IMG/VR virus record: IMGVR_UViG_3300017989_000169 | Location: 1-47,267 of that record | DNA length: 47,267 nt | Direction: 5' to 3' (one strand) | From: a virus | Shown here: one piece after another, positions 1-47,267 of the stretch | Layout of the letters: the number at the start of each line of letters is the position of its first letter | How positions within the stretch are numbered: the first letter of the stretch is position 1 | Made by a program: the position numbers and the translations under genes | Notes under the pieces: generated by a model | Told to the model about the DNA's origin: nothing | What the model saw: the letters and a program-made list of their open reading frames with translations, nothing else | Database searches by the model: none

Positions 1-1
1 C

Positions 2-970
2 CAGGAGGACTGGTCGGAGATTCCGATGGTGCGGCTGCCGGGGTCGCTGAAGCCGGTCCAGCCCGAGGAGCTGGTGACTGCCGACGATGAAGGCGAGGAG
101 ATCCAGAAGCCCGCCGACGAGAAGGAGGAGGAGCGCCAGCGCCGCAGCGATGATGAGCTGGACTTCCCCGGCAGTCTCTACCCGACGCTAGAGCAGCGGG
201 CCGAGTTCATCAGGCGCCAGGATGACCGCCGCGAGGAGGCTGAGCCGCGGTACCGCCGGGCGCTGGATACATACCTTGCCGGCCAGCTGGAGCGGGTGCT
301 GGACAACCTCGATCTGCGCTCCGAGCAGCGCGCCGACGTCGTGCCGGCCGAGGAAATCCTGAAGCCTGAGGTCGAGTTGCTGCACTGGACCGACGAGATC
401 GGTCCTACAGAGCAGTCCATCATCATCGAGTTCGGCCAGGCCGCGCTTGATGACCTGCTGGCGGACGGCACGCTGTTCAGCATCGAGCGGCCGGAGATGA
501 AGCAGTGGCTGGCCGACAACCTGGCGGAGCGCAGCGCCCTGATCAACGAGACGACCGCGGCCGACATCCAGGAGATTCTGGCGGAGAACGTTGGCGCTTC
601 CCACAAGGAGACCGCCAAGCTGCTGCGCGGCTACTACGAGGACAGCATTCCGAGTCGGCGTGCCGAGGCCATCGTGCGCACGGAAGTGGGCCGCGCGGAT
701 ACCAAGGCCACGCTGGAAGGCTACAGCCAGGCCAGCGAGAAGCTGGGCAAGCGTATCCGTGCCGAGTGGATTACCGCCCGCGATGGCAAGGTGCGGGGCG
801 GCGGCAAGGACCCGTACAGCCACATCGCCATGGACGGCGCGCTGACCAACGACCAGGACGTATTCGAGACCGGCCAGGTCGGCGAGGTTGAAGGGCCGCT
901 GATGGACGGTCCCGCGGGCTGGGTAATCAACTGCCGGTGCGGCGTAGCACCGTGGATCGAGGAGGAGTGA
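2..970 (+). CDS. Portal C-terminus / Mu F-like head morphogenesis protein (5' partial)
   Basis: The frame is open from base 2 (reads QEDWSEIP before the first Met at 26), so the true start lies upstream and this is probably the tail of a longer portal or portal-minor-head fusion. The visible part has an acidic, charged linker, a helical middle, and a C-terminal segment typical of SPP1 gp7/Mu F minor head proteins: SRRAEAIVRTEVGRA, then a DGKVR...H..MDG region and the closing cysteine pair NCRCGVAPW. Such proteins sit at the portal vertex and are often fused to, or encoded next to, the portal. The next gene, a prohead protease, begins one base after the stop. The family assignment is firm; whether it is fused to portal cannot be decided here. 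Confidence 0.75.
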   Translation, partial: QEDWSEIPMVRLPGSLKPVQPEELVTADDEGEEIQKPADEKEEERQRRSDDELDFPGSLYPTLEQRAEFIRRQDDRREEAEPRYRRALDTYLAGQLERVLDNLDLRSEQRADVVPAEEILKPEVELLHWTDEIGPTEQSIIIEFGQAALDDLLADGTLFSIERPEMKQWLADNLAERSALINETTAADIQEILAENVGASHKETAKLLRGYYEDSIPSRRAEAIVRTEVGRADTKATLEGYSQASEKLGKRIRAEWITARDGKVRGGGKDPYSHIAMDGALTNDQDVFETGQVGEVEGPLMDGPAGWVINCRCGVAPWIEEE

Positions 971-971
971 G

Positions 972-1682
972 ATGTCACCGGAGCTAGTAGCAGTCAAGGG
1001 CGGCGACAAGCACATCCACGTGAGCAAGTTCCAGATCGCCGAGGTGACCGATGCCGGCGAGGGCAGCGAGGGTCGTTTCAGCGGCTACGCGGCGATCTTC
1101 GATGAGCTGATCCCTAGTTACAACGAGATCGTCGACAAGGGCGCATTCACACAGACGCTGCGCCACAATCGCGGGCAGGTACCGGTGCTGTGGATGCACG
1201 GCTCGTGGATTGACCCGCCGATGCCGATTGGCCTGGGACAGCGGGCCGAGGAGGATGACTACGGCCTGTTCGTCGAGGCCAAGCTGGACCTTCAGAACAA
1301 CCAGGCAGCCCGCGAGGCATGGGGCTTTATGCGGCTGGCCAATGAGGTCAACCGCAAGATCGGCCTGAGCATCGGTTTCAATCCGATCCAGCTGCTGGTC
1401 ACTGACGGCGACGAACCGAGTCACGTCAAGGAGCTGCGGCTTTGGGAGTACAGCCCGACACCGCCCGACTGGCAGGCGGCACCGAACGCAGGCATCGATG
1501 AGATGCGGAGCAGCTATCGCAGCGAGATGTACCGCGTAGTCGCGGAGCTGCTCAGAGAGATGGGAGTCAACAACTCGGCACTTGAGGCGGCAGCCGCTAC
1601 TCAAGGCGCCACTACCGAGCTGACTGAGGCGCAGCTGCACTCAGTAGCGGAATCACTGGACGGATTACTCACCAAGTTATGA
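972..1682 (+). CDS. HK97-family prohead maturation protease
   Basis: This 236-residue protein matches the S78 prohead protease family. It has an N-terminal GRFSGYAAIFDE strand, the histidine motif VLWMHGSW (His76) and the serine motif KIGLSIGF (Ser133), followed by a WEYSPTP segment likely to supply the acidic triad residue. In HK97-like phages it cleaves the delta domain of the capsid protein during head maturation. The ATG at 972 follows a GAGGAGGAG ribosome site that lies inside the end of the upstream gene. The stop overlaps an ATGA just before the capsid gene. Its place between portal and major capsid is the canonical order. Confidence 0.93.
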   Translation: MSPELVAVKGGDKHIHVSKFQIAEVTDAGEGSEGRFSGYAAIFDELIPSYNEIVDKGAFTQTLRHNRGQVPVLWMHGSWIDPPMPIGLGQRAEEDDYGLFVEAKLDLQNNQAAREAWGFMRLANEVNRKIGLSIGFNPIQLLVTDGDEPSHVKELRLWEYSPTPPDWQAAPNAGIDEMRSSYRSEMYRVVAELLREMGVNNSALEAAAATQGATTELTEAQLHSVAESLDGLLTKL

Positions 1683-1696
1683 AGGAGGGCATAGCA

Positions 1697-3031
1697 ATGC
1701 CTGAAGTAACACTGGCACAGATTGATGACAAGATCAAGCAGGTCGGTGTCCAGCTGGAGGAGAACCGGCAGACGATCCTCGACGAGGCCGGCAAGCAGGC
1801 CCAGGAGCTGGTCAGCACCAGCCACGCGGATGTACGCGCCGATCTCCAGGAGGAGAATGCGCGGCTCCGCGAGGACATCACGAAGCTGATCGAGGAGCGG
1901 CAGACCATCGAGATGGCGGAGAAGGCGAATGAGGCCATCCTGGCACGGATGGACGAGTTCACCACCCGGCTCGAGATGGCGATGTCGGGCGACGGCGCGG
2001 CGCAGCCGCGGCGATTGAGCCAGACCGAGCAGCTGCACATGCAGGCGTTCATGCACTACAGCCGCACCGGCGTGATGGGCGGAGAGCCCGAGCGCGAGTG
2101 GCTGGGGAGCCTGGACGAGATACAGCGGCGCGCCATTACGGAGGGAACCGCCGACGCCGGCGGATTCCTGGTGCCGGATGGCATGCGGCTGGACATCATC
2201 AAGAACATCCTGGAGCTTGACCCGATCAGCCAGTTGGCCAGGCGGGTCGAGATCACGGAGGGCAATTCCTATACCGTGCCGCGCATGAGCGACACGGGGC
2301 GCGGCGCTGCTGGGCAGAACGTCAGCGAGACGGGCAGCGGTACCGGCAAGAAGCCCAAGTGGGAGATGGTGACGCGCGTGGTGCATCCGGTTGTGGTACC
2401 CACGGAGCAGATCAGCCAGGACTTCCTGAGCGACGTTCGCAACGCGGGTGAGATTCTCGCTGACTGGGCAGGAGAGGAGTTGGCATACAAGGTCAACTAC
2501 AACTACCTGCTCGGTGATGGCGCGGCCAAGGCCGAGGGCATCCTGCAGAATGCCACGGTCGTTGCGGCCACGCTGACCGGTACGGATACTACCGATCACC
2601 GGATCACCGGCGAGGACTTCTACTACGCGCTGAGCGGGCTGAAGGAGAAGTACCAGCAGCGGGCCGTGTTCCTGTTCTGCCGGACCACGCTCTCGCATGC
2701 GATGACACTGCGCGAGGACCGCACGGCGGACGGCGGCGGAACTGACAGCGGTGGATTCATCCTGCCGTTCAGTCTGCGCGACGGCTATCCGCCCACGATT
2801 GCGGGGCTGAAGTACTACCTCAGCCCCAACATGCCGGCGGACGGCACCAAGGGCAACAAGATGCTGCTCTGCGGTGATCTGAAGGCGGGCTACTACTTCG
2901 CCCGCAAGGACGGCATCTACTTCATCGCCGACCCGTATAGCCACAAGCCCAACTGGGAGTACCTGTGGCGCATGCGCGATGACGGTGTGGTGGTCAAGCC
3001 GGAGGCGCTTCAGATCGTGACAGCGGGCTAG
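1697..3031 (+). CDS. HK97-fold major capsid protein
   Basis: The protein of 444 residues starts with about 110 residues of charged coiled coil (the delta/scaffold domain), a segment near the likely cleavage site, and then the capsid fold: EGTADAGGFLVPD, ISQLARRVEITEG, WEMVTRVVHPVVVPTEQISQ, LLGDGAAKAEGIL and a C-terminal DGIYFIADPYSHKP. I chose ATG 1697 over the in-frame ATG at 1679 because GGAGGG at 1684-1689 sits seven bases upstream of it. The 1679 start would have no ribosome site and would merely overlap the protease stop. It forms the icosahedral shell and is processed by the preceding protease. Confidence 0.95.
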   Translation: MPEVTLAQIDDKIKQVGVQLEENRQTILDEAGKQAQELVSTSHADVRADLQEENARLREDITKLIEERQTIEMAEKANEAILARMDEFTTRLEMAMSGDGAAQPRRLSQTEQLHMQAFMHYSRTGVMGGEPEREWLGSLDEIQRRAITEGTADAGGFLVPDGMRLDIIKNILELDPISQLARRVEITEGNSYTVPRMSDTGRGAAGQNVSETGSGTGKKPKWEMVTRVVHPVVVPTEQISQDFLSDVRNAGEILADWAGEELAYKVNYNYLLGDGAAKAEGILQNATVVAATLTGTDTTDHRITGEDFYYALSGLKEKYQQRAVFLFCRTTLSHAMTLREDRTADGGGTDSGGFILPFSLRDGYPPTIAGLKYYLSPNMPADGTKGNKMLLCGDLKAGYYFARKDGIYFIADPYSHKPNWEYLWRMRDDGVVVKPEALQIVTAG

Positions 3032-3081
3032 TCGACGCGCGCAGCGCGAGCCTGACAGAGTAACGAGCAAAGGAGAAGAAC

Positions 3082-3522
3082 ATGGCATTGCAATGGGATG
3101 TTTTCAACAACATCAAGATCGACCTGCTGACCGTGCCGGCTGTCAAGACCGCGACAGTTACCTCGGACGCCGCCGACATGGCTGGCTACGAGGGCGCCCG
3201 GTTCGACGTGATCTTCGGCGAGAGCGGCAACAGCCTGTGCGGTGGCGTCAAGTGGGACTGCAAGTTGCAGGAGTCCGACGACGACGTGACGTATGCGGAC
3301 GTCGACGCCGATGACGTGATCGGCAACACGAGCGATCAGTTCGGCCTTGTCGATGACGCAGCGAGCGACGGCGCGGTGTACAGCCTGGGCTACAAGGGCA
3401 TCAAGCGGTACGTCAAGGTCGTCGTCACAGCCACCGGCACGCACGGCACCGGGATCATCATCACCATCGCGGTGAACCGGTTCAAGTCGATCAACCCGCC
3501 GAGCAACGTAGTCAACGCGTAA
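3082..3522 (+). CDS. Capsid decoration/head-associated protein candidate
   Basis: This 146-residue, beta-rich protein directly follows the capsid gene and has a good ribosome site (AAAGGAGAAGAAC before the ATG). It contains a DMAGYEGARFDVIFGES segment, LQESDDDVTYADV, and a C-terminal KGIKRYVKVVVTATGTHG strand. That pattern is common in small proteins encoded just downstream of HK97-like capsid genes and usually annotated as hypothetical or decoration proteins. Two cysteines (GNSLCGGVKWDCKLQ) could pair. Position and secondary-structure pattern support a virion role on the head; no catalytic motif is visible. Confidence 0.55.
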   Translation: MALQWDVFNNIKIDLLTVPAVKTATVTSDAADMAGYEGARFDVIFGESGNSLCGGVKWDCKLQESDDDVTYADVDADDVIGNTSDQFGLVDDAASDGAVYSLGYKGIKRYVKVVVTATGTHGTGIIITIAVNRFKSINPPSNVVNA

Positions 3523-3582
3523 CCCAAGCTAGCCAGGTCGCGATCAGGGCCGATGCACTTGGCTGGGTGAGGGTGAAGCCTG

Positions 3583-3610
3583 CGGGGATGGGCCTTCGGG
3601 CCTGTCCCCG
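3583..3610 (+). terminator. 12-bp hairpin with TTCG loop after the capsid genes
   Basis: CGGGGATGGGCC, TTCG, GGCCTGTCCCCG can pair along all 12 positions, with two G-U pairs, and closes on an exceptionally stable UUCG tetraloop. It lies in the 103-bp gap after the decoration-like gene. It is followed by TGGGCAGGAGTAGCG and the next start codon, with no T-tract. It could therefore be a Rho-independent-like pause, an mRNA 3'-end stabiliser for the abundant capsid message, or a translation modulator of the following gene rather than a strict terminator. Confidence 0.55.
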
Positions 3611-3625
3611 TGGGCAGGAGTAGCG

Positions 3626-4750
3626 ATGCACAAGTACGTGAACAGCGTGGAGGATATCAGGCTGAAGCACGACAGCCCGCCGGCGGGATCGCCCCTGGCC
3701 GGCCGGTCGCTGGCGGTCAGTTGCCACATGGAGCGGTGGCTGGTAGCGGAGCGGCTGCTGCCGCTGTTTGCGAGCTTCGGCCACATTTGGGTTGTCAACG
3801 AGCATCGGTACACCGACCGGCGGCTAGCGGATGCGTTCCACGAGCGGGAGATCGACACGTTCATCGTGGGTGAGTACGCGAGCCACTGGAACATGCGCAG
3901 CCGGGTTCTGCGGCAGGCGGGCATCCGCGTGTACCACTACGGCCTTGGGATCATCAGCCACTACGACACCAGCCGCTTCGACTGGGGCATGTACGACGAC
4001 GATACGTGGCTGCGCTGGGCAACCAGCCCGGAGCAGCTGCCGTCCGAGCCCGCGGTCGACACCGGCGAGCAGGTGGAGCGGGTGCTGATCATCGGCCAGG
4101 TGCCGGGCGATCAGGCGCTTCAGTACGGCGGCCGCGGCTATACCATGGCGCAGCTGGTGCGGGAAGTCCGGATGGTGCTTCCGCGCGCTGAGCTGTGGTA
4201 CCGGCCGCATCCGCGTACGCTGGAGCGCGTCGGCATTCCGCATAGCCTGCCGGATAGCTACCTGCTCGATCCCGATGACAAGATCCCGGTGCTTGTACCG
4301 GATCGCTTCACCGACGCCGAGACCATGGCGGCGATTCGGGCCCGGTACCCGCGGGCGCAACTGACAGCCGGCGGCTCGCTCGGCGACAGCCTCGCGCAGG
4401 TCGACGCCGCGGCGATGGTCAATAGCACGGCCTGCTACGAGTGCGTACAGGCAGGCGTCACGGCCTACATCGCGGGCGTGCCGCTGATTGATCTGCATCA
4501 GGGCGGCATGGCACTGCTGGGCAACATCACGCAGGGCCGGCATCTGCCCAGCACCGACTACAGAGACAAGCTGCGGGCGCAGCTGCTCAGCATGCAGTCA
4601 CAGCCAGGGCAGGTATACGGCGCCCATGAGTTCATCGCCCACGAGCAGGCGATGCAGACGGCGCGGAATTGCCACGGGCTGAAGTGGGCCAGTCGAGATG
4701 AGGATGCCAATCTGATGTTGACGCCTGAGCTACAGGGGGTGGTGCTGTAA
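3626..4750 (+). CDS. Capsule-polysaccharide-synthase-like glycosyl enzyme (KpsC/KpsS-like)
   Basis: The 374-residue protein resembles the Capsule_synth (KpsS/LipB-like) family: VERVLIIGQVPGDQALQYGG, an RPHPRTLE motif, and a late STACYECVQAGVTAYIAGVP segment that recalls the nucleotide-sugar-binding lobe of GT-B-like Kdo transferases. It is a clear paralogue of the N-terminal half of the protein at 22500-24092. They share the pattern QAGxRxxHxGLGxxxHYxTxRxDWxMYxxDTWLRxATSP. It interrupts the head gene order, between the decoration-like gene and the connector, behind a strong hairpin. The role is unknown: it could glycosylate virion proteins or alter host surface glycans. The substrate cannot be read from sequence. 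Confidence 0.6.
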   Translation: MHKYVNSVEDIRLKHDSPPAGSPLAGRSLAVSCHMERWLVAERLLPLFASFGHIWVVNEHRYTDRRLADAFHEREIDTFIVGEYASHWNMRSRVLRQAGIRVYHYGLGIISHYDTSRFDWGMYDDDTWLRWATSPEQLPSEPAVDTGEQVERVLIIGQVPGDQALQYGGRGYTMAQLVREVRMVLPRAELWYRPHPRTLERVGIPHSLPDSYLLDPDDKIPVLVPDRFTDAETMAAIRARYPRAQLTAGGSLGDSLAQVDAAAMVNSTACYECVQAGVTAYIAGVPLIDLHQGGMALLGNITQGRHLPSTDYRDKLRAQLLSMQSQPGQVYGAHEFIAHEQAMQTARNCHGLKWASRDEDANLMLTPELQGVVL

Positions 4751-5403
4751 TGGCGCTGGCCAGGCTCGAGCTGCTCAAGTCCAAGAACTATCTGAAGATG
4801 ACCGATGGCACGCTGGATAGTGAGCTGAAGGCGCTGCTGCTGGAGGCTACCGCCAGGGTCGAGCAGGAGACCGGCCGCGTACTGGAGTCCACTACCCACA
4901 CCGACGAGCGGCACACCGGGCGCGACACGAACGAGCTGTACCCCCATCAGTGGCCGGTCACTGCGCTGGGGAGCGTGTACATCTGGAATACCACCAGCGA
5001 GACATTCGTATCGGAGAGCACTGCGTACTTCGACGTGATCACCCCGCCGGGCGACCGGTCGTACATCTACTACCCCAAGCTGGGCCAGGATGACAACAGC
5101 GAGTACACCGAGTACCCGACCACGCCGAACGGCATCAAGATCACGTATACGGCGGGCTACGTGACTACGGCATGGGCTACGGCGGAGATCACGGCGAGCT
5201 TCGACGTGCCGGCCGACTTGGAGCGGGCAACAGCGATGCTGGCCATGTTGGCCTGGCTCGAGGGCAAGGGCGCCGGGCAGGCGCGGATGGGCATGAAGCG
5301 CACAGTGATCGGCGAGCAGCAGATCATCGTGGACCGCCCGGCGAGCGGCCTTGTCGCGGAAGTAGAGGCCATTCTGAGCTGCTACAGGAGGGCATCGCTG
5401 TAA
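4750..5403 (+). CDS. Head-tail connector protein (gp6-like)
   Basis: This 217-residue protein fits the head-tail connector/adaptor class (HK97 gp6, phiE125 gp8-like). It has an N-terminal LARLELLKSKNYLKM helix, DSELKALLLEATARVEQETGR, a beta-rich middle containing YPHQWPV, and a C-terminal helix pair (DLERATAMLAMLAWLEGKG) followed by a short arginine-rich end. It binds the portal in related phages. The start overlaps the previous stop (TAATG), and the stop overlaps the next start in the same way, indicating translational coupling through the neck gene block. Confidence 0.82.
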   Translation: MALARLELLKSKNYLKMTDGTLDSELKALLLEATARVEQETGRVLESTTHTDERHTGRDTNELYPHQWPVTALGSVYIWNTTSETFVSESTAYFDVITPPGDRSYIYYPKLGQDDNSEYTEYPTTPNGIKITYTAGYVTTAWATAEITASFDVPADLERATAMLAMLAWLEGKGAGQARMGMKRTVIGEQQIIVDRPASGLVAEVEAILSCYRRASL

Positions 5404-5792
5404 TGGCGCGAGGACAGCGAGAGCAGGTGCGGGTCGACAAGCTCAACGTCCGCTTGAGCGACTTGATCAGCGGCGTGGCCAAGAGCCATGCCGCGGTTGT
5501 GGCCGGCATGAGCCAGGAGCTGCCGGTGAGGTTCGAGCGTGCGGCCAAGACGAACTACGACAAGGTGCTGGGCCGAATCAGCGGCAATCTGTACCGCAGC
5601 ATCGAGGGCTTTGCGCGCCGCAAAGGTGGCGACCTATGGGAGATCGGGCTGCGCGACAAGATGGCCTATGCCCGCTTCCTGGAGTACGGCACGAAGCGCA
5701 TCAAGCCTCGGCGGTTCCTGGGCAACCCCATGCGCAGCATCGCCCGCGGCTGGATACGGCGGGTGATCAAGAGGGTTAGCTTCGATGGCTGA
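5403..5792 (+). CDS. HK97 gp10-like head closure / tail completion protein
   Basis: The 129-residue protein carries the gp10-like signature in its C-terminal half: MAYARFLEYGTKRIKPRRFLGNPM, read in two parts (AYARFLEYGTKRI, then PRRFLGNPM). The N-terminus is a basic helical region. ATG 5403 was chosen because it overlaps the connector stop as TAATG and an AGGAGG-like site lies at the end of that gene. The longer open frame upstream merely shadows the connector gene. The product acts at the neck or head-tail interface of long-tailed phages. Confidence 0.82.
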   Translation: MARGQREQVRVDKLNVRLSDLISGVAKSHAAVVAGMSQELPVRFERAAKTNYDKVLGRISGNLYRSIEGFARRKGGDLWEIGLRDKMAYARFLEYGTKRIKPRRFLGNPMRSIARGWIRRVIKRVSFDG

Positions 5793-6216
5793 TCAGACCA
5801 GAGACGCGGCGATCACGGCGCTGGAGACGGCGCTGGGGAGTGTGACCGGCGTTAAGACGGTCAGTTCCGAGCTGATCACCTTTGACGCGATCAGTGAGAC
5901 CGAGATGCCCTATGTGCTGATCGAGGAGTTGGAGGAGGCTGAGATCAATCGGGATGCCACCAGCAAGCGTGAGATTTCACTGCACGTTGCGGTGCACCTG
6001 GTGTACGACGACAAGGAGAGCGGCACCGGCGGCGGTCGCGACATGGCAGACAGCATGGTCAAGGTGGTCGAGGCCGCGGCTGCGAATCTGCTGGGCGGCA
6101 CCGTGATGAACATCTCGGCGGAGCCGGGCCTGCCGCCGATTCAATGGCCGCCGGCCAATATCAGGAAAGTCCGTTCGCGCCGGCTGCTGCTGGTGATCCA
6201 GCAGGACTTTGGATAG
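5785..6216 (+). CDS. Tail terminator / minor tail protein U-like
   Basis: At 143 residues, with the start overlapping the previous gene by eight bases, this fits the position and size of tail terminator proteins, which cap the tail tube and join it to the head. The sequence has an N-terminal helix (RDAAITALETALGSV), a beta strand region (MPYVLIEELEEAE), SLHVAVHLVYDD and a final RRLLLVIQQDFG strand, an alpha/beta pattern typical of the family. No motif is diagnostic on its own, so the call leans on gene order: gp10-like protein, this gene, then tail tube. Confidence 0.68.
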   Translation: MADQTRDAAITALETALGSVTGVKTVSSELITFDAISETEMPYVLIEELEEAEINRDATSKREISLHVAVHLVYDDKESGTGGGRDMADSMVKVVEAAAANLLGGTVMNISAEPGLPPIQWPPANIRKVRSRRLLLVIQQDFG

Positions 6217-6225
6217 GAGGAGCAG

Positions 6226-6564
6226 ATGGAACCTGAAGCGAAAAGACGGCAGACGAGGCTGGACCCGGCCGCGGCTCAGCGTAAGACGCGGGCGCATGGA
6301 CCGGAGGCAGCCGCGGAGCCGCAGTCCGCCGAGCAGGCTGTCAAACCGGCGGAGCCGGTAGCGGAGCCTGCGGCGGAGCAGCCCAAGCCTCAGCCGCGCC
6401 GGAGCCGCCGGCCGAAGATCACCAGGGGTGATGTCGGCACCATCCCCCGCGGCTACACCGAGGACGAAGCGAGAGAGTGGATTCACAGCCACAGCCTTGC
6501 GCAGTGGAAGGCCATGGGCCAGCCGAAGCGTAAAGCTGCATTGGAGGAACTGAGACATGGGTAA
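6226..6564 (+). CDS. Small Ala/Pro/Glu-rich protein of unknown function
   Basis: This 112-residue protein begins with a disordered, lysine/arginine-, alanine-, proline- and glutamate-rich stretch of about 65 residues (AEPVAEPAAEQPKPQP). It ends in a short folded-looking region with RGYTEDEAREWIHSHSLAQWKAMG. The ATG follows an AGGAGGAG site. The stop overlaps the next gene by eight bases. I do not recognise the family. Its place directly before the tail tube suggests a small structural or assembly protein, but that is inference from position only. Confidence 0.6.
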   Translation: MEPEAKRRQTRLDPAAAQRKTRAHGPEAAAEPQSAEQAVKPAEPVAEPAAEQPKPQPRRSRRPKITRGDVGTIPRGYTEDEAREWIHSHSLAQWKAMGQPKRKAALEELRHG

Positions 6565-7456
6565 CCTGATCACAGCGCTGGACATCGTTGAGGTCGGCGG
6601 TGTCAGGATCGTCGTTGAGAACGCCGACTTCAAGGAGCGAGCCTCGTTTGACGAGCCAAACGCGCAGACGCCGGAGCAGCATCGCGATATTGCTCTGCCA
6701 GGCGCGCTGTACAGCGTGGGCAGCTTCACGACTCGCGTCAGCGGCTCCGGTGCGGCCGGTACAGCGCCGTTCGACGGCCCGCTGATCAAAGCCGCGGGCA
6801 TGACGGAGACCATCAACGCCGGGACATCGGTCGTGTATACGCGCGATCCGACGATGGCTGGCACCAAGGTGGACATCGACTACTGGCGCGGCAATGCCTT
6901 GCTGGTAGCGCTGGCTAACTGCGTGGTACGGCCTGAGTGGGTGATCGAGCCGAACAAGGCGATGCGCTGCAACTGGCAGGTGCACGGCACGTACACCGAG
7001 CCCAGCAGCGGCAGCTCTACAGGTGTGCTGACGACGGCGGCGGCGCGGGCGCCGGTCTGCAAGGGCCTGGCAATCACCATCGGCGGCATCACGATCAAGC
7101 TGAAGCGGCTGGTCATCACCATCCCGAATCAGTGGGAGGAGCCTGACGAGGACGCCTGCGGCTCGCACGGGATTATCAACCCGTCGATCTATGAGCGCGC
7201 ATTCCACGTTGACGCGACGATCCGCGCCCAGCTGCCGGCGACGTCCAACTGGTGGAACAACCTGACGGGCAAGACCAAGATGGCGCTGTCGGCGGTGCTG
7301 GGAAGCGACGCAGGCAACATTCTGACAGTCACGGCTGATCTGTACTTCCGCGAGCAGATCGATCCCAGCCAGGCCGCCGGGCGCCATGAGATCACCCTGC
7401 CGCTGGCGGTCAGCTATGCCGCGGGCGACACCGGGCTGACGTTGACGTACACCTAG
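6557..7456 (+). CDS. Major tail tube protein
   Basis: The 299-residue, beta-rich protein lies between the tail terminator and the frameshifted chaperone pair, exactly where the tail tube gene lies in siphoviruses. It contains alternating strands (VRIVVENADFKERASF, GITIKLKRLVITIPN, NILTVTADLYFREQ) and a long ITLPLAVSYAAGDTGL end, with little predicted helix. Tube subunits polymerise around the tape measure protein. It is longer than a minimal tube protein, so an extra Ig-like or loop domain is possible. An SD-like stretch (GGAGGAACTGAGAC) precedes the ATG. Confidence 0.75.
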   Translation: MGNLITALDIVEVGGVRIVVENADFKERASFDEPNAQTPEQHRDIALPGALYSVGSFTTRVSGSGAAGTAPFDGPLIKAAGMTETINAGTSVVYTRDPTMAGTKVDIDYWRGNALLVALANCVVRPEWVIEPNKAMRCNWQVHGTYTEPSSGSSTGVLTTAAARAPVCKGLAITIGGITIKLKRLVITIPNQWEEPDEDACGSHGIINPSIYERAFHVDATIRAQLPATSNWWNNLTGKTKMALSAVLGSDAGNILTVTADLYFREQIDPSQAAGRHEITLPLAVSYAAGDTGLTLTYT

Positions 7457-7497
7457 GCCGCGAGCCTGGGTCAGTAGTGTTGTAGGAGGCTGGCAAG

Positions 7498-8295
7498 ATG
7501 CAAGCCAAGGCTTTACCCCCCAAAGTAACCGGCGGTTGGATTACCGCACGATGCGATGTGCCTGAGCATCTGCTGGAGCAGGCCAAGCAGAGCTTCAGCG
7601 GATTCTACGGAACCTTCTGCGCGGCCCTGGAGAGCCTGCCGGAAGTCGATGCAGCGCTGCGGGAGGCCGCGGCCGATCTGAAGCTCGACATCGAGCACGG
7701 CCCGGAGGAGTTCTACCATACGCTCCGCTACGACCCGATCGTGGACTTCGAGCGGAAGCGCAACTGGCACACGGCGCTGATCAATCTGCTGTCGCTGCTG
7801 GAGCTCGAGCAGCTTGAGTCGCTGGGCCGCGTGTTCGACTGGGAGCCGAGCGTTCGGTTCAAGATTCGGGAGCTGCACGACCGGCATGCGGAGTACGCGG
7901 CGGGTCTGAATATCAGCGGCGACACCGTGAACGTTCGGACGGCGGCGCGTAGCTGGGCGCGCGTGGCATTGACTCACATTGAGGGCCTGACTGATCCGGA
8001 GACCGGCAAGGACTATGAACTGAGCTTCCAGAAGGTCACCATCGACGGCAAGAAGGTGCGGGTCGTTACCACTGCCTGCGCCGACCGGCTGCCGCAGCTG
8101 CTGCTGCTGGAGGTCATGCAGGCGTGCCGCGATGCAACCGGCCTGAGCGAGGAGGAGGTGGAGGACGTGGTTTTTCCCTCAGGCTCAGCCTCAGCCTCCA
8201 GTGTCCCAGGGAGTGCTCAGGCCAAGGACAAGATGAGCGAGACTGTCCCCACCACTGCCTCCAGGGACTCCTCAAGATCGGAGAGCGACGCGTAG
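7498..8295 (+). CDS. Tail assembly chaperone (gpG-like, zero-frame product)
   Basis: This 265-residue, mostly helical acidic protein precedes the tape measure gene and has a strong AGGAGG ribosome site nine bases before the ATG. The fold-like part ends around DATGLSEEEVEDVVF. The remaining 36 or so residues are a serine/alanine-rich low-complexity tail (SGSASASSVPG). That pattern is expected when the normal product terminates after a slippage site and the useful extension lies in another frame. In lambda, G and G-T bind the tape measure and recruit tube subunits. Confidence 0.78.
   Translation: MQAKALPPKVTGGWITARCDVPEHLLEQAKQSFSGFYGTFCAALESLPEVDAALREAAADLKLDIEHGPEEFYHTLRYDPIVDFERKRNWHTALINLLSLLELEQLESLGRVFDWEPSVRFKIRELHDRHAEYAAGLNISGDTVNVRTAARSWARVALTHIEGLTDPETGKDYELSFQKVTIDGKKVRVVTTACADRLPQLLLLEVMQACRDATGLSEEEVEDVVFPSGSASASSVPGSAQAKDKMSETVPTTASRDSSRSESDA
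8169..8178 (+). promoter_or_regulatory. Putative -1 ribosomal slippage site between chaperone frames
   Basis: The zero frame reads GTG GTT TTT CCC. Slipping back one base on the T-run re-pairs TTT with TTT and moves translation into the frame that stays open to 8540. The run is not a perfect X-XXY-YYZ heptamer: the A-site codon CCC would become TCC. Slippage would therefore be by one tRNA or at modest efficiency. I saw no convincing long stem downstream, only short GC-rich dyads. The position, about 40 codons before the zero-frame stop and just before the tape measure gene, matches the usual programmed frameshift. Confidence 0.5.
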
Positions 8296-8540
8296 GAGAC
8301 GCCATTGAGGACATCATTGCCACAGGCTGCCCGTTCCGCGACGTCAGCGAGTTCGCCGTGCGCGTGCAGCGGCTTTACGGCTACTACAGCACGGGTCATC
8401 TGCTGCGAGCGGGCGGTCTTGTTGATCAGCCCCTGTGGTATCTGGCCGCGATGCGGCTGGCGGATTCAGTAGTGAAGGAGCATCAGCGCGAGGAGCAGGA
8501 GGCCGCGCGCCGTGACATGGAGAGCAAGCTTAGACGGTAA
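8175..8540 (+). CDS. Tail assembly chaperone extension (gpT-like, via -1 frameshift)
   Basis: The minus-one frame relative to the chaperone continues to a TAA at 8538-8540. It encodes a compact helical segment, GDAIEDIIATGCPFRDVSEF, VQRLYGYYSTGHLL, then a charged C-terminus rich in Glu/Arg. I see no good independent start with a ribosome site, so it is probably made only as a fusion to the upstream 225 or so residues, giving a product of roughly 345 residues. The stop overlaps the tape measure ATG (TAATG). This is the G-T arrangement of siphophages. The exact slip codon is inferred. Confidence 0.65.
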   Translation, partial: SLRLSLSLQCPRECSGQGQDERDCPHHCLQGLLKIGERRVGDAIEDIIATGCPFRDVSEFAVRVQRLYGYYSTGHLLRAGGLVDQPLWYLAAMRLADSVVKEHQREEQEAARRDMESKLRR

Positions 8541-11116
8541 TGGGTAGCGATACCGAACAGAAGATTCTGGAGGTCGTGCTGGAGCTGAACGACAAGTTCA
8601 GCGGCGGTCTGGCCAATACCAACAGGCAGATCGGCGGCCTCGCCGGCAACCTCCAGAAGACCGGCCGGGCGATGAAGGCCGTGGGTACCAGCATGAGCCG
8701 GTACGTGACGGTGCCGATCCTGGCTGCCGGCGGAGCGATTATCAAGCTGGGCCTGGACTTTGACAAGTCGATGCGCCGCGTCAAGGCGCTCAGCGGTGCC
8801 ACCGGCGAGCAGTTTGAACAGCTGAGGCAGCAGGCAAAGGACCTCGGCGCGACGACGGTATTCACGGCCAATCAGGCCGCGGAAGCGCAGGGCTTCCTGG
8901 CGATGGCCGGCTTCAAGACGAACGAAATCCTGGGCGCCATGCCCGGCACGCTTGCCATGGCTGCCGCGGGACAGGTCGATCTGGCACGCGCAGCCGACAT
9001 CGCGAGCAATATCCTCACCGGCTTCAATTTGGAAGTAAAGGACATGGGCCGCGTGTCGGATGTGCTGACCAACACCTTCACTAGTGCGAATGTCGATCTG
9101 GAGATGCTCGGCGAAACAATGAAGTACATAGCACCTGTTGCTGCGGGTGCCGGTATGCAGTTCGAGGAAATTGCGGCCGCAGTAGGTCTGATGGGTAACG
9201 CCGGTATTCAGGCTAGCCAGGCCGGTACTTCATTGCGCATGGGCATCCTGTCGCTCATTGATCCGGGAGATAAAGCAGCGGCCATCATGAAGGAGCTGAA
9301 GCTCCAGGTAATGGATTCCGAAGGCGCCATGCTGCCTCTGGTCGACATCATTCGCCAACTGGAAATCGGCTTGGGGGAAATGGGCGAGGCTCAGCAGATG
9401 GCCACTCTGAAGACCTTGGTTGGTCAACGCGCCGCGTCGGGGTTTGCCGGCTTGATCTCACAGGGCAGCGAGGCGCTGAACGAGTTGACACAGTCCAACT
9501 TAAACGCCGCGGGCAAAGCGCAAGAGATCGCCGAGGAGATGATGACGCCGTGGGAGCGGTTCAAGTCCGCGGTGCAGGGCGCGGGGCTGGCGATCTCCGA
9601 GTCCGGCCTGCTGGACGATTTCACCAGGATCATCACGAAGCTCACCGACTATCTCCGGAAGATAGCGCAGGCCAGCCCCGCAACCCTGCGGTTTGCCACT
9701 GGGCTCGCAACAGTAGCGGCCATCGCGGGGCCGGCGCTGATGGTCATCGGGCAGATGAGCATCGGAATCGCGGCACTGTCACGCGGCATGGTTGGCTTTA
9801 CCGCGGGCATCAACGCGTTTCTGGCCGGTCCTGGTTGGGGCTTCAATGTCTGGCTGGCGAAGGCGACGGGGACTGCGGCCGGTGGCGCGGGAGCGCTCGG
9901 CCTACTCGCCGCTCTTACAGCGCTGGCGGCAACTGTCTGGACCATCAACATCAAGTATGCGATCGAGAACTGGGACCCATCGGCAAGAGCCGCTGAGGAC
10001 TTCCAGCGAATGCTGCGAGAGCGGGTGGGACCGGAAGGCGAGACGGCCTGGGATATGGCTACCGACTTCCAGAAGGGCGAGGCTGCATTGGAGTACGCGA
10101 TGCAGGACGCGGCTCCCCGGCTCAAGACGAACTTTGCATCGCTCTGGGAGGGGCTGAAACTCGTCTATGACCAGAGCTGGTTCCATACCACTGCCGACAA
10201 GGATATCCAGGCTGCGCTCGATGCGATTGCCCAGCTGTTCAGCAGTGGCACGGGACCTATCGCTGCTGAGTGGGACGCGTTCTGGCAGGGCTGTAAAGAG
10301 ATCTACGACACGAGCTGGTTCCATACCGTCGCCGATGTCTGGATTCAGGAGAAGCTGGATGCCATTGCGGCGTTCTTCACCAATGCCAAGACGACCATTC
10401 CGCAGTTGTGGAATGACATGTGGACTGCTCTGAGGGATACAGCCACAAGCTGGGGCCAGCAGATTGTCGACAAGGTGACGTGGTTCAAGGAGAAGGTACA
10501 AGGCGTCTTTACGTGGCTGAAGGATGTGGTAGTCGGTCACTCGATCTGGCCGGACATGTGGGGCAAGATGCTCAATGTCACGGTTGCCTATGCAGCTGAC
10601 ATCGAGTCTGAAGTATCCACGATGAGCGGCAACATCCTGGACGAGATTCGTACGCTGGAGGACACGTCGGTCGCCAGCTTCGAGCATATGGGCTGGGCGA
10701 TGGCGGATGCATTCCAGCGGGCCGGCCAGCAGGTGGCGGCAACGCTGGCCGGAATCGCACAGCAGGTCGCGGGAGTGGCGACCACGCTGCGCCAGCAGCT
10801 GAGCGATGCGATTGCGGGCGCGGTTGAAGCCGCCAATCAGGCGATGATCGCGGGCGGTACCGGCTGGGAGACCGCGGCCGCGGGGCTCGATACCGAGGAG
10901 GGTATCCTGCGCGGCGACAACGGCGAAATCCTGATGCAGGGCGGGCAGTACACGATGGCCGGTCTCGAGGCGTTGAAGGCTGCGGGCGTCGACATCAGCG
11001 AGATGCTGTCGATGATCAACACCTACGAGCCGCAGTATCAGAATCCGCTGGCTACGTACAGCCGGTCAGGTCTGGAGAACCTTGGTCTGCTGGGCGGTTG
11101 CGGGCCCGGCGGTTGA
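8540..11116 (+). CDS. Tail tape measure protein
   Basis: At 858 residues this is the longest tail gene. The TP901-type tape measure core is plain at about residues 75-330: FDKSMRRVKALSGATGEQF, DLGATTVFTANQAAEAQGFL, AADIASNILTGFNL, DLEMLGETMKYIAPVA, GIQASQAGTSLRMGILSL. Hydrophobic alanine-rich segments follow (residues 390-470). A 46-residue tandem repeat has the motif SWFHT(T/V)AD encoded at 10174 and again at 10312. The protein ends at TGA 11114, but the same frame reopens at once (see the gene at 11120). It sets tail length and passes into the host during DNA ejection. Confidence 0.93.
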   Translation: MGSDTEQKILEVVLELNDKFSGGLANTNRQIGGLAGNLQKTGRAMKAVGTSMSRYVTVPILAAGGAIIKLGLDFDKSMRRVKALSGATGEQFEQLRQQAKDLGATTVFTANQAAEAQGFLAMAGFKTNEILGAMPGTLAMAAAGQVDLARAADIASNILTGFNLEVKDMGRVSDVLTNTFTSANVDLEMLGETMKYIAPVAAGAGMQFEEIAAAVGLMGNAGIQASQAGTSLRMGILSLIDPGDKAAAIMKELKLQVMDSEGAMLPLVDIIRQLEIGLGEMGEAQQMATLKTLVGQRAASGFAGLISQGSEALNELTQSNLNAAGKAQEIAEEMMTPWERFKSAVQGAGLAISESGLLDDFTRIITKLTDYLRKIAQASPATLRFATGLATVAAIAGPALMVIGQMSIGIAALSRGMVGFTAGINAFLAGPGWGFNVWLAKATGTAAGGAGALGLLAALTALAATVWTINIKYAIENWDPSARAAEDFQRMLRERVGPEGETAWDMATDFQKGEAALEYAMQDAAPRLKTNFASLWEGLKLVYDQSWFHTTADKDIQAALDAIAQLFSSGTGPIAAEWDAFWQGCKEIYDTSWFHTVADVWIQEKLDAIAAFFTNAKTTIPQLWNDMWTALRDTATSWGQQIVDKVTWFKEKVQGVFTWLKDVVVGHSIWPDMWGKMLNVTVAYAADIESEVSTMSGNILDEIRTLEDTSVASFEHMGWAMADAFQRAGQQVAATLAGIAQQVAGVATTLRQQLSDAIAGAVEAANQAMIAGGTGWETAAAGLDTEEGILRGDNGEILMQGGQYTMAGLEALKAAGVDISEMLSMINTYEPQYQNPLATYSRSGLENLGLLGGCGPGG

Positions 11117-11119
11117 GGC

Positions 11120-11623
11120 GTGCCGTCCCCTCAGGATGAGGGGCTATTCGGTACGGATCAGCAGGGACAGCAGCAGGTTGCCCAGGACACGGCGCGCGGA
11201 ATGCGGCAGCAGGGCTCGATGCTGGGCGGCATCCTGACGGAGAGCCTGGGGCGCAGCATCGGCGAGGCGTTCCGCACCCACGACTGGTCAGGCGTCGCCG
11301 ACGAGCTGGCTAACACGATGAGCCAGCTGTTCAGCCAGGTGTTCAGCGGGATGGGGCCGTTCGGCGGCTTCGTCGGCGGGATATTCGGCGGCTTGTTCGG
11401 TGGCGTGCTCGGCGGCCTGTTCGGTGGCGGCGGTAGCAGCAGCCGGCGCGGCGAGTCCATGAGCAACCCGATGTACACCTATGATGTGCGGGCCGAGTCG
11501 CTGCTGACCGAGCTGCTCAATGCCACCAAGCTCCAGCGCCTACAGATGGCCGCGGCGGGCGGCGCTGACGCCGGTGACCTGCAAAGCGACATCTACCTGA
11601 TGGGCGGTGACGATCTTGGCTAG
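11120..11623 (+). CDS. Gly-rich hydrophobic tail protein, in frame with the tape measure
   Basis: This 167-residue frame begins with GTG 11120, only one codon after the tape measure TGA and in the same frame. It contains a glycine/phenylalanine-rich hydrophobic run (FGGFVGGIFGGLFGGVLGG) at residues 75-100, the type of segment often found at the C-terminus of tape measure proteins. The ribosome site is poor (TTGAGG two bases before GTG). It may be a separate gene, a tape measure extension made by TGA readthrough, or a tape measure split by a nonsense mutation. The next gene overlaps its last 17 bases. Confidence 0.6.
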   Translation: MPSPQDEGLFGTDQQGQQQVAQDTARGMRQQGSMLGGILTESLGRSIGEAFRTHDWSGVADELANTMSQLFSQVFSGMGPFGGFVGGIFGGLFGGVLGGLFGGGGSSSRRGESMSNPMYTYDVRAESLLTELLNATKLQRLQMAAAGGADAGDLQSDIYLMGGDDLG

Positions 11624-12479
11624 CGATGCTGTGAGCAGGACAGTCAGGATCACGCAGACGGACGGTGCACCCGACTACTGCCGCCGCGACAACGGCGTCG
11701 GCTTCGATGACTACGACAGTGACATCGGCGACCTGAGCGGTGCTGGCAACCCGCTATGGGGCGGCGCGGCACACGTCATGTACTTCGGCGCCGACGCCAA
11801 GTTCATGTCCATGGGCCTGCGGCTGGTCAGCGCGCCGAGCATCGGCGCGATCACCTGGGAGTATAGCGACGGCGCTGCGGGCTGGGTTGCCTTCAACGGC
11901 AGCAACCCGTTCCACGATTCGACCAGCGACTTCACCGTCGACGGCTTCATGGCGTGGCAGGACCCGCCGGGCGCATCGGCCTGGGGTAAGAACACCGTTG
12001 ACGGCACAGAAGCATACTGGATCAGGGCCAGCATCGGCGGCCATACCGGCACCGGCAACTTCCTCAACTTCCTGCGCAACCAGACGCTCCAGGGACCGCT
12101 GCGGCTGGCGGCACAGATCCCGGCGGGCAATGTGTTCCGCGACATCAGCGACGATTTGCAGAGCGCTGATGTTGCCTATACCGGGCCCACCACGCTGACT
12201 ATCAGCTGCAAGCTCAAGGCGACGATTCACCCGACCACGCTCAAGGGCGGCCCGAACCTCGCGCTGCTGCATTACTGGTGGCAGAACCGCGCCGCGCTGT
12301 TCATCGAGGACCTGGCGCAGTCTACGGCGCCGCCTGATCTCGACTGCGAGAGCTACTGGAAAGACTACACCGGCAGGCTCAGCAAGGGCGCCGGTGATCA
12401 CATCGCGCCGTTCAAGATGAGTAGCAGCGGCTATGAGCTGCACTTCATGATCTCAGCTGTAACGGCGGTGCTGGAATGA
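11607..12479 (+). CDS. Distal tail / baseplate-type protein candidate
   Basis: The 290-residue protein starts with GTG inside the preceding gene and ends overlapping the next start (ATGA). It includes ITWEYSDGAAGWVAFNG, a FTVDGFMAWQDPPGASAWG stretch and AYWIRASIGGHTGTG. That arrangement is often seen in tail proteins following a tape measure, with an aromatic-rich beta sandwich. The position directly after the tape measure region matches distal tail proteins, which cap the tube and hold the adsorption device. No enzymatic motif was seen. Confidence 0.55.
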   Translation: MTILASDAVSRTVRITQTDGAPDYCRRDNGVGFDDYDSDIGDLSGAGNPLWGGAAHVMYFGADAKFMSMGLRLVSAPSIGAITWEYSDGAAGWVAFNGSNPFHDSTSDFTVDGFMAWQDPPGASAWGKNTVDGTEAYWIRASIGGHTGTGNFLNFLRNQTLQGPLRLAAQIPAGNVFRDISDDLQSADVAYTGPTTLTISCKLKATIHPTTLKGGPNLALLHYWWQNRAALFIEDLAQSTAPPDLDCESYWKDYTGRLSKGAGDHIAPFKMSSSGYELHFMISAVTAVLE

Positions 12480-14860
12480 GCATCACCATCACATTCACCA
12501 ACCCTGAGGAGAACTACAACGGTGGCGGCGGCTGCTCGGCAGCGGTGCCGGTGGCCACTCTGGAGCCGGTCTACGAGCTGGGAGTGGTCAGCAGCTGTAC
12601 TCTGACGATCGCGCACGACGTCAGCAGCAAATACGGGCTGGAGACGGACGATGCGAATAACCCGTGCCAGGTCAACAGCACGGCGCTGGTAGCTGTCGAC
12701 GGGAGCACCGTGCTCCGCGGCCGCGTGGCCGACAAGCCGAAGCACGTGCGAGTCGTCAACGATCAGCGGAACACCGTCACGTACCTCTCCGTGAAGCTGG
12801 AGGGCAACGAAGCCGCGCTACTCGATGCGGTCTGCCCCGATGCCAGCGGCAACGAGAGCTGGACCATGGCGACGGACACCTATCAGGTGGGCGCCGCCGG
12901 CGCCATGCCGCTTAAGGCCAGCAGCAGCTACGGCACCTTCGCCAGCGATACGCTGTGGCCTGATCCCGCCGACGCCGAGGGTGCGAAGTGCTACATCAGC
13001 GACGCCAAGAGCCCGTCAGATACGATCAACGCGCAGATTCTGATCGGCGCGGCCTGCCCGTTCTACATCGAGTTCACGGCGACCGACCAGGGCTTCCCGC
13101 CGCAGTTCTGGCTGAAGATCAACGCCGAGTGGTTCTACTGCGAGGGCTACGACGCGACGGGCGGCGGCGGGCGGTACCGCACGCAGGCCATTGCCCGCGC
13201 GGAGCTGGGTACCGCTGCGGCCGGTCACGCCGCCAACGACACCGCCTACGCGAAGGTCGCTAAGAAGATCGGCCCGCAGACACCGGTGCTCTACCGCGAT
13301 GATGGCGGCGGTGCCGTCAAGATGCGGTACGACAAGGACTACAAGGTTCTCACGGGATACGGCTGCTTCGTGCTGGTGGGCCTTGATGCCGGCGCGGATA
13401 CCTTCACCGGCACATACAGCGTGTACGACGAGGATAAGTCCCTGGACGCGGGTAGCAACGTGGTCTATCTGGAGGATGTGGTCCAGGTGCTTGTCACCGG
13501 CCCGGCTGCCTACGGCGGCGCGGGCTTCGCGGCGGGCGACTGCGACTTCGACGCGCTGGAGATCGGCATCACGCGGATCGACTACGACCCGGAGAAGTGG
13601 CCGCAGACGCCGTGGAACGCAATCCAGCATCTGATCCGGCTGCTCAAGCTTGAGGATGAGATCGGCTTCTGGTTCAAGCACTCGACGGGCAAGTTCCGGC
13701 TGGCGCAGATCGGCAATGCCGGTGCACCTGATCTGACCATCACCGGCGGTATCCAGCAGGTGCAGGCGGACATGAGCCTGCGCGATGTGTACTCAGCTGT
13801 TCGGGTCGCCTACACGTACGACCAGGACCCGAACCTGATCAAGCAGGAGCATAGCTACCACTGCGAGCCGGCGGCGGCAGGGGCGCAACCGGACCGCTGG
13901 CTCAAGGTCACCGCTGGCGGTGAGGACTGGCATACGGATGAGTATGTGGAGTACGCAACCGGTGATCCCGCAGATACGGACTTCGGCGTGGACATGCTCA
14001 CGGATGGCAAGAACGAGACCAAGCTGATGGCCGACTACGAGCACGACCCAGGCGGGGAGTTCGACTTCTGCCACTTCTGGTTCGGCGACGGGGCGCCGAC
14101 GATTCGCCTGGACTACCTCGATCTGTGGGTCAATGCGTACCGCGCGATTACCAGCGACCGCAGCACCCGCAACGACGAGGGTGAGTTCGTGGTCCGCGTC
14201 GACGGCTGTGCTGACTACGATACCGCCACGCATGCACCGACAAGCGGCGTCTGGTACGAGCTGGGCGGCGCGATCATGGGCGTGCCGTCGCGCGATGGGA
14301 CGGCGGTCGAGCTGGAGATGAGCAGCTTCATCGTTCGCCAGGTCAACGCGATCCGGATTGTGTTCGAGTACATGGCCGGACCGGTCGACGGCGGCGACCA
14401 GTACTGGGCCTGCGTGCACCAGCTGATCGTGCAGGGCAACGTGACGAAGTATGCGCTGGTGCAGACGACGGATAACGCCGCGCTCAAGACAGAGCCGGAG
14501 TACATCTACAACGTTGGCGCCCATACGAAACTGCGCGGGGGGATCAACTCCAGCGGCAGCGCCGGCTGCCCGCGGGTGAAGTCCATCAAGAACATCGGCC
14601 CGGCCAGCGACGCGGCGGCACTGACCATCGGACGCGCCTACCTGCGCAACGCGCTGAAGCTGTACAGCATGCGGCAGTATCGCGGCTCCGGAGCGCTGAG
14701 CGCGTGGCCTGAGCTGGGCGACACGATTGCGATTGACGAGGACAGCAGCGGCGCCGCGGACTACACCGGCGTCTGCCGGATGTTCAAGCCGACGATCCGG
14801 CCCGGCAAGCGCACCTACCAGCTGCGGGTGCTCGACTACGACGCGAGTGACATCGAATGA
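12476..14860 (+). CDS. Tail hub / tail-associated protein with discoidin-like domain
   Basis: The 794-residue protein begins with beta-rich sequence of tail-hub type (SCTLTIAHDVSSKYGLE, GSTVLRGRVADKPKHV) and ends with YQLRVLDYDASDIE, reminiscent of gp27/Tal-like hub proteins. Residues about 480-660 look like an F5/8-type C (discoidin) carbohydrate-binding module: MLTDGKNETKLMADYE, an acidic FWFG strand, IRLDYLDLWVNAYR, and paired cysteines. Such modules bind glycans, so it may contact a host surface sugar. The gene overlaps both neighbours by four bases. No peptidase or lysozyme motif was found. Confidence 0.6.
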   Translation: MSITITFTNPEENYNGGGGCSAAVPVATLEPVYELGVVSSCTLTIAHDVSSKYGLETDDANNPCQVNSTALVAVDGSTVLRGRVADKPKHVRVVNDQRNTVTYLSVKLEGNEAALLDAVCPDASGNESWTMATDTYQVGAAGAMPLKASSSYGTFASDTLWPDPADAEGAKCYISDAKSPSDTINAQILIGAACPFYIEFTATDQGFPPQFWLKINAEWFYCEGYDATGGGGRYRTQAIARAELGTAAAGHAANDTAYAKVAKKIGPQTPVLYRDDGGGAVKMRYDKDYKVLTGYGCFVLVGLDAGADTFTGTYSVYDEDKSLDAGSNVVYLEDVVQVLVTGPAAYGGAGFAAGDCDFDALEIGITRIDYDPEKWPQTPWNAIQHLIRLLKLEDEIGFWFKHSTGKFRLAQIGNAGAPDLTITGGIQQVQADMSLRDVYSAVRVAYTYDQDPNLIKQEHSYHCEPAAAGAQPDRWLKVTAGGEDWHTDEYVEYATGDPADTDFGVDMLTDGKNETKLMADYEHDPGGEFDFCHFWFGDGAPTIRLDYLDLWVNAYRAITSDRSTRNDEGEFVVRVDGCADYDTATHAPTSGVWYELGGAIMGVPSRDGTAVELEMSSFIVRQVNAIRIVFEYMAGPVDGGDQYWACVHQLIVQGNVTKYALVQTTDNAALKTEPEYIYNVGAHTKLRGGINSSGSAGCPRVKSIKNIGPASDAAALTIGRAYLRNALKLYSMRQYRGSGALSAWPELGDTIAIDEDSSGAADYTGVCRMFKPTIRPGKRTYQLRVLDYDASDIE

Positions 14861-15363
14861 CCCAGGACAGCAAGATCAAGCGGGTGAAGCGGCCGGCGGC
14901 CGAGATACTGGCGCTGCTCAAGCAGGGCCAGGACTACGAGGCTACCGAGCTGGCGGACGTGAGCGCCGGTACTGTGGTCTACGCTGACAATGAGCCGGGC
15001 GGCGGCGGCGGCGCGGAGATGAGCCAGATTAAGCAGAGCTGCGCCGACAACGCGACGACCGACATCATCCTGGGCAGCTCCAGCCTGATTATCGCGGCGC
15101 TGCTGATCTACCGCGGCCACACGGACAACGCCGGTACGGAGTACTTCGAAAGCGGCTTCTGTGTGGTGTGGCATGACGGCACCAACGGCGAGGTGGTCGG
15201 GCCGTACCGCAACTACACGGACGCCGGCTACTGCCTGGACGATGACGCGCCGATCGCGGCCGATCTCAACGGCGGCAACCTGCGGATCAACGTGACTACT
15301 AAGAATCGGGGCGCGGCCTGCGACTTCCGCGCGACTTTCATCATCGTGGAGGCTCAAGCATGA
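14857..15363 (+). CDS. Tail-associated protein of unknown function
   Basis: This 168-residue protein has a basic N-terminus (SKIKRVKRPAAEILALLKQG), a Gly-rich linker (EPGGGGGAEM) and a beta-rich C-terminal domain with several cysteines (QSCADNATTDIILG, AGYCLDDDAP, AACDFRATFIIVEAQA). It is coupled by ATGA overlaps to the hub gene upstream and the fibre-like gene downstream, which points to a small adaptor in the tail tip. I do not recognise the family. Confidence 0.6.
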   Translation: MTQDSKIKRVKRPAAEILALLKQGQDYEATELADVSAGTVVYADNEPGGGGGAEMSQIKQSCADNATTDIILGSSSLIIAALLIYRGHTDNAGTEYFESGFCVVWHDGTNGEVVGPYRNYTDAGYCLDDDAPIAADLNGGNLRINVTTKNRGAACDFRATFIIVEAQA

Positions 15364-17273
15364 GACTGCTAACCCTTATGATCGCGCTCACGGCGCTGTG
15401 GCTGAGCTGCGCTTGGGCTGGCGAGAATCGTATCCAGGGCGATCCGGTGGTCATCGGTCAGGGCAACATCGAGCTGGGCGACAGCGACACCGCTGGCACC
15501 TGTAAGTGGTTCGACGTTGACGGCGCGTGGTTCAAGATCACCGCCGCCGACATGGCCGCTAACTTCACCTATGTCTGGCCAGTAGACGACGGCGACGCCG
15601 ACGAGGTGCTCCAGACGGACGGCGCCGGCATTCTGACGTGGGCCGATGTATCCGCCGCGCTGGAGGACGGAACGGCTGACGGCCAGATGCTCTTCTGGGA
15701 TACGGACACATGGAAGCACACGGAAGTGGGCGAGCTGGTCTGGGATGACACTAACAAGTGGATGGGCATTGGGCAGGACACGCCGCTCAGCCCGCTGCAC
15801 GTCCGCGATGCGGCGAGCAACGATCTGGCGATGCTGGAGTATGACAACAACGGCGCCAGCGGCCCGAAGCTGGAGTTCTACCTGAACTCCGACACGCCAG
15901 CCGACAACGATGTGGTCGGCGTGCTGGAATTCAGCGGCGAGGACTCCAACAGCGACATCGAGGACTATGTGCGCATCACCGCCTACGCCGAGGACGTGAC
16001 GCACGATGCGGAGGACGGCGGGCTGGCCATCGAGGTGCAGGTGGGCAGCACGCTGCAGAACGTCTGGGACTGCTGGCCGGACGAGGTGCTGATTAACGGC
16101 GACGGCGTGGACATCGACTTCACCGTCGAGGGCGAGAACGATACCAACCTGCTGTGTACGGACGCCGCGAACGACCGTATCGGCGTCAGCGACTCAACGC
16201 CGGACGCGCTGGTGGACATCGACGGCAACGACACGACGGCGGACCCGACGCTGCTGGTCGAGCGCGACCTAGCCAGCGGCAGCACGGACAGCCCGGTAGT
16301 AACGATCCACCAAGACAACGCGGGGGATGACCAAGACGCGCTCAGCGTACAGCAGGACTGCGACGCCGACGCCGTTGTTGCCGTTGCGCAAGCGGGGGAA
16401 GCGTTCTCGGGGCTCAGCACGGATGGCTACGCCGTGCTTGGTTGGAGCATCAATGACGATGGAATAGTTGGCTCGTCAACGAGCGCGGCAAACGACGACT
16501 ACTCCATTAAGGCACTGGAACACACCTACCTCGCCAACTACGCCGACTACTACACGGCGCACGCCCTCGCCCCCATGACGGCCCCACCAGCCGATACGCT
16601 GCGCACCTACGCGGACACGACCCTGACCAGCCGCCTCTACGCGAAAGACTCCAGTAGTAACGAGATTGACCTGAGCATTCAGTCTGACCACGTATTCCAA
16701 GGCCAGTGGCTCGCGGACACTGAGGATGAGACGTGGGAGGACGCCGCGCAAGACCTCATCGCCTGCGAAGCGACGGCCAGCCGCAAGTATGACTTCGACT
16801 TTGTGAACATGCAGCAGGACGCGAGCTATGGGCAGTGGGTGTGGGACGCGGTGCGGGCGCAGATGGCGCTGAACTGGGCGCAGTGCCAGTTTGCCACCGG
16901 CGGGCAGATCGACTACAACGGCTGCACGGACCTCACGCTGCGGGCGCTGGTCTGGGTCAACTGCGCGACGGCCGAGGGCGCGGCACCCGGCGGCACGTAC
17001 TGGGACTCGATCAAGTTCTACGTCACGGAATCCAACGGCGAGGACAACGACACGGTGAGCGCCGACCTGCAAGGCCAGACGAGCAACGGCGCTTGGACCA
17101 TCATCGAGGCGGACGTGGATGTAAGCGCGTGGAGCATCGGTGCGGAGGAGGCGCTGCGCGTCGGGCTGGTGTTCGTTGGCGAGGACGTGGCGGACCCCGG
17201 CATGGACCCGCAGACAACGTGGACCTACGAAGTGCGCATCGAGTGGATCAAGGTCACGCAGTGGGTGGAGTGA
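15360..17273 (+). CDS. Fibre-like surface protein with N-terminal signal peptide
   Basis: The 637-residue, aspartate-rich protein has repeats of the type seen in trimeric fibre shafts and heads (WMGIGQDTPLSPLHVRD, then NDRIGVSDSTPDALVDIDG). It ends in a beta-sandwich-like domain with tryptophans at the C-terminus. Unusually, it opens with a textbook Sec signal peptide: MR, a leucine-rich core LLTLMIALTALWL, and a likely cleavage after AWA at about residue 20. Virion fibres assemble in the cytoplasm and do not normally carry one. It may be a secreted or surface-displayed protein, or the segment may be a hydrophobic anchor. Its gene context is the end of the tail module. Confidence 0.65.
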   Translation: MRLLTLMIALTALWLSCAWAGENRIQGDPVVIGQGNIELGDSDTAGTCKWFDVDGAWFKITAADMAANFTYVWPVDDGDADEVLQTDGAGILTWADVSAALEDGTADGQMLFWDTDTWKHTEVGELVWDDTNKWMGIGQDTPLSPLHVRDAASNDLAMLEYDNNGASGPKLEFYLNSDTPADNDVVGVLEFSGEDSNSDIEDYVRITAYAEDVTHDAEDGGLAIEVQVGSTLQNVWDCWPDEVLINGDGVDIDFTVEGENDTNLLCTDAANDRIGVSDSTPDALVDIDGNDTTADPTLLVERDLASGSTDSPVVTIHQDNAGDDQDALSVQQDCDADAVVAVAQAGEAFSGLSTDGYAVLGWSINDDGIVGSSTSAANDDYSIKALEHTYLANYADYYTAHALAPMTAPPADTLRTYADTTLTSRLYAKDSSSNEIDLSIQSDHVFQGQWLADTEDETWEDAAQDLIACEATASRKYDFDFVNMQQDASYGQWVWDAVRAQMALNWAQCQFATGGQIDYNGCTDLTLRALVWVNCATAEGAAPGGTYWDSIKFYVTESNGEDNDTVSADLQGQTSNGAWTIIEADVDVSAWSIGAEEALRVGLVFVGEDVADPGMDPQTTWTYEVRIEWIKVTQWVE

Positions 17274-17289
17274 GCAGGAGGGCTAAGCG

Positions 17290-17595
17290 ATGACGGCAGC
17301 AGGCAGTAGTCACGAGCACCCGGAGCTGGAGCGTCGGATCGGCGAGCTGCGCGAGGATCAGCAGCGCGACCGCGACAACCTGTTCAAGATCGCGAACGAC
17401 ACACGGGAGCGAGTGGCGAGTGTCGAGACCAAGGTCGATCTGATGCATGGCGATCTCAAGTCCCTCGCTAGTGACGTGCGCAATGGCAAGACCCGCCGCG
17501 GCGACAGCTGGCAGCGGGCGACTTGGACGGTGATCGTGCTGGCGATCACGATCCTGCTGGCGGTCATCGGCTGGACGGTGGCGATCGCCAAATGA
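17290..17595 (+). CDS. XhlA-like membrane protein, holin/lysis candidate
   Basis: This 101-residue protein has a long charged coiled coil (residues 10-65, LERRIGELREDQQRDRDN and VASVETKVDLMHGDLKSL) and one C-terminal transmembrane helix (TWTVIVLAITILLAVIGWTV). That is the layout of the hemolysin XhlA family, which works with holins or endolysins in many phages. The ribosome site AGGAGGG is well placed. It opens the presumed lysis segment. A signal-anchor accessory protein is an alternative to a true pore-forming holin. Confidence 0.72.
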   Translation: MTAAGSSHEHPELERRIGELREDQQRDRDNLFKIANDTRERVASVETKVDLMHGDLKSLASDVRNGKTRRGDSWQRATWTVIVLAITILLAVIGWTVAIAK

Positions 17596-17612
17596 AGTGT
17601 GCAAATAGTGTG

Positions 17613-17635
17613 ACGGATTCTGTGACTGAATCCGT
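17613..17635 (+). promoter_or_regulatory. 8-bp stem-loop upstream of the lipoprotein gene
   Basis: ACGGATTC, a 7-base loop TGTGACT, and GAATCCGT form a perfect 8-bp stem. It ends just before the GAAGGAG ribosome site of the lipoprotein gene at 17650. There is no T-tract, so it is more likely a translation-control or mRNA-stability hairpin than a terminator. Confidence 0.45.
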
Positions 17636-17649
17636 GAAGGAGCAATCGT

Positions 17650-18243
17650 ATGCGAGTGTTTGTTGTAGCGATCATGGCCCTGCTGGTGGGAGTGCTGGCG
17701 GGCTGTGACAAGAACGACCGCGGCAAGCTGGAGCAGCTGGCGGCAGCGCTAGCGCCCACACTGATCGGCGAGGCCGAGGACTTCCTTAACAGCGGCCAGT
17801 GCCGCGACGCGCTCGGAACCGAGGGCCACGACCTGGCACTACTGGCAGCCAACTATCTCACGCCGCGGCTGCTCAACAAGGCATCGGAGCTGGCGGCCGG
17901 CGAAACGCCGATCAGCCTGGGCCACGACTGGATCAGCCGCGAGTACCCTACCGTCGGCGCGATGATCTACCGCGTCAACGACTACGGGATCGCAGAGGGT
18001 CTATGGCCGCGGCTGGAGGTCTGGCTGCGCGACAAGGGCTACCTGGGCGAAACGACGTTATATCAGGCTGTCACCGGGGAGTACATCAGCTTCCGCGTCG
18101 AGTTCAGCGACGATGACCTGGAGGAGCTGGCCGAGCTGGCACCGCGCGCGATCATCGAGGAGTACTATGCCGTCAAGTACGCGGCCAAGGCCGCTGAGCC
18201 GCCAGTGGATACCAGCGAGGGCATCGAAGTAGGGGGTGAGTAG
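17650..18243 (+). CDS. Lipoprotein in the lysis region
   Basis: The 197-residue protein begins MRVFVVAIMALLVGVLAGCDKN, with a short basic N-terminus, a hydrophobic core and the lipobox LAGC (Cys19), so the mature protein should be lipid-anchored. The rest is helical and acidic. Two blocks recall membrane-peripheral lysis or exclusion factors but match no family I can name. It lies between the XhlA-like gene and the permuted papain-like enzyme. A role as spanin-like outer component, or as a superinfection barrier, is possible; only the lipoprotein nature is supported by sequence. Confidence 0.7.
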   Translation: MRVFVVAIMALLVGVLAGCDKNDRGKLEQLAAALAPTLIGEAEDFLNSGQCRDALGTEGHDLALLAANYLTPRLLNKASELAAGETPISLGHDWISREYPTVGAMIYRVNDYGIAEGLWPRLEVWLRDKGYLGETTLYQAVTGEYISFRVEFSDDDLEELAELAPRAIIEEYYAVKYAAKAAEPPVDTSEGIEVGGE

Positions 18244-18245
18244 CC

Positions 18246-18860
18246 ATGGCGACCGCTGCTGACATCCGCGAGGGTGACGTGCTGGCCTTTGGCGGCAATC
18301 CGTGCAACATCGGCCACCTGATCATCATGCTGCTTCAGCAGGCGAACGGTGGTGACAATGACGGCGCGTGGCGGGCAGTACACGTCGGCATCGTCGTTAC
18401 GTGGATGGGACGGTTGTTCCTCGCGGAGTTTCTGCTGCTTCGCATCTTGCCCTGGCCGCGGGGCGGGATGCGGCTGACGCCGCTTGAGCGGCGGTTGGCC
18501 GAGTACCCGCATGGGATCGTGCATCTGCCACTGGACGGCGACGCGCGGGCCCGGCTGGACAGTGACCGCCTGACCGAGATCACCGTCAAATCACAGTCCT
18601 TCTACTACAACATCTGGGGCCTCGTATTCGCGGTTCTCCGCTGCTTCATCGGCTGGCGGCGCCCCGGCAGCTACTTTTGCTCCGAGTGGGTACGCGCCGC
18701 GCTCAGCTACGCCCTGGCCTGGAACGGCAGCCGGAAGCTGCTGGTCCGCCGCGGCGGCAGGCTGATGTTCATCGAGGCGCGCGTGGAGCCCCAGCGATAC
18801 AGCCCGTGGGATATCTGCCGGGCTCCAGTATTCGGTGATGCGGAGGTAGTCAGCGCGTAG
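18246..18860 (+). CDS. Permuted papain-like (YiiX/NlpC-P60-type) enzyme
   Basis: This 204-residue protein follows the order of circularly permuted NlpC/P60 enzymes. GDVLAFGG is near the N-terminus, the catalytic-type histidine is in RAVHVGIVV (His46), and the cysteine comes late in GSYFCSEWVRAAL. A hydrophobic segment (FLAEFLLLRILPWP) lies between them. Members of this fold hydrolyse peptides, amides or lipid esters. Here the position after the holin-like and lipoprotein genes suggests cell-envelope hydrolysis, but the substrate is not visible. Its TAG stop overlaps the GTG start of the next gene. Confidence 0.65.
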   Translation: MATAADIREGDVLAFGGNPCNIGHLIIMLLQQANGGDNDGAWRAVHVGIVVTWMGRLFLAEFLLLRILPWPRGGMRLTPLERRLAEYPHGIVHLPLDGDARARLDSDRLTEITVKSQSFYYNIWGLVFAVLRCFIGWRRPGSYFCSEWVRAALSYALAWNGSRKLLVRRGGRLMFIEARVEPQRYSPWDICRAPVFGDAEVVSA

Positions 18861-20110
18861 TGGATCACAGAGCGATAGTCGAGCGGCTTTGCCGCGAGCG
18901 GCGCGATCTCGTTAGCCAGGGCTACGACAATGCGCTCGGCTATCTCTCTGGGCTGCTGCCCGAGCTGGAGATTCACGGCTATCCCAGCGGCACCGAGGTC
19001 TGGAACTGGATCATCCCCGATCGCTGGGAAGTGGACGCGGCCTGGGTGGCGGCGCCGGACGGCCGCCGGATCATCGACATTGACCAGCACGGCCTGCACG
19101 TCGCGTCGTACTCTCAGCCGATCCGCCGGCGTGTGAGCCACGGCGAGCTGATGGCGCATCTGATCACGCGGCCCGATGCAGCGGATGCTGTCCCCTTCGG
19201 CTACAGGTACTACCGCGACGACTGGGCCTTCTGCCTTCAGCACAACCGCCTGCCGGAGCTGTGCCACGAGTACTACGACGTGCTGATCGACTCGCGCTTC
19301 GAGCCCGGCCGGCTCAAGGTCGGCGAGGTCTACCTGCCCGGCGCGGAGCGCGACGAGATAGTGCTGATCGGCCATCTGTGCCACCCGTTCCAGGCAAATG
19401 ACAATGCCAGCGGGATCGCCGTCCTGATGGGGCTGGCCGACAAGCTGCGGAACGCGGTGCACCAGTACAGCTACCGGATCATCCTCTGCCCCGAGACCAT
19501 CGGCAGCATTGCCTACCTGGCCCACAATGAGCACCTGCTGCATCGGATGCGGTACGGCATCGCGCTGGACATGCTGGGCAATTCGAACCGGCTGATCGCG
19601 CAGCTGACGCCGGGTGGCAATACGCAGCTGGACAGGGCCGCGGAACTGGTGATCGGCGAGTGCGCGCCGTATCGGATGGTCATCGGCAACGACGAGCGGG
19701 TGCTTAATAGCGTCGGCGTGCGAGTACCGACGATCAGCATTTCGCGGGCTGCGCGCTGGGGAGAGACGAGCGAGCTGCCCTTCAGGGGCTACCACAGCAG
19801 CATGGACACGCCGGATGCGCTGGACTACGACCTGCTCGCCGAAGCGCAGGACGCCGTGGAGTGGATTCTGACGCTGCTCGACGTCAACTTCAGTCCGCAG
19901 TCGCGCTGCCGCGGGCCGATCATGCTGAGCAGGCACGACCTGTGGATCGACCCAGGCGACGACCACGAGCGCGGGATACAGATGCAGATGGTGCTGGACC
20001 TGCTCGACGGCAAGCACACGGTAATCGACATCGCCCATCAGGTGGGCATCGACCCGGCGGAGCTGCTGGCGTGGCTCTACCGCATGCGAGAGAAGGAGTT
20101 GATCGGCTAG
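18860..20110 (+). CDS. DUF4910/M28-like zinc aminopeptidase-type protein
   Basis: The 416-residue protein has the metal-ligand pattern of M28-like DUF4910 proteins: IGHLCHPFQANDNASG (His and Asp), ILCPETIGS (Glu), LDMLGN, and a late YHSSMDTPDAL motif. A wHTH-like tail follows (LLDGKHTVIDIAHQVGID). Relatives are often encoded in surface-polysaccharide loci of bacteria. Its start GTG overlaps the previous stop. It opens a run of genes for sugar or surface chemistry (methyltransferase, DUF115-like, capsule-synthase-like), which is why I regard it as part of that cargo rather than lysis. Substrate unknown. Confidence 0.72.
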   Translation: MDHRAIVERLCRERRDLVSQGYDNALGYLSGLLPELEIHGYPSGTEVWNWIIPDRWEVDAAWVAAPDGRRIIDIDQHGLHVASYSQPIRRRVSHGELMAHLITRPDAADAVPFGYRYYRDDWAFCLQHNRLPELCHEYYDVLIDSRFEPGRLKVGEVYLPGAERDEIVLIGHLCHPFQANDNASGIAVLMGLADKLRNAVHQYSYRIILCPETIGSIAYLAHNEHLLHRMRYGIALDMLGNSNRLIAQLTPGGNTQLDRAAELVIGECAPYRMVIGNDERVLNSVGVRVPTISISRAARWGETSELPFRGYHSSMDTPDALDYDLLAEAQDAVEWILTLLDVNFSPQSRCRGPIMLSRHDLWIDPGDDHERGIQMQMVLDLLDGKHTVIDIAHQVGIDPAELLAWLYRMREKELIG

Positions 20111-20119
20111 GAGGCGCGG

Positions 20120-20473
20120 ATGAAGAAGCTGAAAGATGTACATGACGTCGTTTTTATGGAGCAGCGCGACGATGCAGGCAACCTGGTTGAATTGCGGATC
20201 AGGGCGGTCAACAGCCGCGAGGGCAGCATTGATCTAGCGCTGCTATCCGTGCGTCCAGTCCTTGGAGGCGACGGCCAACCCGCTCTGCAGTTGGACCAGC
20301 TGAAACTGCATGATACGGATGTACTTGATCTGCGCGCCGCGCTGAATCGGCCAGTTCTGCTGAACGTCCGCCGTGATGAAATCGACGCGGAGTGGCGTCA
20401 GCACGAGGAGCTGCTGGCGAAGATGAGGGAAGCGGAGCGGCAATCAGGGGAGGCGGATACCAGTGGCCGCTGA
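20120..20473 (+). CDS. Small conserved-looking protein of unknown function
   Basis: The 117-residue protein has a good AGGAGG site. Its first half looks beta-rich (VVFMEQRDDAGNLVELRIRA) and its C-terminus is a charged helix (WRQHEELLAKMREAERQSG). Codon use is like its neighbours. The next gene starts inside it by 11 bases. I do not recognise the family; it may be an accessory of the surrounding surface-chemistry genes. Confidence 0.55.
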   Translation: MKKLKDVHDVVFMEQRDDAGNLVELRIRAVNSREGSIDLALLSVRPVLGGDGQPALQLDQLKLHDTDVLDLRAALNRPVLLNVRRDEIDAEWRQHEELLAKMREAERQSGEADTSGR

Positions 20474-21257
20474 CTACCAGAGCCTCTATAACGAGCAGTA
20501 CTTCGCGGCCTACGTTGATGATCCGGCGCGCGACGAGATGCAGCGGCAGGAGTTCCACCAGCGGCTTGAGAAGTGGCTTAACGCGTACTGGCAGCCTGCG
20601 GTGGATCGGGCGTTGAAGGCCGAGAATGGCAGTGCGGTGATTGGGCATGTGCTCGATATCGGTTGCGGCCTGGGCCGATTCCTGGATTGGTACTTCGTGG
20701 ACGTCAGCCGCTACATCAATGTGGATGATGTAGGTATCGGCGCGATTACTGACTTCGTAGGTTGGCACAAGTACGGCATCGAGATCAGCGAGCATGCGCG
20801 GGCCATCGCCAACAAGAAGGGCATCCGGTTTCACTGGCTGGAGGGCAAGCCCGAGCAATTCGACCTGATCATCCTGCGCGGCAGCCTGCAACACCTCGAC
20901 CGCCCGCTGGATACGCTGCACAACTGCTACGAGTGGCTGAAGCCCGGCGGGCTGATTGCGCTGCTGGCTACCCCGAACGCGGGCAGCGTGGTCTACCGGC
21001 TCTGGGGTAGCATGCCGATGCTGGACCCGGCGCGGAACTTCGTGGTCTTGAGCGACGCGCAGCTGACGAACTGCCTGAAGCACATCGGCTTTGACGTGCT
21101 GGAGGTCCACTATCCGTACAGGGGGACGCCGTATGCGAGGCCGCTGCGCGACGCCTGGCGGTTTGCGCTGCGGCTGCTGGGTATCCGGCGGCTGCCGTTC
21201 GCGTGGCCGCGCAACATGATGGAAGTATACGCCCGCAAGCCGGGCGGGGAGCAGTGA
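20463..21257 (+). CDS. Class I SAM-dependent methyltransferase
   Basis: This 264-residue protein contains the SAM-binding motif I HVLDIGCGLGRFLDWYF (residues 60-77), a motif II-like YGIEISEHARAIA, and FDLIILRGSLQHLDRPLDTL followed by LKPGGLIALLATPNAG. This is the layout of small-molecule or glycan methyltransferases of the Methyltransf_11/23 type. GTG 20463 has a GGGGAGG site. The basic C-terminus (RFALRLLGIRRLPFAWPR) may contact a membrane or lipid-linked substrate. Located among glycan-type enzymes, it probably methylates a sugar or similar product rather than DNA; that is inference. Confidence 0.8.
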   Translation: MAADYQSLYNEQYFAAYVDDPARDEMQRQEFHQRLEKWLNAYWQPAVDRALKAENGSAVIGHVLDIGCGLGRFLDWYFVDVSRYINVDDVGIGAITDFVGWHKYGIEISEHARAIANKKGIRFHWLEGKPEQFDLIILRGSLQHLDRPLDTLHNCYEWLKPGGLIALLATPNAGSVVYRLWGSMPMLDPARNFVVLSDAQLTNCLKHIGFDVLEVHYPYRGTPYARPLRDAWRFALRLLGIRRLPFAWPRNMMEVYARKPGGEQ

Positions 21258-21355
21258 TGCACGAACGTGTCTATTGGTTCATATCTGGTGCCATCCTTGG
21301 CGCATTTCTCAGCGGGGTCTATGTGACATGGAGATTGACAGGGGGGCTCTGGTGA
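21257..21355 (+). CDS. 32-residue single-span membrane peptide
   Basis: ATG 21257 overlaps the methyltransferase stop (TGATG) and encodes 32 residues with one hydrophobic span, VYWFISGAILGAFLSGVYV. It ends at a TGA that overlaps the start of the next small membrane gene. Coupled starts and stops on both sides and a clean transmembrane helix suggest it is real despite its size. A holin-like or antiholin-like role is possible. Confidence 0.5.
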   Translation: MHERVYWFISGAILGAFLSGVYVTWRLTGGLW

Positions 21356-21486
21356 TGGATGGGCGCATGTTCGAAGGCGTATTCGTAATGGCGGCGGCCG
21401 CGTTGATCGCGATTCCACTTGCCATCTGGAAACTAATCGACATCATCATCTGGCTTTGCCAGCATGTGAGTTTTGGCTTTCAATAA
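21355..21486 (+). CDS. 43-residue membrane peptide
   Basis: ATG 21355 follows a GGGGGG purine run and overlaps the stop of the preceding 32-residue gene. The product has one long hydrophobic stretch (VFVMAAAALIAIPLAIWKLI continuing to DIIIW). Together with the upstream peptide it forms a pair of tiny membrane proteins in the late operon, in a position where holin/antiholin pairs occur. No further homology can be claimed. Confidence 0.5.
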   Translation: MDGRMFEGVFVMAAAALIAIPLAIWKLIDIIIWLCQHVSFGFQ

Positions 21487-21509
21487 TCATCTAAGTATGG
21501 AGGTTTCTT

Positions 21510-21776
21510 ATGACCGGTAATATGGTCGGCGAAACACCTTGTTGCACCATCGGTGGACCGGACCTTAGCGGGCCCGGTACCGGTGTCATGGTCTCTGGCT
21601 CGGTGATCCGTACCCGATATGTGGGCGAAGGAGAGCCGTCGCCTGGGACCGTACAGACGGTGCAGTACAGCATTGCGCTACTGCAAACGACCAGCATCAT
21701 TCAGCTCAACCTCCCAGAGCGTGACTGGAATGCTGGTGACATCGTCAATCTGACGATTGAGAAGCACCAGGAGTAG
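21510..21776 (+). CDS. Small beta-rich protein of unknown function
   Basis: The 88-residue protein has an excellent ribosome site (GGAGG seven bases before ATG). It contains a CC pair (GETPCCTIGG), glycine-rich turns and beta strands (TVQTVQYSIALLQTTSIIQL). No transmembrane or enzymatic motif is present. It could be a small virion or glycan-binding protein. It is followed by a strong hairpin. Confidence 0.55.
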   Translation: MTGNMVGETPCCTIGGPDLSGPGTGVMVSGSVIRTRYVGEGEPSPGTVQTVQYSIALLQTTSIIQLNLPERDWNAGDIVNLTIEKHQE

Positions 21777-21785
21777 ATCGTAGGA

Positions 21786-21809
21786 CGGGGTCGGCGGTGG
21801 CCGGCCCCG
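21786..21809 (+). terminator. 10-bp GC hairpin before the DUF115-like gene
   Basis: CGGGGTCGGC, loop GGTG, GCCGGCCCCG pairs over 10 positions with one G-U. It sits in the 43-bp gap after the small beta-rich gene and ten bases before ATG 21820, which otherwise lacks a recognisable ribosome site. There is no T-tract. It may attenuate transcription or control translation of the glycan genes. Confidence 0.45.
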
Positions 21810-21819
21810 ATACCGTCAT

Positions 21820-22509
21820 ATGAGCCGTGACATCTTCGAGCATCTGGGGGAGCTGGGCGTCACCAACCCCAGCTTCATCGTGGCCAGCGGGCCCTGCGGC
21901 CGGCCGCACTACGATCAGATCCCGGCTGGCTACTTCATCGCGGCGATCAACAGCGCCATCCTGCTGCCGCTGAAGTTCAGCCTGTGGATATGTACCACGC
22001 CCGCCGCGCACGTGCTGGACCTGCCCTGGTGGCCGGTCGGACTGGACAGCGGGGTACCGAGTCTGATGCGCCGCAACCCGGCCAGCGTGCCGCCCTACGG
22101 CGAAGTCCCGATGCGCAATGAGCGGGCCACGTACACGATGCGCGGCCACTCGATCAAGCGCCACGCCCTGCCGGATGGCGCAGATACGCTCGATGAAGGA
22201 GCCAGCAGCGGGGGTGTAGGAATTGCGCTGCTGCACCACGCGCTGCTGGAGCAGTTCCCGGACGGCCCGCGCGAGATCATCACCTGCGGCTTCGAGCTGA
22301 TGGGCCGCGCGCACTTCGACGGGTCGGTCACGTGGCATGGCGAGGGCGACGGCTGGGCTACTCGCCGCGAGCACGCCAATAAGCTGATCCGCCGCGCCGC
22401 CGAGCTGGGTACGCGGGTGCGGTCGCTGTCGCCGGTACATCCCGAGCTCGAGCTGGAGCGCGTACCGGAAGCCGAGATCGCCGGCTGGCAGGAGGCCGCG
22501 TGCAGCTGA
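21820..22509 (+). CDS. DUF115/MptE-like (flagellar-glycosyl-type) protein
   Basis: The 229-residue protein has the DUF115 (MAF/6-hydroxymethylpterin pyrophosphokinase MptE-like) layout. FIVASGPCGRPHYDQI corresponds to the G-x-GPS nucleotide-binding loop and is followed by YFIAAINSAILLP. Later it has SSGGVGIALLHHALL, EIITCGFELMGRAHFDG and a terminal REHANKLIRRAAEL helix. The same blocks occur in the C-terminal half of the next protein (GTGPSL, SSSAGVAFRAI, AANKLIRAL). In bacteria, DUF115 proteins are linked to transfer of nonulosonic acids or to glycan synthesis. No ribosome site precedes the ATG, so the start is uncertain. Confidence 0.62.
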   Translation: MSRDIFEHLGELGVTNPSFIVASGPCGRPHYDQIPAGYFIAAINSAILLPLKFSLWICTTPAAHVLDLPWWPVGLDSGVPSLMRRNPASVPPYGEVPMRNERATYTMRGHSIKRHALPDGADTLDEGASSGGVGIALLHHALLEQFPDGPREIITCGFELMGRAHFDGSVTWHGEGDGWATRREHANKLIRRAAELGTRVRSLSPVHPELELERVPEAEIAGWQEAACS

Positions 22510-24092
22510 TCAGTACATGCACCGATCGCGACAGCCCGCTGATCGACCGGCGGCTGGCCGTATCGCGGTTCCTGGGTAAGCAGATCAGCCGCGGCCGCTG
22601 GCCCGAGCTGTTCCCATTCTTCGCCGAGGTCCACGAGCTTGACGAGCGCGGCAAGAATGACGATCAGCTGCTGGCCGAGTGCCAGGACGCGGGAATCGAT
22701 ACGTTCATGGCGCATGAGTACATGGCCCACAGCGATGCGCGCCGGCGCCGGTTCCGGCAGGCCGGCCTCAGGTACTGGCACATCGGGCTCGGCGTGGCTG
22801 CGCACTACCGGACCGCGCGGATCGACTGGGCGATGTACGAATCGGACACCTGGCTCAGGCACGCCACCAGCCCGGACAGGCTGCCGGCAGCCAGCGCGAT
22901 CCCGGCGGACAGCCCGATCAAGCGGGTACTCGTGATCGGGCAGGTCCACGGGGATCAGGCCCAGCAGTATGGTGGGCTGGGCTTTAACAGCTGCCTGCTG
23001 ATGAGCGAAGTCCGCGATCTGTTGCCGGACGCCGAGATCAGGTACCGCCCGCACCCGGAGTCCCTGCGGGCCGTCCCCGAGCACAAGATCACCGTCGACA
23101 CGACGTGGTACCCCGACCCGTACCTTGCCTGGCCCGACGAGGATGTACTGATCTCGCAGAACCGCACGCTCGCTGACGATATCGAGTGGGCGGACGCCTG
23201 CGCGACGATCAACAGCACTGCCGCGTATGAGTCGCTGCTGGCCGGCGTGCCGGTCTACCACGCCGGGATACCGCTACTGCACGAGCATCCGGGCGGCTGC
23301 TTCAGGCTCGGCCAGCTGGCGGACGGCAAGCGGTACGTGAGCCGCGACTACCAAGACCGGCTGCGCGGCCGTCTCAACGAAATGCAGGGGCAGGTTTACG
23401 GCCTAGGCCCGGAGCTGTTCCTGAAGCATGAGCTGTACATGCTGGGCGACTGGACCGGCGAGGCCGTAGCCCCGCGGCCCAAAGTCCGCGGGCGGTGCCT
23501 GGGCGACCTGGACAGCTTCCGGCAGGCGTTCGATCCCGGCAGCCACGTGCTGATCTGCGGTACCGGCCCGTCGCTACACCGCGCCAGGGACATCAACCTG
23601 AAGGGCTACACCGTGATCGCCGTCAACAGCGCCTGCAATCTGGTCGATCCGGACCTGCTGATGCTGATGAACGTCAACTGCTGGCGGTACCCGCTGATCT
23701 GGGAGCACCTGCGCGGGCGCATGCACCTGCTGAGCGACCTGCTGGCGGCGAACGCCGGGCGCTATCCCTACGACTACCACACCTTCAAGCACCTGCCGCC
23801 GGTCGATGATCCGGTATTCGAGCCGTGGCTGCTCAGCAGCAGCGCGGGGGTCGCGTTCCGCGCGATTCAGCTGGCCGCGAGCTACCCGCAGGTCAAAGCG
23901 ATCCACATGGTTGGCCTGGATAGCTACAACTGGCAGGTGCACTGGCAGCACGTGGACAAGGCGCCGGACGGCCCACCGTTCAAGCCGTATGGCGCCAAAG
24001 TGCGGGCGGCGAACAAGCTGATCCGAGCCCTGAGGACTCGGATCGACTTCGCACACTTCGGGCCTACGAGCCTGAAGGTCAAGGTGAAGTGA
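22500..24092 (+). CDS. Fusion of capsule-synthase-like and DUF115-like domains
   Basis: The 530-residue protein joins two modules. Residues 1-310 resemble KpsC/KpsS-type capsule synthases (KRVLVIGQVHGDQAQQYGG, RYRPHPES, INSTAAYESLLAGVPVYHAG) and are paralogous to the whole protein at 3626-4750. Residues 345-530 are DUF115/MptE-like (HVLICGTGPSLHRARDI, VIAVNSACNLVDPDLLMLMN, SSSAGVAFRAIQLA, MVGLDSYNWQVHW) and parallel the preceding gene. GTG 22500 has an AGGAGG site within the previous gene. The fusion suggests the two activities act on one substrate, perhaps building or transferring an acidic sugar. That substrate is not evident. Confidence 0.65.
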   Translation: MQLISTCTDRDSPLIDRRLAVSRFLGKQISRGRWPELFPFFAEVHELDERGKNDDQLLAECQDAGIDTFMAHEYMAHSDARRRRFRQAGLRYWHIGLGVAAHYRTARIDWAMYESDTWLRHATSPDRLPAASAIPADSPIKRVLVIGQVHGDQAQQYGGLGFNSCLLMSEVRDLLPDAEIRYRPHPESLRAVPEHKITVDTTWYPDPYLAWPDEDVLISQNRTLADDIEWADACATINSTAAYESLLAGVPVYHAGIPLLHEHPGGCFRLGQLADGKRYVSRDYQDRLRGRLNEMQGQVYGLGPELFLKHELYMLGDWTGEAVAPRPKVRGRCLGDLDSFRQAFDPGSHVLICGTGPSLHRARDINLKGYTVIAVNSACNLVDPDLLMLMNVNCWRYPLIWEHLRGRMHLLSDLLAANAGRYPYDYHTFKHLPPVDDPVFEPWLLSSSAGVAFRAIQLAASYPQVKAIHMVGLDSYNWQVHWQHVDKAPDGPPFKPYGAKVRAANKLIRALRTRIDFAHFGPTSLKVKVK

Positions 24093-24103
24093 AGGAGGAG
24101 ACC

Positions 24104-24949
24104 ATGCCGTTTGATCCGATTGCGACACTCAGGGGAATCGACCCCGAGCTGCGGCCGATGCTGCGCGTTGGTGTGCGGCCCGGCTGGCATGTGCGGCTGT
24201 ACCGCCGCTGTCTGGCAGCCGCCGGGTATGAGTCGGCGCTGATTCCGGAAGGCGACGAGCCGGAGTTCAGCACCTTCAGCCTGGCGCTCGATGAGATCAC
24301 GCGCAACTACCAGGAGGACTGCGGGCTGGTGGTAGACGGCATCGCGGGCCCGGTGACACTGGCGACTCTGGCGGGCGAGGTACCGCCGAAGCCGCGCGTG
24401 GTACCGGACAAGCCTGACGGCCTGGGCTACCAGCTGCGGCAGTCGATCGTGCACGTGGCGCGGTACGCCTGCGATGTGCTGCGGATCAGAGAGGTCGGCG
24501 GGCCTAATAGCGGGCCGATGGTGGAGGCGCTGCTGGATCATGCTGGTGCGCCTGATCATTCGCAGTGGCCCTGGTGCGCGGCAGCCCAGCATGCGTTCAT
24601 TGACTACGGCTATCTGCTGCTGGGGTTGTTCATGCCGGATGTCCCGGTGGCGCCCGGCGTGCCGGAGCTGAGCTGCTCGATGATCCACCGCTGGGCCGAG
24701 CAGAACAAGCGGCTGCGGCCCACGGCTGAGGCGCGGCCGGGCGATGTGTACCTGTTCGCCGGCGGCGGCAGCGGCTGGTACCACGTGGGCCTGGTTGAGC
24801 AGGTGGGCGAGGACGGCGAGCTGACTACCATCGAGGGCAACACCAGCGCCGACCCGCGGAACATCAGCGAGGACGCTGACGGCGACGGCGTGTACCGCAG
24901 GCTGCGGCCGGTGAGCCGGTATCCGGGCGCGGTAGTGAGCGTGACGTAG
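24104..24949 (+). CDS. Endolysin with CHAP-type amidase domain
   Basis: The 281-residue protein has an N-terminal peptidoglycan-binding-like segment (residues 45-95, with CGLVVDGIAGPVTLATLAG) and a C-terminal CHAP-type catalytic domain: Cys in SQWPWCAAAQHAFIDYG, His in GSGWYHVGLVEQV, then IEGNTSADP. CHAP enzymes cleave peptidoglycan amide or peptide bonds at lysis. I chose ATG 24104, which has AAGGAGGAG four bases upstream, over GTG 24089. It closes the late region; the next genes are separately controlled. Confidence 0.85.
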   Translation: MPFDPIATLRGIDPELRPMLRVGVRPGWHVRLYRRCLAAAGYESALIPEGDEPEFSTFSLALDEITRNYQEDCGLVVDGIAGPVTLATLAGEVPPKPRVVPDKPDGLGYQLRQSIVHVARYACDVLRIREVGGPNSGPMVEALLDHAGAPDHSQWPWCAAAQHAFIDYGYLLLGLFMPDVPVAPGVPELSCSMIHRWAEQNKRLRPTAEARPGDVYLFAGGGSGWYHVGLVEQVGEDGELTTIEGNTSADPRNISEDADGDGVYRRLRPVSRYPGAVVSVT

Positions 24950-24964
24950 TGCATTAGCATTGAC

Positions 24965-25008
24965 CAGTACTGGGCTGCTGAGCAGTACTGCTCGGGCTGG
25001 CTATACTG
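24965..25008 (+). promoter_or_regulatory. Three operator-like sites at 18-bp spacing over a -10 box
   Basis: The palindrome CAGTACTG occurs at 24965-24972 (within CCAGTACTGG) and 24983-24990 (within AGCAGTACTGCT). A related copy, CTATACTG, lies at 25001-25008. Centres are exactly 18 bp apart. The third overlaps a -10-like TATACT at 25002-25007; a weak -35-like TGAGCA lies at 24979-24984 with a 17-bp spacer, overlapped by site two. This looks like a regulated promoter for the ParB-Mom pair. The regulator is unknown. Confidence 0.55.
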
Positions 25009-25022
25009 GTCCTGTGAGTGAA

Positions 25023-25084
25023 ACCCCCGCAGAGCGGGGGTGTGGCTCGTTCCGGAAGCACCGTCAAGCACCAAGGGAACGAGC
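25023..25084 (+). promoter_or_regulatory. Two-hairpin leader upstream of the ParB-like gene
   Basis: Hairpin one, 25023-25041, is an 8-bp perfect stem (ACCCCCGC, AGA, GCGGGGGT). Hairpin two pairs GCTCGTTCC (25045-25053) with GGAACGAGC (25076-25084), a 9-bp perfect stem with a 22-base loop. Both precede the ribosome site GAGGTGA at 25100-25106. Hairpin one could also act as a terminator for the late operon or, with TTT on the opposite strand, for antisense transcripts. An upstream GTG (25018) would translate the hairpins and is less likely. Confidence 0.5.
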
Positions 25085-25113
25085 GGTTACATCGTAGACG
25101 AGGTGACCGTATC

Positions 25114-25767
25114 GTGTCCAGCAGTGCGGAATCCCTCATCGATGATCCCGTCGATGAGGCTGTCCGGATTACACGGATGTCGCTGACGGAGCTGAAGCCA
25201 GCGCCACACAATCCACGCACGATCAGCGACGCTGCCCTGAAGGGGCTGCGCGCGAGTATCCGGCGGTTCGGGCTGGTGGAGCCTATCGTCTGGAACAAGC
25301 GCAGTGGGCAGGTGGTAGGCGGCCACCAGCGGATCAAGGCGCTACAGGCCGAGGGGGTAGATGTAGCGGACGTCGTGATCGTGGACCTGGACGAGACTGA
25401 CGAGAAGGCGCTGAATCTGGCGCTAAACAACCCAGCGATTGCGGGCGAGTTCACGCTGGACGTGCAGGCGCTGATTGGTGAAGTGCAGGCAGTGCAGCCG
25501 GGGCTGGTGCCGGAGCTGCGATTCGATGCGCTGCTGGAGCAGGCCGGTATGTTCGAGGTCGGCGAAGCTGAAATGCCTGAGCTGCGCAGTGGCGACCGCG
25601 AGCCGTTCCAGCAGATGACCTTCACGCTGGCTGATAGCCAGGCCGAGTGCGTGAAGGCTGCGCTGGCAAAGGCGAAGGCAGCGGGTGCATTCAACGGCAC
25701 CGGTAACGAGAATAGCAACGGGAACGCGCTGGCTCGCATCGTGGAGGATTACCTTGGGCAGGGCTAA
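25114..25767 (+). CDS. ParB/Srx-like nuclease-domain protein
   Basis: The 217-residue protein contains a ParB N-terminal domain (residues 20-105): LKPAPHNPRTISDAALKGL, IRRFGLVEPIVWNKRSG and VVGGHQRIKALQAEGV, followed by DLDETDEKALNLALN. There is no ParB central HTH or CTP-switch dimer region; the rest is a helical tail. GTG 25114 has GAGGTGA seven bases upstream. It overlaps the Mom-like gene by 14 bases, so the two are coupled. ParB-like domains are repeatedly found beside phage DNA-modification enzymes. A role in modification or anti-restriction is more likely than partition, since no ParA is present. Confidence 0.8.
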   Translation: MSSSAESLIDDPVDEAVRITRMSLTELKPAPHNPRTISDAALKGLRASIRRFGLVEPIVWNKRSGQVVGGHQRIKALQAEGVDVADVVIVDLDETDEKALNLALNNPAIAGEFTLDVQALIGEVQAVQPGLVPELRFDALLEQAGMFEVGEAEMPELRSGDREPFQQMTFTLADSQAECVKAALAKAKAAGAFNGTGNENSNGNALARIVEDYLGQG

Positions 25768-26524
25768 GGATATCCGCGTCAAGCCGATCAGCGCCCAGGA
25801 TGCGAATCGGATCATAAGGCAGCTTCACTACAGCGGGAAAGTAGTACAGAACAGCCAGCTTCACCTAGGCGTTTTCCTCGATGGGAAATGCGGCGGCGCG
25901 CTGCAATTTGGGCCGTCGCTGGATAAGCGGAAGATCATCGGACTGGTGGCTGATACCAAGTGGAATGAGTTCCTGGAGCTGAACCGCTTGGCGCTTGCTG
26001 ACTGGCTGCCACGCAACAGTGAATCGAGAGCGATTGCGGTTGCCATGCGCCTGCTCAGGCGGCACTACCCGCATCTGAAGTGGGTTGTCAGTTTCGCGGA
26101 TGGGACGCAGTGCGGCGATGGCACGATCTATCGTGCGGCGGGATTCGTGCTGACTGGTATCCGTGCCAACGCCACCATCATGGAGCTTGACGGCGAGGTG
26201 TTTACTGATATCGGCTTGCGTACCGGCACTGAGCGCCGAACGAAAGCACGACAGATCGTCGCGGCCAAAACACCGGACAATCCCAATTATCCTAGGCCAG
26301 GCGGACGGTATTGGAGCAGTTATGTGCAGGAGCAGGGCATCGGTCGAGTATTGCCAGGATTCCAGCTCCGCTATATCTACTTCCTCGATCCTGCCTGCCG
26401 CGCCAAGCTGACCGTACCGGAGTTACCATACAGCGCTATCGAGGAAGCCGGTGCCGGCATGTACAAGGGCAAGCCGAGATCATGCGCCAGTAGTGTAGTG
26501 GCAGCACAGCCTACACACCAGTAG
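25754..26524 (+). CDS. mom: Mom-like DNA modification protein
   Basis: The 256-residue protein resembles phage Mu Mom, a GNAT-fold enzyme that converts adenine to N6-carbamoylmethyl-adenine and protects phage DNA from restriction. The supporting blocks are AQDANRIIRQLHYSGKVVQN, LGVFLDGKCGGALQFGPSLD, ELNRLALADWLPRNSESRAI, WVVSFADGTQCGDGTIYRAAG and FVLTGIRANATIMEL. TTG 25754 is preceded by GGAGG (25743-25747), making it a better start than the upstream ATG at 25685 inside the ParB-like gene. The last 41 bases overlap a tRNA-like sequence, which may have replaced the original C-terminus. Confidence 0.8.
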   Translation: MGRAKDIRVKPISAQDANRIIRQLHYSGKVVQNSQLHLGVFLDGKCGGALQFGPSLDKRKIIGLVADTKWNEFLELNRLALADWLPRNSESRAIAVAMRLLRRHYPHLKWVVSFADGTQCGDGTIYRAAGFVLTGIRANATIMELDGEVFTDIGLRTGTERRTKARQIVAAKTPDNPNYPRPGGRYWSSYVQEQGIGRVLPGFQLRYIYFLDPACRAKLTVPELPYSAIEEAGAGMYKGKPRSCASSVVAAQPTHQ

Positions 26525-26559
26525 GCAGGCGGCGGTTCGAACCCGACCCTGGCGCTCCA
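26484..26559 (+). tRNA. tRNA-like gene with aberrant anticodon arm
   Basis: The 76-base element folds as a cloverleaf: perfect 7-bp acceptor (GCGCCAG/CTGGCGC), D arm GTGT-AGTGGCA-GCAC, anticodon stem GCCTA/TAGGC, T loop TTCGAAC, and encoded TCCA. Two deviations stand out. The anticodon loop has eight bases (CACACCAG) and no U33, and the T stem needs a bulged A. No isotype can be assigned safely. It may be a degenerate tRNA, an attachment-site remnant next to the integrase, or an unusual functional tRNA. It overlaps the 3' end of the Mom-like gene. Confidence 0.6.
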
Positions 26560-26565
26560 CTCTCC

Positions 26566-28335
26566 TTATCCTGCAAGCAGGGTCAAAGCGTGGTAAACTA
26601 CGTTCGCGCTGATGCTGGGCAAAGCCCAGTTAACCTCGATCTCCCCGAACCTTGTTGCCAGCCGCTCCAGCTCTGATCCGAGCGTCAGATGCAGCTCCCA
26701 GTCCTCGCGGTCATACACCGTCACGCCGCCGCCCGCCGGCAGGATATCCTCCAGCACATCCCGCAGCTGGTAGCTCTGCCCGCCGTGGCCGTACTCGACC
26801 GCCCGCCGGTACTTGTCGCGCGCCGCGTCGACGTGGGCAGGCAGTGCTCGGTACCACGCCGCCAGCTCCTCCAGATCAGCCAGGCACTCCTCGCAGCCGG
26901 TCAGCTCCGCGTCGAGGCTGTCCAGCCGCTCCTCCAGCAGCCGCTGGCCCTGCGGCGCATCGCTGCCCAGCAGGATCAGCTGGTACCGCTGCCGGGTAGC
27001 CTCCAGCTGCTCCAGGCACCGCCGCCGCCGCTGCTCCGCATCCCGCCTGATCTCCGCCATGGCTGCCGCGCCGTCAATGATCAGCTGGCCGATCCATGCT
27101 TCTACCGCCTGCCAGCCCTCGTCGCTGCCCGCGATCAGGCTCAGCTGCTCCACAACCCACGTCTCGACCCGCTGTGCGTTGACCCGCTGAGCACCCGGCT
27201 CCGGCCCTGTGTGCTTCAGCTGCCCGCCGTGATGCCGCTTGTTGATATCGGCCCGCTCGTAGTACCTGATCCTGTTCACGCTGCCATCGGCCCGTCGCCT
27301 GGACACGTAGTCGCTGATGTACCGCGTGGGCTGGCCGTCGAGCGTGGTGCAGCCGCAGACCACGTGGCCGGCCAGCGGATAGACCAGCGCGCCCCGCCGC
27401 CGCCCGCGCCCGCGGCTGCCACTGCACGCCGCGAGCACCCGCTGCACAGCCTGCCAGCGCTCCGGCTCGATCAGCGGCTCGTGCTGCCCCGCCCGCCAGA
27501 CCTTGCAGCCCCAGAGCTTGTACGGCTCCTTCTCGCCACGGCGACGGCTCGAGCGGCAGACCTCACGGCTGCCGGGATCTTCAGCTACCAGGGCTTCAGC
27601 CTGCTCGCGGCTGTAGCAGCGGAGCGTCCGGCAGACCTGGCCCAGATAGGCGCGGCTACCCATCATTCCCTCCAGGCTGCTCCGTGTCCAGCACGCGCGC
27701 CGCCGCTTGGGCTTAAGCCCGTGTTCGCGTGCCAGGTCCAGCGTCTGCGCCACATTGCCGGTCGCCAGCAGCAGGTCTACCAACTGATCGTAGACCTCCT
27801 GCTCATCGGCTCGCGGTACCAGCCCGCTGCGGCCCTGGTGCCGGTACCCGAATGGCGCCGGACCGATCCAGCGGCCTGACTGCCACTTGCCTCTGAGTGC
27901 GTCCGTCATGCGATCGCTGGCCATCGCCGACTCCAGCTCGCGGTACAGCGCCCGCTGCGCTTCGCTCAGACGCTCCTGGCGGCGCTCGTAGTCCATTGGC
28001 GGCGCAGGCTCATCAGTGAGGTCCCAGCGGCCGCCCGCGGCCAGCAGGCGGCGCCGCAGCTCCTCCTGGAGGTCCCAGTTGCGCACGAGCCGGTCCATGC
28101 GCGTGGCCATGATGATCTCGGCCTCGCCGCGCTCGATCATCGCCAGGGCCCGGCGCAGCACCGGCCCGCGCATCGTCGTACCGCTCTCATTGGACTCGCC
28201 GTACTCCGCGACGATCTGGTAGCGCCGGGGCTCCGCACTGGCTGCGCGTCTCAGCCGCTCGTGCTGAGACTCCAGCGGCTCGTCGCGGTCAGCTACCGAC
28301 TTCGCTGCATACAGGATCGCCCGCGGACGTCTCAC
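26566..28335 (-). CDS. int: Large serine recombinase (phage integrase)
   Basis: The 589-residue protein has an N-terminal resolvase domain (Ser13 in LYAAKSVADRDEPLESQ, a GESNESGTTMRGPVLRRAL block, and MATRMDRLVRN with Asp81, Arg82, Arg85). A recombinase domain follows (GKWQSGRWIGPAPFGYR, TRSSLEGMMGSRAYLG), then a cysteine-containing ribbon region and a long coiled coil (RRDAEQRRRRCLEQLEATRQ). GTG 28335 overlaps the stop of a small upstream gene. Oddly, the usual Y-x-R-x-S motif reads YAAKS, so the conserved active-site arginine is missing or shifted. It should catalyse phage integration; the tRNA-like element is near its 3' end. Confidence 0.85.
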   Translation of the reverse strand: MRRPRAILYAAKSVADRDEPLESQHERLRRAASAEPRRYQIVAEYGESNESGTTMRGPVLRRALAMIERGEAEIIMATRMDRLVRNWDLQEELRRRLLAAGGRWDLTDEPAPPMDYERRQERLSEAQRALYRELESAMASDRMTDALRGKWQSGRWIGPAPFGYRHQGRSGLVPRADEQEVYDQLVDLLLATGNVAQTLDLAREHGLKPKRRRACWTRSSLEGMMGSRAYLGQVCRTLRCYSREQAEALVAEDPGSREVCRSSRRRGEKEPYKLWGCKVWRAGQHEPLIEPERWQAVQRVLAACSGSRGRGRRRGALVYPLAGHVVCGCTTLDGQPTRYISDYVSRRRADGSVNRIRYYERADINKRHHGGQLKHTGPEPGAQRVNAQRVETWVVEQLSLIAGSDEGWQAVEAWIGQLIIDGAAAMAEIRRDAEQRRRRCLEQLEATRQRYQLILLGSDAPQGQRLLEERLDSLDAELTGCEECLADLEELAAWYRALPAHVDAARDKYRRAVEYGHGGQSYQLRDVLEDILPAGGGVTVYDREDWELHLTLGSELERLATRFGEIEVNWALPSISANVVYHALTLLAG

Positions 28336-28415
28336 GGCGCCGCCGCCAGATGCAGGCCAATCCACCAGCAGGCGGTCAGGATGGCCAGCGCCAGGAGTCG
28401 CTGCCCGGTAGTCAT
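28332..28415 (-). CDS. 27-residue membrane peptide coupled to the integrase
   Basis: On the minus strand, ATG 28415 overlaps the stop of the upstream OB-fold gene (ATGA). The gene encodes 27 residues with one hydrophobic helix (RLLALAILTACWWIGLHLAA). It stops in a TGA that overlaps the integrase GTG start. The ribosome site is weak, so translation would depend on coupling. It may be a leader peptide controlling integrase level, or a chance frame. Confidence 0.42.
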   Translation of the reverse strand: MTTGQRLLALAILTACWWIGLHLAAAP

Positions 28416-28903
28416 GGCGCCAGCCTGCAATACCGAAGTAAGGGACCGCCCACACCGGCATCGCATTTGCCGATGATAGCGACCCAGCTGCCCTTGCTCA
28501 GCTTCCGGAGCGCGCTCTGGTGTGCCGGATCGAAGTAGCAGTCGACGCTGCCCCAGGCATACTCGCCCTGCTCGCCGCGCAGTCGGACGATGAAGTCACC
28601 GGCGAACTCGTCCACGCTCTTGATCGTGCCGGTCACCTTGATCGTGCGGTCGTCGCCGTAGCGCGACTCGAAGTCCGCCACGTTCGCATCGTAAGCCGAG
28701 TACAGAACCAGGGCCGAGACCTCAAGCTGCGGCTGAGTTTCAGCCGTGCGCTGCGTACGGCTGCTGGCCGTTGACCGCGATGCAGTACTGCGGCTGGCCT
28801 TGCCGCTGTCACTCTGGCCGATCATCACGCTTGCACAGAATCCCAGCACCAGCAGGCCGATGCAGCCTACGCAAGTTCCGCCAATGATGTTGCCCGCCTT
28901 CAC
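28412..28903 (-). CDS. Membrane-anchored tRNA_anti-like OB-fold protein
   Basis: The 163-residue protein has an N-terminal transmembrane segment (GLLVLGFCASVMIG), a serine/threonine/arginine-rich linker, and a C-terminal domain of the tRNA_anti-like type: LYSAYDANVADFESRY, IKVTGTIKSVDEF, VDCYFDPAHQSALRKLSKG, VAIIGKCDAGVG. Such OB-like domains occur in envelope proteins of uncertain function. It overlaps the lipoprotein gene upstream by four bases. Located beside the integrase, it is a candidate prophage-expressed (conversion) gene. Confidence 0.65.
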   Translation of the reverse strand: MKAGNIIGGTCVGCIGLLVLGFCASVMIGQSDSGKASRSTASRSTASSRTQRTAETQPQLEVSALVLYSAYDANVADFESRYGDDRTIKVTGTIKSVDEFAGDFIVRLRGEQGEYAWGSVDCYFDPAHQSALRKLSKGSWVAIIGKCDAGVGGPLLRYCRLAP

Positions 28904-29388
28904 AGCTTGCTCGCGTTGTAGACGATCACCGACGCGCCGCCGGCCTCGTAGCGCAGGCGCAGCTCGATGTGCTCCGCGCTGAATAGATGGACCTCGGCGT
29001 AGTAGCAGTAGTCGACCTGGGGCGCGCTGAAGTACTCGTCGCTGCGGTAGACGGTGTGGTCAAGTGAAACGCTGTGAACCTCGCGCAGCCACTGGGCGGT
29101 CAGCTGATCCTGGGGCAGCCCCGTCATGGCGGCGACGATCTCGGCCGGCAGCGGGATCAGGTAGACGCTGCTGGTTGGCGAGTAGCGGCTGATCGTCAGA
29201 TCGAAGCTCGCCGGCCAGCCGTCCGGCGCCGCGCTATTCGCCAGATGCCAAGCGCCAGCCAGCTCCGGGATGTCCGCAGGCGGCGGATTGGGATTCGGAT
29301 TCGGGTCCGGATCGACGGGCGATCCGCCGCCGCCGCACGCGGCCATGATCACGATCAGCATAATACTGATCAGTAGTGCGACTCGCAT
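28900..29388 (-). CDS. Lipoprotein, likely prophage-expressed cargo
   Basis: The 162-residue protein starts MRVALLISIMLIVIMAACGG, with lipobox MAAC (Cys18) followed by a glycine-rich and Asp/Asn/Pro-repeat linker (DPDPNPNPNPPP). The rest is a beta-rich domain ending in RLRYEAGGASVIVYN. The ribosome site AAGGAGGAG is strong. Together with the OB-fold gene it forms a minus-strand surface-protein cassette between integrase and repressor, a usual site for lysogenic conversion or superinfection-exclusion genes. Function is not identifiable. Confidence 0.7.
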   Translation of the reverse strand: MRVALLISIMLIVIMAACGGGGSPVDPDPNPNPNPPPADIPELAGAWHLANSAAPDGWPASFDLTISRYSPTSSVYLIPLPAEIVAAMTGLPQDQLTAQWLREVHSVSLDHTVYRSDEYFSAPQVDYCYYAEVHLFSAEHIELRLRYEAGGASVIVYNASKL

Positions 29389-29420
29389 GGTCTCCTCCTT
29401 GTTATAGTAAGTATAGGTGC

Positions 29421-29436
29421 GCCCGCGGCAGCGGGC
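29421..29436 (+). promoter_or_regulatory. Short hairpin in the divergent 29389-29459 gap
   Basis: GCCCGC, GGCA, GCGGGC forms a 6-bp stem just upstream of the ribosome site of the small secreted protein. The same gap holds AT-rich -10-like words (TATAGT on the plus strand at 29403, TATACT on the minus strand). No convincing -35 was found for either. Confidence 0.35.
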
Positions 29437-29459
29437 CCGGTATTTCGCGGAGGTGTGAG

Positions 29460-29756
29460 ATGCGACAGCTTCGTATTATGGCTATTACCGTTCTGCTCGT
29501 CTGCGTATTGCTCGCGGACAGCTTTGCGGTCGATGCGACAACCGCGTGGGACCAGGTGTGCGGTGACTACTCGTTTCCCACCGTCGCCAACGCCACCCTC
29601 AACGGCAGCTTCGCTACGGAGTACTTCGGCTCCGACTTCGAGAGCGACTTCCCCCTGGCGCTCGCGGCCACAGCCGAGCTCATGTATACGCCGATGCCGC
29701 CGTTCGAGGGCGACGAGTCCCTGCGGGCGAGCATCGAGAACTGGCCGGATAGCTAG
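29460..29756 (+). CDS. Small secreted protein
   Basis: The 98-residue protein has a signal peptide (RQLRIMAITVLLVCVLLADS, cleavage probably after SFA) followed by a short acidic domain with VCGDYSFPTVANATLNGS and MYTPMPPFEGDES. ATG 29460 is preceded by GGAGG at 29449-29453. An upstream in-frame start would add a non-signal leader and has no ribosome site. It is the only plus-strand gene between the integrase and the Cro-like gene and is divergent to the lipoprotein gene. Function unknown; a host-envelope or exported factor made in the lysogen is plausible. Confidence 0.58.
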   Translation: MRQLRIMAITVLLVCVLLADSFAVDATTAWDQVCGDYSFPTVANATLNGSFATEYFGSDFESDFPLALAATAELMYTPMPPFEGDESLRASIENWPDS

Positions 29757-29757
29757 C

Positions 29758-30666
29758 CTAGGCACTGACGACCTCCAGCTGCGGCCGGCAACGTGACTTC
29801 AGCCAGCGGTACTGCAATAGCAGGGCCTGCTGGTCGAGTACCTCAGCGTGGCCTTCAGCGTGCAGGGCCTCGCAGCGCTTTGTGTGCAGATAATCGAGGT
29901 CATGCTGGTTGAGCTCACCGGCCAGTACCAGCTTGGCTAGCTCATAATCCCAGTAGTAGGCGGCGCGGCCATATGGCTCGCTACTACCGAGCTCCCGGAA
30001 GTGACCGACGCCACAGCGCAGGCCGGCGCCTACCGTCTGGTCGAAGTGGGCGATGAGCTTAGCGACGCGCCGGGTGACCATGAACCGGGTCGCCATCTTG
30101 ATCACGGCCAGCGTTGCCCAGGTGAGCGAGCCAAGCAATCGCTGCGCCTTCTCGGGGCCGCCGGGGTAGTCGTCGGTCAGCCGCGCGCGGGCCTGCTGAC
30201 TGACCAGCATGTGCTCCGCGATGATCCGCTCCGGGGTGGCTGCCCGATCGCGGCCGTCGCGGGGTGCCTGCCACTTGATATCAGCGAGGATGCGGTGGCT
30301 GGACCACAGTGCCTCGCTGAACTGGCGCGGCTGGCGGCTATGCTCCAGCCGATGCTCATTGCACGCCGGGATCATCAGCCGCGCTCGCTCGACGCACCGG
30401 TACGCGATGGCCCATGAGCGCTGCATCGCGGCGTAGCCGCTGTAAAGCAGGGCGAACAGGATCAGCCCGTGATCGTAGACAGTGGACAGCGGCTCGTTAC
30501 AGCAGGCGGGCCTGGCCCGCTGGAAACATCGTCGGATATCGCCCGCACTCTCAATGTCGCCGTTCAGAAACATGGCATGGGCCTGTCCTACAAGGTCCAT
30601 GACCTGACCACGAAATTCCGCTTCATCGCTAATCGGATGCCTGGTCCAGTACCCCTCTAATCCCAC
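29758..30666 (-). CDS. Helical protein of unknown function next to the repressor
   Basis: The 302-residue protein is almost wholly alpha-helical, with repeated patterns such as FLNGDIESAGDIRRCFQRA, WAIAYRCVERARLMI and YWDYELAKLVLAGELNQHD that look TPR-like without matching the consensus. GTG 30666 has AGGAG seven bases upstream. It is encoded downstream of the repressor in the same direction, separated by 47 bases, so it is probably expressed in the lysogen. A defence or exclusion role is possible but not supported by any motif. Confidence 0.58.
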   Translation of the reverse strand: MGLEGYWTRHPISDEAEFRGQVMDLVGQAHAMFLNGDIESAGDIRRCFQRARPACCNEPLSTVYDHGLILFALLYSGYAAMQRSWAIAYRCVERARLMIPACNEHRLEHSRQPRQFSEALWSSHRILADIKWQAPRDGRDRAATPERIIAEHMLVSQQARARLTDDYPGGPEKAQRLLGSLTWATLAVIKMATRFMVTRRVAKLIAHFDQTVGAGLRCGVGHFRELGSSEPYGRAAYYWDYELAKLVLAGELNQHDLDYLHTKRCEALHAEGHAEVLDQQALLLQYRWLKSRCRPQLEVVSA

Positions 30667-30713
30667 ATCGCTGCTCCTGCCGCTCCCGCTGCTATGTCAG
30701 TTTTCGGGAGAGG

Positions 30714-31211
30714 CTAGCCTATTTGCTTTTTCGCCTGATCGCCCCTGCGGGCATCATCCGTCAGTTCCTGCTCGGCCTCATCAAGTACGCTCTCCAGGTC
30801 AGACCGCATGACTCCATGGCGCCGGCCCGATGCGATCTCGTCGGCCGCCATATCGGGCTCGATATCTCTCTCTGGCGCTGGTACGGGCTGATCCGGTACC
30901 AGCCGATGCAGGATGCGTTCCAGCAGTTCCGCGCGGCGCTGGAGCCGCAGGTACTCGATCTCGCGCTCCTCGGCCGCTCTCGCTTCGCCGGTGATGCCCG
31001 CAATGGCGTCCGGGCCCGGCAGACCAACTGCTTCAGCGAGGCGGTAGACGTAGCCGCACTTGATGTCGCCCGTCTCGCCGCGGATGAACCGCACGAGGCT
31101 GCTGCCGTCCACGCCTGCCCGGCGAGCCCAGCTGTTCGGCCTAAGCCCATGCTGCTCCATGACTCTGCGTAGCCCCTCACGCAGGGCCTGCACGTAGGTC
31201 TCCTCGCTCAC
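30714..31211 (-). CDS. CI-type HTH repressor
   Basis: The 165-residue protein has an XRE-type helix-turn-helix at residues 20-65 (LRPNSWARRAGVDGSSLVRF, then GYVYRLAEAVGL). A charged helical linker and an acidic C-terminus follow, without an S24 peptidase domain, so SOS self-cleavage is not expected. GTG 31211 has no ribosome site. A TAGAAT word ends seven bases before it, so the message may be leaderless. It is divergent to the Cro-like gene across a region of repeated dyads and is the natural lysogeny repressor candidate. Confidence 0.75.
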   Translation of the reverse strand: MSEETYVQALREGLRRVMEQHGLRPNSWARRAGVDGSSLVRFIRGETGDIKCGYVYRLAEAVGLPGPDAIAGITGEARAAEEREIEYLRLQRRAELLERILHRLVPDQPVPAPERDIEPDMAADEIASGRRHGVMRSDLESVLDEAEQELTDDARRGDQAKKQIG

Positions 31212-31384
31212 GCATACATTCTATCCCATTCCGCTTGATCTAACACGGGAATCGCAGGATCACGCCTGCGATCCGCAGCTAGTATACCACAAATCGGCGG
31301 AGTGCGCAGCGGATCGCTGAGCACCGTCAGCAATCTGCGCCGAGGGGTTGACAATCTGCGGAATGCTGCTATAATGTCAGCGGA
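31212..31384 (+). promoter_or_regulatory. Lysis-lysogeny switch region with four 13-bp dyad sites
   Basis: Four related dyads follow the form C-W-G-C-G-N3-(Y/C)-(S)-C-W-G: CTGCGATCCGCAG (31266-31278), CAGCGGATCGCTG (31307-31319), CTGCGGAATGCTG (31356-31368) and CAGCGGAATGCAG (31378-31390). The third lies between the -35 and -10 of the rightward promoter and the fourth covers its start point. A 22-bp inverted repeat (ATCGCAGG, 6 bases, CCTGCGAT) lies at 31251-31272. A minus-strand TATACT occurs at 31286-31281. Together these look like operators of the repressor and Cro-like protein. Confidence 0.65.
31348..31375 (+). promoter_or_regulatory. Near-consensus rightward early promoter
   Basis: TTGACA (31348-31353), a 16-bp spacer and TATAAT (31370-31375) make an almost ideal sigma-70-type promoter. 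Transcription would begin near 31382, only about three bases before ATG 31385. The Cro-like message is therefore probably leaderless, and no ribosome site is present before it. Confidence 0.8.
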
Positions 31385-31726
31385 ATGCAGAACGAGACGC
31401 GAGACGTAAGCGAAGTGCGGAAGGGCCTGGGGCTCAGCCTGGACGTGCTGGCAGCGGCCAGCGCGCTCAGCGTAAGCCAGATCAGGTTCGTTGAGACGCG
31501 GCCTGAGAGCAGCGATCCGCGGACGGTCCGCAACCGGCTCGTGTATGCCCGCGCGCTGATGGCCTGGAGGCTGGCGCAGGGCGGGACGGCGGAGCAGGCG
31601 TGGCAGCTGAACGAGGCCGAGCTGTTCGGGATGGCCGAGCCCGATCGCGAGATCGTGATGGGCGAAGTGCGGGCGGCGGCGGAGCGCATCCGCAAGCAGC
31701 GGGCAGAGGAGGTAGCGGCACGTTGA
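31385..31726 (+). CDS. Cro-like HTH protein, first early gene
   Basis: The 113-residue protein has an HTH-like N-terminus (EVRKGLGLSLDVLAAASAL, then SVSQIRFVETRPESS) and a charged helical C-terminus. It is transcribed divergently from the repressor and begins the long rightward operon. The start lies at the predicted transcription start, so translation would be leaderless. A Cro-like or activator role follows from position. The stop overlaps a TTG that starts the next frame. Confidence 0.65.
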   Translation: MQNETRDVSEVRKGLGLSLDVLAAASALSVSQIRFVETRPESSDPRTVRNRLVYARALMAWRLAQGGTAEQAWQLNEAELFGMAEPDREIVMGEVRAAAERIRKQRAEEVAAR

Positions 31727-31968
31727 AAAGATATTGGCACTGCGGCGGCGTGACAGCGCCGGGTAAGGAGCAGCGGGGCTGTGAGATTTGCCCAAACGCC
31801 GCGAGTAGCAACAGTGCGGGTGTATTGACTGCCGATAGCGAGCAGGCGCCTGTCAGCGCCCCTCGTGACGCGGATGAAGCCCGCTGCGTGAAAGCGGACA
31901 GGAGCCGGGTGGGGAATCCGGCCTGCGGTGCCTTAATGCACAGAGCAAGGCAAGAGGTGACGGTATGA
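31723..31968 (+). CDS. Small cysteine-containing protein
   Basis: TTG 31723 overlaps the previous stop (TTGA), with GAGGAGG about ten bases upstream. The 81-residue product begins KRYWHCGGVTAPG and has GCEICPN, a possible metal-binding cluster, then a loosely ordered middle. Its stop overlaps the next ATG (ATGA). The overlaps on both sides argue that the frame is translated. No family is recognised. Confidence 0.45.
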   Translation: MKRYWHCGGVTAPGKEQRGCEICPNAASSNSAGVLTADSEQAPVSAPRDADEARCVKADRSRVGNPACGALMHRARQEVTV

Positions 31969-32294
31969 GTGAGCATACACGGGAGCTGGCATACGACGGT
32001 ACCTATCCCAATCCCGCCGGTTACCACGGAGAGATAAGCGCGGCAGATGAAGCGGGGACGTTCGCGCGGGTCAACGGGCGCGACGCGGGTGAGGCCGAAT
32101 ACTACGCCCGCCTGTTCGTCGCCGCCCCGGACCTGCTGGCGGCGCTGAAACCCTTTGCCGAGCTGGACATTGAGCACGCGCACGACAAGCGCGACGACGA
32201 GCCAATGTACGGAGTGGGCGATACGCTGATTACCTTCGGCGATATTCGGCGAGCCCGCGCAGCCATCGCCAAGGCGGAGGAGGTGACGGCATGA
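31965..32294 (+). CDS. Small early phage protein (Ea22-like C-terminus)
   Basis: The 109-residue protein has the phage-typical pattern LFVAAPDLLAALKPFAE followed by RARAAIAKAE at the C-terminus. The same pattern recurs in the gene at 32509. The start has AAGAGGTGACGG upstream and overlaps the previous stop. These proteins are widespread in early regions of temperate phages; none of their functions is certain. Confidence 0.62.
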   Translation: MSEHTRELAYDGTYPNPAGYHGEISAADEAGTFARVNGRDAGEAEYYARLFVAAPDLLAALKPFAELDIEHAHDKRDDEPMYGVGDTLITFGDIRRARAAIAKAEEVTA

Positions 32295-32512
32295 GGCTCG
32301 GCAAACGTCAACAGGTCGCGCTCGATTATCTGCGCGGACCAACCAACAGATGCAATGCGGGGTGCGTTGCCATCGCCCTCGGCTGCTCATGGTCAGAAGC
32401 GGAACGGGTGTTGCAGTCGCTGGTGAAGCGCGGGCTTGCTAAGGCTGACGACGAATTGGCCCCGCTCGTTGGCACATTGTATAGCGCCCGCGAGCTGGGG
32501 GTGACGGCATGA
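32291..32512 (+). CDS. Small winged-helix-like protein
   Basis: This 73-residue protein, coupled by overlap on both sides, reads like a winged-helix module: RQQVALDYLRG, an AIALGCSWSEAERVLQSL recognition-helix-type segment, and KRGLAKADDELAPLVG as the wing. It may be a transcription regulator or structural relic. The call is by pattern only. Confidence 0.55.
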   Translation: MRLGKRQQVALDYLRGPTNRCNAGCVAIALGCSWSEAERVLQSLVKRGLAKADDELAPLVGTLYSARELGVTA

Positions 32513-32838
32513 CGACCAAGCATACACCAGGACCGTGGTGGGTAGCACCAAGCGACGCCGGCGTACTACCCACTAGCCCGCCGCCCGCGATCTATGCGGG
32601 GCCAAAACGCAAGCGGGACAGGCAGACAGTGGCATACTTGGGCGGCGGCTCTATCCACTATGCCGACGCCCGCCCCAACGCCGAGTTCATCTGCCGCGCC
32701 TGCAACAGCCACGGCGAGCTGCTGGCGGCGCTGCGGGAGCTGGTGCGTATCGCCCGCACTGGCGACCTAGACGCTGTTGATGCCGCTCTTGATGCCGCCG
32801 AGGCAGCCATCGCCAAGGCGGAGGGGGTGCTGGCGTGA
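32509..32838 (+). CDS. HTPGPW-type early phage protein
   Basis: The 109-residue protein begins TTKHTPGPWWV and continues with ARPNAEFICRACNSHGELLA and a terminal AAEAAIAKAEGV, a signature seen in many temperate phages just after the switch. It is a partial paralogue of the protein at 31965. Both starts and stops overlap neighbours by four bases. Function unknown. Confidence 0.65.
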   Translation: MTTKHTPGPWWVAPSDAGVLPTSPPPAIYAGPKRKRDRQTVAYLGGGSIHYADARPNAEFICRACNSHGELLAALRELVRIARTGDLDAVDAALDAAEAAIAKAEGVLA

Positions 32839-33494
32839 ACGCTGCCGACGCCCAAGTGCGTTACGAGCTGTGCTATGTAGCCCGTAGTGGCGCGCACGTA
32901 ATGGAGGTTATGGCGGACGCGGATCGCGTGCTGCAGAAGGCGACGCGGCTGGAGCGCCACGGCTTTGACGTGATCGTGTATCGCCGCACTGCTGACGGCA
33001 CGCGGGAGCTGATCTGGCACGAGACGCCGCTGGAGTTCGTGGAGGGCATCCGCTGGCGCTATAGCGACGGCGGCAGGGCCGAGGCTGGCTTCAGGGGCGA
33101 GACCGGCGACTGCGTTACCAGGGCAATCGCCATCGCAACGAGACTGCCGTACAGGCAGGTGTACACGGAGCTGCGCTGGTCAATGCAGATTCGGGCCAAG
33201 CGGCTAGCCGCAGACGGCATTCGGGTGAACCGCACCCCCCGCCTGGGCTGCCCGCGCGACATCTACCAACCCTACCTTGAGCAGCTGGGTTGGTGCTGGG
33301 TACCCACCATGCAGATCGGCAGCGGGTGTCAGGTGCACCTGCGCCCCGACGAGCTGCCCGCCGGACGCCTGATCGTGCGCCTGAGCAAGCATCTGGCCGC
33401 AGTGATCGACGGCGTGCTCCACGACAACCACGATAGCTCGCGCAGCGGTACCCGCTGCGTTTACGGCTACTTCATCCAGGAGGCGCAGGCGTGA
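32835..33494 (+). CDS. C39-like papain-fold protein of the early region
   Basis: The 219-residue protein has an N-terminal alpha/beta part (YELCYVARSGAHVMEVMADA). Its C-terminal domain is of C39-like type: GDCVTRAIAIATRLPYRQVY (Cys), then AGRLIVRLSKHLAAVIDG with His, and a VLHDNHDSS acidic/Asn position. That order matches papain-like proteins common in phages, whose targets are unknown. GTG 32835 overlaps the previous stop. A host-targeting or anti-defence protease is possible; active-site integrity needs structural comparison. Confidence 0.6.
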   Translation: MNAADAQVRYELCYVARSGAHVMEVMADADRVLQKATRLERHGFDVIVYRRTADGTRELIWHETPLEFVEGIRWRYSDGGRAEAGFRGETGDCVTRAIAIATRLPYRQVYTELRWSMQIRAKRLAADGIRVNRTPRLGCPRDIYQPYLEQLGWCWVPTMQIGSGCQVHLRPDELPAGRLIVRLSKHLAAVIDGVLHDNHDSSRSGTRCVYGYFIQEAQA

Positions 33495-33972
33495 CCTCCA
33501 CCAAGCAGCAAGCACCTTCTTCCCATATCAGCCCATCGGCGGCTGGCAGTTCCTCCGGCGGTTCTAAGCCCAGAGAGCATTCTGCAACCGCTGCTGCCAG
33601 CCGCCACCAACAGATGAAGGCTACCGGTAGCCAAGGCGGTAGCCAAGGTGGTACCCGTGAGCGCCCCGCTGCCACATCCTCCACAGGGTCGGCGCGGGGT
33701 GCTCACAACGCCTGGCGCAATCCGCGGCCGCTCCGGCTGCGGCTGTGCGCAGGCATCGAGCTAGCCGTTGAACTGCCCGCTCTCAACTCCCAGGCGGAGC
33801 AGACTCATCGGAACCTACCTCCCAGGGGCGGCGGGAGTAACGACCCGCCGCCTACACCTGCAAATCACCAGCGGACACAGGCGAGTCCGCATAGGAAACC
33901 CCTAACTCTTCCGGCGGCGGGCAGTGCCGTCACAGCGAGCCTGCCCGCCGTATTTGATCCTGGGAGGTCGCG
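33495..33972. other. Structured 478-bp segment, doubtful coding value
   Basis: A plus-strand frame (GTG 33491 to 33979, 162 codons) is open but gives a disordered Ser/Gly/Pro/Thr-rich protein. Serine codons here are often TCC/TCT/TCA, while neighbouring genes favour AGC. Three strong dyads lie inside: GGCTACCGGTAGCC (33619-33632), GGCGGCGGG/CCCGCCGCC with an 8-base loop (33827-33852), and CGGCGGGCAG/CTGCCCGCCG with a 16-base loop (33915-33950). GGTAGCCAAGG repeats at 33626 and 33638. It reads more like a regulatory or RNA-forming segment than a gene, though translation cannot be excluded. Confidence 0.5.
33915..33950 (+). terminator. 10-bp hairpin before the lytic transglycosylase gene
   Basis: CGGCGGGCAG and CTGCCCGCCG pair perfectly around a 16-base loop; TATTTGATCC follows. 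This is the closest to a terminator in the structured segment, with a short T-run. It lies 23 bases before the GTG of the next gene and could attenuate read-through into it. Confidence 0.4.
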
Positions 33973-34653
33973 GTGCTAGGACGTCTGGGCAAATCACTGC
34001 GAGAGCTACTGGCCGCGGCCGCGGTGCTGGCCATCGGCATGGCCGGCCTGGGCCTACTAATGCTGATCGCCGGCGGCGACGCCGATCAGCTGGTGCTCAG
34101 CGACGCGCCCGCGGTCGAGCCGTACTTCCCCGAACCTCTCCCCGTACAGGAGCCGCAGATGCCCGCCAGCTGGATTCTCTGGTGCCGCGAGCATGGCGCT
34201 GAGCCGATCTTCACCAGCACCATCGCGCAGGTGGCCGACACATACTTCCCCGACGAGCAGCTGATCGACTGCGCTGCACTGACGGCGCTGCTGTACCAGG
34301 AGAGCCGGCTGCGGCACTGGGACGGCTGGCAGATTATTCGCGGCGATCATGGCGGGGCAATCGGCATCGGACAGATCCATAACGACAAGCTGATGAAATG
34401 GCAGCCGGTGATGCGAGAGCGCTTCGGCGCGGACTTCGACCTGCGCGACCTGCGCTGCAACATCCAGGGCGCCGCCTACCTGCTGTTTGAGCGCGGCGGC
34501 TGGCGCGACGGCGACGAGCAGGCGCAGCTGAAGGCGCTCAGCTACTACAACACCGGCAAGCACGGACTGGTCACCGGCTATGCGCAGACGGTGCACGCGA
34601 CGTACCGACAGATCAGGGACTTTCAGCCACAAGAGGCGGGACATGCGGATTGA
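33973..34653 (+). CDS. Membrane-anchored lytic transglycosylase (SLT-like)
   Basis: The 226-residue protein has an N-terminal transmembrane helix (residues 12-33, LAAAAVLAIGMAGLGLLMLI), a short proline-rich linker, and an SLT-like domain. The catalytic glutamate is in ALLYQESRLRHW, followed by GGAIGIGQIHNDKLMKW, NIQGAAYLLFERGG and LSYYNTGKHGLVTGYAQTV. It should cleave peptidoglycan glycan strands on the outer face of the membrane. GTG 33973 has GGGAGG upstream. It is unusual to find such an enzyme in the early operon, far from the lysis genes. Confidence 0.78.
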   Translation: MLGRLGKSLRELLAAAAVLAIGMAGLGLLMLIAGGDADQLVLSDAPAVEPYFPEPLPVQEPQMPASWILWCREHGAEPIFTSTIAQVADTYFPDEQLIDCAALTALLYQESRLRHWDGWQIIRGDHGGAIGIGQIHNDKLMKWQPVMRERFGADFDLRDLRCNIQGAAYLLFERGGWRDGDEQAQLKALSYYNTGKHGLVTGYAQTVHATYRQIRDFQPQEAGHAD

Positions 34654-34846
34654 GAGCTGGCGAAGCCAATTCAGCAAGGAGGACGAATTGGTCAGGGAAG
34701 GCGTCTGCTGCGATCACTGGGACGCGCGTCGATTGCTTGAGGAGGCGGACAGGCGGATCGGCGGTTTTGATCATCAAGGTTGTCACGGCGATTTCGAAGT
34801 GCGCCGCGACTACACCGGCGACATCGAAGTTCGGCAGCTGCCCTGA
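34643..34846 (+). CDS. Small hypothetical protein
   Basis: ATG 34643 overlaps the end of the transglycosylase gene and has AAGAGGCGGG upstream. The 67-residue product is charged (WRSQFSKEDELVREGVCCDH, then GDFEVRRDYTGDIEVRQ). Another frame at 34650-34931 is also open but would run through the leader of the next gene. No family is recognised. Confidence 0.45.
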   Translation: MRIESWRSQFSKEDELVREGVCCDHWDARRLLEEADRRIGGFDHQGCHGDFEVRRDYTGDIEVRQLP

Positions 34847-34856
34847 CGCAGCCCGC

Positions 34857-34891
34857 CCGCCGCGGCGGACTAACGCGGCACTTGGAAACCT
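34857..34891 (+). promoter_or_regulatory. GC dyad plus CTTGGAAACCT leader element (copy 1)
   Basis: CCGCCGCGGCGG (34857-34868) is a perfect 12-bp palindrome. It is followed by CTTGGAAACCT at 34881-34891, 20 bases before ATG 34912. The same 11-mer recurs at 36016-36026, again after a GC hairpin and 19 bases before a start codon. The repeated arrangement suggests a shared control element for two recombination genes. Confidence 0.5.
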
Positions 34892-34911
34892 AGACAGGAG
34901 GCCGACAGGCC

Positions 34912-35979
34912 ATGGCAGAGAAAGATACTGACGGCACCAGCGGGGCGCTGGCCGTAGTGGAACCCGAAACGCAGATCGCGCAGCCTGGGCCGCTGCCGGT
35001 CCGGCAACTGGAGTTGGTTGCCCAGGTCGAGCAGACGGTGCAGATGATGCAGGCGCTCGATGACATCATGCACCGTGTACTAAAGCGCGGTCCCGACTAC
35101 AACACGATCAAGGGCTGCGGCGACAAGCCGACACTGCTCAAGAGCGGAGCCGAAAAGCTGCTCAAAGCATTCGGCCTGGGCGTGACCACCATCGATGTGC
35201 ACGAGAAGCCTGTCGGCGAGGACGGGCATGTCGAGTTCGAGGTCGTTACCACGATCACGCACCTTGCCAGCGGGGCGACGGTCGGCGTGGGCATCGGCAG
35301 CTGCTCTACCATGGAAAACAAGTACCGGCGGGAGCGCGCCTACCGCAACGCGCTGACGCCGGATCAGCTGGCGGAGTCCGAGCCGCTCACGTCCTTCGAC
35401 AAGCACAGCCGCCAGACGAGGATCAGCGACAAGCAGGTCTACGTCCCGACCAACCCGCACGACAAGCGCAACACCGTACTGAAGATGGCGAAGAAGCGGT
35501 CCATGATCGACGGCGTGCTAACGGCGGTCGCGGCGAGCCACATGTTCACGCAGGACGTCGAGGATGATCCCCAGCAGTACCGGCAGGAGTCCCCGCCCGC
35601 AGGCAAGCCACAGCCAGCAGCGCAGCCCGCGCAGCAGCCCAGGTCCCAGGAGCCGCCCAAGCCAGCGCTGCCGCTGGGTAAGCGGATCGTCGTGCTGCTG
35701 GGCAACGGCAAGACGGCGGAGACCGGCGACGGCCCGGCCTACGTGTGGCGGGCGGCCTGGAAAGACGACGCTGGCAAGCAGCATGACGCCGCGATCTGGT
35801 GCTGGGATCAGCAGATCGCGATGCAGGCGACGATGCGCGCCGACCCGCACCAGTACACCGGCTATATGGCCGTGCAGTTGGTGCTCAAGGAGGGCCTGCA
35901 CCCTGAGCACTACAAGGCCGAGGCGATGGAGTTGGACCCAGGCCCGCCGATCGATATGGACCGGCAGGGTACGGGCTAG
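34912..35979 (+). CDS. Phage recombination-associated protein of unknown biochemistry
   Basis: The 355-residue protein carries a block common in phage early regions: LKRGPDYNTIKGCGDKPTLL, KSGAEKLLKAFGL, FEVVTTITHLASGATVGVG, then NTVLKMAKKRSMIDGVLTAV. A Pro/Gln-rich linker (residues 225-255) joins a second alpha/beta domain (RIVVLLGNGKTAETGDG, AAIWCWDQQIAMQA). It is followed by a RecB-like nuclease and a Rad50-like ATPase, so a role in single-strand annealing or DNA repair is likely, but I know no assigned activity for the family. SD ACAGGAGG precedes ATG 34912. Confidence 0.62.
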   Translation: MAEKDTDGTSGALAVVEPETQIAQPGPLPVRQLELVAQVEQTVQMMQALDDIMHRVLKRGPDYNTIKGCGDKPTLLKSGAEKLLKAFGLGVTTIDVHEKPVGEDGHVEFEVVTTITHLASGATVGVGIGSCSTMENKYRRERAYRNALTPDQLAESEPLTSFDKHSRQTRISDKQVYVPTNPHDKRNTVLKMAKKRSMIDGVLTAVAASHMFTQDVEDDPQQYRQESPPAGKPQPAAQPAQQPRSQEPPKPALPLGKRIVVLLGNGKTAETGDGPAYVWRAAWKDDAGKQHDAAIWCWDQQIAMQATMRADPHQYTGYMAVQLVLKEGLHPEHYKAEAMELDPGPPIDMDRQGTG

Positions 35980-35990
35980 CGATGAACAAA

Positions 35991-36026
35991 ACCCCCGGCC
36001 CGCAGCCGGGGGTCGCTTGGAAACCT
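35991..36026 (+). promoter_or_regulatory. GC hairpin plus CTTGGAAACCT leader element (copy 2)
   Basis: ACCCCCGGC, CCGCA, GCCGGGGGT (35991-36013) is a 9-bp perfect stem. On the minus strand it is followed by TTTTGTT, so it could stop antisense transcripts. CTTGGAAACCT follows at 36016-36026, then an AAGGAG ribosome site and ATG 36046. It matches the leader at 34857-34891 in order and spacing. Confidence 0.55.
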
Positions 36027-36045
36027 GATAAGGAGTGTACCACCA

Positions 36046-37230
36046 ATGGATACCGCAACCGACAAAGCTAGTACTGAAGCGGGCGGAAGGCTGCCAGCTG
36101 AAATCGTCTGGGATCCGCCGGGCGGCTGCGAATCAATCTCGCGGCCGGGCAAGAGCCGCGACTACGATGGCACCCGCTATCACCTGTACGGCGGCCTGGA
36201 GCAGCTGGACTTCTTCGAGCGCCTGGGCCGGCGGACCCACGTGTATATGCGCGGCGATGAGCCGGTGCCGGGCGTGACCACGGCGCTGAATGTACTCAGC
36301 AAGCCGGCGCTGATCTGGTGGGCGGTGGGCATGGCCTGCGACTACGGCTACGGACACGCGAGCCTGCTGGAGGCGAAGCCCGCCACCGTGCATATCGGTC
36401 GCAAGGACAAGTACCCGCGGATCAGAGACGCCGGGTTCGAGCTGAAGTTCAGGCCCGATCCCAAGGCCGCGGGCCGCGTGATCGTGAGCGTGCCGGAGCT
36501 GGACGTCACGGCCAAGTTCAAGGAGGCGTGGTACGACGCACTGACGGCGCCCGTGGACATCCGGCTGCTGCTGCTGCTGGAGAACGGGCGGGTCGAGCAC
36601 AGCAAGTTCAAGCGCGCGGCGGCGAACATCGGTACCGTCGCCCATCACTGGATCAAGCTGTATGTCAAGGATGCGATCCGCAACGGCGGCAGAGGCAGGC
36701 CGCACGGCGAGAGCGCTGATATCTGGCCGATCCTGAGCGTGGAGTACCCGGACTTCCCGGACTGGGATCAGGCACACAACGCGGTCAACGGCTTCGAGTC
36801 CTGGGCCGCGCGACACGACATCCTCTGGCTCAGCAGCGAGCGCGTCGTGTACAGCCGCGAGCACGGCTTCTGCGGGACGCTGGACCTCGAGGCCGTGATC
36901 GACGGCAAGCTGACGCTGGGCGATCTCAAGACCAGCAACGCGATCTATCCCGAGATGGCGCTGCAAATCGCTGGCTACACGCTGCCGCGCGAGGAGGAGG
37001 CGGATTACCTCTATAGCCGTGGACACGCGAGCCTGGAAGATCCGCTGCGCTATGACCGCTGGCTGATCCTGCGGCTGAGCAAGGAGGCCGAGGGCGATAC
37101 CCCGCTGTTTGAGGCTCGCGACCTGGGCGGGCGCGACGAGTACGCGGCGAACCGCGAGGCGTTCCTGCATGCCTTGGGGCTGTACAACCGCATGGCGGAG
37201 CTGAAGGCCGCGAGCGAGGGAGGCAGGTAG
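36046..37230 (+). CDS. RecB/Cas4-type PD-(D/E)XK nuclease
   Basis: The 394-residue protein ends with a clear PD-(D/E)XK core: IGTVAHHWIKLYVKDA (motif with His), FCGTLDLEAVIDGKLTLGDLKTS (Asp in TLD, Asp-x-Lys in DLKT), and MALQIAGYTLP (Gln-x3-Tyr). The N-terminal half binds substrate or is phage-specific (VTTALNVLSKPALIWWAV). Such enzymes act as exonucleases in phage recombination. It lies between the recombination-associated gene and the Rad50/RecF-like ATPase, which supports a shared DNA-repair module. The SD is AAGGAG. Confidence 0.8.
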   Translation: MDTATDKASTEAGGRLPAEIVWDPPGGCESISRPGKSRDYDGTRYHLYGGLEQLDFFERLGRRTHVYMRGDEPVPGVTTALNVLSKPALIWWAVGMACDYGYGHASLLEAKPATVHIGRKDKYPRIRDAGFELKFRPDPKAAGRVIVSVPELDVTAKFKEAWYDALTAPVDIRLLLLLENGRVEHSKFKRAAANIGTVAHHWIKLYVKDAIRNGGRGRPHGESADIWPILSVEYPDFPDWDQAHNAVNGFESWAARHDILWLSSERVVYSREHGFCGTLDLEAVIDGKLTLGDLKTSNAIYPEMALQIAGYTLPREEEADYLYSRGHASLEDPLRYDRWLILRLSKEAEGDTPLFEARDLGGRDEYAANREAFLHALGLYNRMAELKAASEGGR

Positions 37231-37232
37231 CG

Positions 37233-37478
37233 ATGGCAGTACTCATCAGAGAAGGCGTCACATTGCCGGTTGAGGTCTACCGCGACAGCACGAAAAACCG
37301 CGTCCAGGCGGTGATGCAGATGGAAGTTGGTGAGTGGCGGCTGATCGGCGAGGGCAACAGCGTGCCACACGCGCTGATCTCGCTGGCGGAGGATGCGATG
37401 GAGAACCCCCACGTCCTCGAGGCGTTGGTGCGCGAAGCAGAACAGGAGGCCAAACGCGATGCGCTTACTACGGCTTAG
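37233..37478 (+). CDS. Small early protein of unknown function
   Basis: This 81-residue protein begins two bases after the nuclease stop and overlaps the following ATPase start by 20 bases. It is mixed alpha/beta (GVTLPVEVYRDSTKNRVQAV, HVLEALVREAEQEAKRDA). It may be an accessory of the adjacent nuclease/ATPase pair; no motif identifies it. Confidence 0.55.
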   Translation: MAVLIREGVTLPVEVYRDSTKNRVQAVMQMEVGEWRLIGEGNSVPHALISLAEDAMENPHVLEALVREAEQEAKRDALTTA

Positions 37479-38856
37479 GGTAGTCGACTTCAAGGGAATC
37501 CACGAGGCGGAGCTGGAGCTGCCGCAGCACGTGGTCAGGATCAGCGGCGGCAACGGTGCTGGCAAGAGCAGCTTCATCGACGGCGCTACTGTGATGCTGC
37601 TGGGCAAGACGGTGATCTGTGGCGACCCGATCCGCAAGGGCGCGGATCATGCCGAGCTCGAGGGCGACCTGGGCGAGCTGGGTGCGCCGGAGCTGAAGGT
37701 CAAGGTCTCGCTGCATCGCATCGAGCGCGACGGCCAGCCGGACGGCTACACGTACAACCTGCACGTGTACGACGCGAACGGCGGCAAGTTCAAGGCGCCG
37801 CGCGATGTGCTGAATCAGCTGGTCGGCCAGCTCAACTACGACGTCAGCGGATTCCTGGACGCCACGCCGCAGCAGCAGCTTGAGACGCTCCAGGAGCTTG
37901 TGCCGCTGACAGACGCGGACGGCTCGCCGTTCGATCTGGCGCAGTGGGAGCGGCGCGACGCGGGGCTGCGCGATCAGCGGACGGAGGTCGGCCGCGATAT
38001 CAAGGCGCTCAAGGGCCAGCTGGCCGGCATGACGCAGCACAAGGAGCCGACGCAGCCGGTCGACGTGGCGGAGCTGGTGGCGCGGATCACGCAGATTCGG
38101 GATCAGCAGCAGCAGCGCGAGCGGCTGATGGCGGATGTGCTGACAGCCCGGCAGACCATCGCCGAGGAGGAGCAGGAGCGCGAGCGGCTCATCGAGGAGA
38201 TCAACGCGCTGCGCCGGCGGGTGGAGGGCATTGACGAGAATCGCGCGCGGCTGAAGCAGGCGATCGAGGATACCGAGCGAGAGGTCGATTCATTGCCGGC
38301 CGATGATCCGGCACCCTACGAGCAGCAGCTGGCCAGCGCGCAGGAGGTCAACGACCGCGCCAGCCGCGAGGCCCAGGAGAACGAACGCTACGAGAAGGCC
38401 GAGGCGGAGCTGGCGGTGCATACGGATCGCCACGAGGCGCTGGCGACGGCTATCCAGGACAACGTACAGCGCCGCCAGGACGCGATCAGCCGCGCTGAGT
38501 ACCCAGCGGGTATCAGCCTGGGCAAGGATGCCAAAGGCAAGCCGTGTGTGCTCTGGGGCGACATACCGCTGGAGCAAGCCAGCCAGAGCGAGCAATTGCG
38601 GGCCGCTGCCGCGATCGGCATGTACGGCAATCCCAAGGTGCGCATCCTAATGATTCGGGACGCGTCGCTGTTCGACAAGGCGAGTCTGGCTGAGCTGGAG
38701 CGGCTGAGCATCGAGCACGACTTCCAGGTGGTCGAGGAGATCGTCGACGAGAGCGGCAGCGTGGGCGTGATGTTCGAAGGCGGGCGGATCGCCGACGCGC
38801 CGGAGCTGAAGCCCGAGATGGCGCTGTTCACCGGCAGCGACGGGGAGGGGCAGTAG
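37459..38856 (+). CDS. RecF/Rad50-like SMC-family ATPase
   Basis: The 465-residue protein has Walker A ISGGNGAGKSSFIDGA near the N-terminus after MRLLRLRVVDFKGIHEAEL. A long coiled coil follows (residues 190-335, rich in Gln/Glu/Arg), then the signature-like SQSEQLRAAAAIG and a Walker B-like VRILMIRDASLFD. The head-coil-head plan is that of short Rad50/SbcC or RecF relatives. I chose ATG 37459, with AGGAGG nine bases upstream, over the earlier frame start. It probably partners with the nuclease encoded just upstream. Confidence 0.82.
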   Translation: MRLLRLRVVDFKGIHEAELELPQHVVRISGGNGAGKSSFIDGATVMLLGKTVICGDPIRKGADHAELEGDLGELGAPELKVKVSLHRIERDGQPDGYTYNLHVYDANGGKFKAPRDVLNQLVGQLNYDVSGFLDATPQQQLETLQELVPLTDADGSPFDLAQWERRDAGLRDQRTEVGRDIKALKGQLAGMTQHKEPTQPVDVAELVARITQIRDQQQQRERLMADVLTARQTIAEEEQERERLIEEINALRRRVEGIDENRARLKQAIEDTEREVDSLPADDPAPYEQQLASAQEVNDRASREAQENERYEKAEAELAVHTDRHEALATAIQDNVQRRQDAISRAEYPAGISLGKDAKGKPCVLWGDIPLEQASQSEQLRAAAAIGMYGNPKVRILMIRDASLFDKASLAELERLSIEHDFQVVEEIVDESGSVGVMFEGGRIADAPELKPEMALFTGSDGEGQ

Positions 38857-38858
38857 GG

Positions 38859-39254
38859 ATGAAGCGCTGGTTTACCACGGTCAACTTCCCTGGCGGCGAG
38901 TTTGCGATGAAAGCCGAGACGCCAACTGAGGCTGAGGATGTGCTGGTGGCAGACTTCAACCGCTTCCGTCCAGCAGGGGATGAGCCGGTGACGATCGAGT
39001 TGCTGCGCCAGTTGTGTCCCTCGCTTGTAACGCGGATCGCCCCGCCGGACCTGACGGACTGGCTAAATGGCAATCCGCCTCCCTTCCCTGATGGTGAACT
39101 CTCGCGGGCTCCGGGTGGTTGGCTTGCCTATGCCGCGCACACGGTGCATGGCCGCAGCTGCTCGGAGGCCCTATGCTTTGTACCTGTCTGTGGCGCTGCG
39201 GGTATCACCGTGATCAGGGAGAAGGAGGAGGACATCAGCGATGCCGAGGACTAG
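38859..39254 (+). CDS. Hypothetical early protein
   Basis: The 131-residue protein starts two bases after the ATPase stop, with GGGAGGGGCAG upstream. It has an antiparallel N-terminal region (MKRWFTTVNFPGGEFAMKAE), then FNRFRPAGDEPVTIELLRQL and several cysteines near the end (GRSCSEALCFVPVCG). No known domain is seen. It overlaps the next gene by 14 bases. Confidence 0.55.
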   Translation: MKRWFTTVNFPGGEFAMKAETPTEAEDVLVADFNRFRPAGDEPVTIELLRQLCPSLVTRIAPPDLTDWLNGNPPPFPDGELSRAPGGWLAYAAHTVHGRSCSEALCFVPVCGAAGITVIREKEEDISDAED

Positions 39255-39636
39255 CACCAGACTCCGCGCGCTGCCGATGATCCCGGACCTCGTGACCGCC
39301 GTGCTCGATGGTACTCCCAGCCGCTGCCGCTACACGTTCCGCACCAAGCGCCACCCGGACGGCCTGTACATCCTGCGCGTGCGGCACCAGGACATGGCGA
39401 TCGTGCGCTTGGAGTACCGCTCGCTGGAGTACTACCCCAGCCTGGACGCCGGTCAGCGCGACCTGGCCAGGCAGAGCGGCTTCGGCGAGGACGAGCACTC
39501 GGTGATGCGCCACCAGCGGGCTATCCGCGCGATCCTGGACAGACGCGGCCATACCATCGGCAGTGACTTCATTGCACGCAGGCGGCCGCTGCACATGCAC
39601 GAGATAACGCTGGAGGAGGACCTGCGGGATGGATAA
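39241..39636 (+). CDS. Hypothetical early protein
   Basis: The 131-residue basic protein (RYTFRTKRHPDGLYILRV, MAIVRLEYRSLEYYPSLD, MRHQRAIRAILDRRGHT) could bind nucleic acid, but no domain is recognised. It is coupled to its neighbours by overlaps of 14 and 8 bases and has a GGAGGAGGAC ribosome site within the previous gene. Confidence 0.55.
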   Translation: MPRTSTRLRALPMIPDLVTAVLDGTPSRCRYTFRTKRHPDGLYILRVRHQDMAIVRLEYRSLEYYPSLDAGQRDLARQSGFGEDEHSVMRHQRAIRAILDRRGHTIGSDFIARRRPLHMHEITLEEDLRDG

Positions 39637-39910
39637 ACAGGAGACGGTGCTGAATCTGGTCGTGTTGATTGCGACGCGCTACAGCGAGGAGGAGGGCTGC
39701 TGGTACGCGACGTGCGAGCTGTATGACTACGTACGCGACGGTGCTACCGAGTGCGAGGCAATCGCAATGTGCCGTGAAGCGATGGAAATTGGCATGGAGA
39801 GTTGCTTCCGAAAGGCTGCGCAGCGGCGCAGATCGGAAGCCCGCCGTCGTGAGCGGGAATATGCCATTGACGATCTGGGACCGCCCTTGGAGGAGACCGA
39901 CGATGGCTAG
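39629..39910 (+). CDS. Orphan HicB-like antitoxin-fold protein
   Basis: The 93-residue protein contains a HicB-type strand-strand-helix pattern: RYSEEEGCWYATCELYDYV followed by GATECEAIAMCREAMEIGME, then an Arg/Glu-rich tail. No HicA toxin gene lies next to it. Such partial HicB folds are common in phage genomes. It overlaps both neighbours by eight bases. Confidence 0.52.
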   Translation: MDKQETVLNLVVLIATRYSEEEGCWYATCELYDYVRDGATECEAIAMCREAMEIGMESCFRKAAQRRRSEARRREREYAIDDLGPPLEETDDG

Positions 39911-40241
39911 CCCCGCGCTGATCCGCGACTTCCACGAGTGGGAACGGCTGCGCTTCGGTACACCGGTGCTGGCGACCACCGGGCATCATGGCCGGTTCTG
40001 GGGTGCTGTCGGCGCGCCGCGAGTCGGCGATCGGGTGCGGCTGCTCGACGGTGGCTACACGACTATCAGCTATCCGGTGGCCAGCCTGGAGGAGATCAAG
40101 GGCTACCTTCGCTACAACTGGGCAATGTGGTTTATCGCCACTGCGGACGGGCGGCTGATCGCGGTTCGCCTGTGTCTGCGGCACCAGGGCCGCGTCTGGC
40201 GGGAGCTACGGCGCGAGCACTATCCGAAGTTGGAGGAGTAA
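39903..40241 (+). CDS. Hypothetical early protein
   Basis: ATG 39903, inside the preceding gene and after CTTGGAGGAGACC, gives 112 residues. The sequence is beta-rich with an SH3-like feel (TPVLATTGHHGRFWGAVG, GDRVRLLDGGYTTISYPV) and ends with a basic segment. Longer upstream extensions shadow the neighbouring gene. Function unknown. Confidence 0.52.
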   Translation: MASPALIRDFHEWERLRFGTPVLATTGHHGRFWGAVGAPRVGDRVRLLDGGYTTISYPVASLEEIKGYLRYNWAMWFIATADGRLIAVRLCLRHQGRVWRELRREHYPKLEE

Positions 40242-40243
40242 TC

Positions 40244-40381
40244 ATGCACGCGTGTCCCCGATGTGGGCAACAGACTGAGGGCAGCTACAGCGAGGGCGGG
40301 CTGCTGTGGGCGATCTGCGAGGACTGCATGGCAGCGGATCAGGCTGAGGCTGAGCGCAAGCGGGAGGCCGATGATGGCTAA
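40244..40381 (+). CDS. 45-residue zinc-ribbon protein
   Basis: ATG 40244 follows GGAGGAGTAATC. The product has two CxxC knuckles, ACPRCGQQ and ICEDCMAA, about 20 residues apart, forming a plausible zinc ribbon, then a charged tail. It overlaps the following gene by eight bases. Small zinc ribbons of this kind often tune transcription or replication proteins. Confidence 0.58.
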   Translation: MHACPRCGQQTEGSYSEGGLLWAICEDCMAADQAEAERKREADDG

Positions 40382-41456
40382 GACCAACATCGAGTGGACG
40401 GAGGAGACCTGGAATCCCGTGACGGGCTGCACGCCGGTGAGCGCCGGCTGCGAGCACTGCTACGCGCGGCGGATGGCAACGCGGCTGGCGGGCCGCTGCG
40501 GCTACCCGAAGGACGAGCCGTTCGCCATCACGCTGCACCCTGACCGGCTGACCCAGCCGCTGCGCTGGCGCAAGCCCAGGACGGTGTTCGTCTGCTCGAT
40601 GGGCGACCTGTTTCATGAGCGGGTGCCCAGCGAGTTCATCGACCAGGTGTTCGCCGTGATGGCGGCCTGCCCGCAGCACACGTTCCAAGTGCTGACGAAG
40701 CGGCCAGAGCGGATGCGGGATTTGCTTGTTCACGAGGACGTGCTATGTGACATCTCACGAGCAGCCAGCAACATGGCACAGCATGAGTTGATTAGCGAGG
40801 ATCGGTACGACGCCATAGATGAGGCGCTCCGCGGAGATTCATCTATCTGGCCGCCCCCCAACGTCTGGCTCGGCGTCAGCGTCGAGGATCAGCAGACCGC
40901 CGACGAGCGTATCCCGCTGCTGCTGCAATGCCCCGCTGCGCTGCGGTTCGTCAGCTGCGAGCCGCTGCTGGGCCCGGTGCGTCTTCAGCGTCAGCTTGGT
41001 TTTGAGTACCGACACCGGCACAAGGATGGCAGTTGGTTCAAGCCGATTCCGGGTAGCTATCCGGTTCGGCTGCTCGACTGGCTTATCGTCGGCGGTGAGA
41101 CCGGCCCCGGTGCCCGGCCGATGCACCCGCAGTGGGCGCGCAGCATCCGCGACCAGTGCCAAGCCGCAGGCGTGCCATTCTTCTTCAAGCAGTGGGGGGA
41201 ATGGTTGCACGGTTCGCAGGTGCCGCCAGTATCGCCTGATCCGCAACAGTGGACGCGCGGACAGCTAGTCCACTGGTTACCCAGCGGCCTCATCACCATC
41301 GCGCCGCGACAGACGGAACACCTGCCAACTCAAATCGTAGATGAGGATGAGCAACATGTGGGGCAGGTAGTGCGCGTTTACCGCGTCGGTCGCAAGCGTG
41401 CCGGGCGGCTGCTGGACGGCCAGCTGCACGAAGCGATGCCGGAGGTGGCGAAGTGA
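40374..41456 (+). CDS. DUF5131 (phage Gp37/Gp68) family protein
   Basis: The 360-residue protein starts MAKTNIEWTEETWNPVTG and has the family cysteine cluster GCTPVSAGCEHCYARRM (Cys19, Cys26, Cys29), a VFVCSMGDLFHERVPSEF block, QVLTKRPERM, WLGVSVEDQQTAD, and DWLIVGGETGPGARPMHPQW. The family has a TIM-barrel-like pattern with iron-sulphur-type cysteines and is widespread in phages; its reaction is not established. I chose the second of two adjacent ATGs (40371/40374) by ribosome spacing from GGGAGG. An insertion after RDLLVHEDVL makes it longer than usual. Confidence 0.85.
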   Translation: MAKTNIEWTEETWNPVTGCTPVSAGCEHCYARRMATRLAGRCGYPKDEPFAITLHPDRLTQPLRWRKPRTVFVCSMGDLFHERVPSEFIDQVFAVMAACPQHTFQVLTKRPERMRDLLVHEDVLCDISRAASNMAQHELISEDRYDAIDEALRGDSSIWPPPNVWLGVSVEDQQTADERIPLLLQCPAALRFVSCEPLLGPVRLQRQLGFEYRHRHKDGSWFKPIPGSYPVRLLDWLIVGGETGPGARPMHPQWARSIRDQCQAAGVPFFFKQWGEWLHGSQVPPVSPDPQQWTRGQLVHWLPSGLITIAPRQTEHLPTQIVDEDEQHVGQVVRVYRVGRKRAGRLLDGQLHEAMPEVAK

Positions 41457-41836
41457 ACGAGCATGAACGGCAACTAGCCGTTACCTGGATTGTTGGTCGC
41501 GACACCGGCCTTTCCTCGAAGTGCATTTGGGCGGTGATGATGGGCCAGCCGATGGCCGAGGCTCAGATTCCCTATGACCTTGACGACTTCGGACGTTGCT
41601 GGCGGCTGCTGGCGTTGATTCCTCGCTGGCGCATGCGCCTGCAGGAGATGGCAGATCGCTACACCGAGTGGGTGCCACTGGTCCGAGAATGGGAAGCGCT
41701 AGAGGCCATCTACGAGCCGATGATAACGACCACGGATGCAGACTACAAGGAGGCGCTCGGCAAGCGGGGATACCAGCTGCTGTGTCGCGTGCGGGGGGAG
41801 ATCGAGCACAACGCAATGCCGGAGGTCAGCAGCTGA
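41453..41836 (+). CDS. Conserved early phage protein of unknown function
   Basis: The 127-residue protein shows a phage-typical pattern: VTWIVGRDTGLSSKCIWAVM, IPYDLDDFGRCWRLLALIP and WVPLVREWEALEAIYEP. It starts at GTG overlapping the DUF5131 stop (GTGA), and its stop overlaps the next start. No function is assigned to this family. Confidence 0.62.
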   Translation: MNEHERQLAVTWIVGRDTGLSSKCIWAVMMGQPMAEAQIPYDLDDFGRCWRLLALIPRWRMRLQEMADRYTEWVPLVREWEALEAIYEPMITTTDADYKEALGKRGYQLLCRVRGEIEHNAMPEVSS

Positions 41837-42282
41837 TGCCTGAGCGCGAGGGCAACGCGGAGATCAAGGAGAGCACGATCTATGCGCGGCTGCGTCGCCT
41901 GCCCGCCGGCTACAAGCTGCGCGCCGGCCCATACACATGGATCAAGGGCCCGGCGGCCGGCGGCGGTACGCCCATCATCTGGACCCGCGAGGATGATCCC
42001 AGCCAGGAGCGCCACCAGCCAGCGTTCGGCAAGATGCTGCACGACCTAATCCATGGTGGCGCCGATGTTCATCTGCCCACGGACGGCCGCAAGGAGCGCC
42101 GCTCGGATATGACCGCGCTCGAGAAGGCTGCCGCAGTGCTGATCGAGGAGCGGCAGCGCAACCGTCGCGAGTATGGGCGGTGCCAGGTACGCGTCGATCA
42201 CGAGCAGGCCAAGCAGACCGAGCTGGACGATGAGCTGAGCGAGATCAACGCCGCGCTGAAGCGGCTGAAGGGGGGCAAGTGA
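41836..42282 (+). CDS. Hypothetical early protein with C-terminal coiled coil
   Basis: The 148-residue protein has an N-terminal beta-rich part (YARLRRLPAGYKLRAGPYTW, GTPIIWTREDDP) and a C-terminal coiled coil (VLIEERQRNRREYGRCQVRV, DDELSEINAALKRLK). ATG 41836 overlaps the preceding TGA. No family is recognised. Confidence 0.55.
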   Translation: MPEREGNAEIKESTIYARLRRLPAGYKLRAGPYTWIKGPAAGGGTPIIWTREDDPSQERHQPAFGKMLHDLIHGGADVHLPTDGRKERRSDMTALEKAAAVLIEERQRNRREYGRCQVRVDHEQAKQTELDDELSEINAALKRLKGGK

Positions 42283-42764
42283 AAGCACTCAGTCTCTGGC
42301 AGCCCTGGGCCTCAGCGATCGCTGTCGGCGCCAAGACGATCGAGACCCGCAGCTGGAGCACCGGCTACCGCGGCCCGCTCCTGATCCACGCGAGCAAGAG
42401 GTTGCACCAACAGGAGTTCTACGAGCTGATCACCAGCCCTGCGTTCGCGCCGATACTCAAGCTATTCAACAACAACCATATGCAGGCCGAGGCGTTGATT
42501 CCGCGCGGCAAGCTGATCGCCGTCGCGGAGCTGGTTGGCTGCTTCCAGTTCCAGTGCCTCCAGGTGGGGAGGACCTACACGCTCGACGACAAGCACGAAG
42601 TGCCGTTCACCGTGCAGGAGCAGCTGCTCGGCGACTTCAGCCCCGGCCGTTTCGGCTGGGTACTGCGCGACGTCCGCCAGCTGCCGGAGCCGATCCCCTA
42701 CCGCGGCAGGCAGGGGCTGTTCGACGTGCCGGATAAGCTGATACCGGAGGAGCTGCGTGGCTAA
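42279..42764 (+). CDS. ASCH-domain protein
   Basis: This 161-residue protein opens with the ASCH hallmark KALSLWQPWASAIAVGAKTI, then ETRSWSTGYRGPLLIHASKR, GKLIAVAELVGCFQF and GRFGWVLRDV. ASCH domains bind RNA or modified nucleosides, and some are amidohydrolases for modified cytidines. In phages they appear in early operons with nucleic-acid genes. GTG 42279 overlaps the previous stop. Confidence 0.82.
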   Translation: MKALSLWQPWASAIAVGAKTIETRSWSTGYRGPLLIHASKRLHQQEFYELITSPAFAPILKLFNNNHMQAEALIPRGKLIAVAELVGCFQFQCLQVGRTYTLDDKHEVPFTVQEQLLGDFSPGRFGWVLRDVRQLPEPIPYRGRQGLFDVPDKLIPEELRG

Positions 42765-43038
42765 GACCTCGACCAGCCGTACACAGAAGCCGCGTCAGCG
42801 CCGCTGGTTTGCCACTGCGCGCCGCCGCTGCGAACTGCTACGCAGCCAAGTGATCCAAGACCCTGCCGAGCTGGAGCTGGCACTGCGCGACCTGCATGTG
42901 GCGCTAGCCGTGATCGATGAGCTGATAAGTCCTACTACGATGCAGGCCCTGGCCGAGCTTGAACTTGGCCGTCTCAGCGACAAGACCGCTGCCGACCTTG
43001 AGCGGGAGATGACCGCCAGTCAGGAGCGCCTGGCATGA
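42757..43038 (+). CDS. Small basic helical protein
   Basis: The 93-residue protein has a highly basic N-terminus (TSRTQKPRQRRWFATARRRC) and an acidic helical remainder (DPAELELALRDLHVALAVID). GTG 42757 overlaps the ASCH gene, with GGAGGAGC upstream. It could be a nucleic-acid-binding or adaptor protein; no family is known to me. Confidence 0.52.
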   Translation: MAKTSTSRTQKPRQRRWFATARRRCELLRSQVIQDPAELELALRDLHVALAVIDELISPTTMQALAELELGRLSDKTAADLEREMTASQERLA

Positions 43039-43301
43039 TCCACGGGCCGGCCAAAGCCTGCGTAGTAGACGCGCTTCGCGCCGAGCTGCGGCGGATCAGC
43101 CCGCGGTGCATCGGTCTGGAGCGGCTGGCCACCAGCGTGCACAGCCTCATCTGTGACGTCCGCGATGCGCTGGCCTACCTGCGGGATCTGGGTGAAGTGA
43201 CCCACGACGCGCACCAAGGGTGGCGGTACGTGCCGCAGTGGGAAGCCGAGCAGCGGCGGCGGATCGAGGAGGCCAGGGCGAGGAGGATTGCCGGCCGGTG
43301 A
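43035..43301 (+). CDS. Winged-helix-like protein
   Basis: The 88-residue protein contains a wHTH-type pattern (GLERLATSVHSLICDVRDAL, then LRDLGEVTHDAHQGWRYV as the wing) and a basic C-terminal helix. It is coupled to both neighbours by four-base overlaps. It may be a DNA-binding regulator of the operon or a helicase loader accessory. Confidence 0.55.
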   Translation: MIHGPAKACVVDALRAELRRISPRCIGLERLATSVHSLICDVRDALAYLRDLGEVTHDAHQGWRYVPQWEAEQRRRIEEARARRIAGR

Positions 43302-45208
43302 AGCTCTCATACAGCCAGGAGCGGGGGAGATTCGAGCTGCGGTTCAAGAGCGCCGATGAGTACCGCGCGTCCGGCTCCTTGCCGCAGCGCCTGAGCTTCC
43401 GGTACGACCCGGACCGCTACGTCTGGCATACGCGCGATGTCCGGCAGGCCGGCCGGCTGGCCAAGTATGCTGACGCTACCGCCAGAGAACGCATCGACCG
43501 CGAGTTCGGCCGCGGCAGCTATGACATCCCGACCACGCTGACCTACCAGGGCGGCGTATTCTACTGCCGCTGCGCGCGGCCCAAGCACTACGTACCGCGC
43601 CGGCTGGCCTTCAGACGCGACGAGGAGCGCGATCTCTGGTACACCCGCGATACGTTCCTGGCGCTGAAGCTGCTCAGGTATGCTGACGATGCGGCCAAGA
43701 CCGTGCTGCTACCGTACCGCAAGGAGCTGCGCCGCCGGCTGAAGCTCAGCCGCGCCCTGGACTCCGACGTACAGATCCCGGTGCCACGCGGCCTCAAGTA
43801 CTTCCCGTACCAGCGCGCCGGCATTGCATACGCGGCCGAACTCGACTCCGTACTGATCGGCGACGAGATGGGCCTGGGCAAGACCATGCAGGCTATCGGG
43901 CTGATCAACCTGCTGGCCGGCCAGATCAACGAGGCGCTGATCGTCTGCCCCGCGAGCCTGAAGCTCAACTGGCAGCGCGAGCTGCGCAAGTGGCTGACTG
44001 ATCTCAGCTACGAGGTCCAGCTGGCCGATAGCCGGTACTGGCCGGAGCTGGGCCTGTTCCAGCGCCGAATCGTGATCATCAACTACGACATCCTCCACAA
44101 GTTCATCGACGAGCTGACGGCCCGCGAGTGGGACCTGCTGATCGCCGACGAGTGCCACAAGATCAAGAACCCAGGCGCGCGGCGCACCACGGCCTTTCGT
44201 CGGATCAAGGGCCGCCGGCGTATCCTGATGACCGGCACGCCGATCGTCAACCGGCCGTCCGAGCTGGCCTCGCTGCTGGCATACCTGGACCCGCCTACGT
44301 ACGGCGGCCGCATCGGGCAGTGGACGTTCATGCAGCGATACTGCCACGGCTACGCCAAGGGCGCATACAACCTGAAGGAGCTACAGCAGCGGCTGCGCGG
44401 CACGGTGATGATCCGGCGGCTGAAGGTGGATGTGCTGACGGATCTGCCGCCGAAGCTGCGGCAGGTAATCGAGCTGCCCGCGGACAGAGACATTCTCAGC
44501 CGAGAGCGCGCGATCCTGTCCCAACTCGGGCTCGTGTTCGAAGGCGAGGCCACGGATGATGCGGCGGCTTTCACGGCGCAGGTGTTGGCGCTGCGCGACG
44601 CCAAGATGGGCGCGGCCGCGGAGATTAGTAAGCTACGGCACGAGACCGCGCTGGCCAAGGTGCCGCAGGTAGTCGACCATCTACGCGAGTGCCTGCACGC
44701 CAGTGAGAAGGTGGTGTGCTTCGCGCATCATCTGGACGTCATCGATCAGATTGCCGCCGAATTCCCCCCGTCCAGTGTGGCAATGCTGACCGGCCAGCAC
44801 TCGCTGAAGGAGCGCCAGGAGGCGGTGGACAAGTTCCAATCAGAGGCCGGCGTGCGGCTATTCATCGGCGGGATACTGGCGGCCGGCGTCGGACTGACGC
44901 TAACCGCGGCCAGCCACGTAGTGTTCGCCGAGATCGACTGGGTACCCGGCAACATGAGCCAGGCGGAGGACCGCTGCCATCGCATCGGGCAGCAGTCGAG
45001 CGTGCTGGTGCAGCATCTGGTACTGGCCGGCAGCCTGGATAGCTACATCAGCAAGATGCTGATTCAGAAGCAGGATGTAATCGACCGGTCGCTTGACCGG
45101 CGGGAAAGTAAACCACAGGAGGATCGAACCAATGGACGCAGAGAAGGCAGTGACGCAGACCTTCCCAGGGCTGACGCTCGAGCGGGACGTGCCGGTGTAC
45201 GCCAATGA
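43298..45208 (+). CDS. SNF2-family DEAD-like helicase with duplicated N-terminal module
   Basis: The 636-residue protein has all SNF2 motifs: IGDEMGLGKTMQAIG (I), LIVCPASLKLNWQREL (Ia), LLIADECHKIKNPGARR (II, DECH), RILMTGTPIVNRPSEL (III), and AEDRCHRIGQQSSV (VI). The N-terminal 130 residues hold two copies of a 60-residue module (LPQRLSFRYDPDRYVWHTRD and VPRRLAFRRDEERDLWYTRD), perhaps an annealing or DNA-binding unit as in SMARCAL1. GTG 43298 overlaps the previous stop. The last 25 or so residues overlap the next gene and look shadow-like. Confidence 0.88.
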   Translation: MKLSYSQERGRFELRFKSADEYRASGSLPQRLSFRYDPDRYVWHTRDVRQAGRLAKYADATARERIDREFGRGSYDIPTTLTYQGGVFYCRCARPKHYVPRRLAFRRDEERDLWYTRDTFLALKLLRYADDAAKTVLLPYRKELRRRLKLSRALDSDVQIPVPRGLKYFPYQRAGIAYAAELDSVLIGDEMGLGKTMQAIGLINLLAGQINEALIVCPASLKLNWQRELRKWLTDLSYEVQLADSRYWPELGLFQRRIVIINYDILHKFIDELTAREWDLLIADECHKIKNPGARRTTAFRRIKGRRRILMTGTPIVNRPSELASLLAYLDPPTYGGRIGQWTFMQRYCHGYAKGAYNLKELQQRLRGTVMIRRLKVDVLTDLPPKLRQVIELPADRDILSRERAILSQLGLVFEGEATDDAAAFTAQVLALRDAKMGAAAEISKLRHETALAKVPQVVDHLRECLHASEKVVCFAHHLDVIDQIAAEFPPSSVAMLTGQHSLKERQEAVDKFQSEAGVRLFIGGILAAGVGLTLTAASHVVFAEIDWVPGNMSQAEDRCHRIGQQSSVLVQHLVLAGSLDSYISKMLIQKQDVIDRSLDRRESKPQEDRTNGRREGSDADLPRADARAGRAGVRQ

Positions 45209-46475
45209 GCAGGGCGAGACCACACCGGCGCGCAGCATGGGCGTGGGCCGCGTGAAGGAGCTGATCGCGGAGTGCACGGACTGGGATGTGCTGAAGCGGC
45301 TGATCGCCGATGACAAGCGCAAGACCGTGAGGAAGGCGGCGCAGGTGCGGCTCGATGAGCTATCGGCCGATGGCCAGCCGGACATGAGCCCGCCGCCCGA
45401 TGACAGCGTACCCCCGCCGGCCGGTACCCCGCCTGAGGCTGTTGGCGATCCCGATGCCGAGCAGCTGTACGCGATGAAGGCCGGCGGCTCCGGGCAGATT
45501 GCCTTCAGTCTGGCTAATCGCGTCTACCACGGCGAGATCACGCGGCAGACCTGCCCGGCCGTCCGAAGCGAAGGGACGGTCATCGACCAGCACACGGAGC
45601 TGGACATCGAGCTGCGCGCCTATCCCGGTGACCTGAGCCTTAGCCAGTACTTCAACTGCGGCTTCATCACAGCGGCGGTCGATGAGGAGCCGGCCGGCGA
45701 GGACGGGGAGGATGGCGAGGTCTTTCAGGAGGACATCGAGGGCGGCGAGCAGCAGCTACGTGAAGGCCGGCGCGGCGTGACCCTGCCCAATCCGGGCGGC
45801 GCCCAGCGCATCGGCATTACCGATCGCGATCACAACGTACAGCTGACCAGCCTCGTCAACGGCGGCCAGCAGCACACGCTGACGCCGCGGTCGATCACCT
45901 GGCTGGGCATCGAACCGGACAAGGACAAAAGCAACACCCACCCGACCGCCACGCTGCACATGCGGCTGTGCAAGCTGCCCCACGAGATGGCGGGCGCCTG
46001 CCGCTGGCTGATGGGGAAGTGGATGATCCGGTTCGTGCTCAAGGAGGAGGAGCAGCGCAACGACGAGCAGAACGCGGAGAGCCACGAGGAGAATCCCGCG
46101 CAGGCCACGGTGCACGACGCACTTCAGGAGGCCGCCAGCGAGCCACAGGAGGGCGAGGCTGAACCGGAGCCCCAGCGCCAGCCCATCGATACCCAGGCGG
46201 GCCACGACGCGGAGTTTGCGCGGTTCTGGGAGCTGATCCAGCCGGCCTACGACATGCTGATCGAGTTCGCCGGCGCGGTGGTCGGCAAGGATGAGAGCAA
46301 GGAATGGTTCGATGAAGCGATCAACGATGAAGGCTACTTGGACCTGCCCGCTATCGCTGACAGCACAACGCTGGTCGAGATGATGGCGGTAGCTGAGGCC
46401 GAGGATGAGCCGGTGGGCAAGTTCAACTGCCGCGCCCTGGCCTGGATCATCGAGAAGCACTACAACGACAACTAG
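45132..46475 (+). CDS. Large acidic early protein of unknown function
   Basis: The 447-residue protein is acidic, with folded-looking parts (residues 115-180, QIAFSLANRVYHGEITRQTC; 240-300, TPRSITWLGIEP and LHMRLCKLPHEMAGACRWLM). They are separated by Glu/Asp/Gly-rich linkers (EEPAGEDGEDGEVFQEDIEG). ATG 45132 has CAGGAGG upstream and starts inside the helicase gene. It lies between helicase and replication initiator, so a replication-related role is likely. No motif identifies it. Confidence 0.58.
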   Translation: MDAEKAVTQTFPGLTLERDVPVYANEQGETTPARSMGVGRVKELIAECTDWDVLKRLIADDKRKTVRKAAQVRLDELSADGQPDMSPPPDDSVPPPAGTPPEAVGDPDAEQLYAMKAGGSGQIAFSLANRVYHGEITRQTCPAVRSEGTVIDQHTELDIELRAYPGDLSLSQYFNCGFITAAVDEEPAGEDGEDGEVFQEDIEGGEQQLREGRRGVTLPNPGGAQRIGITDRDHNVQLTSLVNGGQQHTLTPRSITWLGIEPDKDKSNTHPTATLHMRLCKLPHEMAGACRWLMGKWMIRFVLKEEEQRNDEQNAESHEENPAQATVHDALQEAASEPQEGEAEPEPQRQPIDTQAGHDAEFARFWELIQPAYDMLIEFAGAVVGKDESKEWFDEAINDEGYLDLPAIADSTTLVEMMAVAEAEDEPVGKFNCRALAWIIEKHYNDN

Positions 46476-46514
46476 CTCGCACGGAATCATCAAGGAGATG
46501 GAGTAACAATCGCG

Positions 46515-47267
46515 ATGCCATTAGGGTATTCTCGCAACATATTCCCTGAGCTATTCAGCACTGATAAGTGGCACGATCTCACAGCCGGCCAGGGCTATCT
46601 CTGGCTGTATTTGATCGCCGGTGAGCACCCTACCAGATGCGGCATTGTTCCGATCCGCTACCATGCGATGATCGCATTCAGCAAGGGAACGCTGACCAGC
46701 CGTGCCGAAGTAGATGAAGCGCTGGAGCTGTTCGCCAGTCCGGAGTACGGCTGGGTCGAGACGGACGGCAAGTTCGTGTGGGTCTGCGACTTCATCGAGG
46801 ATCAGACGAACAGCACCAACTGGGCAATAGGCGCCCTGGACGAAGCCTACGAACTGCGCGACAAGACCCATCTGGCCAGCCGGTGTATTGAGAAGTACCA
46901 GCAGCGTTTCGACTGGAAGCCAGGCCCAGAGCGGCCTAAAGGACGGCGTTCGGACGGCAAGCGAACGGCATCCGGACGCCGTACCAAGGGCGTTAAGACG
47001 CCATCCGAACGGCGTCGGACGCCATCCGAACGCAAGAGTCAGAGCCAGAGTCAGTCCCAGGATGAAGCATCCCCCGGAGGGGATGCAGCGGCCAAGGCCG
47101 CTGAGCGCCCGTACACGGATGCTGATCTCGATCTGGCCGGCCGGCTGATAGAGATCATCGAGCGGGTAGCCGCCAGCGGCGAGTATCAGATCATCGCCAG
47201 CCAGGCGCGCAACGTGCAGGCAATCGCCAGCGGGATACACCGAAGCGGCCTGAGCCACGAGCAGATA
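46515..47267 (+). CDS. Replication initiator / replisome organiser (3' partial)
   Basis: The frame starts at ATG 46515 and is open to the window end (251 codons). The N-terminal 110 residues have a phage-initiator feel (MPLGYSRNIFPELFSTDKWH, YLWLYLIAGEHPTRCGIVPI, EVDEALELFASPEYGWVE), like DnaD/O-type winged-helix proteins. A basic low-complexity linker (KGRRSDGKRTASGRRTKG, then SQSQSQSQ) leads to a helical C-terminal part. The linker DNA carries iteron-like repeats, as in lambda O. It follows the recombination/helicase genes. The C-terminal interaction domain lies outside the window. Confidence 0.68.
   Translation, partial: MPLGYSRNIFPELFSTDKWHDLTAGQGYLWLYLIAGEHPTRCGIVPIRYHAMIAFSKGTLTSRAEVDEALELFASPEYGWVETDGKFVWVCDFIEDQTNSTNWAIGALDEAYELRDKTHLASRCIEKYQQRFDWKPGPERPKGRRSDGKRTASGRRTKGVKTPSERRRTPSERKSQSQSQSQDEASPGGDAAAKAAERPYTDADLDLAGRLIEIIERVAASGEYQIIASQARNVQAIASGIHRSGLSHEQI
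46941..47032 (+). repeat. Iteron-like repeats inside the initiator gene (putative origin)
   Basis: GACGCCATCCGAACG occurs perfectly at 46997-47011 and 47018-47032 (21 bp apart). A reverse-oriented near copy, CGTTCGGACGGC, is at 46947-46958, and an imperfect dyad CGGCATCCGGACGCCG is at 46966-46981. The cluster lies within the coding region of the linker of the replication protein, matching the location of lambdoid origins. Confidence 0.6.

Follow-up and report, generated by a model that had tools for sequence, protein, structure and literature searches.

The initiator gene at the right end of the window

The DNA analyzed, referred to here as the window, is a viral record of 47,267 bp of the linear class, with a GC content of about 65%. 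The genome is probably incomplete in this record, as its first gene is one for head morphogenesis (positions 1 to 970; phrog_2468, 1.4e-21) and its last, an initiator gene, is cut off at the end. The initiator gene occupies positions 46515 to 47267 on the plus strand, comprises 251 codons, and runs past the right end of the window, beyond which any downstream helicase loader or helicase genes would lie. The gene upstream of it (45132 to 46475, 447 codons) encodes an acidic-looking product without a clear match in phrogs, Pfam, or NCBIfam. No relative of this product was found in viral contigs by peptide patterns, and none was recovered when the gene was used as bait.

The identification of the gene product as a replisome-organizer-like initiator, which probably starts the copying of the phage DNA, is supported by remote homology. 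Direct matches were weak: phrog_8064 (replication initiation protein) was matched with an E value of 0.0047 and phrog_1701 (DnaD-like helicase loader) with an E value of 0.15, and phrog_8064 also matched in 3 of 14 control genomes. Pfam gave no match above the cut-off for the protein and NCBIfam none for the gene. In an hhalign comparison of the N-terminal domain with a profile of 13 replisome-organizer domains, residues 22 to 75 were aligned with an E value of 2.2e-6 and a probability of 89%. This domain is thus remotely related to those of replisome organizers. A single homolog of the initiator protein (locus L039) was found in 396 genomes of one phylum, that of a Nocardia; tblastn from the window initiator gave 29% identity over 119 amino acids (E value of 3e-8 within the L039 locus), with no motif used in the search. 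The L039 protein has no Pfam match and matches phrog_6251 (replisome organizer DnaA-like, 1.4e-19) and phrog_1701 (5.6e-19).

Further searches returned little. Two other phyla, sampled with 398 and 392 genomes, yielded no homologs, although such empty answers show little, and no close relatives were found in viral contigs, phages (tblastn), plasmids, or genome contigs; the scans of viral and genome contigs used exact peptide patterns and so apply to close relatives only. Among the 11 records related through the helicase (L003 to L013), no convincing initiator homolog was obtained by tblastn (best E value of 0.052, with the N-terminal part as the query), and none matched phrog_8064. Profile comparison gave no support for a relation to actinophage initiators and no relation to a three-member O-like set, a comparison to which lambda O itself did not belong.

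The N-terminal domain (46515 to 46919, plus strand; about residues 10 to 135) was assigned by AlphaFold2 and structure search and is presumed to bind DNA. Modeled with 32 relatives, it was predicted to be a winged helix with a mean pLDDT of 79.9, while the whole protein modeled from its single sequence reached a pLDDT of 45. The best structural matches were winged-helix domains of CRP-family and ORC/Cdc6 proteins, with middling and generic Z scores of 6.0 to 6.9. Foldseek returned nothing at an E value of ≤0.001 for the domain model, and PDB sequence searches with the initiator protein gave nothing meaningful. No DnaD or RepA entry was among the structure-search matches listed, which does not exclude such entries.

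An array of 11-bp units in the linker

A tandem array of eight units lies after this domain at positions 46945 to 47031 on the plus strand (87 bp, equal to 29 codons). The units start at 46945, 46956, 46967, 46978, 46989, 47000, 47011, and 47021; the unit at 47011 is 10 bp long and the others are 11 bp. In order, they are GGCGTTCGGAC, GGCAAGCGAAC, GGCATCCGGAC, GCCGTACCAAG, GGCGTTAAGAC, GCCATCCGAAC, GGCGTCGGAC (the 10-bp unit), and GCCATCCGAAC. Compared to their own consensus, the units have a mean identity of 76%, with the 11-bp phase kept. The array is equivalent to four degenerate 22-bp iterons, which on the basis of the TRF period and the unit split were placed at 46945 to 46966, 46967 to 46988 (the second half strongly diverged), 46989 to 47010, and 47011 to 47031 (21 bp), all on the plus strand. 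TRF itself called a single array at 46943 to 47032 with a period of 22 and 4.1 copies, and its score of 96 was the highest of the 36 rows for the window.

An earlier sequence-only reading of this DNA had reported perfect 15-bp repeats 21 bp apart, with inverted near copies, in the basic linker of the initiator. Each of these statements was borne out. The plus-strand repeat GACGCCATCCGAACG is present at 46997 to 47011 and at 47018 to 47032, with no further copy on either strand of the window; two inverted pairs, 46942 to 46958 with 47000 to 47016 and 46946 to 46958 with 47021 to 47033, are 88% and 92% complementary, respectively; and the repeats fall within an Arg/Lys-rich stretch of the open reading frame at 46515 to 47267. 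The description was correct as far as it went and proved incomplete, as the 15-bp repeats are the best-kept part of the eight-unit array and the inverted near copies occur because the 11-bp unit is a partial palindrome. The spacing had also been described as two helical turns; the unit is in fact 11 bp, or one turn, and the 21 bp is the sum of 11 and 10.

Two smaller features follow the array. A simple repeat of AGAGTC with periods of 6 and 12 bp, encoding Ser-Gln repeats, lies directly after it (47035 to 47060, plus strand; TRF scores of 33 and 38). Purine-rich repeats of 6 to 18 bp come after the iterons in many relatives as well, but the repeat in the window may be only coding. A perfect hairpin, GCATCCCC-CGGA-GGGGATGC, with 8-bp arms and a 4-nt loop, is located inside the initiator gene at 47067 to 47086, 35 bp past the array. 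It has a z score of −3.4 and no T-run, and it is one of 12 hairpins listed in the window, for which ten shuffles gave 3 to 14. Likewise, an inverted repeat, CAGGTAC/GTACCTG, is found downstream of the array in the viral contig L016 described below.

No AT-rich tract was found beside the array: the lowest 40-mer within 200 bases was 50% GC (percentile 0.036). By the same measure, such a tract is present in lambda (percentile 0.0004) and in the contigs L022 (0.0001) and L016 (0.003). The nearest AT-rich stretch is at 46504 to 46567, at the gene start and about 400 bp upstream of the array, where 40-mers have a GC fraction of 0.40; it is the only candidate unwinding region seen nearby. The cumulative GC skew, proposed beforehand as a check, climbs through most of the window and does not turn at the array, and it was uninformative either way.

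The four 22-bp units show partial dyads at 10 to 12 of 13 to 14 positions, which is not significant given the tandem repeat. Dyad symmetry as high was obtained in 604 of 5,000 simulations of a random tandem 11-mer with the same divergence, and it was dropped as independent evidence. The single-strand fold over the array is unusually stable on both strands (z scores of −4.7 and −5.7), as is typical of repeats with inverted copies. A matrix built from the array itself gave seven motif sites of at least 10 bits in the array and seven elsewhere in the window.

Tests against chance and coding

The periodicity of the array was compared to that of shuffled and recoded sequences. Both lag-22 identity (46/77) and lag-11 identity (42/77) had their window maximum at the array, and these values were reached by 0 of 200 and 1 of 200 dinucleotide shuffles, respectively. 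When any lag from 7 to 30 was allowed, 46 was reached by 1 of 200 shuffles and 42 by 32 of 200. Elsewhere in the window, the 12-bp tandem array GTTCGGCGGCTT (11353 to 11440; 5.8 copies, TRF score of 70) has the highest lag identity for lags 7 to 30, 50/77 at lags 12 and 24. As its period is a multiple of three, this array is explicable at the codon level.

For the initiator linker, the protein was held fixed and the codons were redrawn from window usage in 20,000 draws. Synonymous recoding reached the observed lag-22 identity in 4 draws, the lag-11 identity in 53, and the sum of the two in 2. When the second 15-bp copy was left out (first 69 nt), the sum was reached in 6 of 20,000. The 15-bp repeat as such is less remarkable, with an equally long repeat in 461 of 20,000 recodings. 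Since recoding rarely restores the periodicity, the periodic array is a feature of the DNA. Furthermore, the frames of successive unit starts are 1, 0, 2, 1, 0, 2, 1, and 2, and the peptides encoded differ. Codon-level duplication alone had been named in advance as an explanation that would count against an origin. It clashes with the 11-bp period and the mixed frames: as 11 is not divisible by three and all three frames are represented among the units, codon duplication is not the whole explanation.

Relatives recovered with the motif

Two patterns derived from the array unit matched eight distinct viral contigs (L015 to L022), and in two of these (L022 and L016) the array lies within an initiator gene. 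In L022, three clusters at 11 bp are located in the initiator linker and a very AT-rich 40-mer follows them. The L022 gene has no PHROG or Pfam match of its own. It resembles an Actinobacillus phage primosomal protein (E value of 9e-7) and the DNA replication protein O of Citrobacter phage Chris1 (E value of 4e-4), and downstream of it are a DnaC-like loader (phrog_50, 2.7e-13) and then a DnaB-like helicase (phrog_19, 6.8e-99). The L016 initiator matches phrog_3926 (replication initiation, 1.8e-12) and carries an 11-bp array in its linker.

The six other contigs (L015, L017, L018, L019, L020, and L021) were judged by eye not to be initiators, L018 and L019 being alike at the site. In L017 to L021, CGTCCGGACG palindromes occur in tandem at 11 bp, in open reading frames or gaps. 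A CGTTCGRACG-type pattern was tried as a universal mark and rejected, as its four loci in genome contigs were by eye not in an initiator. By blastn against phages, the array gave two matches at an E value of 1 and a piece of the L022 array gave nine at E values of 1 to 4, all of which were taken as chance.

Relatives recovered without the motif

Initiators were also collected blind to the motif. The first set consisted of 12 of the 21 phage records related to L039, plus L039 itself. Over these 13 loci, arrays with a period that is not a multiple of three (non-3n arrays; TRF score of at least 40) numbered 10 in 11.4 kb inside initiators (8 of the 13 genes), compared to 4 in 54.7 kb outside; the remaining 5 genes had no such array at this score. 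Arrays of 11 bp were present in Oenococcus phage Krappator27 (L042), Psychrobacillus phage PVJ1 (L043), Geobacillus virus E2 (L044), and Clostridioides phage CD1801 (L052), a 23-bp array was present in the initiator of Geobacillus phage PK3.5 (L049), and arrays of 7 or 31 bp were found in L043, L050, and L051. Also counted were 20-bp arrays in L039, where a 10/20-bp array of its own follows the domain with a TRF score of 60, the highest of that locus. In a repeat-density scan, the top window of the locus fell in the initiator at 7 of the 13 loci (2.3 expected), compared to 3 of 11 loci with other initiator types (1.9 expected), lambda being among the three.

Two larger surveys were based on alignments of such domains. 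Survey 1 took the best 80 of 525 relatives, which gave 29 genes after linkers 80% alike were merged. It yielded 24 non-3n arrays in 25.3 kb inside the genes (20 of the 29) and 4 in 125.8 kb outside. Periods of 11 bp (18 arrays) and 22 bp (4 arrays) were seen inside; neither was seen outside. Most of these arrays share an ATAC-N-GTAT-like unit and are therefore not independent, the unit of L130 being different. Many survey 1 genes also have a purine-rich 6- to 30-bp repeat downstream of the iterons. Survey 2 was ranked from a member without an array and took the best 80 of 521, giving 52 new clusters. Within the genes, 20 non-3n arrays were counted over 45.4 kb, spread across 17 genes, compared to 17 over the 224 kb outside them. 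Arrays of 11 bp were found in 13 of the 52 genes, after the domain in 12 and within it in L174; two 11-bp arrays and one 22-bp array lay outside the genes. TTTGAAA-type arrays with a 20- or 11-bp period were observed inside the winged-helix coding region in L039 (1644 to 1681) and L174 (nt 188 to 221 of the gene).

When the two surveys were pooled (81 nonredundant genes), 11- or 22-bp arrays numbered 35 in 70.7 kb inside and 3 in 350 kb outside, an odds ratio of 58, for which the pooled Fisher value is too small owing to shared ancestry. At fixed gene positions and the 1% level, the lag-11+22 excess over synonymous recoding was found in 21 of the 29 survey 1 genes and in 5 of the 52 survey 2 genes. 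No non-3n array was present in 9 of the 29 survey 1 genes, and no array of 10, 11, or 21 to 23 bp in 39 of the 52 survey 2 genes. An 11- or 22-bp array is thus common in replisome-organizer genes, recurring in many relatives, and it is not universal.

A control set was assembled from ten initiators outside the family of the window (8 of 164 relatives of L016 and 2 of 2 relatives of L022), plus the window, L016, and L022. At a score of 40, it contained 10 non-3n arrays in 10.9 kb inside initiators and 6 in 113.4 kb outside. Without the window, L016, and L022, the counts were 6 and 5, and most of the six were (GACCC)n pentamers rather than iterons. These are perfect repeats of 3.6 to 7.4 copies in the Gordonia phage initiators L028, L029, L031, L036, and L037, at about nt 390 to 465 and after the N-terminal domain. 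The opposite strand, (GGGTC)n, is G-rich and might form a quadruplex.

Interpretation of the array

We propose that the array is probably the initiator-binding core of the phage replication origin, located inside the gene of the very initiator that would recognize it. The winged-helix N-terminal domain would bind one 11-bp unit, or a dimer would bind a 22-bp pair. Because the units are one helical turn apart, the bound proteins would share one face of the DNA and could assemble there into a nucleoprotein complex. This complex would then open nearby DNA and call in the helicase loader and helicase, and the linker peptide encoded by the array would be a tolerated by-product. Binding, melting, helicase recruitment, and the start of replication at the array are what we infer from the features described above and by analogy with origins reported inside lambda O, SPP1 gene 38, pSK41 rep, TP901-1, and Tuc2009 (PMC7466680, PMC6316719, PMC5703833, PMC8965321).

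A broader suggestion, held tentatively and with somewhat less than even confidence, is a design rule by which the linkers of replisome organizers hold sites at a spacing of one turn (11 bp), irrespective of the motif, which would let initiators stack along a single face of the DNA. Our confidence in both the origin and the rule was lowered because the survey 1 motif is mostly shared, because few survey 2 genes (5 of 52) exceeded recoding, and because one survey 2 array lies within the domain.

The likeliest of the other explanations is neutral tandem duplication by slippage in a weakly constrained linker, the array persisting by tolerance with no binding function. We regard this as unlikely. 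Slippage would not lead one to expect an 11-bp period in different phages whose motifs differ, the scarcity of such arrays outside the genes in the pooled surveys, or the recurrence of this period in the Tuc2009 gene annotated as containing the origin, and the units have diverged to a mean identity of 76% and yet retain their phase. What speaks for slippage is that plain simple-sequence arrays also occur in initiator linkers, namely, the (GACCC)n repeats of the five Gordonia phages and purine-rich arrays of 6, 12, and 18 bp; in addition, the single perfect 15-bp copy points to an event in the recent past, and the total of 87 bp is divisible by three.

It is quite unlikely, in our estimation, that the array is a cis-acting site of the initiator or another regulator with a nonreplicative role such as autoregulation, incompatibility-type titration, or segregation. 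Phased arrays also serve repressors and partition proteins, and a role of this kind would suit both the missing AT-rich tract next to the array and the similar CGTCCGGACG repeats that lie, by eye, outside initiators in L017 to L021. The position in the middle of the initiator gene, however, matches those reported for lambda ori, SPP1 oriL (PMC6316719), the pSK41 Rep boxes (PMC5703833), and the Tuc2009 and TP901-1 origins (PMC8965321).

Codon-level duplication, in which repeated basic peptides were required in the protein and the DNA repeat is a mere consequence, is very improbable and as a whole explanation not tenable: the linker is basic, both 15-bp copies are read in one frame as TPSER, and the 15-bp repeat by itself recurs among the recodings, but the unit is read in all three frames as different peptides and its periodicity was reached in only 2 of 20,000 codon redraws with the protein fixed.

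Iterons inside an initiator gene are a known kind of arrangement, of which the window is a further case. If the array is indeed an origin core, the replication origin of an uncultured phage is placed within 90 bp, and an 11-bp period, out of codon phase and after a winged-helix domain, becomes a searchable signature for replisome-organizer phages. The 11-bp spacing across relatives is a by-product of more interest than the array of the window; in the open-licence papers searched, no mention was found of such a rule for the replisome organizers of phages. If the design rule is true, origins could be located from sequence alone in many uncharacterized phages, including GC-rich ones like that of the window, in which the site is not marked by an AT-rich unwinding tract. 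The question is also raised of how a GC-rich origin opens without an adjoining AT-rich tract.

Comparison with known origins

Origin-like iterons in the initiator linker, as put forward in the sequence-only reading, are still the best description of the locus, with the nearest parallel being replisome-organizer origins of the Tuc2009 type rather than lambda. The lambda arrangement that had been invoked holds in that each initiator gene carries four iterons midway along, which in the window lie after the DNA-binding domain. According to the lambda record (L038), the iterons of gene O are at 39034, 39054, 39078, and 39101, with starts 20, 24, and 23 bp apart, compared to 22, 22, and 22 bp in the window; they were missed by TRF as a tandem array and found by the repeat-density scan. 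Hairpins over the iterons are reported for lambdoid phages in PMC7466680, and the window array has its stable single-strand fold. The lambda iterons are described as imperfect inverted repeats of 18 to 19 bp with an adjoining AT-rich tract, whereas the window has half-units at 11 bp and no adjoining tract. A match to lambda ori in the strict sense is opposed by this missing tract and by the nonsignificant dyads.

In the RepA_N plasmid pSK41, an N-terminal winged helix-turn-helix is reported to bind four Rep boxes in the middle of the gene, where the linker peptide is dispensable (PMC5703833). For the window protein, RepA_N (PF06970) was not listed in the Pfam scan at an E value of ≤1, a result with which a remote RepA_N relation through the winged-helix fold is compatible. 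For SPP1, oriL is reported to lie within gp38 (gene 38), a replisome-organizer gene, and an AT-rich unwinding element is described in the SPP1 origins (PMC6316719). For 80alpha, the proposed site of the origin is within ORF20, the replisome-organizer gene (PMC5499656). TRF found no non-3n array in 80alpha ORF20 or in TP901-1 rep.

The closest likeness is to TP901-1 ORF13 and Tuc2009 ORF16 (Rep2009), which are reported to bind regions of direct repeats that lie within their own genes and act as ori; this binding is in print in PMC8965321, and the window is known from its sequence alone. As in the window, the direct repeats lie in a replisome-organizer gene after the N-terminal domain. The Tuc2009 rep gene, whose record carries the note "contains origin of replication," has four 11-bp units at nt 340 to 383, GGCAACCAAGT GTCAACCATTC CGCAACCAAAT GACAACCAAAT, of which TRF reported the last two. 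The motifs differ, being CAACCA in Tuc2009 and GSCRTYCGRAC in the window. The likeness extends to what comes after the 11-bp units, as Tuc2009 has a purine-rich AGGATAGG repeat at the place where the window has its AGAGTC repeats.
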